Origin: Streptococcus gwangjuense
GTDB taxonomy: Bacteria > Bacillota > Bacilli > Lactobacillales > Streptococcaceae
Direction of reading: 5' to 3'
Assembly: GCF_003627155.1 (NCBI RefSeq)
Contig: NZ_CP032621.1
Span: 62,001-126,000, forward strand
DNA: 64,000 nt
The translations under genes and the position numbers were made by a program. The notes beneath the pieces were generated by a model that was given only the letters and a program-made list of their open reading frames with translations, had not been told where the DNA came from and did not search any database. Below are positions 1 through 64,000 of this stretch, in pieces (position 1 is the stretch's first letter; each line of letters begins with the position of its first letter).

Positions 1-107
1 ATAAGAAAGATAAAGGAATTCAAAGTTTGATTTTAGGTGCTCTTCTTGGTGCCGTTCTGAAAGCCCTTTTTACAGCCTTGGCAACAGGTCTTCAATCTCT
101 TGGCTAG
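1..107 (+). CDS. C-terminal end of a small membrane protein of the conjugation operon (partial)
   Basis: The reading frame is open from position 3 to a TAG stop at 105-107 and gives 34 residues: a short charged start followed by a hydrophobic helix rich in Ala, Leu and Gly (LGALLGAVLKALFTALATG). The gene begins before the window. It lies 27 bases upstream of the VirB6-like gene on the same strand. Small one- or two-helix proteins commonly occupy this position in Gram-positive conjugation operons, but too little is visible for a family name. Confidence 0.6.
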   Translation, partial: KKDKGIQSLILGALLGAVLKALFTALATGLQSLG

Positions 108-134
108 TATGAGGAAGAAAAAGGAGGTGGTTGT

Positions 135-884
135 ATGAACCAATCCACACTTGATCAACTAACCATGAGTCTAAAAGACTATAATGCGACAGCTTATCAG
201 CTGATGGAGACTGTTTCGGGTTCGATGGAGAAGGTAGCCATTTTGCTTCTTCTCCTTTTTATGGGGATCAACCTCATGAACTGGCACCAGCATCTTAAAA
301 GCAATGGTGGGGAGTTATCTTTTCAGCTTTGGATTGAAGAAATCCTCAAGTATGCCATCGCACTCTTTTTAATCCTCTATGTGGATGCGATTTTTGATGC
401 CTTAACTTGGTTGTTTAATGTCATTATCAAATCTATTGCTAGTTTGGGAATTAAAGAGATAAAAAATGATGCTGAGTTTAGTTGGACAAATTTAAACTGG
501 ATGGCTAAGTCAATGCTACAGTTTGTTTATAATGTCGTTGACTTTATCGGGCAAATCTCGACTAAGTTGTTGATCTTGTTGCGTTCCTTTACGCTTTATA
601 CGTATAAGGGAATCGCTAAAATTATTGTCGCTTGTTATATGGTAGATAGCTTACGTCCGATCTGCCTTGGCTTCTTTAAGCTCTATGCTGCTGCTGTCCT
701 TCAGGGATTGATTTTAGTGGTTGTGATCATGCTTTATCCAGCTATTGTAACTAACGATCTTTTGACAGTTGATAAAACTGGAGCCTGGACAAGTGCCTTA
801 GTTTCCATAGCTAAAGGAATTATTTATATCATGATGCTATTTGGCAGCCAGCGCATGGCCAAGAATATCATGCAGGTGAACTAG
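135..884 (+). CDS. VirB6/TrbL-like polytopic membrane protein of the conjugation channel
   Basis: This 249-residue integral membrane protein has about five hydrophobic segments, near residues 33-50, 68-95, 140-160, 172-205 and 220-240. VirB6/TrbL-type proteins form the inner-membrane part of type IV secretion channels. The assignment rests on topology, size and position upstream of PrgI and VirB4, as no short sequence motif defines the family. The ATG is preceded by AAGGAGG with ideal spacing. It belongs to the conjugation transcription unit that enters from the left. It could instead be another multi-pass conjugation protein such as a PrgH-like one. Confidence 0.65.
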   Translation: MNQSTLDQLTMSLKDYNATAYQLMETVSGSMEKVAILLLLLFMGINLMNWHQHLKSNGGELSFQLWIEEILKYAIALFLILYVDAIFDALTWLFNVIIKSIASLGIKEIKNDAEFSWTNLNWMAKSMLQFVYNVVDFIGQISTKLLILLRSFTLYTYKGIAKIIVACYMVDSLRPICLGFFKLYAAAVLQGLILVVVIMLYPAIVTNDLLTVDKTGAWTSALVSIAKGIIYIMMLFGSQRMAKNIMQVN

Positions 885-888
885 ATTA

Positions 889-897
889 TGGTATAAT
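889..897 (+). promoter_or_regulatory. extended -10 promoter (TGGTATAAT) for the 926-2038 gene
   Basis: TGGTATAAT is a perfect extended -10 element 28 bases before the start codon, just after the VirB6-like gene ends. No good -35 is seen, which extended -10 promoters tolerate. Together with the terminator at 2055-2082 it makes the 926-2038 gene a self-contained transcription unit. Confidence 0.6.
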
Positions 898-925
898 AAG
901 GAGAGAATGCTGAAGGAGAGATGGT

Positions 926-2038
926 ATGGCTGTTTCGAAGTTTTATGCAGTATGGCGGAAAGAATCCAGAGAAGAAGAGATTGTGAATGCTTTTCAAGCA
1001 CTCGCTCTAAAGGGGCGAGCACAAATTATTACGACGCCGAAAGAACAGGCGACTCTTTTTGATTTGGAAACGGGTCTCAAGGTTAATCCAAGAAGTAGCC
1101 AGAAAAAAGATGGTCGCTATGTAGGTCAACCATACTTTAGTTACTATCCAGGTGAAGAGAGCCCGTTAAAGGGGTTAGAAAGTAGCTTTGAGTATTCCTC
1201 TGAGCTGAATGCTTTTATCGAGGCTTTCAAGACTATTGAGAAATTTCAGATTGAATATGACAATCATACGGCTTATATTTTTCCTAAAGCTATTTCTCCG
1301 ATGCAACGGATTGTATTTGAAGATGAAGACTTTGTTATTCTAAAGCTCTTGATTGATATCGATGAGACTTATCCTTATTCTGAATACTACCGTTTAAATG
1401 GTCAACTAGGTATCGAATTTTATAAAACGAGAAGACCAGAACCTGTTAAACGGATAAAATTAGCTAAAGAAGGTATTCCCTTGTTTGAAGCCAAGGCTCA
1501 TTTCCCTAAGTCTACTAAGATTTATGTACCTGAAGAATTTACTTCATCTGAACAGGTTAAAAGTGTTGCTGATAGAGTGAGGAAAGTTTATCAGGAAACA
1601 AACTATAAACTGTATGGGAATTTTGATAAATACCACATAGAAGCATTTGTCTTTTTAGATGACAATGAAAGGAAGTACCACACATTGAAAACGTATGAAG
1701 AACAGTGTCAGGAATTGCAGGCAAAAATTGAGAAGTTGGAAGAGAACTTCAATCAAAAAACTGAGAAAGTCAACCAGCTGAGAAAAGAAATTAAGCAAGC
1801 CGAAACAATCTTGAGAAACTATCACGAAGAGGAGGAGTATTACAAGAAGTTAGAAAAGGATAATCAAAAACTAGAATCAGATAAACAAAGATTGAAGCAG
1901 GAAAAAGGAGAAATTATCTCTAAAAATCAACGTCTAACCAATGAATCACAACGTTTACGTAGACTGAAAAATGTAGCAGAAGAGAAGATAGAGTATTTAC
2001 AAAAACGATCGTTCTGGCAAAGACTTCTCAATAAATAA
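926..2038 (+). CDS. uncharacterised ICE protein with a long C-terminal coiled coil
   Basis: The 370-residue product belongs to no family I recognise. The first 245 or so residues look globular (many Tyr, Phe and Glu). Residues 250-365 are highly charged and predict a long coiled coil (repeated KLEE, QLRKEIKQAE and DKQRLKQEKGE stretches). There is no signal peptide or membrane segment, so it is probably cytosolic. The start at 926 has GGAGAG upstream; an ATG at 921 is in another frame. It has its own extended -10 promoter and an intrinsic terminator right after it, unlike the conjugation genes around it. That suggests an independently expressed accessory gene inside the transfer operon. Confidence 0.6.
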   Translation: MAVSKFYAVWRKESREEEIVNAFQALALKGRAQIITTPKEQATLFDLETGLKVNPRSSQKKDGRYVGQPYFSYYPGEESPLKGLESSFEYSSELNAFIEAFKTIEKFQIEYDNHTAYIFPKAISPMQRIVFEDEDFVILKLLIDIDETYPYSEYYRLNGQLGIEFYKTRRPEPVKRIKLAKEGIPLFEAKAHFPKSTKIYVPEEFTSSEQVKSVADRVRKVYQETNYKLYGNFDKYHIEAFVFLDDNERKYHTLKTYEEQCQELQAKIEKLEENFNQKTEKVNQLRKEIKQAETILRNYHEEEEYYKKLEKDNQKLESDKQRLKQEKGEIISKNQRLTNESQRLRRLKNVAEEKIEYLQKRSFWQRLLNK

Positions 2039-2054
2039 AAATAGTAGGTAATGA

Positions 2055-2082
2055 AACAGTTCTAAAGAAGAGCTGTTTTTTT
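2055..2082 (+). terminator. intrinsic terminator after the coiled-coil gene
   Basis: The arms AACAGTTCT (2055-2063) and AGAGCTGTT (2069-2077) form a 9-bp stem with one G-T pair and a 5-base loop, followed by seven T. It may be only partly efficient, since the downstream conjugation genes have no obvious promoter of their own. Confidence 0.8.
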
Positions 2083-2099
2083 GATGGAAAGGATAAAGT

Positions 2100-2321
2100 A
2101 TGAATTTAGAAGAACTCAAGCAACGGCGAGATGAGCTTGTGCAAGACAATGCTTGGATGGATAATTTAATTAAGGAAAAAGAGGAAGAGTTATGGGAATT
2201 GAAGGTAAGAGGTATTGCAGCTTCTGAGCTAGCGAGATCGGCATTGGAATCTGCTTTACGCTCTGCAGGAATTGTAGATACCTTTTACGGCCCAGATAAT
2301 GGAAAGAAAGGAACAGAATGA
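2100..2321 (+). CDS. small coiled-coil protein of the conjugation operon
   Basis: This 73-residue product is acidic and Leu/Glu-rich over its first 40 residues (LKQRRDELVQDNAWMDNLIK), which predicts a helix or short coiled coil. A GGCPDNGKK-type polar tail follows in general character, ending in GKKGTE. No signal or membrane segment is seen. The GGAAAGGAT stretch upstream of the ATG serves as ribosome binding site. Its stop overlaps the start of the PrgI gene (ATGA at 2318-2321), so the two are translationally coupled. I do not recognise a family; the position suggests an accessory of the secretion complex. Confidence 0.55.
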   Translation: MNLEELKQRRDELVQDNAWMDNLIKEKEEELWELKVRGIAASELARSALESALRSAGIVDTFYGPDNGKKGTE

Positions 2322-2665
2322 CACGTTTAGGCAGTGAATTTTTAAAGGCTTTAGATAGCTACGAAAGGCCAGTTTTAGGGTATATGACACTGAGACAGTT
2401 AGTGCTACTATTTGGTATCGCATTGACAGTAGTTGTCACAACCATCCTCTATTGGCTGAAGGCACCTGATACTATTCTTTATGGCGTTGATATTTTGTTA
2501 TTAGCGCCTTTTGTTATTTTCGGGTGTTATTTCGATGAGAAAATTAAAGATAATGTTCGTTTCATGTTAACCAAGCAGGAACGCTCTTATCAGACAGATT
2601 ATGACAGAAAGGAATACACAAGAAATGAATTTATTCGGCCGAAAGAAAACCCCGAAACTCTCTAA
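2318..2665 (+). CDS. PrgI-family (VirB3-like) membrane protein
   Basis: The 115-residue protein has two adjacent hydrophobic segments (about residues 24-45 and 50-70), flanked by a short basic N-terminus and a charged C-terminal tail (DEKIKDNVRFMLTKQERSYQ). This is the usual size and shape of PrgI proteins, the Gram-positive equivalent of VirB3, which dock the VirB4 ATPase to the membrane channel. The gene overlaps its upstream neighbour by an ATGA and runs into the VirB4 gene, the usual prgI-virB4 order. The assignment rests on topology and strict neighbourhood. Confidence 0.75.
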   Translation: MTRLGSEFLKALDSYERPVLGYMTLRQLVLLFGIALTVVVTTILYWLKAPDTILYGVDILLLAPFVIFGCYFDEKIKDNVRFMLTKQERSYQTDYDRKEYTRNEFIRPKENPETL

Positions 2666-4979
2666 GGAGGAACGGGAACGGGCCAAACGTCTAAGACGTA
2701 CCATGACGGCATCTACACAGAATAGTCTTAATTATCAATGGTTGATGCCTGATGGCCTCATGAAAATTACAAATGATCAATTTTCAAAGACCTATCGCCT
2801 AGGTGATACAAGCTATATTACTGCAACAGATGATGAGCGAATTGATATTATTGAAACAAGCGCTGATATTTTTAATTCGCTGGACATTGACAATGATATG
2901 CAGCTATTGATCCTGAATCGTAGGGTAGAAAGCAATAGCTTATCTTCTATTCGCTATGATTTGGTTGGAGACGGATATGATGATTATCGTAAAGAATACA
3001 ATGCGATGATCAATGATCGTTTTTCTCAGGAACAAAACACCTTCAAGGTAGAAAAATATCTGACGATTACTACCCAAACAGACCAGGATCATCAAGCTAG
3101 AAGAATCCTTGATGATACAGCCAGCGTTATTGAAAGTCAATACAGTGGCTTAGGAATCTCCTTTAAGGAGTTAGAGGGATTGGATCGTCTTCTTATCTTC
3201 CGAAAACTCTTGAGGCGAGAAGGTTTTATTGATTTTAACTATGAAGACATCGCTATTTCTGGATTATCCACCAGGGACTTTGTAGCTCCAAACTATCTGA
3301 AGTTTGAAAAAGATCATATGAAAATTGATGATTGTTTCGCAAGGGTGATGTATGTTAGACAATATCCTACCTTCTTGAATGACAAACTGATTAAGAATAT
3401 CCTGGATACAGGAATTGAACTGGCTATCAGTCTGCATGCGAAGCCCTATGATACTGCAGATGCACTGAAGAAAATCAAGACAGTTAAGTCAAGTGTACGT
3501 AGGGAAATGATCAAAAGTCAGAAGGCTGCCGCAAAAGAAGGTTATGGAAGTGACCTGGCGGTTGGTGGGAAAGCTGTGGAGACATCTCGCGAAACAGAGA
3601 AATGGACTGAAGAACTCCAGGACAATGACCAAAAAATGTTTTCAGGTGTGATGACGATTTTCTTCATAGCTGACACTCTGGAAGAGTTGAATATCTACAC
3701 AGAGCAGGTTCAACGATCTGTCCGTAAGAATACGGTAGAACTGGATAAGTGTTACTTGTACCAGGAAGAATCCTTGAATACCATTCTACCGATTGGAATT
3801 CCATTTATCAACGTAAAACGCCGTTTTATGAGAGATATGACTACCAGTAACTTGGCCACACAAGTCCCATTTACCAACGTAGATCTTCGATCTAACAGTC
3901 CACGTGCAATTTATTATGGCCAGAATCAGCTATCAAAGAACGCTATCACAGTTGACCGTAAGAAAGACTTGAATACAGGTTCAGGTTGTATCTTTGGGAC
4001 TTCAGGATCAGGAAAATCTGTTCTTGCTAAAGGAGGAGAGATTATTCCTACGACTCTACGTTATCCTGAAGATAATATTATTATCGTCGATCCTGAAGAT
4101 GAGTACACTGGTATTGGTCGAGAATTGGGTGCAGAAATTATCACAATCGCTCCTGGATCGCAACATCACTTTAATTTGTTGGATCTACCTGATAAGGACA
4201 AATTACAGGCAGAAGATAGTGACCCGATTGGCCAAAAATCAAACCTCTTATCAACCTTGTTTGAGAATATATTCTCTGAGGTATCAGACGATGAATTTGC
4301 GATGATTGACCGTGTAACGAGAAAGACCTATGAGGAATTTGAAAAACCAACATTTAAGGATTGGCAAGCAGTTTTAGAACGTCAACCTGAAGCCGTAGCT
4401 AAGGATCTGGCGCTGAAGGCAGAACCTTATACTATCGGTTCAAATGATATCTTTGCTCATCCTACAAATGTCAATATGAATAGTCGCTTTATTATCTTCA
4501 ATCTCAAGCAGTTGAGTGGTAAATTGAAGCCATTTGCTCTCCTGGTGATTCAGGACTTCATCTGGAATCAGGTAGTCAATAACCAAGGTAGATCCATTAC
4601 ATGGTTGTACTTTGATGAGTTGCAGCTATACTTCAAAAATAAACTGCAAGCAACCTTCTTTACAGAACTATACTCACGTATTCGTAAGTACGGGGCTATT
4701 CCAACAGGGATTACACAGAATCCAGAGACTGTTTTATCTACAGAGGAAGGTAGAAAGCTAGTCGCAAACTGTGAGTTTCTAGCCCTCCTGAAGCTGAAGC
4801 GGACAGACTTAGAAGCCCTGGAGCAGGTAATCCCTCTTACGCCTTCGTTGGAGCGATTTGTCTTGCGACCAAAAGCAAAAGGTACGGGTTTGATTGTGGC
4901 TGGAGATACAATTGTTCCATTTGAAAACCCTATTCCTAAAGATACTAAACTCTATCAATTGGTTGCGACAGATAGTTAA
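2625..4979 (+). CDS. VirB4-type conjugation ATPase
   Basis: This hexameric ATPase of the type IV secretion apparatus energises assembly and DNA transfer at the inner face of the membrane. The product has 784 residues from the ATG at 2625. The frame extends up to 2601, but the 2625 start has GAAAGGA upstream. Walker A GTSGSGKS is at residues 458-465, and the VDPEDEY motif typical of VirB4 lies about 35 residues later. The Walker B acidic pair is in the YFDELQLYF stretch near residue 664, followed by a conserved TQNPETVL segment. The N-terminal 400 residues form the usual VirB4 N-domain. The start overlaps prgI by 41 bases. Confidence 0.93.
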   Translation: MNLFGRKKTPKLSKEERERAKRLRRTMTASTQNSLNYQWLMPDGLMKITNDQFSKTYRLGDTSYITATDDERIDIIETSADIFNSLDIDNDMQLLILNRRVESNSLSSIRYDLVGDGYDDYRKEYNAMINDRFSQEQNTFKVEKYLTITTQTDQDHQARRILDDTASVIESQYSGLGISFKELEGLDRLLIFRKLLRREGFIDFNYEDIAISGLSTRDFVAPNYLKFEKDHMKIDDCFARVMYVRQYPTFLNDKLIKNILDTGIELAISLHAKPYDTADALKKIKTVKSSVRREMIKSQKAAAKEGYGSDLAVGGKAVETSRETEKWTEELQDNDQKMFSGVMTIFFIADTLEELNIYTEQVQRSVRKNTVELDKCYLYQEESLNTILPIGIPFINVKRRFMRDMTTSNLATQVPFTNVDLRSNSPRAIYYGQNQLSKNAITVDRKKDLNTGSGCIFGTSGSGKSVLAKGGEIIPTTLRYPEDNIIIVDPEDEYTGIGRELGAEIITIAPGSQHHFNLLDLPDKDKLQAEDSDPIGQKSNLLSTLFENIFSEVSDDEFAMIDRVTRKTYEEFEKPTFKDWQAVLERQPEAVAKDLALKAEPYTIGSNDIFAHPTNVNMNSRFIIFNLKQLSGKLKPFALLVIQDFIWNQVVNNQGRSITWLYFDELQLYFKNKLQATFFTELYSRIRKYGAIPTGITQNPETVLSTEEGRKLVANCEFLALLKLKRTDLEALEQVIPLTPSLERFVLRPKAKGTGLIVAGDTIVPFENPIPKDTKLYQLVATDS

Positions 4980-5004
4980 AAAATAGAAAGAGAGGTGATA
5001 TCTT

Positions 5005-7641
5005 TTGTTTGAAAGTGATCCTAAACAATTAAAACAGGAGCGCAAGAGGAGAATCAAAGAAGGATCATACCTCAATAATAAAAAAGCTCCTAAAGAAGCA
5101 CGTTTAGACTCAAGAGTTGCATTTAAAGAAGCTAAGAAGAATTATCGCTTAGCGAACAAAGATTATAAATTACACAAAGGACCTCAAGCAACAGCTAGAG
5201 GTCTTTTCTTTAAGCAACAACGTGATCGAGCAAAGTTGGAAAAACAAATTGCCACAACGCTCTATAAACGAGCTAAAAAGGCAGATGATAGTTATATTCC
5301 TAACCGCCTGAAGAAACGTGCAAAACAAAGTGCCCGAATGAAAGCGAGACACGACGTTGAGAAGACAGTCAGAGATAATGAGATTCTTGGAGACTGGGTT
5401 CAGGCTAGGCAAAATATTCGTCAATTTAAGTACCAGGTAAACACCTCTAAAAGAGCGTTAAATGCTGTAGGAAAATTATCCAAGTATTCAATCAAGCACA
5501 GCTATGGACAGCTCAATAAAAGCTATAATTTCATCAGAGGGCGAGGGTATACTCGAACACCAAAAGAGTTCTCCTGGGAAGGAAAACTCAGCAAAAAAAT
5601 GAAACATGCCAAAAAGCGACTGGGACGTTCAAAGTTTGGGAAGGCATCAAAACGTACAGGAAAAGTCTTAAAGTTTTCGTCAAAAATACTACGTTCGATT
5701 TTAACAAATCCTTTAGCTGTCAAGTCCTATTTCTTAATGTTTATCATCTTTGCAGTATTTGGGATATTTATGTCTGTTTTTGGAGGGAGTGGTCCAGTCC
5801 AACAAAATGAATTTGACTTGAACAAATCCTGGCTTCAAATCAGTAAACGTGATAGAGAGAAGTCAAATGATAAGGTTGACTATTGGACGAACATCGATGA
5901 TATGCTCTTTTTCATGAACTTTCGCTACGGTAGTGATTGGAAGCCAGAGAGTTCCTGGAAAGATGGAACAGGTGGTGAATGGGCTGGGACATTAGGTTTT
6001 AATCACTATTCTGATGCCTTGAATGATCTTTGGAATCATTTGAATGATGACCCTCACAATTTGAAGAAGATGGCTGACTTATATGGCCCCTCGTCAGATC
6101 TCAAGTGGACTAAGTTGAGTGATAGCGAGTTAGAAGAGTATAAAGAGCTAGAGGAGTTGACTAAAGAAGTTGGTCGATACCCCTCTTATCAAGAACTAGC
6201 TAATCCATTTTACCAGGAAGACGATCCTTCTTATCAAGCTCCTCTAGTTATCCTGAAGAGATTTGGTTATACCTCTAAGAGTGAAATTTATGAAAAAACA
6301 CAACTAAAAGCTTCAACAGGACAAGCTCTAAGAGCTCCTATTGACGGTCAAGTCAGTGTGACAGATGATATGACTGTATCCATCAAAACAGATAAAGCCA
6401 TCTTTACTTATGAAGAGGTAGGAAATATCCGTGTTTCTGACGGTGATCAGGTCAAAGCTGGAGATGAGGTTGGGAAGGTAACGGCAAATGGTTACCAGAT
6501 CATTCAGTATCAAAAATTGGAGGAAAAAGCGACAAAGGATAAGAAAGAAAAGTGGACATCAGTTAATCCAGGCTTTTACTTTCAATCTGTCACGTACAAT
6601 CAGACAACCTCAGTCATTACCACACTTAATGGCGATTTGGGGCAAAAATCACGAGCGATAAAAGATTACTTGAAGCAAAAGGTACCAGGGCTGACAGATA
6701 ATGGTTTGGCAGCCATGCTTGGGAACTTTGCAACTGAAAGTAATATCAATCCTAAACGTGCTGAAGGAGACTATCTTAGCCCACCAGTAGGGGCTGATTC
6801 TTCTTCATGGGATGATGAGTCATGGTTAGCTATAGGAGGACCAGCGATTTATAACGGAAGATACCCAAATATTCTTCGACGAGGTTTAGGATTGGGACAG
6901 TGGACAGATACAGCGGATGGCTCCACGAGACATACTCTATTATTAAACTATGCAAAATCTAAGAATAAGAAGTGGTATGATTTGGAACTGCAACTGGATT
7001 TTATGTTGGAGGGGGATACTCCTTACTATATCACAGGACTAACTTCAATTCTAACTAGTACAGAGGATGTAGAGACGCTTACAGAGCGTTTCCTGGTTAA
7101 TTGGGAAGGAAACTCTGGAGATAAGGTCTTAGAGCGCCAGAATAATGCTAAGCAGATCCACGCTTTTCTTACTCAACAAGTTCGAGGAGGTGGAGCGTTA
7201 GCATCTTCCTGGAATTTCCCTGCCGAGTATCAGTCAAAAGTGGAGCACCCTCCTACACAAGCTTCTATGACTACACAACAAGGAAGCGGCTACCCAGTTG
7301 GTCAATGTACTTGGTATGCGTATAATCGTTTAGTTGAACTAGGAACGATTACAGACTTATCAGGGTCCTATGGTTACCTTGGAAATGGTCAGGATTGGGT
7401 AACAAGCCTAGTCGCAAAAGGATGGAAGTACAGTACGTCACCAACGAGAGGGGCTGTTGTATCAATTCTAGGTGGATTTGGTGGGACACCAGGTGGATAC
7501 GGTCATGTTGCGATTGTGGAAGCTGTGAACCTAGACGGTTCATTCCTAGTTTCGGAATGTAATGTCCAAGGTGTACAGGATAAGGTCCATTTTCGTGTTC
7601 TCTATCCAGCTGACTACTATACATTTGCGACACCGAATTAA
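5005..7641 (+). CDS. VirB1-like conjugation cell-wall hydrolase: degenerate LytM, lysozyme and CHAP domains
   Basis: The 878-residue product starts at TTG 5005, behind AGAGAGGTG. Residues 1-235 are very basic and cytoplasmic (Lys/Arg-rich). One membrane helix spans about 239-261 and the rest is outside. Around 440-510 there is a barrel-like segment with the layout of a LytM/M23 domain (APIDGQVSV, then VSDGDQVKAGDEVGKV), but without the zinc histidines. Residues 543-726 match a phage-tail type lysozyme domain (GLAAMLGNFATESNINP; Glu578 is the likely catalytic residue). A CHAP amidase/endopeptidase domain closes the protein (GQCTWY with Cys768; GYGHVAIVE with His834). Such hydrolases open the peptidoglycan for the mating channel. 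Confidence 0.88.
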   Translation: MFESDPKQLKQERKRRIKEGSYLNNKKAPKEARLDSRVAFKEAKKNYRLANKDYKLHKGPQATARGLFFKQQRDRAKLEKQIATTLYKRAKKADDSYIPNRLKKRAKQSARMKARHDVEKTVRDNEILGDWVQARQNIRQFKYQVNTSKRALNAVGKLSKYSIKHSYGQLNKSYNFIRGRGYTRTPKEFSWEGKLSKKMKHAKKRLGRSKFGKASKRTGKVLKFSSKILRSILTNPLAVKSYFLMFIIFAVFGIFMSVFGGSGPVQQNEFDLNKSWLQISKRDREKSNDKVDYWTNIDDMLFFMNFRYGSDWKPESSWKDGTGGEWAGTLGFNHYSDALNDLWNHLNDDPHNLKKMADLYGPSSDLKWTKLSDSELEEYKELEELTKEVGRYPSYQELANPFYQEDDPSYQAPLVILKRFGYTSKSEIYEKTQLKASTGQALRAPIDGQVSVTDDMTVSIKTDKAIFTYEEVGNIRVSDGDQVKAGDEVGKVTANGYQIIQYQKLEEKATKDKKEKWTSVNPGFYFQSVTYNQTTSVITTLNGDLGQKSRAIKDYLKQKVPGLTDNGLAAMLGNFATESNINPKRAEGDYLSPPVGADSSSWDDESWLAIGGPAIYNGRYPNILRRGLGLGQWTDTADGSTRHTLLLNYAKSKNKKWYDLELQLDFMLEGDTPYYITGLTSILTSTEDVETLTERFLVNWEGNSGDKVLERQNNAKQIHAFLTQQVRGGGALASSWNFPAEYQSKVEHPPTQASMTTQQGSGYPVGQCTWYAYNRLVELGTITDLSGSYGYLGNGQDWVTSLVAKGWKYSTSPTRGAVVSILGGFGGTPGGYGHVAIVEAVNLDGSFLVSECNVQGVQDKVHFRVLYPADYYTFATPN

Positions 7642-7660
7642 AAAAGAAAGAAGGTAAATC

Positions 7661-8305
7661 ATGAAAATGATAGATATGGAGAAATTGAAACTCCTGAAAG
7701 TAGGAGGAATCCTTATAGGAGTTGTGCTAGTTCTAGGATTCGTATTCTGGATTGGAGCAGCAACCTCATCACAAAAGAAAGCTAAACAGGAAGCTGAAAC
7801 TACGCAACAAGAAACCAAAGCAGAGGGAAGCGAACTAACGCAAGAATATGTAAAGGAATTCTTGACGGCTTACTTCAATAAGCAGGATCTGGGAGAAAAT
7901 AGAAATCGCTATTTGCCCTATATGACAGAAGCTGCTTACAATCAGGAAGTGAACTCTGAAGAAGAACCAACGGTACAAACCTATAAGGGCTATGTAGTGG
8001 ATACACAGATGAAGTCTTCTACCATCTACATCGATCAAGAAAACCATGTTGCCCTAGCTCAAGTGAGATACACTCAGACACAGTTACAGAAGAAGTATGA
8101 TTATACTAACGCCCAAACAAACGTAGGATCTTCAAGAACCATACGGATTCGCTTCAGCAAGCAAGATGGGAAATACCTGGTAAATCATATTGACCCCATT
8201 TTGATTGTGGACAGCTTGAACACCAGCGAAAAGGCGAGTATTCCATCGTTAAACAAACCAATCACTAACCAAACACAAAGTACAGAAGGGAAAAAGGAAC
8301 AATGA
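7661..8305 (+). CDS. single-pass VirB8-like conjugation protein
   Basis: The 214-residue protein has a short cytoplasmic start, one membrane helix (about 13-36), a polar Gln/Glu/Lys linker and an extracellular alpha/beta domain from about residue 58 that resembles the NTF2-like fold of VirB8/TcpC proteins (start TQEYVKEFLTAYFN, end KYLVNHIDPILIVD). Such proteins scaffold the secretion channel. The call comes from topology and context, as no catalytic motif is expected. The start has AGAAGG upstream. It follows the hydrolase by 19 bases and overlaps the next gene by ATGA at 8302-8305. Confidence 0.6.
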   Translation: MKMIDMEKLKLLKVGGILIGVVLVLGFVFWIGAATSSQKKAKQEAETTQQETKAEGSELTQEYVKEFLTAYFNKQDLGENRNRYLPYMTEAAYNQEVNSEEEPTVQTYKGYVVDTQMKSSTIYIDQENHVALAQVRYTQTQLQKKYDYTNAQTNVGSSRTIRIRFSKQDGKYLVNHIDPILIVDSLNTSEKASIPSLNKPITNQTQSTEGKKEQ

Positions 8306-8574
8306 CAAAATTAGAAACTTTGGAAAAACAAAAACAGAAAGCGGAAGACCGCTTAGCTGACTATATGGCCAAGGCCAAGAAGGAAGAAGAGAAACTGCAG
8401 CAGCTAGAAACTCAAATCATTCTGGCCAAACATGAGGAACGGTCAAACTACTTGGCCGAACATAATTTAACCTGGGCTGATATTGAAACAGCTCTTGCTG
8501 AAGGAAAATTGAAAGGAGCTGAAAAACATGTACCGTTTAACCAATCTGACACAAAACACGACCACAACGTATAA
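8302..8574 (+). CDS. small coiled-coil protein of the conjugation operon
   Basis: This 90-residue hydrophilic product has a Lys/Glu/Gln-rich helix over residues 1-50 (LEKQKQKAEDRLADYMAKAK) that predicts a coiled coil, then a short segment with NLTWADIETALAEGKLKG. There is no signal or membrane helix. It overlaps the upstream gene by ATGA, and its last 47 bases overlap the next gene in another frame, typical of a tightly packed operon. The pattern resembles the small coiled-coil proteins often annotated only as hypothetical in such elements. Its function is unknown. Confidence 0.5.
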   Translation: MTKLETLEKQKQKAEDRLADYMAKAKKEEEKLQQLETQIILAKHEERSNYLAEHNLTWADIETALAEGKLKGAEKHVPFNQSDTKHDHNV

Positions 8575-9367
8575 GAATCGAGACCTTGTGTATCAAGCCC
8601 TGGAGCGAGAAAATGCCAAGGTTAAGCATGAGGGGGCAGAGGCCGTTTTATTGGTAGAGGAACTGGATAAAAAGAATGTAGTGATCTACCAAGAAGATGT
8701 CTATTTGCCGTTTGAGGGAATTGTGGATAGCCTCTTCCTGAAGCCTGGTACGTTGAATCACCAGGAGGCCCCAGCAAAAGAAGCAAAAAACTCTTTCTTT
8801 AAGCGCCAGCCTGAAACAAAACATGTAGAGAAGACTCCTGAAGAGAAAGCTAAAGCCACTTCCTTGAAACATGAAACTCCCAAACCTCGAACCTCTTCTA
8901 AACGCTCTTTTTGGGTGTATTTAGGAAGAGTTCTGGTGTTGTTTGGTCTAGTAGGAAGTCTGACACTTGCTGGCTTATCCCTTACGCTAGTTTACCATCA
9001 AGAAAAGCAACTCTCGGCCTTGTCCAAGGAACTTTCAAATCTAAAAACTATTCAGTCAAAAACAGGAGAACTAGATGCCTTTTCACGTTACTTTTTGCCA
9101 GCCCTTTACTCTGATAAAGGGAAAATGACTGATTTCGTAGCTCCTCAATTAACGATAGATAGACAAGCAGGTCAACTGCAGTCTGTGATTTTGGAATCTA
9201 GCTTGATTGTTGATGAAACAACTTATCAGCTAACCTATGTAGTGGCCGTGAAAGACGGTGAGAATAGAAGTCAGAAACGCTTGGTAGTTACTGTGAAGGA
9301 AGAACCTTCAGCACCTTACGGATTCCAGGTTATTGCTAAGCCAGAACTATCCAATTATCCAAAATAA
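8528..9367 (+). CDS. single-pass membrane protein with external domain, second VirB8/TcpC-like component
   Basis: The 279-residue protein has a cytoplasmic N-terminal domain of about 75 residues, a Lys/Glu/Pro linker, one membrane helix at about 128-155 and an external domain to the C-terminus (YFLPALYSDKGKMTDFVAPQL, then ESSLIVDETTYQLTYVVAV). The external part has the strand-rich layout of conjugation scaffold proteins. It is therefore a second candidate VirB8/TcpC-type subunit next to the 7661-8305 product; the two could work as a hetero-oligomer. The start has AAAGGAG upstream and overlaps the preceding gene. Its function is inferred only. Confidence 0.5.
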   Translation: MYRLTNLTQNTTTTYKNRDLVYQALERENAKVKHEGAEAVLLVEELDKKNVVIYQEDVYLPFEGIVDSLFLKPGTLNHQEAPAKEAKNSFFKRQPETKHVEKTPEEKAKATSLKHETPKPRTSSKRSFWVYLGRVLVLFGLVGSLTLAGLSLTLVYHQEKQLSALSKELSNLKTIQSKTGELDAFSRYFLPALYSDKGKMTDFVAPQLTIDRQAGQLQSVILESSLIVDETTYQLTYVVAVKDGENRSQKRLVVTVKEEPSAPYGFQVIAKPELSNYPK

Positions 9368-9379
9368 AGGAGGTCTTAC

Positions 9380-9898
9380 ATGGATCAAGAAAAAGTCAGT
9401 CATTCTCTGGCTTTAAAAGGAAAAGTTACTCTGGAGATGACGATACAAGCTCTGTATGCCCTCGCAAAAGCCCATTATGACAAGAAACAACATAAGGCGG
9501 CAAATCGAACTTTTGAAGGGGAGACGCTATTCAATGACTTTATGGCCACAAAATCAAAAAAAGATGTCGAGAAGTTATTAAATAGTGAAGTTCACTTGGC
9601 TAAGTTGAAGCATTACCTGGAGGAGTATAAGGTAGGTTTTACTTATCATCAAAAAGATGGTACAAACTATCTCTTCTTTGAAACAAAAAATCGCACCTTG
9701 GTAGAAAAGGCTCTCAAAGAGATGTTGGCAGATATCACGAAAAGCCCAGAAAAATTGGAAGAGTTTGCGAAAAAGGTGCTGAAGAAACCACATGAAATGA
9801 CTCCTGAAGATAAAATCAATTACTATAAGACAAATAAGGTCTATAAAGGAACGATGCCAGTAGTTACGAAGGAGATTGGGAAGGAGAAGACACGATGA
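9380..9898 (+). CDS. PcfB-like (DUF3801) relaxosome adaptor
   Basis: The 172-residue soluble basic protein resembles the DUF3801/PcfB family. These proteins bind the relaxosome and present it to the coupling protein. Support includes the length, the N-terminal helical region (MTIQALYALAKAHYD), the central EEYKVGFTYH segment, the Lys-rich C-terminus, and above all its position immediately before and overlapping virD4 (ATGA at 9895-9898), where pcfB sits in pCF10-type systems. An AAGGAGG lies upstream of the start. Confidence 0.7.
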   Translation: MDQEKVSHSLALKGKVTLEMTIQALYALAKAHYDKKQHKAANRTFEGETLFNDFMATKSKKDVEKLLNSEVHLAKLKHYLEEYKVGFTYHQKDGTNYLFFETKNRTLVEKALKEMLADITKSPEKLEEFAKKVLKKPHEMTPEDKINYYKTNKVYKGTMPVVTKEIGKEKTR

Positions 9899-11694
9899 TT
9901 AGAAAACCTATATGGCCCTACCTGGTGGTGGGGCTATTTTCATTTGTTATTTTCCAGTCCTTTTACCATTACTACCAACTTTCGACTGCAGCAGTGCCTT
10001 TCATGGGAATGTTGCGGCTTCGTTGGTTGATAGAACACTGGGAACGCTTCTCTTTTGGTGTTTTCTTTGATTCAGGAGCCTTATATGCAGGGTTGATCGG
10101 ATTCGGCCTCCCACTGCTTGTCTATGCTTCTATGGATAAGAATTTATATCGTCAGGGAGAAGAGCAAGGTAGTGCTCGTTTTGCGACTTTGAAGGAAATG
10201 AGACGGTTTGAAGACGTTGATTTTGAGAAGAATATGATTTTTTCAAAACAAGTTAAAATGGGCTTATTTAACTTTCGCTTAGCCTACAATGTTCAGCTCA
10301 ATAAAAATGTGATTGTCATTGGTCTTCCAGGAGATGGTAAAACCTTTACTTTTGTATTGCCAAATTTAATGCAGATGAACTCAAACTTTGTTGTGACGGA
10401 TCCTAAAGGAAACCTGGTACACGAAGTTGGGAAGATGCTTGAGAAAACTGGCTATGCCGTTAAAATCTTTGATTTGATTCGGCTCAAGAATTCAGATCGG
10501 TTTAATCCTTTTCATTACATGAAGTCTGAGCTAGATATTGATCGTATTTCTGAAGCAATTACTGAGGGAACAAAGAAGAGTGAGCATACTGGAGAAGACT
10601 TCTGGGTTCAAGCAGAGTTGATGCTGCAACGTGCATTGATTGGTTATCTCTATTTTGACTCTAAGGATCCTGAAACTGGAGTCCAGTTATATATGCCAAA
10701 CCTAGGCCACGTTGCGGATCTATTAAGAAATATGTATCGAGAGGATCCAGATGTACCAAGCCCTGTCGAGCAGATGTTTGAAGAACTGAACGAACATCAA
10801 CCTAACAACTATGCTTATAAACAGTGGAAATTATTCCAAAATTTCAGAGGCGAGACAAGAAACAGTGTGGTAGCGATTTTGTCTTCTCGTTATTCTATCT
10901 TCGACCACGAAGATGTCCGAAACTTGATTAGTGAGGATACCATGGAAATGGATACCTGGAATACGAAAAAGACAGCTGTTTTTATTGCTATTCCTGAAAC
11001 CAATAACGCCTTTAATTTTCTTTCCTCAATCTTGTTTGCGATTGGTTTTGAGGTTCTTACACATAAGGCTGATGATATCTTGCAAGGGAAAGTACCTGGC
11101 TACAGTAGAAAAAATCTTCGCCACATTCAATTTATCTTCGATGAGTTTGCACAAATTGGCCGTATTCCAAACTTCGCCCAGGTCCTCTCTTCTATTCGTA
11201 GTCGTGAGATGTCTATTAAGATTATCATCCAAGCTGTCAATCAGCTAGAATCACTTTATAAAAGTGATTGGAAGACCATCTTTAATAACTGTGCTACTCA
11301 CCTATTTTTAGGGACAAATGACAAGGATACGATGGAATACTATTCTACAAGGTCAGGTAAGCAGACTATACGCACTCGATCCACCTCAAAATCGCATAGT
11401 TATCGTAATGGATCATCAAGTGAAAATAAACAAATTCAAGGCCGTCCCCTTCTAACTCCAGATGAAGTCGCAAGAATTGGGGTAGAAGAAGGATTGGTCT
11501 TTATTTCTAAACAAAATGTCTTCAGAGATAAAAAAGCAAGTGTCTATGATCATCCTAGAAAAGATGAGATTGCAAGTTCCCCTGAAGACAAAGAAAACTG
11601 GTACGAATACACTCGAAAAGGAACAGACATCGACGGCTTGCTTTTATATGCCAACGATTTGACTCCGCAGCTAAAAGAGTTATTCGTGGCCTAA
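9895..11694 (+). CDS. VirD4/TraG-type coupling protein (PcfC-like)
   Basis: This membrane-anchored ATPase links the relaxase-DNA complex to the secretion channel. The 599-residue product has two N-terminal membrane helices (about 8-27 and 61-80), Walker A GLPGDGKT at 143-150, VVTDPKGNL soon after, and the Walker B IFDEFAQIG with Asp416-Glu417, followed by the conserved IIIQAVNQLES stretch (sensor region). The length is normal for a Firmicute coupling protein. It overlaps the PcfB-like gene by four bases, indicating coupled translation and probably physical partnership. Confidence 0.95.
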   Translation: MIRKPIWPYLVVGLFSFVIFQSFYHYYQLSTAAVPFMGMLRLRWLIEHWERFSFGVFFDSGALYAGLIGFGLPLLVYASMDKNLYRQGEEQGSARFATLKEMRRFEDVDFEKNMIFSKQVKMGLFNFRLAYNVQLNKNVIVIGLPGDGKTFTFVLPNLMQMNSNFVVTDPKGNLVHEVGKMLEKTGYAVKIFDLIRLKNSDRFNPFHYMKSELDIDRISEAITEGTKKSEHTGEDFWVQAELMLQRALIGYLYFDSKDPETGVQLYMPNLGHVADLLRNMYREDPDVPSPVEQMFEELNEHQPNNYAYKQWKLFQNFRGETRNSVVAILSSRYSIFDHEDVRNLISEDTMEMDTWNTKKTAVFIAIPETNNAFNFLSSILFAIGFEVLTHKADDILQGKVPGYSRKNLRHIQFIFDEFAQIGRIPNFAQVLSSIRSREMSIKIIIQAVNQLESLYKSDWKTIFNNCATHLFLGTNDKDTMEYYSTRSGKQTIRTRSTSKSHSYRNGSSSENKQIQGRPLLTPDEVARIGVEEGLVFISKQNVFRDKKASVYDHPRKDEIASSPEDKENWYEYTRKGTDIDGLLLYANDLTPQLKELFVA

Positions 11695-11714
11695 CATACA
11701 GAAAGGATAGTAGG

Positions 11715-11978
11715 ATGGAAACACCTAAAACACAATTAGGATACCTGGAGAGTATCTCGCAGGTTCTAGCATTAAAGCTAGAAAATTTAGCCACAGAACG
11801 TTATGCTATTTGGCAGCTACTTATACAGGCAGATGAGGAGAGTTTTTATCAATTAGCTCCTCATCTTTTTGTGACAACGAATCAGGAAGATCCATTAGTT
11901 GTTAGTGAACTAGATGCAACTCCTGAGGGTTATCTTTTATTCAAGGAATTGGTCGAGGAGGAAACAGGATGGTTTTAA
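11715..11978 (+). CDS. small uncharacterised ICE protein
   Basis: This 87-residue acidic protein (first part TQLGYLESISQVLALKLENL) is probably helical, with no membrane segment, signal or recognisable motif. GAAAGGAT precedes the ATG. It lies between virD4 and the large primase-like gene and overlaps the latter by 10 bases, so it is part of the same transcript. A role next to the coupling protein or the DNA-processing protein is plausible, but nothing in the sequence proves it. Confidence 0.5.
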   Translation: METPKTQLGYLESISQVLALKLENLATERYAIWQLLIQADEESFYQLAPHLFVTTNQEDPLVVSELDATPEGYLLFKELVEEETGWF

Positions 11979-14900
11979 CAAAAGCACAGGCAAAATCGCT
12001 GGATATTTTAGAAGTAGCTCGTAGTCTCGGAATGGAAATGAAGAGAAAGTCACACCGAGAGTATTACTGGGCCGAGCATGACTCGTTTAAGATTGATACT
12101 GTGAAAAATACCTGGCATTGGTATTCTCAAAACCTATTTGGCGATACTATCAATCTCGTGCAACAAATGCAAAATGTCAGCTATAAAGATGCTATGGTAT
12201 TCTTGGAGACAGGTTCCTTTCCTGAAGCAAAACCAGTAGAGGAAGCGCGAAAACCCTTCAACTATACACTAGCGCCTTACGAACAACCATTTGTGGAGGC
12301 GAGAGCCTATCTTAAGGAGATTAGAGGTCTCTCTGATGATACAATCGACTTCTTCCTTGAGAAGGGAGTAATTGCTCAAGCTAAACGTAAGGACAAAGAG
12401 GGCGTTATAGAAGACGTATTAGTTTTTAAATACTTGGATAGAAATCAGCAACTGGTAGGTGCGAGCCTTCAGGGACTTGTTCCTGATCAAGAACGTCATC
12501 CAGGTAAGGGCTACTTGAAACAAATCATGTATCAATCAGAGGCTATCAGTGGCTTAAACGTTTCTATAGGCTCTCCTGAGCGTTTAATTGTGACAGAGGC
12601 ACCAATTGACCTTATGAGCTATTATGAGCTTCATAAGGGCGAATTAAACGATGTTCGACTAGTTGCGATGGAAGGATTGAAAGAGGGAGTATTATCCCAC
12701 TATGTTCTTGAAATGTTACAGGATCGAGGGGAGATTGCGATGGATGAAAGGGATTATACCAAGTCTAGCGAACTAACACGTACCTCGAGATTCCTATCTG
12801 TTGCAGCGGAAACCTCCACACTTTTCCAAGATCACAAATACGATGATCTCATCACGTTGGCAGTTGATCGTGATAAAGCAGGTACAGACTTTATCACCAA
12901 ACTACGGGAGAAGAAAATCCCAGTTATCGATGCAAGACCACCACAACGTGAAGGTCAGGAGAAGACAGACTGGAATGAGATTCTGAGGCAGGAAAAACAA
13001 ATGGAGAAGACTGAGGAAATTCACTCATCAAGTTCTTTTCCTGATACCAGCCACCTTTCTCCTGAAGATGCAGCGTGGTTGAAGGAAAACTGGAATAATA
13101 TAGGTTTTTCAGTAGAGCCTAGAAAACAAATGGTTATTGATTCGGACAAAACAGTGACCTATGAAAAACCTTCCAATCCTCTTGGAGATGGTAGGGAGCC
13201 CAAAAAACAAATTCAGAGCACAGAAAAAGCTCCTGAGAGTTCCCAGGAGCAAATGAATGATAGGGCCAGTGGTGGAGAGGGCTATTCACAGCATGATGCT
13301 GTAGGCAGTGCCGAACCTGAAGCTGAATTATCAGCAACCTTTGAGCAAACTGTTGCCAGTCACCCGACATCACCCTATCGTTACTTACATTTTAGCACAA
13401 CTTTTGAGGAAGTGCAACGAAGACAATCGAAATACCATCCAATTACAGCTGATGATTTGAAAAGAATGAATCAGTACGCTGGTTCTATTCAGAAATCATC
13501 TCAATGGTATTTAGAGGAATTAGCGAATAGTAAAATCTATTATTTCTATTCCAATAATGGAGAGGTGAGTTTGCTAGATGTTAATTTTAAACGAGAAAAC
13601 TTTTTACACTTAACAGGAATCAGGCCAGTTGTTCCAGGTAGGAATGCTGGAGATTTTGTAGTCGATTTTGCTGAGGGAAGGGGAGACTATAATCAAATAC
13701 TGGTTAGTAATAGTCTAAAAGAAAAATTACAAGTTATTCCTATGCTAGAGGATATTCTTGATCCTAAATCGTTTGTTTTGGATAACTTAGACGAAGTGAG
13801 AATTGCGCAACGACTTAACTTTTCAGAAGCTATCAAGAGTAAAGACGAGGATTTCTTGCTTCTTTTCAAAGATATAGGAGAAGAACGTGTCCCTGCATCT
13901 CTCATGAAAATCAAGAGAGATCTAAAAGTTGATGTAGAGAAAACTAAGGAAAAAGTTATACTTGCTGTCTTTCGTGAACGTGATGGTAATATTGAACAGT
14001 TGTCTATCAATGAGGATTATGTCAAGGATAGAGGAAATGAGTTGCAAACCATTTTGAAAGATGGCTTGTTTGAAGAAATCAAGCTTGATACAACTAAGGG
14101 AATTGAACAAATAACTCCTGAAAACACACTGAATGGCTTACTACTTGATTCAGCTATGTTTACTCAAGTCCTAGATACTGTCTATAATTTAGGTGTGCCA
14201 GGTGACATCTCAAAAACTCCAGAAGAATTTCATCAAGCCTGGAATCAGTATCTTGACTATGCGAAACGGTACAATGATAAATTTGACCAGATTGTTGCTG
14301 CAGCTGGAGAAGATCATCTTCTAGACACAAATTCAGATTTTTATAAAGAATGGAAACAAGATCATATCTATAAAGAAAACTACCATGTACGCCTTCAATG
14401 GGCTGAGGAGCGCCCAGATGGGCCTAAATTGCCCTTTAAAGAAACAGATCTGATATCTTATCAAGATTTTGCTAGAGAGCTTTACAAGGCCAATCAGAGC
14501 TTCTATCCGTTACATCAGGAAGGACTAAAACAAGTGACTGATGGTCGCCCAGAAGGTTACATCTCTCCAACTAAGATCCAGTTTAGTATCTACGCTCCCG
14601 ATGGTGAACTGATCCAGGATGGCATCCGTTACGATATTGGGAATGAGATTAACCCAATCGCTCACAAAGGAAGACTTGGAACACGAGAAATGAGAGAGTA
14701 CCCAGAATTGATGAAGATAGATGGGGCCATATTCACTCCGTATCATCTGGAGAGATTGGCGAGTGAGTTAGATATTTCTCAGTTCAGTTACGCTTTAGAA
14801 GATACTCTTTACGCAGATCAACTTCTATCCCAACTCCCATTTGGAGATTTGGAAAATAGTCCAATTGGATTTACAGATAGTAGTCATGATGGTCGCCTTG

Positions 14901-16306
14901 GATTTATCTCTTTTGATGGAATGGATAGTGTTGAGGTCGAAAATCTATCTGCTTGGTTTGAGAAGTTGGGAGTCAAAGACTCACCTATGGAACAATTGGC
15001 CCTTATTGAAAAATGGCAAAAAGAAATCAAAGGTTTATCAGAAAAAGTTGAACAAACGATCTCCACAGTCCGAGAAGAATTTGAGAAATCACAAGAGGAA
15101 GAAATCAAACTAGAAGAACAAGGCTACAACAAGCAGGAGTTGGAACATGATGCGGATGCTGATGGTGTTTCTGATGAGGAGGAGTTGCTTCAGGGAACGA
15201 ATCCGTATGATTTTAGATCGAAACCAGGTTCTAAACCAGAGGGCGAGGAGAGTCTACAAGCGGACGAAGTTGTGTTAGCAGCTGGCAGTCTTGCAGTCGC
15301 AGATTTTATTCAAAATAAAGATATGGCAGGATTAAGTCGTCATTTTAAAGAAGGGATTAAGGAGTTTCTGGATTCAGATAAGTACAAAGACTATCTAACG
15401 AAAATGAGCCAACTAAATAATTATTCTAATCGCAACTTACGCTTAATTCTTGCACAAAATCCTGAAGCAAGGCAAGTAGCTTCTTTCAAGCAGTGGAAAG
15501 AAAACTTTGGTCGCTATGTGAAAAAAGGTGAGAAGGCTTTACGTATTTTTAAACCTATGACGAAGATCAAAAATGATGAGAATAACCAACCAATATTGGA
15601 TAAAAATGGGAAACCAGAAACAGTTACATTCTTTGGTTTGGTACCAGTTTTTGATGTTAGTCAGACAGAAGGAAAGGAGATGCCAAAAGCTGCAGAAGTG
15701 AAAGAACAGCTGACTGATTTGGACTATGCAAATCTTTACCGTGCCCTGATGGCTATTGCAAAAGAAAATGATGTATCGGTTCGATTTGAGGAGATGGAAA
15801 ATAATAAACATGGATATTATTCTGTCCCAGAAAATCAAATTGTTTTACGTAGTAATGAGATGAACAAGGCTCAAATTATTAAAACTTTCTTACATGAGAT
15901 GGCTCATGCAGAGTTGCATCATGCAGATAATCCTCAAAAAGAAAATCTAACTAGAAGCACTGCTGAACTCCAGGCTGAAAGTGTTGCTTATGTTGTTTCT
16001 TCATACTATGGTATTGATACGTCAGAGTACTCCTTTAACTATCTATCTGGGTGGTCTGCTGATAAGGAGACACTTGCTGATTTAGAAGCACAGTTAGATA
16101 TTGTCCAACAAGAAGCTAAAAGTTTAATGGTTCGGATGGATCAAGCATTGGAACAATTAAGATTGAGTCAGGAGAAACAAACGAAGCGTAGTTTTGAACA
16201 AAAACTGGAGAAGTTTAAAGATCAGAGCAAGCAGGCTGTCGAAGATCACAAGCAGGAGTTGAAAGCAGATGCACAATCAAAAAAAGAGAAGGGTTTCTCG
16301 AAATGA
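11969..16306 (+). CDS. large ICE DNA-processing fusion: zinc-less primase-like/TOPRIM, ArdC-like and metallopeptidase-like domains
   Basis: The 1445-residue product has several recognisable modules. Residues 5-75 have the layout of a CHC2 primase zinc finger but lack the Cys residues. Residues about 95-330 match DUF3991/TOPRIM: Glu210 in VTEAPIDL and Asp300/Asp302 in AVDRDKAG. A long region of unknown type follows. At 1061 is a calcium-binding-type DADADGVSDEEE repeat. At about 1120-1260 is an ArdC-like N-terminal ssDNA-binding domain (KMSQLNNYSNRNL), then HEMAHAELHH at 1309, a zinc metallopeptidase-type motif. A coiled tail ends the protein. It probably handles the transferred single strand and protects it in the recipient. 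It is LtrC-like in arrangement. Confidence 0.75.
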   Translation: MVLTKAQAKSLDILEVARSLGMEMKRKSHREYYWAEHDSFKIDTVKNTWHWYSQNLFGDTINLVQQMQNVSYKDAMVFLETGSFPEAKPVEEARKPFNYTLAPYEQPFVEARAYLKEIRGLSDDTIDFFLEKGVIAQAKRKDKEGVIEDVLVFKYLDRNQQLVGASLQGLVPDQERHPGKGYLKQIMYQSEAISGLNVSIGSPERLIVTEAPIDLMSYYELHKGELNDVRLVAMEGLKEGVLSHYVLEMLQDRGEIAMDERDYTKSSELTRTSRFLSVAAETSTLFQDHKYDDLITLAVDRDKAGTDFITKLREKKIPVIDARPPQREGQEKTDWNEILRQEKQMEKTEEIHSSSSFPDTSHLSPEDAAWLKENWNNIGFSVEPRKQMVIDSDKTVTYEKPSNPLGDGREPKKQIQSTEKAPESSQEQMNDRASGGEGYSQHDAVGSAEPEAELSATFEQTVASHPTSPYRYLHFSTTFEEVQRRQSKYHPITADDLKRMNQYAGSIQKSSQWYLEELANSKIYYFYSNNGEVSLLDVNFKRENFLHLTGIRPVVPGRNAGDFVVDFAEGRGDYNQILVSNSLKEKLQVIPMLEDILDPKSFVLDNLDEVRIAQRLNFSEAIKSKDEDFLLLFKDIGEERVPASLMKIKRDLKVDVEKTKEKVILAVFRERDGNIEQLSINEDYVKDRGNELQTILKDGLFEEIKLDTTKGIEQITPENTLNGLLLDSAMFTQVLDTVYNLGVPGDISKTPEEFHQAWNQYLDYAKRYNDKFDQIVAAAGEDHLLDTNSDFYKEWKQDHIYKENYHVRLQWAEERPDGPKLPFKETDLISYQDFARELYKANQSFYPLHQEGLKQVTDGRPEGYISPTKIQFSIYAPDGELIQDGIRYDIGNEINPIAHKGRLGTREMREYPELMKIDGAIFTPYHLERLASELDISQFSYALEDTLYADQLLSQLPFGDLENSPIGFTDSSHDGRLGFISFDGMDSVEVENLSAWFEKLGVKDSPMEQLALIEKWQKEIKGLSEKVEQTISTVREEFEKSQEEEIKLEEQGYNKQELEHDADADGVSDEEELLQGTNPYDFRSKPGSKPEGEESLQADEVVLAAGSLAVADFIQNKDMAGLSRHFKEGIKEFLDSDKYKDYLTKMSQLNNYSNRNLRLILAQNPEARQVASFKQWKENFGRYVKKGEKALRIFKPMTKIKNDENNQPILDKNGKPETVTFFGLVPVFDVSQTEGKEMPKAAEVKEQLTDLDYANLYRALMAIAKENDVSVRFEEMENNKHGYYSVPENQIVLRSNEMNKAQIIKTFLHEMAHAELHHADNPQKENLTRSTAELQAESVAYVVSSYYGIDTSEYSFNYLSGWSADKETLADLEAQLDIVQQEAKSLMVRMDQALEQLRLSQEKQTKRSFEQKLEKFKDQSKQAVEDHKQELKADAQSKKEKGFSK

Positions 16307-16380
16307 CCGAACGGGACACCCCAAATAAACCCAAGGTCAAATTAAAAACAAATCATCATCAAGGAGGACAACACTCATGA
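16303..16380 (+). CDS. 25-codon ORF bridging two ICE genes with stop/start overlaps at both ends
   Basis: ATG at 16303 overlaps the stop of the 1445-residue gene (ATGA), and its own TGA at 16378-16380 overlaps the ATG of the next gene (16377). The peptide is basic and polar (starts MTERDTPNKPKVKLK, then His/Gly-rich). GAGAAGGG lies upstream. The double overlap suggests it is translated and serves to couple ribosomes onto the next gene, although AAGGAGG before 16377 also gives that gene its own site. Its function as a peptide is unknown. Confidence 0.45.
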   Translation: MTERDTPNKPKVKLKTNHHQGGQHS

Positions 16381-16793
16381 CTAATGAACAAGAAGAACAA
16401 CTGATTATCATCCTTTCAGACTTTATTCCAATCATGGATGGAGACAGAGTTCAAGGAGTATTGCCAAACGCTAAAGACTTGACTCGCCAAAAAGTTCTGG
16501 AGCAACTAGAGGAAGAACAGTCTCAACTACCTGAAGGAGATCCTGCTCTTTTGGAGTGGGAAGAAGAAAATATTGAGCTACTCAAGATGATTACAGATGA
16601 AGAATTTCAAGCTGTACTCACTGAAAAAATCTTACTGACAGAAATACAAATTGGGCAGTCTATTTTCCAGCCTCTAACTACTCAACAACTTTCTGTCCTA
16701 GCTGAAAAGTTGCAAGGTCAGAAAGAAAAAAGTGTAGAAAATAGTGATAAGCAATCATCTATTTTCAAAAACATCTTCAGTTGGTTACGATAA
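16377..16793 (+). CDS. uncharacterised acidic ICE protein
   Basis: This 138-residue, strongly acidic, mostly helical protein (LEQLEEEQSQLPEGDPALLE) ends in a short amphipathic stretch, IFKNIFSWLR. No membrane helix or known motif is visible. AAGGAGGACAA precedes the ATG. It is the last gene before the terminator and candidate oriT, and so closes the conjugation transcript. Acidic small proteins near oriT can be regulators or DNA mimics, but nothing here shows that. Confidence 0.5.
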   Translation: MTNEQEEQLIIILSDFIPIMDGDRVQGVLPNAKDLTRQKVLEQLEEEQSQLPEGDPALLEWEEENIELLKMITDEEFQAVLTEKILLTEIQIGQSIFQPLTTQQLSVLAEKLQGQKEKSVENSDKQSSIFKNIFSWLR

Positions 16794-16829
16794 ATTGTTA
16801 GAAGTTGTACTCCAAAAGATATAAGAAAG

Positions 16830-17012
16830 GGGCTTGGGGATTTCCCCAAAACTGAGAAAATCAAGAAGGAAAACTGCAGGGTTCTCCTTCTCTGATTTTT
16901 TTTAAATTTCGCAAATGGATATCCATTTGCTACGCTTGCCACAAGGAAGTCAGGGGATGATGCCTGGTCAGAAAATGCCAGAGCCTTTGAGAGAAAGAGG
17001 ATAAAAAAAATA
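16830..17012 (+). other. candidate origin of transfer (oriT)
   Basis: This non-coding stretch lies directly upstream of mobC and the relaxase and is dense in inverted repeats: TTGGGG-ATTT-CCCCAA (16834-16849), the terminator hairpin, a perfect 20-bp palindrome with arms GCAAATGGAT and ATCCATTTGC (16911-16930), then CTTG-CCA-CAAG, and CAGG/CCTG and CTGG/CCAG pairs up to about 16983. Origins of transfer usually sit beside mobC and relaxase genes and consist of such repeats next to the nick site. The nick site itself cannot be read from the sequence; the stretch just right of the palindrome is the best candidate. Confidence 0.6.
16859..16903 (+). terminator. intrinsic terminator closing the conjugation operon
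   Basis: The left arm AATCAAGAAGGAAAAC pairs with GTTCTCCTTCTCTGATT with one bulge and one mismatch, around a loop near TGCAGG, followed by eight T. It separates the transfer genes from the mob genes. Confidence 0.7.
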
Positions 17013-17405
17013 ATGCAGAAACGAGAAAATAGAAAACGCTATATACAAAAATTGATACGACTAACACCAGAGGAAGATCGTCAAATTAAAACGGCGATGG
17101 CCCAAATGGGAGTTCCATCTTTTCAATACTATGCGAAGAATCAACTGGTACAAGGGAAGGTGGTTCAAATTGATTTTTCTGAATTGAAAGACCTTCGAGT
17201 TGCTATCAATCGAGTGGGCACGAACATCAACCAAATTGCCAAGCATGCTAACGAAAATCAAGGGGTTACGACAGAGGAAGTAGCACAAGTTATTGACTAT
17301 CTATCTGAGTTGAAAGAGATGGTAGCTGCCAAACTTTCTAGCGCAGAGAAGAAAAGTTTACAGGAGCGAAAAGTAAAAACTATAAGGACGTATGACGAAT
17401 GGTAG
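17013..17405 (+). CDS. mobC: MobC-like relaxosome accessory protein
   Basis: The 130-residue basic protein has a ribbon-helix-helix-like start (RYIQKLIRLTPEEDRQIKTA) and the conserved MobC segment (LRVAINRVGTNINQIAKHAN). MobC proteins bind oriT, help the relaxase melt the nick region, and often repress the mob promoter. It overlaps the relaxase start by seven bases and follows the candidate oriT, as expected. GAGAAAGAGG precedes the ATG at a rather long distance. Confidence 0.9.
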   Translation: MQKRENRKRYIQKLIRLTPEEDRQIKTAMAQMGVPSFQYYAKNQLVQGKVVQIDFSELKDLRVAINRVGTNINQIAKHANENQGVTTEEVAQVIDYLSELKEMVAAKLSSAEKKSLQERKVKTIRTYDEW

Positions 17406-19033
17406 TAATCAAAGCACCCAAACAAATTAAAACTCCTTCCAATTTAAAAATAGCTGTACGCTATATTCTGAATGAAGCGAAAACACTTGTGTCAGAAACC
17501 GCAGAAAGTGATCTTGATTTTCCTCTTGTCTATCATAATGGTGAACTTCAAATGAAGCTAGTATCTGGCAATGGGATCTCTGATTTTAGCGTAGCAGATG
17601 AGGAAATGGTTATGACAAAATTGGCTGCAGCCTTTAAAAAAGGAGATGATGACTTGAAAGAATTATCTTCAGGAAAACAAGTATTGGCCCATCACATTAT
17701 CCAGTCTTTTTCTCCAGATGATAACTTGACTCCTGAGCAGGTTCATGAAATTGGCCGTCAAACGATGTTAGAATTGACAGGTGGAAATTATGAGTTTGTG
17801 ATCGCAACCCACACGGATAAAGATCATCTTCATAACCATATCATACTTAATACCACCAATACCTCAACGCTCAAGAAATTTCGTTGGGAAAAGAAAACCT
17901 TGAAAAATTTGAGAGGCATTTCGGACAAACATGCGGCACGATACGGCGCTAAAATTATTGAGCCTACTATGAAAAATTCTTATACAAAGTATTCTGCTTG
18001 GCGGAGACAAAATAATTATCGGTTTGAAATTAAGGAGCGTCTGGATTTTCTTCTGAAGCACTCTTTGTCGTTAGAAGATTTCAAACAAAAGTCAGCTGCG
18101 CTTAATCTTCAGATTGATTTCTCTGGAAAATTTGTGAAGTATAAATTGCTCGATCAGCCCCAACAAAGAAATGTCCGAGATGATACATTATCGAAGAAAG
18201 GACTCTATTCTCTTGAAAAAATAAAAGAGAGAATTTCTAAGAATCAGTTAGTTTTTGATGTGGAGGAATTGAAAGAACAATACCAAGAATCAAAAGAAAA
18301 AACGGCAAATGATTTTGAATTGAAATTGGAAGTGGAATCCTGGCAGGTCGAGCAAGAAAGCAAGCAAGGCATTTACGTGCAGATGGATATGGGAGCTTTA
18401 AATAGTGGTACAATTTTAATACCTTCTCATAAAGTTGATAAAAATGAGGATGGAAATTATACCATCTATATCAAAGAGAAAGACTATTTTTATTTTCTCA
18501 ATCCTGATCAATCACAAAAAAATCGGTACATGATGGGTTTGACTGTCGCAAGACAATTGGCCAAACAAAATGGTGAGACAGTCGTAACTAAAAATGCTCA
18601 AATTTCCTCTATACGTGAGCTGATTAAGGAATATAATTTCTTAGTCGAGCACGGCGTGACAGATGGAGCACAATTTCAACATTTGGAAAATCGTTTTAAT
18701 GAAAAGATTGAGATTACCCTGGAGGAATTAAGACAACTAGATGAGCGACTTGGACGTTATCATAAAATTGAAGGAGCACTTTTAGCCATCCAGAAATCTC
18801 CAGAAAATAGTCTTGTAGCGGTACAACTATTGGATGATTTAGGAGTTCCAAAAGATATGGGACTGGAAGATGTCAGTCAACTGATCAAACAATTCCAAAT
18901 TGAAAAAGGAGCCTTACAAGAGTTCTTTGATGATACATTAAAACATTACACAGATTATAGAGATGTTAAGGAGCACGTGCGTAGTCGTGAAGAGAAAGTT
19001 GACCGACGTTTTGAAGATGAAAAAACCTTGTAA
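17399..19033 (+). CDS. mobA: MOBP-type relaxase (MobA/VirD2-like)
   Basis: Relaxases nick oriT and stay bound to the 5' end of the transferred strand. The 544-residue product has the family's N-terminal nuclease: motif III HTDKDHLHNHIILN with metal-binding His138, His145 and His147, and a candidate catalytic Tyr in VRYILNEAKT near residue 22. Other conserved parts are VLAHHIIQSF and the GRQTMLELTGG stretch. The C-terminal half is charged and helical and probably contacts the secretion system. It overlaps mobC and is followed 49 bases later by the transposase gene. Confidence 0.95.
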   Translation: MVVIKAPKQIKTPSNLKIAVRYILNEAKTLVSETAESDLDFPLVYHNGELQMKLVSGNGISDFSVADEEMVMTKLAAAFKKGDDDLKELSSGKQVLAHHIIQSFSPDDNLTPEQVHEIGRQTMLELTGGNYEFVIATHTDKDHLHNHIILNTTNTSTLKKFRWEKKTLKNLRGISDKHAARYGAKIIEPTMKNSYTKYSAWRRQNNYRFEIKERLDFLLKHSLSLEDFKQKSAALNLQIDFSGKFVKYKLLDQPQQRNVRDDTLSKKGLYSLEKIKERISKNQLVFDVEELKEQYQESKEKTANDFELKLEVESWQVEQESKQGIYVQMDMGALNSGTILIPSHKVDKNEDGNYTIYIKEKDYFYFLNPDQSQKNRYMMGLTVARQLAKQNGETVVTKNAQISSIRELIKEYNFLVEHGVTDGAQFQHLENRFNEKIEITLEELRQLDERLGRYHKIEGALLAIQKSPENSLVAVQLLDDLGVPKDMGLEDVSQLIKQFQIEKGALQEFFDDTLKHYTDYRDVKEHVRSREEKVDRRFEDEKTL

Positions 19034-19046
19034 AAGTTTCTGATAT

Positions 19047-19075
19047 TTTCAATCTAGTCATGATTTCAGTACAAT
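19047..19075 (+). promoter_or_regulatory. candidate transposase promoter
   Basis: TTTCAA and TACAAT are 17 bases apart. The predicted transcript start (about 19082) coincides with the ATG at 19083, so the mRNA from this promoter would have almost no leader and no ribosome binding site. Confidence 0.5.
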
Positions 19076-19082
19076 AGAGAGT

Positions 19083-20375
19083 ATGTTTAGATTTGATGAA
19101 AAAGAATTTGTCGCAGAACTAGATCGCAAACGTAAGCAGCAATTCCTGAAGCGAGTAAGAGATTATGACGAGCAGATAGCTCCCACCATGAGACGGAGGG
19201 GATATAAACGGATAGATAGTACAGAGAGGACAGTTGTTTTTACATTTGGAGAGATGACCTTTTCTAGGAATCGCTGGCGAAAGGGAAAGAAAACTTGTTA
19301 TCCTGTTGATGAGTGGCTAGGCTTAGAAAAGTATATGCGTTATTCTCCTGAGTTGATTTTTCACATGGCAAAACACGCTTCCGTTTTATCCTACCGTGAA
19401 GTTTGTCGAACAGTTAAGATGGCTTATCGCCTAGAGATAACAAAGGATGCTGTGTTGAAGTCTGTAAAAATGGCAGGTAGACTCTTTTCAGAGAGGGAAC
19501 GTTATCGGCTGTTTAGAGGTGATGAGCAACCGAAAAAAATACAGGTAGATAAAATCTACCTGGAGGGAGATGGTGTGCTCGTCAAGACAACATCAAGCAA
19601 TGATGAACGACACAATACAGACTTAGCCCATTTCCTGATTCATACTGGAGCGAAGAAGGTTGGTAATAATCGGTATGTACTAGAGAATAAACATGAGATT
19701 ATCCATACAAGCCATGAACAAGCAAAGGAAGAATTGATAGACTATCTCTGCAATCATTTTGAAATCACTGATCGAACTCTTCTTATCACTAACTCGGACA
19801 ATGGTAAAGGATATTCTCGCAGAATATTTCAAGAAATTAAGAAGGTCCTACGGATTAAACGTCATGAGCATTTCTGGGATGCTTATCATGTCAATGAAGA
19901 ACTTAAAAGATTCCTGAAGCCGTACCCATCTACACTACTTGATCTTGCTTTTAGGGCCATCAAAAATCATCAGAAGAACCTGCTTCAGACCGTACTAGAT
20001 ACAGTTGAATCTCTCACAGAAAGTCAAGAAGCTCTTGATAATTTTTACAATTTTCGTAAGAAATTATTAAGAAATTTCTGTGACACTAGACCACCTAAAC
20101 TTAGAGGGTTATCCTCACGTGGTATCGGAGTAATGGAGAGTCAGCACCGAAAGGTTACTTACCGTATGAAACATCGAGGGATGTATTGGTCCATCGAAGG
20201 GGCTTGTACTATGTCCAGAATGATACTCCTTGAACGAATTGATCAGCTATACAATCTATTTTTTGGATCTTGGAGACAAGAGTATGAAGAATTTAGGGAT
20301 ACGGGACTAGGTGCAGGATTTCGTATTAACCATAGGCCGCACAAAGCTGTTATCAGAAAAAGAGGGCATAAATAA
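19083..20375 (+). CDS. DDE transposase, ISLre2/UPF0236-like, of a TnGBS-type element
   Basis: The 430-residue product looks like an ISLre2/UPF0236-type transposase: Arg/Lys-rich N-terminus, MTFSRNRWRKGKKTCYPVDEWLG, then candidate catalytic acids in YLEGDGVLVK (Asp), LLITNSDNGKGYS (Asp) and GVMESQHRKVTYRMK (Glu). Such enzymes cut and join DNA at short terminal repeats. It is last in the element and co-directional with the relaxase, 49 bases after it, which suggests it belongs to the ICE as in TnGBS rather than to a separate IS; no terminal repeats are obvious between the two genes. The start has only a weak AGAGAG site. The length is complete. Confidence 0.85.
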   Translation: MFRFDEKEFVAELDRKRKQQFLKRVRDYDEQIAPTMRRRGYKRIDSTERTVVFTFGEMTFSRNRWRKGKKTCYPVDEWLGLEKYMRYSPELIFHMAKHASVLSYREVCRTVKMAYRLEITKDAVLKSVKMAGRLFSERERYRLFRGDEQPKKIQVDKIYLEGDGVLVKTTSSNDERHNTDLAHFLIHTGAKKVGNNRYVLENKHEIIHTSHEQAKEELIDYLCNHFEITDRTLLITNSDNGKGYSRRIFQEIKKVLRIKRHEHFWDAYHVNEELKRFLKPYPSTLLDLAFRAIKNHQKNLLQTVLDTVESLTESQEALDNFYNFRKKLLRNFCDTRPPKLRGLSSRGIGVMESQHRKVTYRMKHRGMYWSIEGACTMSRMILLERIDQLYNLFFGSWRQEYEEFRDTGLGAGFRINHRPHKAVIRKRGHK

Positions 20376-20395
20376 TACAAAAAGGCAGACAAAAG

Positions 20396-20428
20396 CCTCT
20401 AAAAAAAGATTTTTTTAGAGGTGTTTTT
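20396..20428 (+). terminator. terminator after the transposase gene
   Basis: CCTCTAAAAAAA (20396-20407) and TTTTTTTAGAGG (20410-20421) are perfect 12-base complements around GA, followed by TGTTTTTGT. It would stop transcripts leaving the element, and may also lie within the element terminus. Confidence 0.7.
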
Positions 20429-20450
20429 GTCATGTTTTTATACAAAATAG

Positions 20451-20479
20451 TTGCTTTTTTGCCTAATGTGTGTTACAAT
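20451..20479 (+). promoter_or_regulatory. plus-strand promoter of the convergent small-RNA locus
   Basis: TTGCTT, a 17-base spacer, and TACAAT with an upstream TGT (extended -10). The predicted start is near 20486. It faces the minus-strand promoter at 20574-20603. Confidence 0.7.
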
Positions 20480-20490
20480 AATAGAGTAAA

Positions 20491-20567
20491 TAAAAACGAA
20501 AAAGGTGTAGAAGCAGCAACTTCTACACCACCGATTAAGACAAACACACACTTTGCTTAATCAGTCA
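20491..20567 (-). ncRNA. candidate small antisense RNA of about 75 nt with its own terminator
   Basis: A near-consensus minus-strand promoter (20574-20603) predicts a start near 20567. The RNA holds the GATTAAG stem and then the 10-bp CTTCTACACC-type hairpin, directly followed on this strand by TTTTTCGTTTTTA, a textbook intrinsic terminator. The size and shape resemble antitoxin RNAs of type I toxin systems, but I found no Fst-like toxin ORF beside it. Confidence 0.6.
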
Positions 20568-20573
20568 AACAAT

Positions 20574-20603
20574 ATTGTAGCATAAATAGTGCAATATAGT
20601 CAA
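20574..20603 (-). promoter_or_regulatory. minus-strand promoter of the small-RNA locus
   Basis: Read on the minus strand: TTGACT, an 18-base spacer, and TACAAT preceded by TGC (extended -10). This is among the best promoter matches in the window. Confidence 0.75.
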
Positions 20604-20606
20604 GGG

Positions 20607-20641
20607 CTGGGGTAAAGTGAGGAACTTTTTCCAGTTTTTTT
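20607..20641 (+). terminator. candidate terminator of the plus-strand small RNA
   Basis: CTGG/CCAG ends plus an inner AAAG/CTTT pairing with internal mismatches, followed by seven T at 20635-20641. It is weaker than the minus-strand terminator. Confidence 0.5.
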
Positions 20642-20727
20642 GTCTGAAAAATCTCGCTTTCTTATTGAGTTATAAGGATATTTGATTATTCCCAAAAATT
20701 TAGACACAAACAAATCTTTCAATTCCC

Positions 20728-20756
20728 TTGCAAAAATGAAGAAAGTGTGATAACAT
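20728..20756 (+). promoter_or_regulatory. rpmB promoter and leader with two palindromes
   Basis: TTGCAA, a 17-base spacer, and TAACAT with TGA before it. The short leader contains the palindromes GTGCTAGCAC (about 20769-20778) and TATTAGATCTAATA (20788-20801), the latter touching the AGGAGG ribosome binding site, so leader folding could influence L28 translation. Confidence 0.6.
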
Positions 20757-20814
20757 AGTACGGTATGTGGTGCTAGCACATCCGCTATATTAGATCTAAT
20801 AGGAGGAAAACACA

Positions 20815-21003
20815 ATGGCTAAAGTATGTTACTTTACAGGTCGTAAGACTGTATCAGGAAACAACCGTTCACACGCGATGAACCAAACAAAACGTGCCGT
20901 AAAACCAAACCTTCAAAAAGTTACTGTTCTTATCGATGGTAAACCTAAAAAAGTTTGGGCTTCAGCTCGTGCTTTGAAATCAGGTAAAGTTGAACGCGTT
21001 TAA
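20815..21003 (+). CDS. rpmB: 50S ribosomal protein L28 (bL28)
   Basis: The 62-residue basic protein has the L28 signature: [36 protein letters not shown] and the C-terminal [15 protein letters not shown]. It is a component of the large ribosomal subunit. The ATG follows AGGAGGAAAACACA. The gene is transcribed alone, from its own promoter to the terminator at 21014-21040. It is the first chromosomal gene to the right of the conjugative element. Confidence 0.98.
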
Positions 21004-21013
21004 TAATAAAAGT

Positions 21014-21040
21014 AAGGAGACCTTAGGGTCTTTTTTCTTT
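21014..21040 (+). terminator. rpmB terminator
   Basis: AAGGAGACC and GGTCTTTTT pair over nine positions (two G-T) around TTAG and run into a T-rich tract. Confidence 0.75.
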
Positions 21041-21101
21041 TACTGTAGATATAAAATCATTTGAAAAATAGAGTAAATATCCGCCGATACAGTATTCTGC
21101 T

Positions 21102-21130
21102 TTTACACTTGGGCTGAAATATGATAAAAT
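21102..21130 (+). promoter_or_regulatory. promoter of the asp23-fakA operon
   Basis: TTTACA, a 17-base spacer, and TAAAAT preceded by TGA (extended -10), 28 bases before the start of the Asp23-family gene. Confidence 0.75.
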
Positions 21131-21158
21131 AGAGTATCAACTAGTTGAGGTAAAAAGG

Positions 21159-21524
21159 ATGACTGTAAAAATTAATACAAAAGATGGTCAAATCGAACTA
21201 ACAGATGAAGTGATTGCAACTGTCGTAGGCGGTGCAACAACTGAGATTTTTGGTGTGGTCGGTATGGCTAGTAAAAAAGCCCTCAAAGATAATTTCCAAG
21301 CCCTTCTAGGTAAGGAAAATTATTCTAAAGGTGTCGTCGTAAAAGCGGCCGAAGATGGCAGTATTGCAGTTGATGTATATACCGTGTTGAGCTACGGAAC
21401 AAAGATTAGCGAAGTGTCAAAAAACATTCAAGAGCGTGTTCGTTTTAGCTTGGAAAACCAGCTTGGAATTACTGCTCAGACTGTAAATGTCTACATTCAA
21501 AATATCAAAGTTGTAGGAGAATAA
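21159..21524 (+). CDS. Asp23/Gls24 family envelope stress protein
   Basis: The 121-residue DUF322 protein (MTVKINTKDGQIELTDEVIATVVGGATTEIFGVVGMASKK) has the usual small alpha/beta fold and no membrane helix. Members of this family are linked to the cell envelope and alkaline or general stress, and those encoded beside fakA are conserved across Firmicutes. The start follows GAGGTAAAAAGG. The gene is two bases from the fakA start and shares its promoter, which implies a job tied to fatty-acid activation or the membrane. The exact role is not known. Confidence 0.92.
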   Translation: MTVKINTKDGQIELTDEVIATVVGGATTEIFGVVGMASKKALKDNFQALLGKENYSKGVVVKAAEDGSIAVDVYTVLSYGTKISEVSKNIQERVRFSLENQLGITAQTVNVYIQNIKVVGE

Positions 21525-21526
21525 CC

Positions 21527-23194
21527 GTGTCAAAAATTACTACTAGCTTATTTCAAGAAATGGTGCAGGCTGCATCAACTCGCTTGAATAAGCAAGCTGA
21601 ATATGTCAATTCATTAAACGTCTTTCCAGTTCCAGATGGAGATACTGGGACAAATATGGGAATGACCATTGAAAATGGTGCTAAAGAAGTTGCAGACAAG
21701 CCAGCTTCTACAGTTGGCGAGGTAGCGAGCATTCTTGCCAAAGGTCTTTTGATGGGTGCGCGTGGAAACTCAGGCGTTATTACGTCTCAGCTTTTCCGTG
21801 GATTTTCACAAGCTATCAAGGATAAAGACGAGTTAACAGGTCAAGACTTGGCCCTTGCCTTCCAATCAGGTGTAGAAGTTGCCTATAAAGCAGTGATGAA
21901 ACCAGTTGAAGGAACGATTTTGACAGTTTCTCGTGGGGCAGCTATCGGTGCCAAGAAAAAGGCTGAGCAAACAGATGATGCTGTTGAAGTCATGCGCGCA
22001 GCTTTAGAAGGTGCTAAAACAGCCCTAGCTAAAACGCCAGATATGCTTCCAGTATTGAAAGAAGTTGGCGTTGTGGACTCAGGTGGTCAAGGATTGGTCT
22101 TCATCTACGAAGGTTTCCTTTCAGCCCTTACTGGCGAATATATTGCATCTGAGGACTTTGTAGCGACTCCGGCCAACATGAGTGAAATGATCAATGCAGA
22201 GCACCACAAGTCTGTAGCTGGTCACGTAGCGACTGAGGACATTACCTTTGGTTACTGTACTGAAATCATGGTAGCTCTTAAGCAAGGTCCAACCTATGCT
22301 AAAGATTTTGATTACAATGAATTTCGTAACTACTTGAATGAACTTGGAGATTCTCTCCTTGTTGTCAATGATGATGAAATTGTCAAAGTCCATGTCCATA
22401 CAGAAGATCCAGGACTTGTTATGCAAGAAGGTCTCAAATATGGTAGCTTGGTCAAGGTAAAAGTTGACAATATGCGTAACCAACACGAAGCGCAGGTTGA
22501 GAAAGAAGCTGCCCAAGTTAGCAAGCCTGCTGAAGAAAAAGAGTATGCTTTGATTGCTGTAGTGGCTGGTAAAGGTCTAGCAGATATCTTCCGTTCTCAA
22601 GGTGTTGATTATGTTATCGAAGGCGGTCAAACTATGAACCCTTCAACAGAAGACTTTATCAAGGCTGTTGAACAGGTCAATGCCCGTAACATTATCTTCC
22701 TGCCAAACAACAAAAATATTTTCATGGCAGCTCAATCTGCAGCAGAAGTTTTGGAACAACCAGCAGTAGTGGTGGAAGCTCGTACTTTGCCACAAGGTTT
22801 GACAAGTCTTCTTGCCTTTGATCCAAGCAAGTCCATCGAAGAAAACCAAGAGCGTATGACTGCTGCTCTTAGCGATGTCGTTAGCGGAAGCGTCACAACA
22901 GCTGTGCGTGATACAACAATCGATGGTTTAGAAATCCATGAAAACGATAATCTTGGTATGGTTGATGGGAAAATTCTCGTGTCAAACCCTGACATGCACC
23001 AAACCTTGACTGAAACATTGAAACATATGTTGGATGAAGATAGTGAAATCGTCACCTTCTATGTTGGTGAAGACGGAAGCGAAGAACTTGCCAATGAAAT
23101 TGCCCAAGAAATCGCAGAAGAATTCGAAGATGTTGAAGTAGAGATTCACCAAGGCCAACAACCAGTTTACCCATACCTATTTAGTGTGGAATAA
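21527..23194 (+). CDS. fakA: fatty acid kinase catalytic subunit FakA (DAK2/DhaL domain)
   Basis: FakA phosphorylates fatty acids held by FakB proteins, feeding exogenous fatty acids into phospholipid synthesis. The 555-residue product has an N-terminal DhaL kinase domain (FPVPDGDTGTNMGMTIENG with the metal-binding Asp residues, and LLMGARGNSGVITSQLFRGF), a middle domain (about 210-310; VKVHVHTEDPG), and a C-terminal DegV-like domain (DVVSGSVTTAVRD). Translation starts at GTG 21527. It is coupled to the Asp23-family gene and ends at a strong terminator. The next operon encodes a DesK/DesR-like regulator, which is suggestive of membrane-lipid sensing. Confidence 0.93.
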   Translation: MSKITTSLFQEMVQAASTRLNKQAEYVNSLNVFPVPDGDTGTNMGMTIENGAKEVADKPASTVGEVASILAKGLLMGARGNSGVITSQLFRGFSQAIKDKDELTGQDLALAFQSGVEVAYKAVMKPVEGTILTVSRGAAIGAKKKAEQTDDAVEVMRAALEGAKTALAKTPDMLPVLKEVGVVDSGGQGLVFIYEGFLSALTGEYIASEDFVATPANMSEMINAEHHKSVAGHVATEDITFGYCTEIMVALKQGPTYAKDFDYNEFRNYLNELGDSLLVVNDDEIVKVHVHTEDPGLVMQEGLKYGSLVKVKVDNMRNQHEAQVEKEAAQVSKPAEEKEYALIAVVAGKGLADIFRSQGVDYVIEGGQTMNPSTEDFIKAVEQVNARNIIFLPNNKNIFMAAQSAAEVLEQPAVVVEARTLPQGLTSLLAFDPSKSIEENQERMTAALSDVVSGSVTTAVRDTTIDGLEIHENDNLGMVDGKILVSNPDMHQTLTETLKHMLDEDSEIVTFYVGEDGSEELANEIAQEIAEEFEDVEVEIHQGQQPVYPYLFSVE

Positions 23195-23210
23195 AAATTT
23201 AATAGATTAA

Positions 23211-23242
23211 AAAGAAAGTTGATTTTACAACTTTCTTTTTTT
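23211..23242 (+). terminator. fakA terminator
   Basis: AAAGAAAGTTG and CAACTTTCTTT form a perfect 11-bp stem with a six-base loop, then T7. Confidence 0.9.
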
Positions 23243-23270
23243 ATGACATTTGTCATATTTCCTCATGACA
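23243..23270. promoter_or_regulatory. candidate operator with repeated ATGACA half-sites
   Basis: ATGACA occurs at 23243 and 23265, 22 bases apart (two helical turns), and inverted as TGTCAT at 23251, giving the palindrome ATGACATTTGTCAT. It lies about 35 bases upstream of a TATACT at 23304. The likely binder is the NarL-type regulator encoded at 26425; this is inference from position. Confidence 0.5.
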
Positions 23271-23333
23271 GAAGCTTCTAGTGACTATACCTTCAAAGAA
23301 TTATACTAGATGTATCAAATGGAGGAAGAAAAA

Positions 23334-23525
23334 ATGAAACATAAAGTAATTGTCGCAATGAGTTTAGTAGCAGCAGGAGTCATGACTTATCTCATGTTCT
23401 CAGGATTGGACGAAGACTTCTATCATTTTCCTTGGGAACTATTTGCAGGATTTGGCATGATGTCTTGGTTGATCCGAGAAGGCTTGAAATTGGTCTCGGA
23501 TGTGAAAAAGGAGTTTGAAAAATGA
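23334..23525 (+). CDS. small two-helix membrane protein
   Basis: This 63-residue protein has two hydrophobic segments (about 4-22 and 32-50) separated by an acidic loop, LDEDFYHFPWE. The start at 23334 is chosen because GGAGG lies eight bases upstream; the frame could be extended to 23310. Its stop overlaps the start of the next small membrane gene (23522). It is the first gene of an operon ending in an ABC transporter and a two-component system. The size and position suggest an accessory or sensor partner of the histidine kinase or transporter. The family is not recognised. Confidence 0.65.
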   Translation: MKHKVIVAMSLVAAGVMTYLMFSGLDEDFYHFPWELFAGFGMMSWLIREGLKLVSDVKKEFEK

Positions 23526-23716
23526 AAAAAGCGTTTCTCTATCTTTTTATTGGACTATCACTAGTGGTATGGTTGGTAGAAATGTTTACAGGTTGGTTTG
23601 ATCAAGCCTTCCTTCACCAATTCATCCGTGGTGCCTGGGGATTAGGATTTATGATTTTTATCGCCTTTCCGATGGGAAAGGAGTGGCTGAAAGGAGAATA
23701 TCATGAACATGATTAA
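23522..23716 (+). CDS. small two-helix membrane protein
   Basis: The 64-residue protein has two hydrophobic stretches (about 4-24 and 36-52) and a charged tail, KGEYHEHD. It overlaps the upstream gene by ATGA and the ABC ATPase gene by 14 bases, so all three are probably translated together. The similar length and topology of the two neighbours suggest a divergent pair. No known domain is recognised. Confidence 0.65.
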   Translation: MKKAFLYLFIGLSLVVWLVEMFTGWFDQAFLHQFIRGAWGLGFMIFIAFPMGKEWLKGEYHEHD

Positions 23717-24587
23717 GGTAGAAAGCTTAAATAAAATCATCAAGGGCAAGGCTATTTTGAAGGATATTTCCTTTGAGGTAGCTGAAGGTGAATGCATTGC
23801 CTTGATTGGGCCAAATGGAGCTGGTAAGACGACACTCTTGGACTGTTTGCTTGGAGATAAATTGCTCACCAGTGGGCAAGTATCCATCCAAGGCTTGCCA
23901 GTGACGAGTTCTCAGTTAGACTACACAAGATCCTACCTGCCTCAAGAAAATGTCATCGTTCAGAAATTAAAGGTCAAAGAGTTGATTGCTTTCTTTCAAC
24001 GTATCTATCCAAATCCCTTGAGTAACCAGGAAATCGATCAACTATTGCAATTTTACCAGCAACAGAAAGAGCAATTTGCAGAAAAATTGTCAGGTGGACA
24101 AAAGCGTCTTTTCTCTTTTGTCTTGACCTTAATTGGGCGACCAAAGCTAGTCTTTTTAGATGAGCCGACTGCGGCCATGGATACTTCAACCCGTCAACGC
24201 TTTTGGGAAATTGTTCAGGAACTAAAAGCTAAGGGAGTTACCATTCTCTATTCCTCCCATTATATCGAAGAGGTAGAGCATACAGCGGACCGAATCTTGG
24301 TCTTGAATAAGGGAGAGTTGATTCGTGACACGACGCCTCTAGCCATGCGTAGTGAGGAGATTGAAAAGCATTTTATTCTTCCTTTGGCTTACAAGGAAGT
24401 CGTTGAGCCGTCAAACTTGGTTGAAAACTGGGTACAAAAACAAGATGCCTTACAAGTAGTCACACGTGAAGCGGATGCTTTTTGGCAACTGTTAGTGCAA
24501 GCAGGATGTAGAATACAAGAAATCGAAGTTAATAATCGTAGTTTGTTGGATACAATCTTTGAAGAAACGCAGAAGGGAGATAACTAA
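23703..24587 (+). CDS. ABC transporter ATP-binding protein
   Basis: The 294-residue nucleotide-binding subunit has Walker A GPNGAGKT, a Q-loop in YLPQENVIVQ, signature LSGGQKRL, Walker B LVFLDEPTAAMD, and the switch His in YSSHYIEEVEH. A C-terminal extension of about 80 residues follows, as in DrrA-type drug or lipid exporters. It pairs with the permease encoded just downstream to form an ABC-2 type exporter. AAAGGAG precedes the ATG. The substrate is not evident; the neighbouring DesKR-like system suggests lipid or membrane-active molecules. Confidence 0.92.
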   Translation: MNMIKVESLNKIIKGKAILKDISFEVAEGECIALIGPNGAGKTTLLDCLLGDKLLTSGQVSIQGLPVTSSQLDYTRSYLPQENVIVQKLKVKELIAFFQRIYPNPLSNQEIDQLLQFYQQQKEQFAEKLSGGQKRLFSFVLTLIGRPKLVFLDEPTAAMDTSTRQRFWEIVQELKAKGVTILYSSHYIEEVEHTADRILVLNKGELIRDTTPLAMRSEEIEKHFILPLAYKEVVEPSNLVENWVQKQDALQVVTREADAFWQLLVQAGCRIQEIEVNNRSLLDTIFEETQKGDN

Positions 24588-24588
24588 G

Positions 24589-25326
24589 ATGAAACGAGGG
24601 ATCGCACTAAACAAGATAGAATTTCTATTGACCAAACGACAATTAGTCTATTATTTATTATCAGTAGGTATGCCGACAGCCTTCTATCTATTCTTTTCTG
24701 GCATGTACCAGGACACACCAGGTGGGCCCGCGAATTTTATGCGTGATTATCTTATCTCCATGACTGCCTTTTCCATGATGTCAACAGCTATCTTCTCATT
24801 CCCAGTTGTTTTACATACCGACAAGATGAACAACTGGCAGAAAACATTACGCCATACTCCAGTAAATATGGTAGAATATTATCTATCAAAGATAACAAGT
24901 ATGATGGTTGATTATCTGGTTTCAATCTTGGTGGTTTTCTCAGTTGGGCATTTTGTAAGAGGTGTAGAGATGCCTCTAGGAAGCTGGGTTGGGGCTGCGA
25001 TTTTGCTGATTTTGGGAAGTATTGCTTTTGTAGCGCTTGGCTTGACCTTGACTCTCTTACCAACTAGTCAGCTGATGTCTATCGTGGGCAATCTTCTTTA
25101 TCTAGGATTGGCTGTTTTAGGCGGACTCTGGATTCCCGTCTCTTTATTTCCAGACTGGATGCAAGCAATCGGGAAGCGTCTACCAAGCTATCAGTTGATG
25201 GAATTAATCAAGACCTTCTTAAATGAGGGTGACATCAATTTATCAGCCACAGTTTATCTACTTGTTTTTTCAGCAGTTTTATTTGGTTTGACTATTTACC
25301 TTCAAGGTCATAAGGAGAATGCTTAA
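24589..25326 (+). CDS. ABC-2 type transporter permease
   Basis: The 245-residue protein has six membrane segments (near 20-40, 55-78, 100-122, 130-155, 160-182 and 215-238). The start at ATG 24589 follows GGGAG; an upstream in-frame ATG at 24559 lies inside the ATPase gene and is less likely. It is the membrane partner of the preceding ATPase. Its stop overlaps the kinase start (TAATG at 25324-25328), coupling the transporter to the sensor kinase. Confidence 0.88.
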   Translation: MKRGIALNKIEFLLTKRQLVYYLLSVGMPTAFYLFFSGMYQDTPGGPANFMRDYLISMTAFSMMSTAIFSFPVVLHTDKMNNWQKTLRHTPVNMVEYYLSKITSMMVDYLVSILVVFSVGHFVRGVEMPLGSWVGAAILLILGSIAFVALGLTLTLLPTSQLMSIVGNLLYLGLAVLGGLWIPVSLFPDWMQAIGKRLPSYQLMELIKTFLNEGDINLSATVYLLVFSAVLFGLTIYLQGHKENA

Positions 25327-26423
25327 TGCTTGAAAGACTGAAAAGCATACACTATATGTTTTGGGCCAGTTTGATTTTTATGCTTTTTCCCATCCTACCT
25401 GTAGTGATTGGGGAGCTTTCTGCTTGGCATTTATTGGTTGATATTCTATTTGTAGTGACGTATTTGGGTGTTTTAATAACTAAGAACCAGCGCCTATCTT
25501 GGCTTTTCTGGGGGATCATGCTGGTCTATGTAGCTGGGAATACAGCCTTTGTTGCTGTGAATTATATCTGGTTTTTCTTTTTCCTTTCCAATCTCTTAAT
25601 TTATCATTTTGGCGTACGTAGTTTAAAGTCTTTACATGTCTGGACATTTCTCCTTGCTCAAGTCCTAGTTGTGGGCCAACTGTTGATTTTTCAGAGAAGC
25701 GAAGTTGAGTTTCTATTTTATCTACTTGTAATTCTTGCTTTTGTCGATTTAATGACTTTTGGCTTGGTTCGGATTCGTATTGTGGAGGATTTGAAAGAAG
25801 CTCAGGCTAAGCAAAATGCCCAGATAAATCTATTGCTTGCTGAAAATGAACGCAGTCGTATCGGTCAAGATTTGCATGATAGCTTGGGACATACCTTTGC
25901 TATGTTGAGTGTCAAGACAGATTTAGCCTTGCAGTTATTTCAGATGGAGGCTTATCCACAGGTGGAAAAGGAATTAAAAGAAATTCACCAGATCAGTAAG
26001 GATTCCATGAATGAAGTGCGAACCATCGTGGAAAATCTGAAATCACGGACCCTAGCTTCAGAACTTGAGACTGTAAAGAAGATGCTGGAAATTGCTGGGA
26101 TTGAGGTGGAAATAGCTAATCAACTAGATACAGCTAGCTTAACTCAGGAATTGGAGTCAACGGCTTCCATGATTTTGCTTGAATTAGTGACCAATATCAT
26201 CAAACATGCTAAAGCGTCTAAAGTCTACTTGAAATTAGAACGGACAGAGAAAGAACTCATTCTAACAGTGAGAGATGATGGCTGTGGCTTTACTTCTATA
26301 AAGGGGGATGACCTCCATACAGTTCGAGATCGTGTTCTTCCATTTTCGGGAGAAGTAAAGGTAATTAGTTGGAAACAACCGACAGAAGTTCAGGTTCGAC
26401 TACCTTATAAGGAGAGAAATTAA
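25326..26423 (+). CDS. DesK-like sensor histidine kinase
   Basis: The 365-residue kinase has four to six membrane helices in the first 150 residues and no large extracellular domain, like the membrane-thickness sensor DesK. The dimerisation and phosphorylation motif is [17 protein letters not shown] with His184 (HisKA_3 type). The ATPase domain carries [14 protein letters not shown] (N box) and VRDDGCGFT (G box). It overlaps the permease gene and is one base from the response regulator gene. An intramembrane-sensing kinase next to a fatty-acid activation operon suggests membrane fluidity or envelope damage as the signal; this is inference. Confidence 0.9.
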
Positions 26424-26424
26424 G

Positions 26425-27024
26425 ATGAAACTACTTGTTGCAGAAGATCAAAGTATGTTGCGAGATGCCATGTGCCAGTTGCTCATGCTTCAACAGGATG
26501 TGGAGATCGTCTTGCAGGCGAAAAATGGAGCTGAAGCTATCGAGGCATTGGAGAAAGAAGCAGTAGACATTGCCATCCTTGACGTCGAAATGCCAGTAAA
26601 GACGGGACTAGAAGCGCTCGAGTGGATCAAACAAGAAGTGCCTGAAACCAAGGTTGTTATCGTTACGACCTTTAAACGCCCAGGCTATTTTGAACGAGCG
26701 GTTAAAGCAGGAGTCGATGCTTATGTCTTGAAGGAGCGGAGCATCGCCGAGCTCATGCAAACCCTGCATACGGTGCTAGAGGGACGCAAGGAGTATTCTC
26801 CAGAGTTGATGGAAGTGGTGATGACACATCCCAATCCGTTGACAGAACAAGAAATCGCAGTTTTAAAGGGAATTGCTCAGGGCTTCTCTAACCAGGAAAT
26901 CGCAGACAAACTTTATCTATCCAACGGAACAGTCCGAAACTATGTCACCAATATTCTTTCTAAATTACATGCAGGCAATCGAACAGAGGCAGCTAATATC
27001 GCGAAAGAATCTGGTTGGTTGTGA
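26425..27024 (+). CDS. NarL/LuxR-family response regulator, DesR-like
   Basis: The 199-residue regulator has a receiver domain (acid pocket EDQ, phosphoacceptor Asp53 in AILDVEMP, Lys in VLKERS) and a C-terminal LuxR-type helix-turn-helix ([25 protein letters not shown]). It is the partner of the adjacent kinase. It probably controls its own operon through the ATGACA repeats at 23243-23270. The terminator at 27092 closes the operon. Confidence 0.93.
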
Positions 27025-27091
27025 TACTATCATATCTCGAAAACCATTATGTGCTAAAATTGATGGGATTGACTGGAACAATACTAACTTT

Positions 27092-27120
27092 AGGAGGGTG
27101 GAATTCCTCCTTTTTCTTTT
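27092..27120 (+). terminator. terminator of the ABC/two-component operon
   Basis: AGGAGG and CCTCCT pair around an eight-base loop, followed by TTTTCTTTTTTT. Confidence 0.8.
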
Positions 27121-27172
27121 TTTGGGGAGCACTACAAAAGAGCTAAAATTAACAATAAAAAAGAAAAATATC

Positions 27173-27202
27173 TTGACAACCAATGGAAAATTTTGTTACA
27201 AT
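27173..27202 (+). promoter_or_regulatory. rpsL-rpsG promoter
   Basis: Consensus TTGACA, an 18-base spacer, and TACAAT preceded by TGT. A leader of about 130 bases follows. Confidence 0.85.
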
Positions 27203-27208
27203 AATAGA

Positions 27209-27338
27209 CGGTACTTTTTACTTTTGGTCTCTCAAGAGTGTACAGGGACGTGCTGACAAATGTTGCAAAAGTACACACAGATGATGGCTGTCACCAAGTG
27301 TATCATCACCAAAAATAAAAAAACACAGGAGAATGTAG
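27209..27338 (+). promoter_or_regulatory. structured leader of the rpsL-rpsG mRNA
   Basis: GTACTTTT (27211-27218) is complementary to AAAAGTAC (27267-27274), closing a domain of about 64 nt. ATGAT/ATCAT pairs lie further down. Ribosomal operons encoding S7 are often autoregulated by S7 binding; whether this leader does that is unproven. Confidence 0.45.
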
Positions 27339-27752
27339 ATGCCTACAATTAACCAATTGGTTCGCAAACCGCGTAAATCAAAAGTAGAAAAATCTAAATC
27401 ACCAGCTTTGAACGTTGGTTACAACAGTCATAAAAAAGTTCAAACAAACGTTTCTTCACCACAAAAACGTGGTGTTGCAACTCGTGTTGGAACAATGACA
27501 CCTAAAAAACCTAACTCAGCCCTTCGTAAATTCGCTCGTGTACGTTTGAGCAACCTTATCGAAGTTACTGCCTACATCCCAGGTATCGGACACAACTTGC
27601 AAGAACACAGCGTGGTTCTTCTTCGTGGTGGACGTGTAAAAGACCTTCCAGGGGTACGTTACCATATCGTCCGTGGTGCACTTGATACTGCAGGTGTTAA
27701 CGATCGTAAACAAGGCCGTTCTAAATACGGTACTAAACGTCCAAAAGCATAA
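27339..27752 (+). CDS. rpsL: 30S ribosomal protein S12 (uS12)
   Basis: The 137-residue S12 has the invariant segments [30 protein letters not shown] and [20 protein letters not shown]. It sits at the decoding centre. Lys at the streptomycin-determining positions (TPKKPNS and GRVKDLPG) is the sensitive, wild-type form. AGGAG lies upstream. It is the first gene of the rpsL-rpsG unit. Confidence 0.99.
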
Positions 27753-27771
27753 GGAAAGGGGATAAAGAGAA

Positions 27772-28242
27772 ATGAGTCGTAAAAACAGAGCTCCAAAACG
27801 TGACGTATTGCCAGATCCGCTTTACAATTCACAACTAGTTACTCGTCTTATCAACCGCGTTATGCTTGACGGTAAACGTGGTACAGCTGCTTCAATCGTT
27901 TACGGTGCCTTTGAGCAAATCAAAGAAGCTACTGGTAACGATGCACTTGAAGTATTTGAAACAGCTATGGAAAACATCATGCCTGTACTTGAAGTACGTG
28001 CACGTCGTGTTGGTGGTTCTAACTACCAAGTCCCAGTTGAAGTTCGTCCAGAACGTCGTACAACACTTGGACTTCGTTGGTTGGTAACAATCGCTCGTCT
28101 TCGTGGTGAACACACAATGCAAGACCGTCTTGCAAAAGAAATCTTGGATGCTGCTAACAACACTGGTGCAGCTGTTAAGAAACGTGAAGACACTCACCGT
28201 ATGGCTGAAGCTAACCGTGCATTCGCACACTTCCGTTGGTAA
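27772..28242 (+). CDS. rpsG: 30S ribosomal protein S7 (uS7)
   Basis: The 156-residue S7 ([44 protein letters not shown]) is a primary 16S rRNA binder of the small-subunit head. It follows rpsL by 19 bases, with AAAGGGG upstream. Its length is complete. In many bacteria S7 represses its own operon. Confidence 0.99.
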
Positions 28243-28264
28243 GATAGGATGCGAAAGCGTTAAG

Positions 28265-28340
28265 AAAGTCCCAGAGAAAATAGGGAATCAAAGCAGGTTG
28301 CGAGTGCAACCAATGAGATTCATCTTTTTCTCCAGACTTT
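28265..28340 (+). ncRNA. structured RNA element, copy A of a tandem pair between rpsG and fusA
   Basis: Four nested helices can be drawn: AAAGTC/GACTTT, GAGAAAA/TTTTCTC, GAATC/GATTC and GGTTGC/GCAACC (loop GAGT). The internal-loop bases GAAAATAGG and ATCTTTTTC are shared with copy B while stem sequences differ, a covariation-like pattern. It starts about 20 bases after rpsG. It may be an element of the asd-type class known in Lactobacillales, but I cannot confirm that. Confidence 0.6.
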
Positions 28341-28366
28341 TAGCTTGAGCTCAACTAAATCATGAT

Positions 28367-28465
28367 GCTAGGAACGGTAAGGATGCAAGGTGAAAATAGG
28401 AAACTGACGCAGTATTCGATGAATACAAGGAAGTTTATCTTTTTCACACAGCATCCCGTTCCAGC
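28367..28465 (+). ncRNA. structured RNA element, copy B of the tandem pair
   Basis: The helices are GCT/AGC, GGAACG/CGTTCC, GGATGC/GCATCC, GTGAAAA/TTTTCAC, AAAC/GTTT and GTATTC/GAATAC (loop GAT). The layout matches copy A, with the same GAAAATAGGAA and ATCTTTTTC internal segments and a GCAG motif before the apical stem. A further hairpin (CAACTTGTA/TACAAGTTG, 28502-28523) lies between it and the terminator at 28552. Confidence 0.6.
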
Positions 28466-28551
28466 TCAAATCGGCTAACTAACTTTAGCCCGAGTTCAAT
28501 TCAACTTGTAAATCTACAAGTTGAAACCAACAATAGCATGAAAACATTGAG

Positions 28552-28580
28552 AACGGGTAGGTCCTGCCTATCCGTTTTTA
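28552..28580 (+). terminator. terminator between rpsG and fusA
   Basis: AACGGGTAGG and CCTATCCGTT form a 10-bp stem (one G-T) with a five-base loop, followed by TTTTA. It would end rpsL-rpsG and tandem-RNA transcripts before the fusA promoter. Confidence 0.85.
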
Positions 28581-28589
28581 TTAAAATCG

Positions 28590-28598
28590 TGTTATAAT
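28590..28598 (+). promoter_or_regulatory. fusA extended -10 promoter (TGTTATAAT)
   Basis: Perfect TGTTATAAT, 39 bases before the fusA ATG and just after the terminator. The -35 is poor. Confidence 0.75.
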
Positions 28599-28636
28599 AG
28601 AATAGAAATCAAAAATAAATAGGAGAAACAAACCTC

Positions 28637-30718
28637 ATGGCACGCGAATTTTCACTTGAAAAAACTCGTAATATCGGTATCATGGCTCACGTCGATGCTG
28701 GTAAAACAACAACTACTGAGCGTATTCTTTACTACACTGGTAAAATCCACAAAATCGGTGAAACTCACGAAGGTGCGTCACAAATGGACTGGATGGAGCA
28801 AGAGCAAGAGCGTGGTATCACTATCACATCTGCTGCGACAACAGCTCAATGGAACAACCACCGCGTAAACATCATCGACACACCAGGACACGTGGACTTC
28901 ACAATCGAAGTACAACGTTCTCTTCGTGTATTGGATGGTGCGGTTACTGTTCTTGACTCACAATCAGGTGTTGAGCCTCAAACTGAAACAGTTTGGCGTC
29001 AAGCAACTGAGTACGGAGTTCCACGTATCGTATTTGCCAATAAAATGGACAAAATCGGTGCTGACTTCCTTTACTCTGTAAGCACACTTCACGATCGTCT
29101 TCAAGCAAATGCACACCCAATCCAATTGCCAATCGGTTCTGAAGATGACTTCCGTGGTATCATCGACTTGATCAAGATGAAAGCTGAAATCTATACTAAC
29201 GACCTTGGTACAGATATCCTTGAAGAAGACATCCCAGCTGAATACCTTGACCAAGCTCAAGAATACCGTGAAAAATTGATCGAAGCAGTTGCTGAAACTG
29301 ACGAAGAATTGATGATGAAATACCTCGAAGGTGAAGAAATCACTAACGAAGAATTGAAAGCTGGTATCCGTAAAGCGACTATCAACGTTGAATTCTTCCC
29401 AGTATTGTGTGGTTCTGCCTTCAAGAACAAAGGTGTTCAATTGATGCTTGATGCGGTTATTGACTACCTTCCAAGCCCACTTGACATCCCAGCAATCAAA
29501 GGTGTTAACCCAGATACAGATGAAGAAGAAACTCGTCCAGCATCTGACGAAGAGCCATTTGCAGCTCTTGCCTTCAAGATCATGACTGACCCATTCGTAG
29601 GTCGTTTGACATTCTTCCGTGTTTACTCAGGTGTTCTTCAATCAGGTTCTTATGTATTGAACACTTCTAAAGGTAAACGTGAACGTATCGGACGTATCCT
29701 TCAAATGCACGCTAACAGCCGTCAAGAAATTGACACTGTTTACTCAGGTGATATCGCTGCTGCCGTTGGTTTGAAAGATACTACAACTGGTGACTCATTG
29801 ACAGATGAAAAAGCTAAAATCATCCTTGAGTCAATCAACGTTCCAGAACCAGTTATCCAATTGATGGTTGAGCCAAAATCTAAAGCTGACCAAGACAAGA
29901 TGGGTATCGCCCTTCAAAAATTGGCTGAAGAAGATCCAACATTCCGCGTTGAAACAAACGTTGAAACTGGTGAAACAGTTATCTCTGGTATGGGTGAGCT
30001 TCACCTTGACGTCCTTGTTGACCGTATGCGTCGTGAGTTCAAAGTTGAAGCGAACGTAGGTGCTCCTCAAGTATCTTACCGTGAAACATTCCGAGCTTCT
30101 ACTCAAGCACGTGGATTCTTCAAACGTCAATCTGGTGGTAAAGGTCAATTCGGTGATGTATGGATTGAATTTACTCCAAACGAAGAAGGTAAAGGATTCG
30201 AATTCGAAAACGCAATCGTCGGTGGTGTGGTTCCTCGTGAATTTATCCCAGCGGTTGAAAAAGGTTTGGTAGAATCTATGGCTAACGGTGTTCTTGCAGG
30301 TTACCCAATGGTTGACGTTAAAGCTAAGCTTTACGATGGTTCATACCACGATGTCGACTCATCTGAAACTGCCTTCAAGATCGCGGCTTCACTTGCTCTT
30401 AAAGAAGCTGCTAAATCAGCACAACCAGCTATCCTTGAGCCAATGATGCTTGTAACAATCACTGTTCCAGAAGAAAACCTTGGTGATGTTATGGGTCACG
30501 TAACTGCTCGTCGTGGACGTGTAGATGGTATGGAAGCACACGGTAACAGCCAAATCGTTCGTGCTTACGTTCCACTTGCTGAAATGTTCGGTTACGCAAC
30601 AGTTCTTCGTTCTGCATCTCAAGGACGTGGTACATTCATGATGGTATTTGACCACTACGAAGATGTACCTAAGTCAGTACAAGAAGAAATCATTAAGAAA
30701 AACAAAGGTGAAGACTAA
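28637..30718 (+). CDS. fusA: elongation factor G
   Basis: This translocation GTPase of translation has 693 residues, normal length. The G1 motif is AHVDAGKT near the start, G2 lies in [10 protein letters not shown]3 is DTPGH and G4 is NKMD. Domains II to V follow to the C-terminus ([21 protein letters not shown]). AGGAG lies upstream. Codon use is strongly biased to highly expressed codons. The gene is transcribed alone, from 28590 to the terminator at 30737. Confidence 0.99.
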
Positions 30719-30736
30719 TCAGTCATCATTCTAGAA

Positions 30737-30764
30737 GGAAGTCACTTAGTGGCTTCCTTTTTTT
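30737..30764 (+). terminator. fusA terminator
   Basis: GGAAGTCAC/GTGGCTTCC nine-pair stem with a TTA loop, then T7 or longer. From here to 30949 the sequence is AT-rich and I see nothing else in it. Confidence 0.9.
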
Positions 30765-30949
30765 GGATTGTTACGATAAATTTTATAAATTCTGTAAATG
30801 TGCACTCAAAAAACTTTATCTAAAAATGAGTTGAAATAATTTGCGAAGGACATTCATAATATAAATGGAAATAACTTGAAAAAGAATATAAATTACCTTT
30901 TAAAACTTATAAAAACAATAATAATATTCATAAATAAACGTTAAAATAG

Positions 30950-31004
30950 AAAATTCAGAAAATTTCTTCTTTTCTCTTGAAAAATTTTGAAAAAATGGTA
31001 TGAT
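30950..31004 (+). promoter_or_regulatory. ilvB promoter with CodY boxes
   Basis: AAAATTCAGAAAATT (30950-30964) matches the CodY consensus AATTTTCWGAAAATT at 13 of 15 positions. A weaker match (12 of 15) at 30983-30997 overlaps the promoter spacer. The promoter is TTGAAA (30977), 16 bases, TATGAT (30999) with TGG before it. CodY, the branched-chain amino-acid sensor, would repress here. The leader is only about 35 bases, so no T-box or attenuator fits. Confidence 0.75.
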
Positions 31005-31042
31005 AGTAACAAGTTATTTTTAAGAGAAGAGAAAGGGGAACA

Positions 31043-32743
31043 ATGGAGAAAATCAGTTTAGAATCTCCTAAGACGGGGTCGGACTTAGTTTTGGAAACAC
31101 TTCGTGATTTAGGAATTGATACCATCTTTGGTTATCCTGGTGGTGCAGTCTTGCCTTTTTATGATGCGATATATAATTTTAAAGGCATTCGCCACATTCT
31201 AGGACGCCATGAGCAAGGTTGTCTGCATGAAGCTGAAGGTTATGCCAAATCAACTGGAAAGTTGGGTGTTGCCGTCGTCACTAGCGGACCAGGAGCAACA
31301 AATGCCATTACAGGGATTGCGGATGCCATGAGCGATAGTGTTCCCCTTTTGGTCTTTACAGGTCAGGTTGCGCGAGCAGGGATTGGGAAGGATGCTTTTC
31401 AAGAGGCAGACATTGTGGGAATTACCATGCCAATCACTAAGTACAATTACCAAGTTCGTGAGACAGCTGATATTCCGCGTATCATTACGGAAGCTGTTCA
31501 TATCGCAACTACAGGTCGACCAGGGCCAGTTGTAATTGACCTACCTAAAGATGTATCTGCTTTAGAAACCGACTTCATCTATTCACCAGAAGTGAACCTG
31601 CCAAGCTATCAGCCAACTCTTGAGCCAAATGATATGCAAATCAAGAAAATCTTGAAGCAATTATCCAAGGCTAAAAAGCCAGTCTTGCTAGCTGGTGGTG
31701 GAATTAGTTATGCTGAAGCTGCTGCGGAATTAAATGAATTTGCAGAGCGCTATCAAATTCCAGTGGTAACCAGTCTTTTGGGACAAGGAACGATTGCAAC
31801 GAGTCATCCACTCTTCCTTGGAATGGGAGGCATGCACGGGTCATTCGCAGCTAATATTGCCATGACGGAAGCGGACTTTATGATTAGTATTGGTTGTCGT
31901 TTCGATGACCGCTTGACGGGGAATCCTAAGACCTTCGCTAAGAATGCTAAGGTTGCCCACATTGATATTGACCCAGCCGAGATTGGCAAGATTATCAGTG
32001 CAGATATTCCTGTAGTTGGAGATGCTAAGAAAGCCTTGCAAATGTTGCTGGCGGAGCCGACAGTTCATAACAATACTGAAAAATGGATTGAAAAAGTCAC
32101 TAAAGACAAGAACCGCGTTCGTTCTTATGATAAGAAAGAGCGTGTGGTTCAGCCGCAAGCTGTTATTGAACGCATCGGTGAGTTGACGAATGGTGATGCC
32201 ATTGTGGTAACAGACGTTGGTCAACACCAAATGTGGACAGCTCAGTATTATCCCTACCAAAATGAACGTCAGTTAGTGACTTCAGGTGGTTTGGGAACGA
32301 TGGGATTTGGAATTCCAGCAGCAATCGGTGCTAAAATTGCTAACCCAGATAAGGAAGTAGTCTTGTTTGTTGGGGATGGTGGTTTCCAAATGACTAACCA
32401 GGAATTGGCTATTTTGAACATTTACAAGGTACCAATCAAGGTAGTTATGCTGAACAACCACTCACTTGGAATGGTCCGCCAGTGGCAAGAATCCTTCTAT
32501 GAAGGTAGAACATCTGAGTCTGTCTTTGATACCCTTCCTGATTTCCAACTGATGGCACAGGCTTACGGCATTAAAAACTATAAGTTTGACAATCCTGAGA
32601 CCTTGGCTCAAGACCTTGAAGTCATCACTGAGGATGTTCCTATGCTAATCGAGGTAGATATTTCTCGTAAGGAGCAGGTGTTGCCAATGGTGCCAGCTGG
32701 TAAGAGTAATCATGAGATGTTGGGGGTGAAGTTCCATGCGTAG
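31043..32743 (+). CDS. ilvB: acetolactate synthase large subunit
   Basis: This enzyme condenses two pyruvates (or pyruvate and 2-oxobutyrate) in valine, leucine and isoleucine synthesis, using thiamine diphosphate. The 566-residue protein shows FGYPGGAVLPFYDAI, the cofactor Glu in RHEQGCLHEAEGYA, and the ThDP/Mg motif GDGGFQMTNQEL ending at NNHSLGMVRQWQ. Length is normal. GAAAGGGG lies upstream. It overlaps ilvN by eight bases. The promoter carries CodY boxes. Confidence 0.97.
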   Translation: MEKISLESPKTGSDLVLETLRDLGIDTIFGYPGGAVLPFYDAIYNFKGIRHILGRHEQGCLHEAEGYAKSTGKLGVAVVTSGPGATNAITGIADAMSDSVPLLVFTGQVARAGIGKDAFQEADIVGITMPITKYNYQVRETADIPRIITEAVHIATTGRPGPVVIDLPKDVSALETDFIYSPEVNLPSYQPTLEPNDMQIKKILKQLSKAKKPVLLAGGGISYAEAAAELNEFAERYQIPVVTSLLGQGTIATSHPLFLGMGGMHGSFAANIAMTEADFMISIGCRFDDRLTGNPKTFAKNAKVAHIDIDPAEIGKIISADIPVVGDAKKALQMLLAEPTVHNNTEKWIEKVTKDKNRVRSYDKKERVVQPQAVIERIGELTNGDAIVVTDVGQHQMWTAQYYPYQNERQLVTSGGLGTMGFGIPAAIGAKIANPDKEVVLFVGDGGFQMTNQELAILNIYKVPIKVVMLNNHSLGMVRQWQESFYEGRTSESVFDTLPDFQLMAQAYGIKNYKFDNPETLAQDLEVITEDVPMLIEVDISRKEQVLPMVPAGKSNHEMLGVKFHA

Positions 32744-33212
32744 AATGTTAACAGCAAAACTACAAAATCGTTCAGGAGTCCTCAATCGCTTTACCGGTGT
32801 CCTGTCTCGCCGTCAGGTTAATATCGAAAGCATTTCTGTTGGAGCAACAGAAGATCCGAATGTATCGCGTATCACCATTATTATTGATGTGGCTTCTCAT
32901 GATGAAGTGGAACAAATCATTAAGCAACTTAATCGTCAGATTGATGTGATTCGCATTCGAGATATTACAGACAAGCCTCATTTGGAGCGCGAGGTGATTT
33001 TGGTTAAGATGTCAGCACCAGCTGAGAAGCGAGCTGAGATTCTAGCCATTATTCAACCTTTCCGTGCAACAGTGGTAGACGTAGCGCCAAGCTCGATTAC
33101 CATTCAAATGACAGGAAATGCTGAAAAGAGTGAAGCTCTATTGCGAGTCATTCGACCATACGGTATTCGCAATATTGCTCGAACTGGTGCAACTGGATTT
33201 ACCCGCGATTAA
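32736..33212 (+). CDS. ilvN: acetolactate synthase small (regulatory) subunit
   Basis: The 158-residue regulatory subunit has an N-terminal ACT domain (LTAKLQNRSGVLNRFTGVLSRRQVNIESISVG), which binds valine for feedback control, and a C-terminal domain typical of the family (EREVILVKMSAPAEKRAEI). It overlaps ilvB. The symbol ilvH is also used in streptococci. A RUP-like repeat follows directly after its stop. Confidence 0.96.
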   Translation: MRRMLTAKLQNRSGVLNRFTGVLSRRQVNIESISVGATEDPNVSRITIIIDVASHDEVEQIIKQLNRQIDVIRIRDITDKPHLEREVILVKMSAPAEKRAEILAIIQPFRATVVDVAPSSITIQMTGNAEKSEALLRVIRPYGIRNIARTGATGFTRD

Positions 33213-33316
33213 TACTCTTCGAAAATCTCTTCAAATCACGTCAGCTTTGCCTTGCCGTACTCAAGTACAGCCTGCGGCTAGCTTCCTAATTTGCTCTTTG
33301 ATTTTCATTGAGTATA
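33212..33316. repeat. RUP-like small repeat between ilvN and ilvC
   Basis: About 105 bases begin at TACTCTTCGAAAATCTCTTC and end at TTTGATTTTCATTGAGTA, with inverted ends (TACTC...GAGTA). The sequence is the one I know as a frequent intergenic repeat of pneumococcus and its relatives (RUP, a non-autonomous IS630-type element inserting at TA). It lies inside the ilv operon and must be transcribed through if ilvC depends on the ilvB promoter. Confidence 0.7.
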
Positions 33317-33347
33317 AAAATATTTTAAATTTGTTAAACCAGCCTAA

Positions 33348-34403
<1,056 letters not shown>

Positions 34404-34424
34404 TTGATAGAAATTAAGGTGAAG

Positions 34425-34450
34425 GCGAGTTGGGGGACTAACTCGCTTTT
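34425..34450 (+). terminator. hairpin after ilvC
   Basis: GCGAGTT/AACTCGC with an eight-base loop and a short TTTT tract. It is probably a partial terminator that reduces ilvA transcription. Confidence 0.6.
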
Positions 34451-34516
34451 ATAATCAATTCCTTTCTCTTTTAAGAGGATGAATTGTGATAGTATGAAAT
34501 AGTCTAGGAGAAAAAG

Positions 34517-35767
34517 ATGTTAAGTTCAAAAGATATCATCAAGGCTCATAAGGTCTTGAATGGTGTGGTCGTTAATACACCGCTTGATTATGACCATTAT
34601 TTATCGGAGAAGTATGGTGCTAAGATTTATTTGAAAAAGGAAAATGCTCAACGTGTTCGCTCTTTTAAAATTCGTGGTGCCTATTATGCCATTTCCCAGC
34701 TCAGCAAGGAAGAACGTGAGCGTGGGGTAGTCTGCGCTTCTGCGGGGAATCATGCGCAGGGAGTTGCCTATACTTGTAATGAGATGAAAATTCCTGCTAC
34801 TATTTTTATGCCCATTACTACTCCGCAACAAAAGATTGGTCAAGTTCGCTTTTTTGGTGGGGATTTTGTAACCATTAAACTAGTTGGGGATACCTTTGAT
34901 GCTTCAGCCAAAGCAGCTCAAGAATTTACAGTCTCTGAAAATCGTACCTTTATTGATCCTTTTGATGATGCCCATGTTCAAGCTGGTCAAGGGACAGTTG
35001 CTTATGAGATTTTAGAAGAAGCTCGAAAAGAATCGATTGATTTTGATGCTGTCTTGGTTCCTGTTGGAGGTGGTGGTCTCATTGCTGGGGTTTCTACCTA
35101 TATCAAGGAAACAAGTCCAGAAATTGAAGTCATCGGAGTAGAGGCTAATGGGGCACGTTCCATGAAAGCTGCCTTTGAAGCTGGTGGGCCTGTCAAACTC
35201 AAAGAAATTGACAAATTTGCGGATGGGATTGCTGTACAAAAGGTAGGACAGTTGACCTATGAGGCGACTCGTCAACATGTTCAAACCTTGGTAGGTGTCG
35301 ATGAGGGATTGATTTCTGAAACCTTGATTGACCTTTACTCTAAGCAAGGGATTGTCGCAGAACCTGCTGGAGCGGCTAGTATCGCCTCTCTAGAGGTGTT
35401 AGCTGAATATATCAAGGGGAAAACCATTTGTTGTATCATTTCTGGAGGGAATAATGATATCAACCGTATGCCAGAAATGGAAGAGCGTGCCTTGATTTAT
35501 GATGGGATCAAGCATTACTTTGTGGTTAATTTTCCACAGCGCCCAGGGGCCTTGCGTGAGTTTGTAAATGATATCTTGGGGCCAAATGATGATATCACAC
35601 GTTTTGAGTATATCAAACGAGCTAGCAAGGGGACAGGTCCAGTATTGATTGGGATTGCCTTGGCAGATAAGCATGATTATGCAGGCTTGATTCGTCGAAT
35701 GGAAGGTTTTGATCCATCTTATATTAACTTAAATGGTAATGAAACGCTCTATAATATGCTTGTCTGA
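34517..35767 (+). CDS. ilvA: threonine dehydratase (biosynthetic)
   Basis: This enzyme deaminates threonine to 2-oxobutyrate, the first step to isoleucine. The 416-residue PLP enzyme has the Schiff-base Lys in RSFKIRGAYYA, the glycine-rich phosphate loop VPVGGGGLIAG, and SGGNNDINRM. It has a single C-terminal ACT-like domain (YFVVNFPQRPGALREF), giving the short Firmicute form. AGGAG lies before the ATG. It completes the ilvB-ilvN-ilvC-ilvA cluster. Confidence 0.96.
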   Translation: MLSSKDIIKAHKVLNGVVVNTPLDYDHYLSEKYGAKIYLKKENAQRVRSFKIRGAYYAISQLSKEERERGVVCASAGNHAQGVAYTCNEMKIPATIFMPITTPQQKIGQVRFFGGDFVTIKLVGDTFDASAKAAQEFTVSENRTFIDPFDDAHVQAGQGTVAYEILEEARKESIDFDAVLVPVGGGGLIAGVSTYIKETSPEIEVIGVEANGARSMKAAFEAGGPVKLKEIDKFADGIAVQKVGQLTYEATRQHVQTLVGVDEGLISETLIDLYSKQGIVAEPAGAASIASLEVLAEYIKGKTICCIISGGNNDINRMPEMEERALIYDGIKHYFVVNFPQRPGALREFVNDILGPNDDITRFEYIKRASKGTGPVLIGIALADKHDYAGLIRRMEGFDPSYINLNGNETLYNMLV

Positions 35768-35793
35768 GAACTAATAAAAAAATATCATATTAT

Positions 35794-35822
35794 TTGCACA
35801 ACTGATGTATAGGTGCTATAAT
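35794..35822 (+). promoter_or_regulatory. near-consensus promoter in the ilvA-downstream gap
   Basis: TTGCAC, a 17-base spacer, and TATAAT preceded by TGC (extended -10). It drives a transcript into a 15-codon ORF and then apparently decayed sequence. Confidence 0.75.
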
Positions 35823-35848
35823 GAGGGTGAAGAAAGGGGGCGATTCCT

Positions 35849-36420
35849 ATGGACTTAGGAAATCGATTACGCTATTTCTATCACAAGTCATTATAGTACC
35901 TATTATTTTTTGATTCAGTTTATAGTAAGGGAGTAAAATTACTTGTTATATATAAGGAGTATTTTTAGAATCCACTATTTTATATATAGCTAATATGAAA
36001 TTTGGCTAAATATAATAGGAATTAGAAAAAATAATCAATACTAATAAGAAACATTATACTGAGTTGACTGAGAAGAGTGATAAGATACTAAGAAGATAAA
36101 AACAGTGGAAAATGTTGGAAGATAGGATACTATTGTGTCCTAACTACTCATCTTTTTATAGGTTTGAAGGAATAAAAAGGAATATTGATAAAGTAAATAA
36201 ATAGTACCAGTTGAGCAAGTGAAAAGTGCTTATAAAGGCAGGAAGAATATCAAAGAAGGAGAAGAGGAATAATAGTTAGTAATAGTGTGGAGAGAAAGTC
36301 TTCTGCTATTAGAAATATCATTTTAAAGTTAGGTAAATAGAATAAAGTTGAAGATAAAACCTGTCTAATCTATCAAGAATTGGTATTTGTAAAGCATGAA
36401 TATTTTTACAAACAAAAGAG
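35849..36420 (+). pseudogene. decayed gene, possibly of an XRE-type regulator
   Basis: Behind the strong promoter and an AAGGGGG ribosome binding site, ATG 35849 opens a frame that reads MDLGNRLRYFYHKSL and stops at 35894-35896. The start resembles the first residues of XRE-type helix-turn-helix regulators. Downstream, short frames such as one at about 36110-36205 and further pieces to 36420 look protein-like (charged, Lys/Glu-rich) but are broken by many stops. I see no intact gene, RNA or repeat in 35900-36540. Alternatively the 15-residue peptide itself is the product. Confidence 0.4.
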
Positions 36421-36549
36421 TTAATAATACAATTATTTTAAAGGTGTTTGCTAATGGTTTATAGTAAGTGAAAACCTATATATTATCGGCTTTAATAAGA
36501 TAGTAACAGAAAAATAAATCATTAATTTTATTGAATATATGTTTTTTTA

Positions 36550-36578
36550 TTGACAAAAGTCATAAAAACGTATACAAT
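36550..36578 (+). promoter_or_regulatory. promoter of the 36612 gene
   Basis: Perfect TTGACA, a 17-base spacer, then TACAAT. Confidence 0.85.
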
Positions 36579-36611
36579 TAAATATCGTAAAGAAGAAAAT
36601 AGGAGAAGGAC

Positions 36612-36827
36612 ATGGCTAAGTCAAACTTTGAAAAAGTAGAATCAGTTGTTGGCTGGGTTCGTGATAAGAAAATCACAGGCTACCGTATCTCTAAAGAAAC
36701 GAATGCGCGTGAAATGTCTATCATTGCTCTAGCGCAGGGTCGTGCAAAAGTAAAAAATATTTCATTTGAAACAGCTCTAGGTTTAATTGATTTCTATGAA
36801 AAAAATCATGAAAAATTTGAAGATTAA
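36612..36827 (+). CDS. small helix-turn-helix-like protein
   Basis: The 71-residue protein (VVGWVRDKKITGYRISKETN, then IIALAQGRAKVKNISFETALGLIDFYEKN) has the pattern of a short helical DNA-binding protein: a YRISKET segment like the recognition part of a Cro/C1 fold, and a C-terminal helix. It is cytosolic with no membrane segment. GGAGAAGG precedes the ATG and a consensus promoter drives it alone. Pneumococcus encodes a similar small hypothetical protein between ilvA and glnQ, as I recall. Regulation of the neighbours is possible but unproven. Confidence 0.75.
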   Translation: MAKSNFEKVESVVGWVRDKKITGYRISKETNAREMSIIALAQGRAKVKNISFETALGLIDFYEKNHEKFED

Positions 36828-36888
36828 TCTTTGGATAATGGCGGATTCTTGAAAAGGGTCTGCCTTTTCATTTTGAGGTCAACAAAAA

Positions 36889-36920
36889 GACTGCACGATT
36901 GATGCAGCCTTTTCTTTTTA
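36889..36920. terminator. bidirectional terminator between the small gene and the glutamine transporter
   Basis: CTGCA (36891-36895) and TGCAG (36903-36907) pair around a short loop, with T-rich runs on both sides (TTTTCTTTTT on plus, TTTTTGTTG on minus). The stem is short. Confidence 0.5.
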
Positions 36921-37658
36921 TTTGAGATAACGTTGAAGAAATTCTTTTGTACGTTCTTCTTTAGGATTGGTGAAGAGGTCTTCTGGTTTGCCTTCTTCAG
37001 CAATTACACCTTTATCCATAAAGATAACACGGTGAGAGACATCACGGGCAAATTCCATTTCGTGAGTCACTACAATCATAGTCAAGCCTTCCTGAGCTAG
37101 ATCTTGCATGATTTTGAGGACTTCTCCAACCATTTCTGGATCGAGAGCTGATGTTGGTTCATCAAAGAGAATAGCGTCAGGATTCATAGAGAGGGCGCGT
37201 GCAATAGCCACACGTTGTTTTTGACCACCTGAGAGTTGTTTTGGTTTGGCTTGCCAGTAGCGTTCTCCCATGCCGACTTTTTCCAAGTTTTCTTTGGCAA
37301 TCTTTTCAGCTTCTGTGCGTTCACGTTTAAGGACAGTTGTCTGAGCGACGATTGTGTTTTCAAGGACGTTGAGATTTTCAAATAGGTTAAAGGATTGGAA
37401 AACCATACCTAACTTTTCACGGTATTGCGTGAGGTCATAGCCTTTTTCGAGGACGTTTTGTCCATGATAAAGGATTTGTCCATCAGTTGGTGTTTCAAGT
37501 AGGTTAATAGAGCGTAGGAAGGTCGATTTCCCGCTTCCAGAGCTTCCGATGATAGAGATAACTTCACCCTTGTGGACAGTTAGAGAAATGTCTTTTAGCA
37601 CTTCGTTTTGTCCATAGGATTTTTTTAGGTGTTTAATTTCAAGGATTGCTTGTGTCAT
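36918..37658 (-). CDS. glnQ: polar amino-acid (glutamine-type) ABC transporter ATPase
   Basis: The 246-residue ATPase has Walker [10 protein letters not shown], signature LSGGQKQR, Walker [14 protein letters not shown], and the switch His in VVTHEMEFA. The EFGFA-type motif set is that of the PAO/GlnQ subfamily importing polar amino acids. The gene overlaps the upstream fused binding-protein/permease gene by one base. Substrate glutamine is inferred from the family and the synteny with glnQ of pneumococcus. Confidence 0.93.
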
Positions 37659-39223
37659 TATTTCAAATCCTCCGTTTGCATTTGGTTAGCACCTGTAGTA
37701 TAGGTATCCATGTCCATGCGGCGTTCGATAAAGCGTAGGATACGTGTTACGGTGAAGGTGAGGACAAAGTAAATCACGGCGATGATTGTAAATGTCTGGA
37801 AGTATTGATAGGTTTGAGTTGCCACGGTATTTCCTGAGAAATAAAGTTCGACAACAGAGATAACGTTCAATACAGATGTATCTTTGATATTGATGACAAA
37901 TTCATTACCAGTTGCGGGTAGGATGTTGCGGACTACCTGAGGTAGGACAATCTTACGCATGGTTTGGTTATGAGTCATACCAAGAGCAGTAGCAGCTTCA
38001 AATTGTCCCTTGTCAACTGCTAGGATACCACCACGGACGATTTCGGTCATGTAGGCACCAGTGTTAATCGAAACGATGAAGATTGCAGCCAGTGTACGGT
38101 CAAGGTTGATACCGAAAGCTTGGGCAGTTCCGTAGTAGATAACCATCGATTGAACGATCATTGGTGTACCACGGAAAATTTCAATGTAGACATTGAGGAT
38201 CCAGCCGACTAGTTTTTGTAGGCCGTAAATGACTTTGTTTTCAGAGAGGGGAGCAGTACGGAAAACACCAATGGCAAGTCCAATAATGAGACCTGTGATG
38301 GTTCCCACGATAGAGATTAAAAGAGTGATACCAGCACCACGCAAGAGTTGTTGCCAGTTTTCAGAAAGAATTTTAGCGACTTGGCTAAAGAAACTACTGC
38401 TAGTCTCTTCAGTTGTTGTAGCTTCGGCAGGTTGTTCCTTAATCATACGATCCATCAAGGCAACTTGGTCGTCTTTTGAAATGGTTTCAATGCTGGCATT
38501 GATTTGGCTAATACGATTGTCATCTTTACGAAGTCCAATGGCGATAGCTGTATCTTCTTCCCCAGTTTTGAAACCTGGTTCTACTTGGATCATCTTGAAC
38601 TTAGAGTTAGCAGCTTCAGCAGTCAGAGCTTCTGGGCGTTCAGAGACATAGGCGTCGATGACACCAGCTTCAAGAGCTTGGCGCATTTGAGCGAAGTCTC
38701 CCATGGCTGTTTCTTTTTTAGCACCTGGGATTTGTGCAATCAAGTCGTAAAGGTAAACACCTTGTTGAGAAGTGATTTTCGCACCATTAAAGTCATCCAA
38801 AGATTTAGCACTTGCGTAGGCAGAATCTTTTTTGACAAGCAAAACTGGTTCGCTAGTGTAGTAACTGCTTGAAAAGGCAATTTCTTGTTTGCGCTCGGCA
38901 GTTGGACTCATACCTGCGATAATCATGTCAATCTTACCGGAAGTAAGGGCAGGGACTAGACCTTCCCACTTTGTTTTAACAACCAAAGGTTCTTTACCTA
39001 AGTTCTTAGCGATTTTCTTGGCAATTTGGACATCGTATCCATTGGCGTACTGGTTGGTTCCATCGATTTTGACAGCTCCGTTGCTATCATCATCCTGGGT
39101 CCAGTTAAAGGGAGCATATGCTGCTTCCATCCCGATGCGTAAATATTCATCGGCTTGAGCAACATTGACAAGTCCCAGCATCAGCAAGAGACTTGTGAAA
39201 ATAGATAAGTATATTTTTCTCAT
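37658..39223 (-). CDS. fused substrate-binding protein and permease of the glutamine-type ABC importer
   Basis: The 521-residue fusion has a signal peptide (about 1-25, [18 protein letters not shown]), a periplasmic-type binding domain (about 26-270; [13 protein letters not shown], the classical amino-acid-binding start; [14 protein letters not shown] hinge region), then a HisM/GlnP-type permease with several membrane helices (about 290-500; [16 protein letters not shown] and the EAA-loop region [22 protein letters not shown]). Fused importers of this type are typical of lactic acid bacteria. It pairs with GlnQ. Its promoter lies at 39266-39294 on the minus strand. Confidence 0.93.
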
Positions 39224-39265
39224 GATTTCTCCTATTTCTAATCTATTAAAAAATAACTGTCTCCT

Positions 39266-39294
39266 ATTTTATCGAAAAAAACTCTATTTTTCAA
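39266..39294 (-). promoter_or_regulatory. promoter of the glutamine-type transporter operon
   Basis: On the minus strand TTGAAA, 17 bases, TAAAAT. It diverges from the DUF2207 promoter. Confidence 0.7.
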
Positions 39295-39322
39295 TATAGG
39301 TAAGCCCTTACTTATGAAAAAA

Positions 39323-39331
39323 TGATATAAT
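39323..39331 (+). promoter_or_regulatory. extended -10 promoter of the DUF2207 gene
   Basis: TGATATAAT, 31 bases before the ATG, with a poor -35. Confidence 0.65.
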
Positions 39332-39361
39332 GATAACAAAGATAAAAAGGGGGCTTAGTTG

Positions 39362-41251
39362 ATGAAAAAAACTTTTTTCTTACTAGTGTTAGGCTTGTTT
39401 TGCCTTCTGCCATTCTCTGTTTTTGCCATTGATTTCAAGATAAACTCTTATCAAGGGGATTTGTATATTCATGCAGATAATACAGCAGAATTTAGACAGA
39501 AGATAGTTTATCAGTTTGAGGAAGACTTTAAGGGCCAAATCGTGGGACTTGGACGTGCGGGCAAGATGCCTAGTGGATTTGACATTGATCCTCATCCAAA
39601 GGTTCAGGCCGCAAAAAACGGTGCTGAATTAGTAGACGTTACTAGCGAAGTGACAGAAGAAGCGAATGGTTATACTGTGAAAGTCTATAATCCCGGTCAG
39701 GAAGGTGACATAGTGGAAGTTGACCTCATCTGGAATTTAAAAAATTTGCTTTTTCTATATGATGACATCGCTGAATTAAATTGGCAACCTTTAACAGATA
39801 GTTCAGGAGCTATTGGCAAGTTTGAATTTCATGTAAGGGGAGATAAGGGGGTTGAAAAACTCTTTTTCCATACAGGTAAACTTTTTAGAGAGGGAACGAT
39901 TGAAAAGAGTAACCTTGATTATACTATCCGTTTAGACAATCTTCCGGCTAAGCGTGGAGTTGAATTGCACGCCTACTGGCCTCGAACTGATTTTGCTAGC
40001 GCTAGGGATCAGGGATTGAAAGGCAATCGTTTAGAAGAGTTTAATAAGATAGAAGACTCGATTTTTAAAGAAAAAGAGCAAAGTAAACAACTCGTTACTT
40101 GGGTCTTCCCTTCGATACTTTCTATCTCCTTGTTATTGAGTATTTGCTTTTATTTTATTTATAGAAGAAAGACCACTCCTTCGGTCAAATATGCCAAAAA
40201 TCATCGTATCTATGAACCACCAATGGAATTAGAGCCTATGGTTTTATCAGAGGCTGTCTACTCTACCTCCTTGGAGGAAGTGAGTCCCTTGGTCAAGGGA
40301 GCTGGAAAATTCACCTTTGATCAACTTATTCAAGCTACCTTGCTAGATGTGATAGACCGTGGAAATGTCTCTATCATTTCAGAAGGAGATGCAGTTGGTT
40401 TGAGGTTAGTAAAAGAAGATGGTTTGTCAGGCTTTGAGAAAGACTGTCTAGATCTGGCTTTTTCAGGCAAAACAGAAGAAATTCTTTCCAATTTGTTTGC
40501 GGATTACAAGGTATCTGATAGCCTTTATCGTAGAGCAAAAGTCTCTGATGAAAAACGGATTCAAGCAAAGGGGCGTCAGCTCAAATCTTCTTTTGAAGAA
40601 GTATTGAACCAGATGCAAGAAGGAGTGAGAAATAGAGTTACCTTATGGGGGCTTCCAGATTACTACCGTCCTTTAACTGGTGGGGAAAAGGCCTTGCAAG
40701 TGGGTATGGGTGCTTTGACTATCCTGCCCCTATTTATCGGATTTGGCTTATTCTTGTACAGTTTGGATGTTTATGGCTATCTTTACATCCCCTTGCCAAT
40801 ACTTGGTTTTCTAGGTTTGGTTTTGGCTGTTTTCTATTATTGGAAGCTTCGACTAGATAATCGTGATGGTGTACTGAATGAAGCAGGGGCAGAAGTCTAC
40901 TATCTCTGGACCAGTTTTGAAAATATGTTGCGTGAGATTGCAAGATTGGATCAGGCTGAATTGGAAAGTATTGTGGTCTGGAATCGCCTTTTGGTCTATG
41001 CGACCTTATTTGGCTATGCGGACAAGGTCAGCCATTTGATGAAGGTGCATCACATCCAAGTGGGAAATCCAGATATCAATCTCTATGTAGATTATGGCTG
41101 GCACGGTATGTTTTATCATTCAAGCGCGCAAATGAGCCATTATGCCAGCATCGCAAACACAGCAAGTACCTATTCCGTATCTTCTGGAAATGGAAGTTCT
41201 GGCGGTGGCTTCTCCGGAGGTGGAGGTGGTGGCAGTATCGGTGCCTTTTAA
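39362..41251 (+). CDS. DUF2207 family membrane protein with glycine-rich C-terminus
   Basis: The 629-residue protein has a signal sequence (about 1-22), a large external beta-rich domain (VQAAKNGAELVDVTSEV, then LDYTIRLDNLPAKRGVELHAYWP) to about residue 245, one membrane helix (about 247-268), a cytoplasmic region, two further helices (about 460-500) and a tail GGGFSGGGGGGSIGAF. This is the layout of DUF2207 proteins, whose role is not known. The start is the ATG at 39362 after AAGGGGG; a TTG one codon earlier is in frame. It is alone on its transcript. Confidence 0.85.
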   Translation: MKKTFFLLVLGLFCLLPFSVFAIDFKINSYQGDLYIHADNTAEFRQKIVYQFEEDFKGQIVGLGRAGKMPSGFDIDPHPKVQAAKNGAELVDVTSEVTEEANGYTVKVYNPGQEGDIVEVDLIWNLKNLLFLYDDIAELNWQPLTDSSGAIGKFEFHVRGDKGVEKLFFHTGKLFREGTIEKSNLDYTIRLDNLPAKRGVELHAYWPRTDFASARDQGLKGNRLEEFNKIEDSIFKEKEQSKQLVTWVFPSILSISLLLSICFYFIYRRKTTPSVKYAKNHRIYEPPMELEPMVLSEAVYSTSLEEVSPLVKGAGKFTFDQLIQATLLDVIDRGNVSIISEGDAVGLRLVKEDGLSGFEKDCLDLAFSGKTEEILSNLFADYKVSDSLYRRAKVSDEKRIQAKGRQLKSSFEEVLNQMQEGVRNRVTLWGLPDYYRPLTGGEKALQVGMGALTILPLFIGFGLFLYSLDVYGYLYIPLPILGFLGLVLAVFYYWKLRLDNRDGVLNEAGAEVYYLWTSFENMLREIARLDQAELESIVVWNRLLVYATLFGYADKVSHLMKVHHIQVGNPDINLYVDYGWHGMFYHSSAQMSHYASIANTASTYSVSSGNGSSGGGFSGGGGGGSIGAF

Positions 41252-41278
41252 AGAGAACTGTCACAGACTAAAAAAATA

Positions 41279-41287
41279 TGCTATAAT
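41279..41287 (+). promoter_or_regulatory. uppP extended -10 promoter (TGCTATAAT)
   Basis: Perfect TGCTATAAT, 26 bases before the uppP start; the ribosome binding site is AAAAGGAG. Confidence 0.7.
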
Positions 41288-41312
41288 GGAAGATAGAAAA
41301 AAGGAGTAATCT

Positions 41313-42158
41313 ATGTATCTTATTGAAATTTTAAAATCTATCTTCTTCGGTATTGTTGAAGGAATTACGGAATGGCTGCCGATTTCAAGTACAGGTCACT
41401 TGATTTTAGCAGAGGAATTTATCCAATACCAAAATCAAAATGAAGTCTTTATGTCCATGTTTAATGTCGTGATTCAGCTTGGTGCGATTTTGGCGGTTAT
41501 GGTGATTTACTTTAATAAGCTCAATCCCTTTAAACCGGGTAAAGACAAGCAGGAAGTTCGTCGAACTTGGCAACTGTGGTCTAAAGTTCTTGTAGCTACT
41601 TTACCTTTGCTTGCTGTATTTAAGTTTGATGATTGGTTTGATACTCACTTCCATAATATGGTTTCAGTTGCTCTCATGCTGATTATCTATGGGATTGCCT
41701 TTATCTATTTGGAAAAGCGCAATAAAGCTCGTGCTATCGAACCAACTGTAACAGAGTTGGATAAGCTTCCTTATACGACAGCCTTCTATATCGGCCTCTT
41801 CCAAGTTCTTGCCCTTTTACCGGGAACCAGTCGTTCTGGGGCAACGATTGTCGGTGGTTTGTTGAATGGAACGAGTCGTTCTGTTGTGACAGAATTTACC
41901 TTCTATTTAGGGATTCCTGTTATGTTTGGAGCCAGTGCCTTAAAGATTTTCAAATTTGTGAAAGCAGGACAACTCTTGAGCTTTGGGCAATTGTTCTTGC
42001 TCTTGGTTGCGATGGGAGTAGCCTTTGCAGTCAGCATGGTCGCTATTCGTTTCTTGACAAGTTATGTGAAAAAACACGACTTTACCCTTTTCGGTAAATA
42101 CCGTATCGTGCTTGGTAGTGTCTTGCTACTTTATAGCTTTGTCCGTTTATTTGTATAA
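41313..42158 (+). CDS. uppP: undecaprenyl-diphosphate phosphatase
   Basis: The enzyme recycles the C55 lipid carrier for peptidoglycan and capsule by removing one phosphate, and gives bacitracin resistance (also called bacA). The 281-residue polytopic protein carries both family motifs: [18 protein letters not shown] near the start and [15 protein letters not shown]. About eight membrane helices are visible. It is monocistronic, ending at the bidirectional terminator shared with dinB. Confidence 0.97.
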
Positions 42159-42160
42159 GA

Positions 42161-42192
42161 AAAACCTTGAAGGGTCAACTCTTCAAGGTTTT
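42161..42192. terminator. bidirectional terminator between uppP and dinB
   Basis: AAAACCTTGAAG and CTTCAAGGTTTT form a perfect 12-bp stem with an eight-base loop. The A and T arms provide U-tracts on both strands. The dinB stop codon lies within its edge. Confidence 0.9.
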
Positions 42193-43252
42193 AAAATCCA
42201 GTCACGGTAATCCCCAGCAGGCGGACACCTCTTTCTTTCTCGCTTAATTCTTCATAGAGTTGCAGGGCTATTTGGCTTATTTGACTAGCATCCTGTGTTT
42301 TTTGAGCCAGACTTTTTCGTTTGGTAAGAGTTGAAAAGTCTTCGTAGCGGATTTTCATAATGACAATTTTTCCAGCTTTTTCTTGTTGACTGAGATTGAG
42401 AGCGACTCTTTCTGATAGGAGAGTCAGCTCTTTTTTGATGTCTTCCTCGGCACGGAGAATCTTCCCGTAGGTTTTCTCCTTCCCGATTGATTTACGGATG
42501 CGATTGGATTTGACCGGGGAATTGTGGATGCCACGAGCCTTTCGATACAGGTCATAGCCCAGTCTGCCAAAGCGGTCTATTAGGGTCACTTCAGGGACTT
42601 CAAGTAGATCAGCGCCGGTAAAAATACCCATTTGATGAAGTCTCTCTACCGTCTTTTTTCCTACTCCATGAAACTTAGAAATATCCATTTGTTTGAGAAA
42701 ATCCTCAGCTTGGTCAGGTAAAATAATTGTCAAACCGTGTGGTTTTTGATAATCACTAGCCATTTTAGCTAAGAATTTGTTGTAGGAAACGCCTGCAGAA
42801 GCAGTTAGATGGAGTTCTTGCCAGATATCCTCTTGAATGAGGCGAGCGATTTTGACCGCTGACTTGATACCGAGTTTATTTTCTGTCACATCCAAATAGG
42901 CTTCATCAATGCTCATGGGTTCAATCAAATCTGTATAACGCTTAAAGATAGCTCGAATCTGGAGGCCCACAGTCTTGTATTTTTCATAATTCCCTGAGAT
43001 AAAGACGGCCTGGGGGCAACGTTCGTAGGCTTCTTTAGAACTCATGGCTGAATGGACACCAAAAGCTCGCGCCTCATAGCTACAAGTGGAAACGACACCA
43101 CGCCCACCTGTTTGCCGAGGGTCGCTTCCAATAATGACAGGTTTTCCTCTGAGTTTAGGATTATCTCTGATTTCGACCGCAGCAAAAAAGGCATCCATGT
43201 CAATATGGATGATTTTTCTTGACAAATCATTTAATAAAGGAAAAATCAACAT
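42191..43252 (-). CDS. dinB: DNA polymerase IV (Y-family)
   Basis: This error-prone translesion polymerase is the product of 353 residues from the ATG at 43252, preceded by AAGGTG; a GTG three codons earlier is less likely. The catalytic acids lie in [12 protein letters not shown] and in [12 protein letters not shown]. The [18 protein letters not shown] stretch, the helix-hairpin-helix region ([16 protein letters not shown]) and the little-finger domain are all present. The gene converges with uppP. Confidence 0.96.
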
Positions 43253-43404
43253 GCCTAGCACCTTTTTACTGCTTATTTTCTTTTATTATACCCTTTTTTC
43301 TGAAAAAAAGAAAAAATGCTTTATTTTTTTCAAAAATATAATACAGTTTAGGACAAAATATAGACTGTTTTAGAAAAGAAAGTGTAAAAATAGGCCTTTT
43401 TCAC

Positions 43405-43434
43405 TTGTTGAAATCGGTTACTGTGTGGTATACT
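43405..43434 (+). promoter_or_regulatory. pfl promoter
   Basis: TTGTTG, an 18-base spacer, and TATACT preceded by TGG (extended -10), about 55 bases before the chosen start. I see no clear Rex operator. Confidence 0.6.
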
Positions 43435-43489
43435 TGTCTCATGAATGTAACAGATGACTGTTACTAGAAAGAAAAAAGAGGACATTAAC

Positions 43490-45823
43490 ATGGTTGTTAA
43501 GACAGTTGTTGAAGCACAAGATATTTTTGACAAAGCTTGGGAAGGCTTCAAAGGCGTAGATTGGAAAGAAAAAGCAAGTGTATCACGCTTCGTACAAGCT
43601 AACTACACACCTTACGATGGAGACGAAAGCTTCCTTGCAGGACCAACAGAACGTTCACTTCACATCAAAAAGATTGTAGAAGAAACTAAGGCTCACTACG
43701 AAGAAACTCGTTTCCCAATGGACACTCGTCCAACATCTATTGCTGATATCCCTGCAGGATTTATTGACAAAGAAAATGAAGTTATCTTTGGTATCCAAAA
43801 CGATGAACTCTTCAAATTGAACTTCATGCCAAAAGGTGGTATCCGTATGGCTGAAACTACTTTGAAAGAAAATGGATACGAACCAGACCCAGCTGTTCAC
43901 GAAATCTTCACTAAATACGTAACAACAGTTAACGACGGTATCTTCCGTGCTTACACTTCAAACATCCGTCGCGCTCGTCACGCTCACACTGTAACTGGTC
44001 TTCCAGATGCATACTCACGCGGACGTATCATCGGTGTTTACGCACGTCTTGCTCTTTACGGTGCAGACTACTTGATGCAAGAAAAAGTAAACGACTGGAA
44101 TGCAATCGAAGAAATCGATGAAGAAACAATCCGTCTTCGTGAAGAAATCAACCTTCAATACCAAGCATTGCAACAAGTTGTTCGCTTGGGTGACCTTTAC
44201 GGAGTTGACGTTCGCAAACCAGCGATGAACGTTAAAGAAGCAATCCAATGGGTTAACATCGCCTTTATGTCTGTCTGCCGTGTTATCAACGGTGCTGCTA
44301 CATCTCTAGGACGTGTGCCAATCGTATTGGACATCTTTGCAGAACGTGACCTTGCTCGTGGTACATTTACTGAATCAGAAATCCAAGAATTCGTTGATGA
44401 TTTCGTTATGAAACTTCGTACAGTTAAATTTGCTCGTACAAAAGCTTATGATCAATTGTACTCAGGTGACCCAACATTCATCACAACTTCTATGGCTGGT
44501 ATGGGTAACGACGGTCGTCACCGTGTTACTAAGATGGACTACCGTTTCTTGAACACTCTTGACAACATCGGTAACTCTCCAGAACCAAACTTAACAGTTC
44601 TTTGGACTGACAAATTGCCATACAACTTCCGTCGCTACTGTATGCACATGAGCCACAAACACTCTTCTATCCAATACGAAGGTGTAACAACAATGGCTAA
44701 AGACGGATATGGTGAAATGAGCTGTATCTCATGCTGTGTATCTCCACTTGACCCAGAAAATGAAGAGCAACGCCACAACATCCAGTACTTCGGTGCGCGT
44801 GTAAACGTATTGAAAGCCCTTCTTACTGGTTTGAACGGTGGTTACGACGATGTTCACAAAGACTACAAAGTATTTGACATCGAACCAATCCGTGACGAAG
44901 TTCTTGAATTTGAATCAGTTAAAGCTAACTTTGAAAAATCTCTTGACTGGTTGACTGACACTTACGTAGATGCTTTGAACATCATCCACTACATGACTGA
45001 TAAGTACAACTACGAAGCTGTTCAAATGGCCTTCTTGCCAACTAAACAACGTGCCAACATGGGATTTGGTATCTGTGGATTTGCCAACACTGTTGACACA
45101 TTGTCAGCTATCAAATACGCTACAGTTAAACCAATCCGCGATGAAAATGGCTATATCTACGATTACGAAACAATCGGTGAATACCCACGTTGGGGTGAAG
45201 ATGACCCACGTTCAAACGAATTGGCAGAATGGTTGATCGAAGCATACACTACTCGTCTACGTAGCCACAAACTTTACAAAGACGCTGAAGCTACAGTATC
45301 ACTTTTGACAATCACATCTAACGTTGCTTACTCTAAACAAACTGGTAACTCACCAGTCCACAAAGGTGTATACCTCAACGAAGATGGTTCTGTGAACTTG
45401 TCTAAACTTGAATTCTTCTCACCAGGTGCTAACCCATCTAACAAAGCTAAAGGTGGATGGTTGCAAAACTTGAACTCACTTTCTAGCCTTGACTTTAGTT
45501 ATGCAGCTGATGGTATCTCATTGACTACACAAGTATCACCTCGCGCTCTTGGTAAGACTCGTGACGAACAAGTTGATAACTTGGTAACAATTCTTGATGG
45601 TTACTTTGAAAACGGTGGACAACACGTTAACTTGAACGTTATGGACTTGAACGATGTTTACGAAAAGATCATGTCAGGTGAAGACGTTATCGTACGTATC
45701 TCTGGATACTGTGTAAACACTAAATACCTCACTCCAGAACAAAAAACTGAATTGACACAACGTGTCTTCCACGAAGTTCTTTCAATGGATGATGCCTTGG
45801 ATGCCTTGGATGCATTGAGCTAA
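43490..45823 (+). CDS. pfl: pyruvate formate-lyase
   Basis: This glycyl-radical enzyme converts pyruvate and CoA to acetyl-CoA and formate in mixed-acid fermentation. The 777-residue product starts at ATG 43490 after AGAGG; the frame runs 12 codons further up without a good ribosome site. Active-site cysteines are Cys415-Cys416 in [14 protein letters not shown], and the radical glycine is Gly739 in VRISGYCVN, with the conserved alpha/beta barrel core. Codon use is that of a highly expressed gene. It needs an activating enzyme encoded elsewhere. Confidence 0.98.
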
Positions 45824-45842
45824 GATTATATAAAATAATACA

Positions 45843-45876
45843 AAGAAGGACTAGTTAAAAGCTAGTTCTTCTTTTT
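45843..45876 (+). terminator. pfl terminator
   Basis: AAGAAGGACTAG/CTAGTTCTTCTT 12-pair stem (one G-T) with a seven-base loop, then TTTTTG. Confidence 0.9.
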
Positions 45877-45887
45877 GTAAAATTTAT

Positions 45888-45938
45888 TGGTCAATTAAAG
45901 TCAAATCTCTTGACCTTTTCTGACTAATGTAGTATATT
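45888..45938 (+). promoter_or_regulatory. clpL promoter with CtsR operators
   Basis: GGTCAA-TTA-AAGTCAAA (45889-45905) is a near match to the CtsR heptad repeat. A reversed, poorer pair TTGACC...TGACTAA follows (45910-45926). The promoter TTGACC (45910), 17 bases, TATATT (45933) overlaps the second operator, so CtsR binding would block RNA polymerase. This is the expected heat-shock control of clp genes. Confidence 0.75.
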
Positions 45939-46006
45939 ATGAACGTAAGGTAAATGAAAGCCTTACTAGAACGCTTATTTAAAGTGAAATAGAAAGAGGT
46001 GGGTCT

Positions 46007-46096
46007 ATGTTTAATCTAGAAATCTTTAGAAGTAAAGATAGTCTACTCCTGCTTAAAAAAGAAAAACCAGAAATAGTACGTAGAGTAGCAATTTAG
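46007..46096 (+). CDS. 29-codon ORF in the clpL leader
   Basis: ATG 46007 is preceded by AAAGAGGTGGG, a strong ribosome binding site, and the frame runs to TAG 46094-46096. The peptide begins MFNLEIFRSKDSLLLLKKEK and ends basic (VRRVAI). It lies about 70 bases after the CtsR-controlled promoter and 84 bases before clpL, so it would be co-induced by heat. The remaining leader, to 46180, shows no strong hairpin. It may be a small stress peptide or a translated leader. No family is recognised. Confidence 0.5.
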   Translation: MFNLEIFRSKDSLLLLKKEKPEIVRRVAI

Positions 46097-46180
46097 CTAG
46101 TCTAAATTTTTTAAAACAAAGGTCAAAGATAGTCAATATCAGTAGTAATAACGAAGAAAAAACAAAAAGAGGTAAAGAAT

Positions 46181-48286
46181 ATGGACAACAACTTTAATAA
46201 TTTTAACAACATGGATGATTTATTTAACCAATTGATGGGTGGTATGCGAGGATATAGCTCTGAAAATCGTCGCTACTTGATTAATGGACGTGAAGTAACA
46301 CCTGAGGAATTTGCTCATTATCGTGCAACTGGTCAATTACCAGGAAATGCAGAAACTGATGGACAAATGCCACAACAGGCGTCAGGTATGAAACAAGACG
46401 GTGTCCTTGCTAAACTAGGTCGAAACTTGACTGCAGAAGCTCGTGAGGGCAAGCTGGATCCTGTCATCGGACGAAACAAGGAAATTCAAGAAACATCTGA
46501 AATTCTTTCACGCCGTACCAAGAACAATCCTGTTCTAGTCGGAGATGCAGGTGTTGGTAAGACAGCAGTCGTTGAAGGACTAGCGCAAGCCATTGTGAAC
46601 GGAGATGTCCCAGCTGCCATTAAGAATAAGGAAATCATTTCCATTGATATCTCAGGTCTTGAAGCTGGTACTCAATACCGTGGTAGCTTTGAAGAAAACG
46701 TTCAAAATTTAGTCAATGAAGTGAAAGAAGCAGGGAATATTATCCTCTTCTTTGATGAAATTCACCAAATTCTCGGTGCAGGTAGCACTGGTGGAGACAG
46801 TGGATCTAAAGGGCTTGCGGACATTCTTAAGCCAGCTCTATCTCGTGGTGAGTTGACCGTGATTGGGGCAACGACTCAAGACGAATACCGTAATACTATC
46901 TTGAAGAATGCAGCTCTTGCTCGTCGTTTCAATGAAGTCAAGGTAAATGCTCCTTCAGCAGAGGATACTTTTAAAATCCTTCAAGGAATTCGTGACCTTT
47001 ATCAACAACACCACAATGTCATCTTGCCAGATGAAGTTTTGAAAGCAGCAGTGGATTATTCTGTTCAGTATATTCCTCAACGTAGCTTGCCAGATAAGGC
47101 TATCGATCTTGTCGATGTAACAGCGGCTCACTTGGCAGCTCAACATCCAGTAACAGATGTGCATGCTGTTGAACGTGAAATTGAGGCAGAAAAAGACAAG
47201 CAAGAAAAAGCAGTTGAGGCAGAAGATTTTGAAGCAGCTCTAAACTATAAAACACGTATTGCAGAATTGGAAAAGAAAATCGAAAATCACACAGAAGATA
47301 TGAAAGTGACTGCCACTGTCAATGATGTAGCCGAATCTGTAGAACGAATGACAGGTATTCCAGTATCACAAATGGGAGCATCTGATATCGAACGTTTGAA
47401 AGATATGGCTCATCGCTTGCAAGATAAGGTAATCGGACAAGATAAGGCGGTAGAAGCGGTAGCTCGTGCTATCCGTCGTAACCGTGCTGGTTTTGATGAA
47501 GGCAATCGCCCAATCGGTAGCTTCCTCTTTGTAGGTCCAACTGGGGTTGGTAAGACAGAACTTGCTAAGCAATTAGCGCTTGATATGTTTGGAACTAAGG
47601 ACGCAATCATCCGTTTGGATATGTCTGAATACAGTGACCGCACAGCCGTTTCTAAGCTAATTGGTACAACAGCAGGCTATGTGGGTTATGATGACAATAG
47701 CAATACCTTGACAGAACGTGTGCGTCGCAATCCATACTCTATCATTCTCTTGGATGAGATTGAAAAGGCTGATCCTCAAGTCATTACCCTTCTCCTCCAA
47801 GTCTTGGATGATGGTCGTTTGACAGATGGTCAAGGAAATACAGTAAACTTCAAGAATACTGTTATTATTGCAACATCAAATGCTGGATTTGGTTATGAAG
47901 CCAACTTGACAGAAGATGCGGACAAACCAGAATTGATGGATCGTTTGAAACCATTCTTCCGTCCAGAATTCCTTAACCGCTTTAACGCAGTTATCGAGTT
48001 CTCACACTTGACTAAGGAAGACCTTTCTAAGATTGTGGACTTGATGTTGGCTGAAGTCAACCAAACCTTGGCTAAGAAAGACATTGATTTGTCAGTTAGT
48101 CAAGCGGCTAAAGACTATATCACTGAAGAAGGCTATGACGAAGTCATGGGGGTTCGTCCTCTCCGTCGCGTAGTTGAACAAGAAATTCGTGATAAGGTGA
48201 CAGATTTCCACTTGGATCATTTAGATGCCAAACATCTAGAAGCAGATATGGAAGATGGCGTTTTAGTCATTCGTGAAAAAGCCTAA
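46181..48286 (+). CDS. clpL: ATP-dependent chaperone/Clp ATPase ClpL
   Basis: This HSP100 AAA+ protein disaggregates and refolds proteins after heat stress. The 701-residue product has a short N-terminal Asn/Met-rich start, Walker A GDAGVGKT and Walker [10 protein letters not shown] in the first AAA domain, a short middle coiled region with a UVR-like motif ([20 protein letters not shown]), GPTGVGKT and LLDEIEKAD in the second domain, and a D2-small C-terminus. Its short N-terminus and length distinguish it from ClpC and ClpE. AAGAGG lies upstream. It is under CtsR control. Confidence 0.96.
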
Positions 48287-48311
48287 GACAAAATTTTGAG
48301 AATAAAAAGAA

Positions 48312-48340
48312 GGAGCCAGCTGAAAAGCCGGTTCCTTTTT
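48312..48340. terminator. terminator between convergent clpL and luxS
   Basis: GGAGCCAGC/GCCGGTTCC stem with a six-base loop, followed by TTTTTT on the plus strand; A-rich sequence on the other side gives U-rich RNA for luxS. Confidence 0.75.
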
Positions 48341-48345
48341 TGTGT

Positions 48346-48828
48346 TTAGATGACATGACGCTCAAAGGCATCATCTGAAATTCCTTGTTCCAAGATGAGT
48401 TTTGCCCATTCTTTAGCAGAAAAGAGGCTGTGGTCCTTGTAGTTGCCACAAGATTCGATGGTTGTTCCAGGAACATCTTCCCAAGTAGTGGTTTCAGCAA
48501 TTTCTTTGAGAGAATCCTTGATAACAGCCGCGATTTCAGCACTGGTATGTTGCCCCCACATAATCATGTGGAAGCCTGTACGGCAACCAAATGGTGAACA
48601 GTCAATCATGCCGTCGATGCGGGTACGGATGAGTTTGGCTAAGAGGTGCTCGATAGTGTGAAGGCCAGCAGTAGGGATAGAGTCTTCATTGGGTTGCACT
48701 AAACGAATATCATAATTGGAGATGACATCTCCCTTTGGCCCTGTTTCTTCCCCGATCAAGCGAACATAGGGTGCTTTAACAATGGTGTGGTCAAGTTCAA
48801 AACTTTCAACAATAACTTCTTTTGACAT
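48346..48828 (-). CDS. luxS: S-ribosylhomocysteine lyase (autoinducer-2 synthase)
   Basis: LuxS cleaves S-ribosylhomocysteine to homocysteine and the precursor of AI-2, in the activated methyl cycle. The 160-residue metalloenzyme has the metal motif HTIEH (His57, Glu60, His61), the catalytic Cys82 in SPFGCRTGF, and a third metal-binding Cys in [19 protein letters not shown] lies upstream on the minus strand, with an extended -10 at 48856-48864. It converges with clpL. Confidence 0.98.
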
Positions 48829-48855
48829 GGTAAATCCTTTCAGTTTTCTTCTTTC

Positions 48856-48864
48856 ATTATAACA
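48856..48864 (-). promoter_or_regulatory. luxS extended -10 promoter
   Basis: TGTTATAAT on the minus strand, 28 bases before the luxS ATG. Confidence 0.65.
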
Positions 48865-48966
48865 TAAAGGGTGCTGTTGATGGAGTTTGATAAATGACTT
48901 TTTATAATAAAGTCTCTATACATAAACCTCAGAATTATAAAGAAAGAATGGAGAGAAGAATACCTT

Positions 48967-49035
48967 GTGAAAGAAAAGTTTAGTTTTTCTAGTGGAACTC
49001 AGGTGACTTTTGAAAAGTGGATCAACTTTTTCTGA
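48967..49035 (+). CDS. 22-codon ORF upstream of the ABC/two-component operon
   Basis: GTG 48967 is preceded by GGAGAG at 11 bases, and the frame stops at TGA 49033-49035. The peptide starts VKEKFSFSSGTQVTFEKW and ends in an aromatic stretch. No leader or processing motif and no cysteine are seen. It lies 76 bases before the ATPase start and overlaps the first direct repeat. It may be chance. Confidence 0.25.
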   Translation: MKEKFSFSSGTQVTFEKWINFF

Positions 49036-49083
49036 AATTTCTGTTTAATCTCTGAACTAATTCTGAACTAGATTGGGTATACT
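49031..49083 (+). promoter_or_regulatory. direct-repeat operator and -10 of the ABC/two-component operon
   Basis: TCTGAACTA occurs at 49051 and 49062 (period 11), with a related TCTGAAATT at 49031. The repeats end just before TATACT (49078-49083) and replace a usable -35. Helical-period direct repeats at this place are typical for OmpR-type activators; the likely binder is the regulator encoded at 51353. Confidence 0.6.
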
Positions 49084-49111
49084 GGAGAAAATAAAGATAA
49101 AGGAGTTCAGT

Positions 49112-49819
49112 ATGGAACATATTGTAAAAATTAATCGTGTTTCTAAAAAATATGGAGACAAGCAAATTTTAAAGGATATTTCTTTTACAGCTAGGAGTGG
49201 TCGCATTACGGCTTTTCTAGGACATAATGGTGCAGGAAAAAGCTCGACCTTGAGGATTCTCTTGGGCTTAGATCGGGCGACAGCAGGAACTGCGACTTTT
49301 GATGGACAAACCTATCAGTCAATGATTTATCCTCTCAAAACAGTAGGTGCAGCTTTTGACGGTATTGGAGGTCTGCCAAATAGAAAGGTTTACGACCATC
49401 TGCATATTATTGCTGCAAGTAATGCTATTCCGAAGTTTCGGATTGATGAGGTATTGGATATGACTGGGATCGCTCATAAGAAAAAGGATTTCTTATCAAG
49501 CCTGTCTCTAGGAGAGGGGCAGCGCCTGGGGTTGGCAGTAGCTTTACTAGGTGATCCTCAGTTTCTTATATTAGATGAGCCGACTAATGGACTAGATCCA
49601 AGTGGGATTAAGTGGTTTAGAAGGTTCATTCGCCAGCAGGCTGATTTTGGGAAAACCGTCCTTCTATCCTCTCATATCCTGTCTGAGGTACAAATGGTAA
49701 CAGATGATGTAGTCTTGATTCATCATGGGCAAATTATCGAACAGGGAACGCTAGAAGATGTATTACAAGGAACAGATAGTTTAGAAGAGCTCTTCTTCGA
49801 CTTAACAGAGGAGGTTTAA
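49112..49819 (+). CDS. ABC transporter ATPase, LanF/BcrA-like
   Basis: The 235-residue ATPase has Walker A GHNGAGKSS, signature LSLGEGQRLGLA, Walker B FLILDEPTNGLDP, and the switch His in LLSSHILSEVQ. The Q-loop position reads VGAAFDGIGG, lacking the usual Gln, as seen in the immunity/bacitracin-type class. The start at ATG 49112 follows AAGGAG; the frame extends upstream without support. It works with the two permeases that follow, in a LanFEG-like arrangement, probably to remove antimicrobial peptides from the membrane. Confidence 0.88.
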   Translation: MEHIVKINRVSKKYGDKQILKDISFTARSGRITAFLGHNGAGKSSTLRILLGLDRATAGTATFDGQTYQSMIYPLKTVGAAFDGIGGLPNRKVYDHLHIIAASNAIPKFRIDEVLDMTGIAHKKKDFLSSLSLGEGQRLGLAVALLGDPQFLILDEPTNGLDPSGIKWFRRFIRQQADFGKTVLLSSHILSEVQMVTDDVVLIHHGQIIEQGTLEDVLQGTDSLEELFFDLTEEV

Positions 49820-49820
49820 G

Positions 49821-50609
49821 ATGAAAGAGACGATGTCCTTATTGCATTCAGAATGGTTGAAAATCCGATCAATCAAGGCTTTCAAAGTGAGTGTGGCCTT
49901 CATGCTACTATTGGTGCCTGTCGTATCCTGGTTGGAGGGCCGACAATATCTGTCTATCGGCTTGGATGCTACACCTGAGACGGTTCCTAATCTGATAAAC
50001 GCCATTGATCCGCTGGAATATCTAGGTCTCAACGGGGCTTCTATGGCGGTCATGGTTTTGGTCATTTTAGCTGGAATTTTGGGAGCTATGGAATTTCAGT
50101 CTCATAGCTTGCGAACCAGTCTATTGGCTTGTAATAACCGCTTGAAGCTACTTATGGGGAAAATATTGACCTTTGGTTTGTTTTCACTCATCATTAGCTT
50201 GTTATCCATTTATTTGAGCTATATGGTCATGCATCTGGCTTTAGGAAAGGAAGGGCTTGATCCGATTTTGCTCAATCAGGCAGCTTGGAGTTTGATTTTG
50301 TGGAAAACCTTATCTCTAACCCTCTTGGGGATCCTTTCATTTTTGTTAGGTTTATTGGCTCGGACCATGCTAGTTCCTCTGCTATTTCTCGTACCCCAGA
50401 TCTATAATCTGGGAAACTACCTAGCTGCTCACACGAGTTGGGGGGCATATTTGCCACAGCCAGCAGTAGAGTTGTTTGCTGCAACGCCAACTTCCCAATA
50501 TGCCAACAATCCCTTGCAAGGACTCTTGATAATAAGCGTATGGTTGCTAGTCATCGGCGTCATGGCCTCTCTGCGCTTTTTGAAGACGGATTTAGGAGGA
50601 CGCTACTGA
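49821..50609 (+). CDS. ABC-2 type permease, LanE-like
   Basis: The 262-residue membrane protein has six predicted helices (for example LLHSEWLKIRSIKAFKVSVAFMLLL at the start, MAVMVLVILAGILGAMEFQ with the preceding SLRTSLLACNNR exported loop). The N-terminal SEWLKIRS is typical of lantibiotic-immunity permeases. AGGAGG lies before the ATG, one base after the ATPase stop. Its stop overlaps the next permease start (TGATG). Confidence 0.85.
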   Translation: MKETMSLLHSEWLKIRSIKAFKVSVAFMLLLVPVVSWLEGRQYLSIGLDATPETVPNLINAIDPLEYLGLNGASMAVMVLVILAGILGAMEFQSHSLRTSLLACNNRLKLLMGKILTFGLFSLIISLLSIYLSYMVMHLALGKEGLDPILLNQAAWSLILWKTLSLTLLGILSFLLGLLARTMLVPLLFLVPQIYNLGNYLAAHTSWGAYLPQPAVELFAATPTSQYANNPLQGLLIISVWLLVIGVMASLRFLKTDLGGRY

Positions 50610-51331
50610 TGATAAAAGCTCTGCTTAAAAGTGAATGGATTAAGTTTCGTTCTTACTATCTCGTTCTTGGTGCCGCATTTGTGGCTCTGGTAGTCGTTCC
50701 TTTTTTTCTGATGAATCTTGACTACAGTCAGACAGCAGTTGGCCAGACAAAGGCTCTGAGTGAAGCTTTGCATGCTCTCTATCTGGCGCAGCCTGTCATC
50801 GTCATCTTTACTTCCCTCTATTTTGCCCAGGAGTTTGTCAAGTCTGGGATGCGAACGAATTTTCTAACCGTATCAAATAGAAAGGCTTGGTTGGCTGGGA
50901 AATTCCTTTTTCTGGCCGTTCTGCTCTTGGTTCTCTACAGTGTCATGATAGGCAGCTGTTTCTTTGTTATGCTGGCTCGATTTGACCTAGACTTTAGCTG
51001 GCCCTTACTGGGGAAATTCCTCTATTACAGCTCTTTTGGTCTTCTCAGCAATCTTTTTCTGGCTCTTTTAGCTGCTGGCCTCGCTTTGCTCTTTCAATCT
51101 TGGGTTGTGCCGGTGTCGGTGCTATTTCCTCTCTTGATTGGTCTTAGCCGTTTATTGGCAACTTTTATCAAAGAAGCAAAGTACCTGCCCGATCTGGCTA
51201 CGCTAAATCTTTTTGAGTATGAAGGGCTTCAGAATTCGATAGATCTATCAGGGTTGGGAATACAGCTGTTCTGGCTAGCTTTGATTTGGAGCTCTGCTAT
51301 ATTCTTGACCTTGAAACGAGATGTTCGCTAG
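50609..51331 (+). CDS. ABC-2 type permease, LanG-like
   Basis: The 240-residue permease begins IKALLKSEWIKFRSYY, parallel to its upstream neighbour, and has six membrane helices. The start at 50609 is chosen for AGGAGG upstream and the TGATG overlap; the open frame reaches back to 50438 inside the neighbour. Two paralogous permeases with one ATPase make the LanFEG pattern. No lantibiotic synthesis genes are nearby, so the system is probably for self-protection or sensing. Confidence 0.85.
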   Translation: MIKALLKSEWIKFRSYYLVLGAAFVALVVVPFFLMNLDYSQTAVGQTKALSEALHALYLAQPVIVIFTSLYFAQEFVKSGMRTNFLTVSNRKAWLAGKFLFLAVLLLVLYSVMIGSCFFVMLARFDLDFSWPLLGKFLYYSSFGLLSNLFLALLAAGLALLFQSWVVPVSVLFPLLIGLSRLLATFIKEAKYLPDLATLNLFEYEGLQNSIDLSGLGIQLFWLALIWSSAIFLTLKRDVR

Positions 51332-51336
51332 AGGTA

Positions 51337-51345
51337 TGCTATAAT
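51337..51345 (+). promoter_or_regulatory. internal extended -10 promoter before the response regulator
   Basis: TGCTATAAT overlaps the upstream possible start at 51344. The predicted transcript start falls on the ATG at 51353, so transcripts from it would be leaderless. Confidence 0.5.
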
Positions 51346-51352
51346 GGAAATC

Positions 51353-52042
51353 ATGAGACAGTATCGTATTTTGGTGGTTGATGACGACCGGAGCATTTTG
51401 AAGCTGGTGAAAAATGTCCTAGAGCTCGATGCTTATGATGTGACGACGCTTGATCGAATAGAAGAGCTAGAGCTGACGCATTTTGTCGGATATGACTTGA
51501 TTTTGCTAGATGTGATGATGGAGCCTGTTAATGGTTTTGAGCTGTGCTCCTACATTCGTCCTCATCTTTCGTGTCCCATCATATTTTTGACGGCCAAGGA
51601 ATTGGAGGCGGACAAGGTGGAAGGGCTCTTTCGCGGAGCAGATGACTATGTTGTCAAGCCTTTTGGGACCAACGAATTGCTGGCGCGTGTCAGGGCGCAT
51701 CTTCGGCGGGAGGAAAGACGTGAGGAGCGCTATTCTGAGATTGCTTCTTGTCAATTTTATCCAGAGCGCTATGAAATTATCTGTTTTGGTAAAGTCTTGA
51801 AATTTTCAGAGCGAGAGTTTAAGTTGCTGCATTTACTAGCTAGCAATCCCAAGCAGACCTTTTCAGCTGAACGCCTGCATACTTTGCTTTATCCAGAAAG
51901 CTCAGAAACACAGCTTCGTTCCATCTCAGAATACGTATATCAGATTCGTCAAAAATGTAAACAAGAAGGGCTACAAGCAATCACAACAGTGAGAGGAGTA
52001 GGCTATAGATGGCAATTAGAACCCGTAATTTCAAAAGCCTAG
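51353..52042 (+). CDS. OmpR-family response regulator
   Basis: The 229-residue regulator has a receiver domain (DDD acid pocket at 10-12, phosphoacceptor Asp53 in LILLDVMM, Lys in YVVKPF) and a winged-helix output domain (FSEREFKLLHLLASNPKQ, VRGVGYRW at the end). The start at 51353 gives the usual MRQYRILVVDDD beginning; an ATG at 51344 has AGAGG nine bases upstream and may be used on the long operon mRNA. It overlaps the kinase gene by 34 bases. It probably binds the direct repeats at 49031-49070. Confidence 0.93.
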   Translation: MRQYRILVVDDDRSILKLVKNVLELDAYDVTTLDRIEELELTHFVGYDLILLDVMMEPVNGFELCSYIRPHLSCPIIFLTAKELEADKVEGLFRGADDYVVKPFGTNELLARVRAHLRREERREERYSEIASCQFYPERYEIICFGKVLKFSEREFKLLHLLASNPKQTFSAERLHTLLYPESSETQLRSISEYVYQIRQKCKQEGLQAITTVRGVGYRWQLEPVISKA

Positions 52043-53040
52043 TCTGGACAACTAGTTTAAAAATCGTCTTTTTCCATGTTTTGATTTTTGTGCTTATAGG
52101 TTATGAATTTACGCAAGGAAGTGATCACGTTCTTTTCACCTTATTCTTTTGGGCGGGGAGCTTGCTGCTGATTACTTTTTATCATATTTTGAAATTGCTC
52201 CGAAAAATCGACAGGGAAATAAAAATGCTAACGAGTAAGAAGCTTTTAGAAGAAAATCAAAGCCAGCTTTTTCGGATCGAGGAAATGCTCGAAGTCTATA
52301 GCGATTTACGGAGTAGCCACCAAGAAAATGCTCGTCTTCTAGAAAAAGAGCAGCAGCATAATCAGGAGTTGATTTTACAGCTATCAGCGACATCGCACGA
52401 TTTGAAAACGCCCCTAACTGTGATTAAGGGGAATGCTGAGCTCTTGGAATTGGCGCAGTTAGGACAGCCACAGGCAGACTATGCTGCTGAGATTTTGCAG
52501 GCTAGTTACAAGATGGAAGAATATTGTGGCTCTCTTATTGATTACGCTAAGGCTTTTCAGATTGATTCTAATCAGTTCAGTCAGCTTTCCTTAGAGGACT
52601 TTTTGGCTTATCTCCAGGACGATTGGGCACTGTTCAGTAAACAGGAAAGCTATCGTTTTTATCTCCAAGAAGATTGTGATCTTAGCTTGAGATTGTCCAT
52701 TCATTTGGACTATCTCAAGCGAGCTTTGCTCAATATTTTACTGAATGCGCTTGAACATGCAGACCAGAATCAAAAGGAAGTCAAGCTGATGGTATCAGTG
52801 CAGCAGGACCAGTTGGTTTTTGCTATCTGGAACAATGGACCTGCATTTTCAGAGGAGATGCTGCTAGGAGCGGAACGGCTCTTTTATCAGAGTGACCAAA
52901 GCCGCAATTCAGCTAATCCCCATCATGGTATCGGCTTAGCCTTTTCTAAGCAGGTAGCTCTCTTGCATGGTGGTCGTCTGACCCTGCTCAATCTAGACCA
53001 AGGAGGAGCCTCTGTCGAGTTGACAATTTCATTGAAATAA
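52009..53040 (+). CDS. sensor histidine kinase, short-sensor type
   Basis: The 343-residue kinase has two membrane helices (about 13-32 and 41-60) with a tiny external loop, a coiled linker, the HisKA motif SATSHDLKTPLTVIKGN with His130, the N box LLNILLNALEHAD, and the G boxes (WNNGPAF, GIGLAFSKQ). Kinases without an external sensor next to an ABC exporter usually sense antimicrobial peptides via the transporter or the membrane. It ends at a strong terminator. Confidence 0.92.
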   Translation: MAIRTRNFKSLVWTTSLKIVFFHVLIFVLIGYEFTQGSDHVLFTLFFWAGSLLLITFYHILKLLRKIDREIKMLTSKKLLEENQSQLFRIEEMLEVYSDLRSSHQENARLLEKEQQHNQELILQLSATSHDLKTPLTVIKGNAELLELAQLGQPQADYAAEILQASYKMEEYCGSLIDYAKAFQIDSNQFSQLSLEDFLAYLQDDWALFSKQESYRFYLQEDCDLSLRLSIHLDYLKRALLNILLNALEHADQNQKEVKLMVSVQQDQLVFAIWNNGPAFSEEMLLGAERLFYQSDQSRNSANPHHGIGLAFSKQVALLHGGRLTLLNLDQGGASVELTISLK

Positions 53041-53061
53041 ATGAGGATGGAAAAATCATAA

Positions 53062-53116
53062 AAACGCATAATACCAAGTGTCCAAAAGACTTGATATTAT
53101 GCGTTTGATTTTTTTA
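53062..53116 (+). terminator. terminator of the LanFEG-like/two-component operon
   Basis: AAACGCATAATA/TATTATGCGTTT perfect 12-bp stem plus inner CAAGT/ACTTG, followed by GATTTTTTT. Confidence 0.92.
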
Positions 53117-53175
53117 TTATGTAAAGATTTACTGGATTTTTATCTCGAATTGAGTTTTTGTCCAGCCTTGTTTAT

Positions 53176-54660
53176 TTATTTGCGATACAAGCGATCGTAT
53201 TGGTAGAATGGGTCAAAGGTTACGTTGATACCTAGTTTGCGAAGGACGTTCTTGTCTTCATCGGTCAAGATGATGGTTGAATGAGCTTCGCTTCCTTTGA
53301 GATTCCCAAGTTCTTCCATGGCACGCGCAGCATCAGGATTTTCCATAGCTGTGATTGCAAGTGCAATCAAAATTTCATTTGAGTGGAGGCGAGGATTGCG
53401 GCTACCTAGATGATCGATTTTAAGACCTTGAATTGGTTTGACGACTTCAGGCTCGATTAGTTTCACTTCCTTAGCGATGTCAGCTGATTTTTTGATAGCA
53501 TTGATCAAGGCAGCAGCTGTAGGACCAAAGAGTTCAGAGTTTTTACCAGTCACGATTTCCCCATTTGGCAATTCAAGGGCTAGGGCAGGGCCACCAGTTT
53601 CTTCTGCCTTTTGGCGTGCTGCGACAGCAACCTTGCGGTCTGCAGGTGTGATACCGAGGTCGTTCATGAGAAGTTCAATCTTCTTGACAGCAGTTTCTCC
53701 GACTTTTTCAGCTTTAAAATCAAGAACAGTTTGATAGTAGCGACGGATGATTTCTTGTTTAGAAGCTTCGACAGCAGCTTCATCATCTGTAATAGCGAAA
53801 CCAACCATGTTGACACCCATGTCTGTTGGTGAAGCGTATGGAGATTCACCTAGGATACGTTCCAACATACGTTTGAGAACTGGGAAGATTTCGATATCAC
53901 GGTTGTAGTTGACAGTGGTTTCTCCGTAGGTTTGGAGATGGAAAGGGTCAATCATATTGACATCGTCAAGGTCTGCGGTGGCAGCCTCATAGGCCAAGTT
54001 GACTGGATGATGAAGGGGCAGGTTCCAGACTGGGAAGGTTTCAAACTTAGCGTAACCAGACTTGATGCCATTGAGTTGGTCATGGTACATATTGGACATA
54101 CAAGTTGCCAATTTTCCAGAACCAGGTCCAGGAGCGGTTACGACGATTAAGTTGCGACTGGTTTTGATGTAGTCGTTTTTCCCCATGCCTTCGGGAGAAA
54201 TAATGTGATCCATATCCGTCGGATATCCTTTGATTGGATAATGAAGATAAGAATCAATCCCATTTTTATCTAACTGGTTGCGAAAGGCATCTGCAGCAGG
54301 TTGGCCAGCGTATTGTGTGATGACAACTGAGCCAACAAAAATTCCCAATTCGTTAAATTTATCAATCAAACGAAGAACTTCTTGGTCATAAGAAATGCCT
54401 AGGTCGCCACGCGCTTTAGAATGCTCGATGTTGCTCGCATTAATGGCAATTACAACCTCGACTTGCTCTTTCAACTCTTGCAAGAGCTTGATTTTGTTGT
54501 CGGGCTCATAACCAGGAAGGACACGAGCAGCGTGGAAATCTTCTAACATTTTGCCACCAAACTCCAAGTAGAGCTTGCCGTCAAATTGGTTAATGCGCTC
54601 CAAAATGTGGTCGCGCTGTAGATTCAAATATTGTTCAGAACTAAAAGATTGTTTTTTCAT
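53176..54660 (-). CDS. DUF1846 family protein
   Basis: The 494-residue cytosolic protein matches DUF1846, a conserved Firmicute family of unknown enzymatic role. Features include the N-terminal [41 protein letters not shown] (a Gly-rich, nucleotide-binding-like loop) and [21 protein letters not shown]. It converges on the two-component operon and diverges from dexB. A TATAAT on the minus strand (54680-54685) is its probable -10. The length is complete. Confidence 0.9.
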
Positions 54661-54739
54661 TTTTTTACCTCTGACCTCTATTATAATAAAAAATTGGAAG
54701 TTAGGAAACTATGGAGTTAAAAAAGAAATCAAAAAGATT

Positions 54740-54778
54740 AGGCAAACGCTTGCACAAAATTCTGAAAAGCGCTATCAT
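54740..54778 (+). promoter_or_regulatory. dexB promoter with candidate cre site
   Basis: TTGCAC (54750), 17 bases, TATCAT (54773). AGGCAAACGCTTGCAC (54740-54755) covers the -35 and matches the CcpA cre consensus at 13 of 16 positions, which suggests catabolite repression. Confidence 0.55.
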
Positions 54779-54803
54779 AGACTGTAGATTATTAAAATAA
54801 TGA

Positions 54804-56420
<1,617 letters not shown>

Positions 56421-56547
56421 ACATTTTTTACAGAAAAATCTAAAAATGAAATCGTATAAAAACAAGGGAGAACTGTATGAAAGGCAAAAATCCTTTGTTT
56501 TTTTATTGTCAATGTTTATAAACTTTCATTCTCAAAATTCAATTAAC

Positions 56548-56576
56548 TTTACAAATTCTCACTATTTTGGTAAAAT
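56548..56576 (+). promoter_or_regulatory. promoter of the ali-like gene
   Basis: TTTACA, 17 bases, TAAAAT; 40 bases before the start codon. Confidence 0.7.
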
Positions 56577-56615
56577 AAGATTATGTTATAAAAACTGACA
56601 TAAAGGAGAAAGAAG

Positions 56616-58574
56616 ATGAAGACAAAAAAGCGTGTTCTTAGTGCAGGCCTGACTTTTGCAGCTGCTTTGCTTTTGGCTGCTTGCGGACAATCAGGTTCAG
56701 ATACAAAAACTTACTCATCAACCTTTAGTGGAAACCCAACTACATTTAACTATTTACTAGACTACTACGCTGATAATACAGCTATCATTACTAACTTAGT
56801 TGATGGTTTGCTTGAAAATGACAATCATGGAAACCTAGTTCCGTCTTTGGCAGAAGACTGGTCTGTTTCAAGCGACGGTCTAACTTATACCTACAAATTG
56901 AGAAAAGATGCCAAATGGTTCACAGCTGATGGTGAAGAGTACGCCCCAGTCAAGGCACAGGATTTTGTGACAGGTATCAAGTACGCAGTGGATAATAAAT
57001 CACAGGCGCTTGACTTGATTCAAAACTCGATCAAGGGCTTGAATGATTACATTACAGGAGCGGATTCTGACTTTTCTAAGGTTGGAGTGAAGGCCATCGA
57101 CGACCAGACTGTTGAGTATACTTTGGCACGCCCAGAACCGTACTGGAACTCAAAAACAACGAACAGTATTCTTTTCCCAGTAAATGAAGAGTTTCTAAAT
57201 TCAAAAGGGAAAGATTTTGGAACCCTATCTCCAAATAGCATTCTCTATAGTGGACCTTATTTGTTAAAAGATTTCACATCAAAATCATCGATCGAGTATG
57301 TGAAAAATCCGCATTACTATGATCATGACAAAGTATCGATTGAACACGTAAAATTGGCTTACTTTGATGGCTCAGACCAAGAATTGACCATCCGTAACTT
57401 TGAAAGTGGAGCTTACTCAATCGCTGGGGTTTATCCAAATAGTTCTAACTTTGCTAAGACAAAGGAGAAATATAAGGATAATATCGTCTATAGCTTGCAG
57501 GACAAGACTTCTTGGTATTTCAATTTCAACGTCAACCGTAAGGCTTACAACCATACGTCTAAAACGACAGATGAGCAGAAGAAGTCAACTGAGACAGCTG
57601 TCTTGAACAAGAACTTCCGTCAAGCAGTGAACTTTGCCTTTGACCGTACAGCCTATTCTGCCCAGTCAAATGGGGAAGAAGCAGCTAGCAAGACCCTTCG
57701 TAACACCCTAGTGCCTCCTACATTTGTCCAAGTTGGAGACAAGACCTTTGGAGAAGTAATCGCTTCTAAATTGGTTAACTATGGCACAGAATGGTCAGGT
57801 ATTAACTTGGCAGATGCTCAGGATGCCTATTTCAACAAAGAAAAAGCCCAAGCAAAATTTGCGGAAGCTAAAAAAGAATTGGCAAGTCAAGGTGTGACCT
57901 TCCCAATTCACTTGGATGTGGCAGTTGATCAGACGAGTAAAAATGCTGTGACAGGCATGAACTCAGTTAAGCAGACCCTTGAGTCAATTTTGGGTGCTGA
58001 TAACATTGTCATTGACGTTCAACAACTTTCAACAGATGATTTTAACAACGTAGCCTTCTTGGCACCGACACCAGCTGATCGTGACTATGATTTGAACTTT
58101 GATGGTTGGGTAGGTGACTATCAAGATCCATCAACTTATCTCAATCCTTTCAATGCAGAGGATGGATTCTACCTCAAGATCTTTGGTCTAGATGCTCAGG
58201 AAGATAAAGCTAAGATTGCTAGCTTGGGTCTTGATACCTACACTAAGATGCTTAAAGATGCAGATAGTGAAAATAAAGATGTAGCCAAACGCTATGAAAA
58301 ATATGCTGAAGCACAGGCTTGGATGATTGACAATTCTCTGATTATGTCAGCTATGTCGAGCGGTGGAACAGCATCTGTAACCAAAGTAACGCCATTTACA
58401 AGAGGTTATTCACTAGTCGGCATCAAGGGTGACGGCAATAACTACAAGTACATGAAGCTGCAAAAAGATACTGTAACAACCAAACAGTATGAAGAAGCTA
58501 AAATCAAATGGGAGCAAGAAAGCAAAAAAGCAATCGAAAAAGCCCAAAAAGAAGCAGAAAATCATGTTAAATAA
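56616..58574 (+). CDS. AliA/AliB-like oligopeptide-binding lipoprotein
   Basis: This extracellular solute-binding protein delivers peptides to an Ami/Opp-type importer. The 652-residue protein has a lipoprotein signal peptide with lipobox LLAACG (Cys23) and an SBP family 5 fold (EDWSVSSDGLTYTYKLRKDAKW, then the central NFAFDRTAY segment), ending in a Lys/Glu-rich tail. Transport ATPases and permeases are elsewhere. Pneumococcus carries aliA downstream of the capsule genes; here the gene lies between dexB and cpsA. Which Ali paralogue it is cannot be told without alignment. Confidence 0.9.
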   Translation: MKTKKRVLSAGLTFAAALLLAACGQSGSDTKTYSSTFSGNPTTFNYLLDYYADNTAIITNLVDGLLENDNHGNLVPSLAEDWSVSSDGLTYTYKLRKDAKWFTADGEEYAPVKAQDFVTGIKYAVDNKSQALDLIQNSIKGLNDYITGADSDFSKVGVKAIDDQTVEYTLARPEPYWNSKTTNSILFPVNEEFLNSKGKDFGTLSPNSILYSGPYLLKDFTSKSSIEYVKNPHYYDHDKVSIEHVKLAYFDGSDQELTIRNFESGAYSIAGVYPNSSNFAKTKEKYKDNIVYSLQDKTSWYFNFNVNRKAYNHTSKTTDEQKKSTETAVLNKNFRQAVNFAFDRTAYSAQSNGEEAASKTLRNTLVPPTFVQVGDKTFGEVIASKLVNYGTEWSGINLADAQDAYFNKEKAQAKFAEAKKELASQGVTFPIHLDVAVDQTSKNAVTGMNSVKQTLESILGADNIVIDVQQLSTDDFNNVAFLAPTPADRDYDLNFDGWVGDYQDPSTYLNPFNAEDGFYLKIFGLDAQEDKAKIASLGLDTYTKMLKDADSENKDVAKRYEKYAEAQAWMIDNSLIMSAMSSGGTASVTKVTPFTRGYSLVGIKGDGNNYKYMKLQKDTVTTKQYEEAKIKWEQESKKAIEKAQKEAENHVK

Positions 58575-58583
58575 TGATGAGCG

Positions 58584-58613
58584 AGGTTCCGTAAGGGACC
58601 TTGTTTGTTATAT
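58584..58613 (+). terminator. terminator of the ali-like gene
   Basis: AGGTTCC/GGGACCT seven-pair stem (one G-T) with a GTAA loop, followed by a T-rich but interrupted tract. Confidence 0.65.
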
Positions 58614-58755
58614 TTTTGATTTTGATTCTTCTGTCTATGAAACGAGAATGTCAAAATAGGAAGCGATAGATACTATACAGATTATAAAAAAACAATTCTT
58701 CCTTCGGAGTACATTTAGAAGATGTGTTGAAAACGCTGATAAAAAAAGGAATAAA

Positions 58756-58784
58756 TGGAAATTATTTCATGATTGTGATATAAT
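58756..58784 (+). promoter_or_regulatory. capsule operon promoter
   Basis: TGGAAA, 17 bases, TATAAT preceded by TGA (extended -10), 31 bases before cpsA. No IS remnants are visible here, unlike many pneumococcal strains. Confidence 0.7.
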
Positions 58785-58815
58785 AATTCTGATAATCAAC
58801 ATATAGGGGAAAACT

Positions 58816-60264
58816 ATGAATAAACGTTCAAAAAGAGCCCGTTCGGGTAAAGTTAAGCGGAGCATTAATATAGCTTTATTAACCATTTATGTATTATTGG
58901 GTGGTTTTTTGCTGTTCTTGATTTTTAGACATAATATATTGGCGTTTAGATACCTGAATGTTATGACGGCAGCTGTAGTGATTTTGGTCGCTTTAGCGAG
59001 TCTGCTTTTGATCATTTATAGAAAAGCAGAAAAGTTTACGATTTTCTTTTTAACGCTAGCTATTGTAGTGAGTTCAGTTTCTTTTTTTGCACTACAACAA
59101 TTTGTCGGCTTTACTAGTCATATCAATTCTACTTCAAATTACTCAGAATACTCAATGAGTGTTGTTGTTCTGAAAGATAGTGACGTTCATAATGTCACGC
59201 AACTAGATAGTGTTACAGGGCCTACGAATACAGATAATGAGAATATTCAAAAATTGATAGCTGATATCAAGGCTAGTCAGAGCAAAGAATTGACGGTTGT
59301 ACAAAGCACTTCATACCTTGCGGCCTATAAGAGTTTGCTAGCTGGTGATACAAAGGCAATCATTCTAAACAGTGTCTTTGAAAATATTATAGAATCAGAA
59401 TATCCTGATTACGCATCAAAAATTAGGAAAATCTACACTAAAAATATCACAAAAGAAGTAGCTGCTCCTAAAGTTTCTAAGAATCAGTCCTTTAATGTAT
59501 ATGTGAGTGGGATTGATACTTACGGTCCAATCAGTTCAGTTTCTCGATCTGATGTCAATATCATTATGACAGTTAATCGTGAAACGAAAAAGATTCTCTT
59601 GACAACAACGCCTCGTGATTCCTATGTTCCGATTGCAGACGGAGGGAATAATCAAAAAGATAAGTTGACTCATGCAGGTATTTATGGAGTAGATGCTTCA
59701 ATTCATACACTGGAAAATCTCTATGGTATTGACTTGAACTATTATGCTCGTTTGAATTTCACTTCTTTCTTGAAATTGATCGACCTCCTTGGTGGAGTTG
59801 ATGTTTATAATGATCAAGAGTTTAATGCATATACAAATAATGGGAAAAATTATCCGGTAGGTACATTACATTTGGATTCGAAAGATGCTCTTGGATTTGT
59901 CCGTGAACGCTACTCTTTAGCTGATGGAGATCGTGATCGTGGACGTAATCAACAAAAGGTTATTGTCGCAATCATTCAGAAATTAACGTCCAGTGAAGCC
60001 TTGAAAAATTATAGTGATATAATTCAAGGTTTGCAAGATTCTCTTCAAACAAATATGCCTATCGAAACGATGATGGATTTGGTTAATGCTCAGTTAGATA
60101 GTGGTGGTAGTTATAAAGTCAACTCTCAAGATATCAAAGGTACAGGTCAAATGGGACTTCCTTCTTATGCTATGCCAGATAGTAATCTCTATATGATGGA
60201 AATCGATGATAGTAGCTTAGCAGCTGCTAAAAGTGCGATACAAGATGTGATGGAGGGAAGATGA
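58816..60264 (+). CDS. cpsA: LytR-CpsA-Psr family capsule protein Wzg
   Basis: The 482-residue membrane protein has three N-terminal helices (about 18-38, 48-70, 78-98), a DNA-mimic-free accessory domain, then the LCP catalytic domain ([57 protein letters not shown] with the Arg residues that bind the pyrophosphate). LCP enzymes transfer capsule polymer from the lipid carrier to peptidoglycan. It is the first gene of the capsule operon, with GGGGAAAAC upstream. Confidence 0.96.
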
Positions 60265-60265
60265 C

Positions 60266-60997
60266 ATGATTGATATCCACTCTCACATTGTCTTTGATGT
60301 AGATGACGGGCCAAAGTCTATAGAAGATAGTAAAGCCCTTTTAAGAGAAGCATATAAACAAGGTGTTAGGATGATTGTTTCGACTTCCCATCGTCGAAAA
60401 GGGATGTTTGAGACTCCAGAAGAAAAAATAGCGACGAATTTTTTAAAGGTTCGTGAGATTGCTAAAGAAGTGGCAGATGATTTGGTCATTGCTTATGGAG
60501 CAGAGATATACTATACTCCAGATGTTCTAGAAAAATTAGAAAAAAAGTGCATTCCTACTCTCAACAATAGTCGTTATGCTTTGATTGAATTTAGTATGAA
60601 TACACCCTATCGCGATATTCATAAAGGATTAAGCAATATTTTGATGTTAGGGATTACCCCGGTGATTGCTCATATTGAACGTTATGATGCTCTGGAAAAT
60701 AATGAAAAACGTGTTCAAGAGCTGATTGATATGGGATGCTATACACAAGTAAATAGTTCGCATGTTCTAAAACCTAAGCTCTTTGGTGAAACCTATAAAT
60801 TTATGAAAAAGAGAGCTCAATATTTTTTAGAGAGAGACCTAGTTCATGTCATTGCAAGTGATATGCATAACTTAGATAGTAGACCTCCTTATATGGAGGA
60901 GGCTTATCAGATTATTTCTAAAAAGTATGGTAGAGCTAAGGCGGAAGAACTATTTGTAGAGAACCCTAGGAAAATTATAATGGATCAAATAATTTAG
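60266..60997 (+). CDS. cpsB: PHP-type protein-tyrosine phosphatase Wzh
   Basis: This manganese-dependent phosphatase dephosphorylates the kinase Wze (CpsD). The 243-residue protein has the PHP motifs [13 protein letters not shown] at the start, [14 protein letters not shown], and [14 protein letters not shown] with metal-binding His and Asp residues. It lies one base after cpsA and eight bases before cpsC, in the conserved cpsABCD order. Confidence 0.97.
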
Positions 60998-61005
60998 GAG
61001 AAAAT

Positions 61006-61698
61006 ATGAAAGAACAAAATACTATGGAAATCGATGTATTACACCTGCTTAAAATTCTTTGGAAACGAAAAATTCTGATTGCAATGGTTGCAATTGTAGT
61101 TGGAGCCTTAGCTTTTGCCTATAGTGCTTTTATCGTTAAACCGGAGTTTACCAGTACAACACGGATTTATGTAGTCAACCGTAATCAAGGGGATAAACCA
61201 GGTTTGACAAACCAAGACTTGCAAGCTGGGTCATACTTAGTTAAAGACTATCGTGAAATTATTTTGTCTCAAGATGTGTTGGAAAAGGTTACGTCTAATT
61301 TGAAACTAGATTTGTCTCCAAAAGATTTGGCTAATAAAGTCAAAGTAACCGTACCAGTCGATACCCGTATCGTATCTATTTCAGTTAATGATAGAGTCCC
61401 TGAGGAAGCTAGTCGGATTGCTAACTCCTTAAGAGAGGTAGCTGCTGAAAAGATTATCAGTATCACACGCGTTTCTGATGTCACAACACTTGAAGAAGCT
61501 CGTCCTGCTATAGCACCATCTTCTCCAAATATCCGTAGAAATACAATTATTGGATTACTTGGGGGAACGGTCTTTATGGTTATCGCTGTTCTTATCGTTG
61601 AACTGGTTGATACAAGAGTAAAACGTCCAGAGGATATTGAAGATGTTATGCAAATCGCATTGTTGGGAGTTGTTCCAAATTTGGAGAAATTGAAATAG
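61006..61698 (+). CDS. cpsC: capsule chain-length regulator / kinase activator Wzd
   Basis: The 230-residue membrane protein of the Wzz family has two helices (about 21-42 and 177-197) around an external domain ([33 protein letters not shown]), with a short cytoplasmic tail that activates the tyrosine kinase CpsD. It lies in the conserved cps order. AGGAG lies before the ATG. Its product governs polymer length and export. Confidence 0.96.
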
Positions 61699-61707
61699 GA
61701 GAGAGTT

Positions 61708-62391
61708 ATGCCGACATTAGAAATAGCACAGAAAAAATTAAATCTGGTCAAAAAAGCGGAAGAATACTATAATGCCTTGCGTACGAATATACAATTGAGT
61801 GGAAATAATTTACAAGTAATTTCTATCACTTCTGTAAAAGCGGGTGAAGGAAAGTCAACGACTTCTACAAATATTGCTTGGGCATTCGCGCGTGCAGGTT
61901 ACAAGACCTTGTTAGTAGATGCTGATATTCGTAATTCGGTCATGTCAGGTGTCTTCAAATCACGTGAAAAAATTACTGGATTGACCGAGTTTTTATCTGG
62001 AACAACAGACCTATCTCATGGTTTATGTGATACCAATGTTGAAAATCTATTTGTGGTTCAAGCTGGGTCTATCTCACCCAACCCAACTGCTTTATTGCAA
62101 AGTGAAAACTTCAGTACTATGATTGACACACTTCGCAAATATTTTGATTATATTATTGTGGATACAGCGCCAATTGGTATCGTTATCGACGCAGCTATTA
62201 TTACACAAAAATGTGATGCATCTGTTTTAGTTACTGCGGCAGGAGAGGCAAACAGAAAAGATGTGCTCAAGGCTAAAGGTCAATTGGAACAAACGAATAA
62301 ACCATTTTTAGGAGTTGTATTAAATAAATTCAATACTTCAGCTGAGAAATATGGTTCTTACGGTGAGTATGGTTCTTACGGTAAAAAATAG
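61708..62391 (+). CDS. cpsD: capsule tyrosine autokinase Wze
   Basis: The 227-residue BY-kinase has Walker A SVKAGEGKSTTSTN, Walker A' LLVDADIRNSVMSG and Walker B DYIIVDTAPIG, and ends in a Tyr-rich tail (YGSYGEYGSYGKK) with three or four phosphorylation sites. Together with CpsC it forms a split kinase; CpsB removes the phosphates. It is nine bases downstream of cpsC. Confidence 0.97.
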   Translation: MPTLEIAQKKLNLVKKAEEYYNALRTNIQLSGNNLQVISITSVKAGEGKSTTSTNIAWAFARAGYKTLLVDADIRNSVMSGVFKSREKITGLTEFLSGTTDLSHGLCDTNVENLFVVQAGSISPNPTALLQSENFSTMIDTLRKYFDYIIVDTAPIGIVIDAAIITQKCDASVLVTAAGEANRKDVLKAKGQLEQTNKPFLGVVLNKFNTSAEKYGSYGEYGSYGKK

Positions 62392-62413
62392 GGGATAGAC
62401 TAAGGAAGTAGTT

Positions 62414-63781
62414 ATGGAAGAGAAAGGGATAAAAATATCTCTGGCAGTAATCCAGAGTTTTATAGTAGTGTTACTGGGGTATTCTCTTAGTTTTGTTAAA
62501 GAGACAGATATTCTTTCAACAACAATGATTGTCCTATATATTCTCCACTACATCGTATTTTATTTTAGCGATTACGGTCAAGATTTTTTTAGACGAGGGA
62601 GTTTGATTGAACTTGTTCGCTTGACAAAATATATCATTTTCTTTGCATTGGCAATTAGTCTTTCTAATTTCTTTTTAGAAGAACGCTTTAGTATCTCTAG
62701 ACGAGGCATGGTGTATTTCTTAACCTTACACTCGATTCTAATGTATCTAGTCAATATTTGTATCAAATATTATTCGAAACGGATATTTCCTAATTTGAAA
62801 TGGAGTAAAAAACTATTCTTGATTACAGCAACATCTAGAGTTGAAAAAGTAATGAATAAATTACTTGATACTGGTGATTTCTTTGGAGAACTGGTGGCAG
62901 TTAGTGTATTAGATAGACCTAATTTCCAACATGATACTATTACCGTCGTACCAGTCGAAGATATTTTAAATTTTGCAACTCACGAAGTTGTGGACGAAGT
63001 GTTTATCAATCTTCCTAGTGAAGAATATGATATTGGTGAATTTATTTCTCGTTTTGAAACGATGGGAATTGATGTAACGGTTAATCTAAATGCTTTTGAC
63101 CATAATCTAGGGCGTGACAAAAAAATCCGTGGGATGGCTGGTTTAAATGTCATTACTTTTTCGACGAAATTTTATAAGAATAGTCATGTAATTGCTAAGC
63201 GTGTCATAGATATTATTGGTTCTATTTTTGGTTTAATGATTTGTGGTCTAGTTAGTATAGTTCTAGTTCCAGCTATTCGAAAAGATGGTGGACCTGCTAT
63301 TTTTGCCCAGACTCGCATAGGGAAAAACGGCCGACATTTTACTTTTTATAAATTTAGATCAATGTGTATTGATGCTGAGGATAAAAAGAGAGAATTGTTG
63401 GAGAAAAATACCATGCAGGGTGGTATGTTTAAGATGGACAATGATCCTCGCATTACAAAAATTGGTCGCTTTATCCGTAAAACTAGCTTGGATGAACTTC
63501 CTCAGTTTTGGAATGTTCTGAAAGGAGACATGAGTTTGGTTGGAACAAGACCGCCAACAGTTGATGAATATGAGACATACAAACCTGAACAAAAACGTCG
63601 ATTGAGTTTTAAACCGGGTATCACTGGACTTTGGCAAGTTAGTGGTAGAAGTGAGATTAAGAATTTTGATGAAGTTGTTAAATTAGATGTAGCTTATATA
63701 GACGATTGGACAATTTGGAAAGACATTGAAATTTTACTAAAAACTATTAAAGTTGTACTTATGAGAGATGGAGCGAAGTAG
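62414..63781 (+). CDS. cpsE: undecaprenyl-phosphate glucose-1-phosphate transferase WchA
   Basis: This initiating enzyme of capsule repeat-unit synthesis adds glucose-1-phosphate to the C55 lipid carrier. The 455-residue protein has four N-terminal membrane helices, a CoA-binding-like central part (LFLITATSRVEKVMNKLLD) and a C-terminal bacterial sugar transferase domain with its own helix (about 255-280; YKFRSMCIDAEDKKRE, DNDPRITKIGRFIRKTSLDELPQ, LVGTRPPTVDEYE, KPGITGLWQVSGRS). It closely resembles pneumococcal WchA as I recall it. Glucose as first sugar is inferred from that similarity. Confidence 0.93.
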   Translation: MEEKGIKISLAVIQSFIVVLLGYSLSFVKETDILSTTMIVLYILHYIVFYFSDYGQDFFRRGSLIELVRLTKYIIFFALAISLSNFFLEERFSISRRGMVYFLTLHSILMYLVNICIKYYSKRIFPNLKWSKKLFLITATSRVEKVMNKLLDTGDFFGELVAVSVLDRPNFQHDTITVVPVEDILNFATHEVVDEVFINLPSEEYDIGEFISRFETMGIDVTVNLNAFDHNLGRDKKIRGMAGLNVITFSTKFYKNSHVIAKRVIDIIGSIFGLMICGLVSIVLVPAIRKDGGPAIFAQTRIGKNGRHFTFYKFRSMCIDAEDKKRELLEKNTMQGGMFKMDNDPRITKIGRFIRKTSLDELPQFWNVLKGDMSLVGTRPPTVDEYETYKPEQKRRLSFKPGITGLWQVSGRSEIKNFDEVVKLDVAYIDDWTIWKDIEILLKTIKVVLMRDGAK

Positions 63782-63788
63782 ATAGAAA

Positions 63789-64000
63789 ATGTCAGTGATA
63801 AAAATAATCGTGGCTACACATAAAGAATTTATTATGCCACAGGATAAAGAACTTTATCTCCCAATCCATGTTGGATGTGAAGGAAAAAGAGATTTGGGTT
63901 TTCAAGGAGACAATACTGGAGACAATATTTCCGTTTTAAATCCGTACTATTGTGAACTTACTGGTCTCTATTGGGCATGGAAAAATTTAGAATGTGACTA
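63789..64000 (+). CDS. DUF4422 family glycosyltransferase/capsule protein (5' part only)
   Basis: ATG 63789, eight bases after wchA, opens a frame that runs off the window end after 70 codons. The visible part (IKIIVATHKEFIMPQDKELYLPIHVG, then DNISVLNPYYCELTGLYWAWKN) matches the start of DUF4422 proteins, predicted glycosyltransferases frequent in streptococcal capsule loci as the second transferase. It marks the start of the serotype-specific part. No clear ribosome binding site precedes it (GATAGAAA). Confidence 0.8.
   Translation, partial: MSVIKIIVATHKEFIMPQDKELYLPIHVGCEGKRDLGFQGDNTGDNISVLNPYYCELTGLYWAWKNLECD

Follow-up and report, generated by a model that had tools for sequence, protein, structure and literature searches.

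How an integrated element silences a plasmid-type replication gene and then activates it after excision is an unsettled question. It is raised by a short locus at positions 20451–20641 of the window, the 64,000-nucleotide stretch of Streptococcus gwangjuense DNA analysed here (contig NZ_CP032621.1, positions 62,001–126,000 of the forward strand), where two promoters face each other across shared hairpins. The initial annotation, made from the sequence alone, had read this arrangement as a pair of complementary small RNAs resembling plasmid copy-control RNAs, a likeness that sequence comparison has borne out. We propose, with a probability of about 0.8, that the pair forms an antisense-RNA-controlled attenuator for the plasmid-like replication of a TnGBS-type element: integration would part promoter and attenuator from repA, circularisation would reunite them, and the antisense RNA would set copy number. 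If true, this would be a protein-free answer for a widespread group of streptococcal ICEs.

A predicted complementary RNA pair inside a TnGBS-type element

The plus and minus promoters and both hairpins of the initial annotation are present in the sequence, together with a structure that it had not named, T1, which supplies the end of the plus RNA of about 155 nt that it had predicted:

20451–20479, plus strand: P(+), putative promoter of the leader RNA (TTGCTT 20451–20456, 17 nt, TACAAT 20474–20479, TG-extended)
20574–20603, minus strand: P(−), putative promoter of the antisense RNA (TTGACT 20603–20598, 18 nt, TACAAT 20579–20574, TG-extended), detected by scan
20486–20641, plus strand: leader RNA, about 155 nt if stopped at T1, both ends predicted
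20493–20567, minus strand: antisense RNA, about 75 nt with two hairpins, both ends predicted (folding and covariance model R1)
20504–20529, minus strand: H1, predicted intrinsic terminator of the antisense RNA, found by scan as a hairpin and U-tract (20529–20504)
20533–20566, plus strand: S2, predicted kissing hairpin, whose 3′ side (20552–20566) is the putative antiterminator strand
20545–20551, plus strand: 7-nt hypervariable loop, CACACAC on this strand and GUGUGUG in the antisense RNA, predicted to determine specificity
20607–20641, plus strand: T1, predicted attenuator terminator of the leader, whose 5′ arm has two alternative partners, the T1 3′ arm and the 3′ side of S2

The S2 stem (GATTAAG-A-CAAA / TTTG-CTTAATC, 20533–20562) has 11 bp, one bulge and the 7-nt loop. 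Both promoters had been termed consensus; P(−) deserves the name and was found by the scan, whereas P(+) scored 8/12, below detection in the consensus scan of the window, and for it the label was overstated. Its RNA start is predicted at about 20486, and its place is conserved in the alignment of related loci. Across 53 loci, with one shuffle per locus, the mean best score was 10.1 in the P(+) region against 8.3 in shuffled sequence, and 10.9 against 7.4 in the P(−) region. Since the top-scoring P(+) candidate differs from the aligned site in the window's own group (8 loci), L079, L114 and L119, the assignment of P(+) draws mainly on the alignment. Scanning the locus gave one promoter-like site against 1.9 expected in shuffles, which is not significant by itself, and four terminator-like sites against 0.2 expected.

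For the 75-nt minus RNA the predicted folding energy is −31.3 kcal/mol, compared with −12.7 for shuffled sequences (z = −7.2, 0/200), and the leader up to the T1 5′ arm also folds better than its shuffles (z = −6.6, 0/200). Preservation of the stems by compensatory changes in relatives had been set beforehand as a test, and the stems passed it: in a MAFFT alignment of 51 loci, 50 of them distinct, that was not fitted to the structure, we counted 126 double-change cells for the minus-RNA structure against 35 ± 4.5 in shuffles and 26–40 when slid, bearing in mind that the loci are related by descent, so that shuffle and permutation controls, here and below, overstate significance. For the same 50 distinct loci, 92.3% of cells were paired (80.3 in shuffles) and the covariation score was 0.346 (0.145 in shuffles, 0.06–0.13 when slid). 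The count of pairs changed on both sides, 16 of 25 against 11.9 ± 1.6 in shuffles and 10–15 when the partner was slid, is uninformative by itself, whereas double-change cells and score separate well. H1 is more stable as minus RNA in 46 of the 50 distinct loci and less stable in three (G-U 85 vs 4), and T1 is more stable as plus RNA in 49 and less stable in one (G-U 131 vs 13); this bias argues that both RNAs exist and matter. Comparison of the loci thus supports two structured RNAs, each on its own strand, with covarying stems.

No Rfam family reached its gathering score anywhere in the window, and a known RNA family was rejected accordingly. A search for a complementary target elsewhere in the element returned just exact matches of 11 to ~13 bases, none of them convincing.

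The initial annotation had suspected the end of an ICE near 20435, upstream of the locus. The true end lies at 20711, which places the locus inside the element, between the transposase and the right inverted repeat:

1–20711: part of the element within the window; the left end lies before the window (at about 12089 in L024)
17399–19033, plus strand: relaxase (PF03432)
19083–20375, plus strand: ISLre2 (TnGBS-type) transposase (NF033529, 1.4e-64; PF06782)
20645–20711: right end, with a terminal inverted repeat at about 20687–20711 and an inner block at about 20645–20680 complementary to the T2 5′ arm
20712–20720: 9-bp target duplication flanking the element

The element is about 28.6 kb long and is flanked by the 9-bp duplication AAATCTTTC. 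Copies at different places diverge directly after GACACAAAC or GACACATAC, corresponding to window position 20711, and a direct repeat of at least 9 bp was found in eight of the nine elements with both ends, the ninth having an N in its flank. The end lies 16 bp upstream of the −35 box (20728–20733) of the host neighbour, presumably rpmB to judge from its translation. Besides relaxase and transposase, the element encodes MobC and, near its left end, a RepA_N protein (PF06970, 7.2e-16; the profile was matched for the window's element alone, and the other elements by similarity to its protein). A transposase beside an end, the spacing to the −35 box, the duplication, and the conjugation and RepA_N genes together identify a TnGBS-type ICE. 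Members of this group are reported to share the ISLre2-type transposase, a duplication of 8–9 bp and RepA_N replication as a circle, the circles replicating like plasmids (PMC3942029, PMC4701971), and to insert in one orientation, 15–17 bp upstream of the −35 boxes of host promoters (PMC3942029). They differ from the present element in that the available text of these reports describes no antisense RNA or attenuator for them (PMC3942029, PMC4701971). Given the right end at 20711, the duplication and the ISLre2 transposase beside the locus, we conclude that the RNA locus belongs to, and travels with, the element. Between the transposase and P(+) lies an AT-rich hairpin (20395–20422) with T-runs on both sides, likely a two-way terminator insulating the leader from transposase transcription.

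A predicted switch between T1 and S2

The S2 3′ side, which reads TTTGCTTAATCAGTC in the window's subfamily, is the complement of the T1 5′ arm, in many loci GACTGAAGCAAAG, and the two change together between subfamilies. In the mechanism we propose, the P(+) leader would terminate at T1 unless the S2 3′ side captures the T1 5′ arm. The minus RNA, whose whole length is complementary to the initial stretch of the leader, would begin pairing through the 7-nt loop, and this pairing would cover the antiterminator strand and force T1 to form. We infer each of its steps, namely transcription, attenuation, the effects on RepA and copy number, and incompatibility, from the features described here.

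Folding is consistent with such a switch. When leaders were cut before the T1 3′ arm, the antiterminator fold was predicted in 50 of 53 loci, the S2 hairpin being kept instead in L095, L097 and L108; when the region covered by the antisense RNA was masked, T1 formed in 53 of 53. The arms of a locus's own S2 and T1 bind at −13.7 kcal/mol, compared with −11.3 ± 0.37 when permuted (0/5000; 28 distinct), although for a given S2 arm an average of 19% of foreign T1 arms bind better than its own. Further streptococcal modules gave the antiterminator in 19 of 20, L150 being without it by count. By folding, the leader thus holds a mutually exclusive antiterminator and intrinsic terminator, and by sequence an RNA predicted on the opposite strand is complementary to its 5′ part. 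In L114, L103 and their relatives, a second copy of CTCGGT lies 3′ of T1 and is complementary to the S2 5′ side; it may add further pairing in the read-through RNA.

The scheme recalls the pT181 attenuator, in which the leader holds an exclusive antiterminator and terminator, and a complementary antisense RNA contacts the loop first, covers the antiterminator and forces termination (PMC4878617). The likeness lies in the scheme and not in sequence kinship: here the leader sits at the opposite end of the integrated element from the replication gene, and the two are separated by a second terminator and the inverted-repeat junction. The staphylococcal RepA_N plasmids pSK41, pSK1 and pSA564 have the same type of initiator, a two-stem-loop antisense RNA of less than 100 nt that is complementary to the leader of repA, and two exclusive leader structures, and incompatibility has been shown within this group (PMC8129170, PMC5703833). 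In pSK41 and pSA564, however, the OFF structure also sequesters the ribosome site of repA (PMC8129170, PMC5703833), whereas here T1 precedes the element's end and no ribosome site occurs until after IRR, IRL and T2; for this reason we file the RNA pair as a variant and not as a pSK41/pSA564 member. By analogy, the mechanism would be like the pT181 and pSK41 controls, yet split across the element's ends.

Similar RNA controls are reported to be apparently absent from RepA_N plasmids of other genera (PMC5703833); the present locus would be such a control in streptococcal ICEs. In the library searched, no paper combined 'TnGBS' with 'antisense RNA', though earlier mentions elsewhere may exist, and in a wider search, judged by titles and the starts of abstracts, we recognised no description of such a system. 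The main texts of dRNA-seq studies of S. agalactiae and S. pyogenes make no mention of TnGBS.

The left end, repA and a natural circle

In integrated elements, just the element's end lies beyond T1, and repA is found at the far end. The leader would thus be parted from repA, which has no recognisable promoter of its own. Two genes at the left end bear on this:

L024 12198–12566, before the window: first left-end gene, about 122 aa, Asp/Glu-rich by eye
L024 12872–13996, before the window: repA (RepA_N)

All nine elements with both ends begin on the left with IRL and a terminator, T2, directly followed by a ribosome site and a gene. A repA-like gene lies further in on the same strand, with identity down to 30% in G023a and a broken copy in G077. 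Because other genes precede repA in most integrated elements, repA may not be the sole target. Between the left end and the repA-like gene, no sigma-A-like site better than those in shuffles was found in any of the nine. The first left-end gene has 172 homologues and no Pfam domain; among the 120 homologues listed, those with a named organism are all from Streptococcus, and we regard it as a candidate early gene of the circular form. A defence role for this gene and its three neighbours was considered and dropped, PADLOC giving one hit at E 0.02.

We suggest that T2 shields the integrated repA from host transcription; in folding of host read-in transcripts, T2 was kept in nine of nine elements. 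In the circle, the ends would abut and the P(+) transcript would enter the left-end operon with repA, where the right-repeat transcript, by base-pairing with the left-repeat transcript, would capture the T2 5′ arm. The inner right repeat is predicted to bind the T2 5′ arm of its own element better than those of others (−25.2 vs −17.1 kcal/mol, 6 distinct elements), and 4 of 720 permutations, the true one included, were as good. Folding the ends as separate strands abolished T2 in five of the nine elements (three if near-identical pairs count once) and partly in one, T2 being kept in three. In this model the junction may antiterminate T2 through repeat pairing, which is the least certain step of the mechanism because the long inverted repeats could serve the transposase alone. 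A terminator near one end that shields element genes from host transcription is also reported for Tn916, where expression after excision needs antitermination, most likely by an RNA acting in cis (PMC11658703). The Tn916 element canT is a processive RNA element (PMC11658703), whereas antitermination at T2 is proposed to occur by pairing of the inverted-repeat transcripts.

A natural circle has the arrangement that the model predicts. The only plasmid record with a match, the circular 41.6-kb NZ_CP046625.1 of S. ruminicola, carries in order the transposase, P(+), H1, S2, T1, IRR, 3 bases, IRL, T2, a 56-aa ORF and repA, the last being annotated as replication initiator protein A. In this one circle, a replication gene does lie 3′ of the leader. 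For the T2 5′ arm, the predicted pairing probability is 0.855 with the IRR side, compared with 0.01 for its own 3′ arm. Just 3 bases separate the repeats, fewer than the 6–10 bp reported for TnGBS circles (PMC3942029). Phage records gave no match.

Distribution, rival readings and the variable loop

We surveyed genomes at one per species. A DNA search of 147 Streptococcus genomes gave a match in 19, of which those in L018 and L019 are not the RNA locus. In the remaining matched genomes, the locus adjoins an ISLre2-like transposase (broken in a few) and the chromosomal neighbour varies: it is the presumed rpmB in L001, L002, L004 and L005, and other genes elsewhere where readable. In L018 (G060), which is also at rpmB, only the last 38 bases of the query match, near the element's right end, and the RNA module is missing; this element is apparently decayed or different.

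The covariance search across streptococci suggested in the initial annotation was run with R1, the model of the minus RNA, and found matches in 47 of 284 Streptococcus genomes. The transposase lies just upstream in 35 of the 40 R1 places taken with wide flanks, the others being L104 (a 34-residue remnant), L108, L118, L122 and L129. Conversely, 81 of the 284 genomes contain the transposase, 37 of them without an R1 match. We sampled 20 R1-negative transposases by hand, one each from 19 of the 37 genomes plus a second transposase of the window genome, and found a module of the same layout downstream in all 20. Applied to these 20 stretches alone, R1 scored 16 at 31–47 bits and three at 14–16 bits; the stricter filters of the genus scan had therefore missed them. 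The window genome's second ISLre2-type transposase (L148, G000:C1:1694700-1695700) is followed by a divergent module with a long kissing loop, nearly identical in G084 (L153).

Across the order, R1 matched in 15 of 395 genomes, six of them outside Streptococcus (28–37 bits) and without a transposase within ~1.5 kb; five of these six resemble lone terminators, whereas in L136 there is also a second stem with some likeness to S2. L122/L141 was rejected as a member at 27.6 bits and without a transposase. In the order, 79 of 246 genomes carry an ISLre2 transposase (31 over the cut-off), and we checked downstream of 20 of the transposases outside Streptococcus, two of these stretches being shortened by contig ends. 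A module detector recognised all 20 streptococcal modules from which it had been built and none of these 20; by eye, 17 lack a module, L185 and L187 are doubtful, and L186 is a look-alike. L186 (G355, from another family of the order) has facing promoters, both stems and a CTGGCAC loop, folds into an antiterminator that includes the loop, and belongs with L188 to a TnGBS-like element whose transposase and relaxase are 45% and 44% identical to those of the window. A restriction of the RNA family to Streptococcus was dropped as a claim, the wide scans having been stricter and R1 having missed this look-alike. Presence of the module at the relaxase-linked L186 and its absence at the 17 others suggest that it accompanies the conjugative element rather than the transposase family.

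These data bear on what the attenuator acts upon. A homologue of the first left-end gene (~122 aa) stands directly after T2 in eight of nine elements, with a ribosome site and no promoter, and could be the main target in place of repA; it is missing from G136 and also from the natural circle, in which T2 is followed by the 56-aa ORF and repA, and we consider this target unlikely. Slightly less likely still is a role in transposition, in which read-through past T1 would cross the right repeat and aid or hinder the transposase, with the antisense RNA adding dependence on copy number. The module does lie between transposase and right repeat and is found at each of the 20 further sampled streptococcal transposases. 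However, 17 of the 20 ISLre2 transposases outside Streptococcus show none by detector or eye, the one clear exception, L186, is relaxase-linked (L185 and L187 being doubtful), and the leader of the natural circle would run into repA.

The Fst layout likewise has facing promoters and small RNAs of comparable size, and the initial annotation had noted a likeness to type I antitoxins. This likeness did not hold up, and a toxin–antitoxin of the Fst kind is hardly credible here: five ORFs of at least 20 aa touch the region but none is contained in either RNA, two minus-strand GTG ORFs extend past the minus-RNA terminator, and the leader is conserved as a structure with covarying stems. It is also very improbable, if less extremely so, that P(+) is an outward promoter maintaining expression of the adjacent host gene, here rpmB, and that the antisense RNA dampens this. 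Read-through at T1 would enter that gene, and TnGBS inserts in one orientation upstream of host promoters (PMC3942029); yet the element stops 16 bp short of the −35 box, leaving the host promoter intact, such a role calls for the reverse of a terminator at the end, and neither the loop variability nor the T1/S2 switch would be explained.

The seven bases of the S2 loop differ even among near-identical loci whose arms are well conserved, and the two elements of genome G023 carry AACGGAC and GTAGTGT. Among close loci in nine groups picked by hand, variable columns made up 31 of 63 in the loop and 296 of 1946 elsewhere (odds ratio 5.4, p = 6e-10). In thirteen groups, which include two with long, barely varying atypical loops, the counts were 34 of 118 and 429 of 2834 (odds ratio 2.3, p = 2e-4), group H2 having been dropped because the search pattern did not match it. 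In both tests the columns are not independent of relatedness. Such hypervariability is expected if the loop decides which antisense RNA fits which leader. Incompatibility between elements would probably be loop-specific, with loop variability as its one indirect sign, and the loop would then be a readable code for which elements are compatible in one cell.

Co-resident elements are of both kinds. The two elements in each of G125 and G023 have differing loops and share high identity mainly over ~1.7 kb at the right end (~96%), the shared pieces elsewhere being shorter or more divergent. G113, G210, G218 and G221 each hold two same-loop copies, 99.9–100% identical over 4.3–15.7 kb. With both kinds occurring, co-residence neither proves nor disproves incompatibility. 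A bolder, tentative reading, to which we give somewhat less than even odds, joins two parts: the loop as an RNA identity tag for superinfection immunity, and the joined repeats as an RNA antiterminator peculiar to the circle. If true, the constant antisense RNA of an integrated element would shut the leader of an incoming same-loop circle at T1 and prevent its establishment, a circle with a different loop would escape, which would drive loop diversification, and replication would be tied to excision with no need of a protein regulator. In a further module subfamily (L149, L154, L165 and L166), the kissing loop reads TTGGNNC, and just its two N bases vary between elements.
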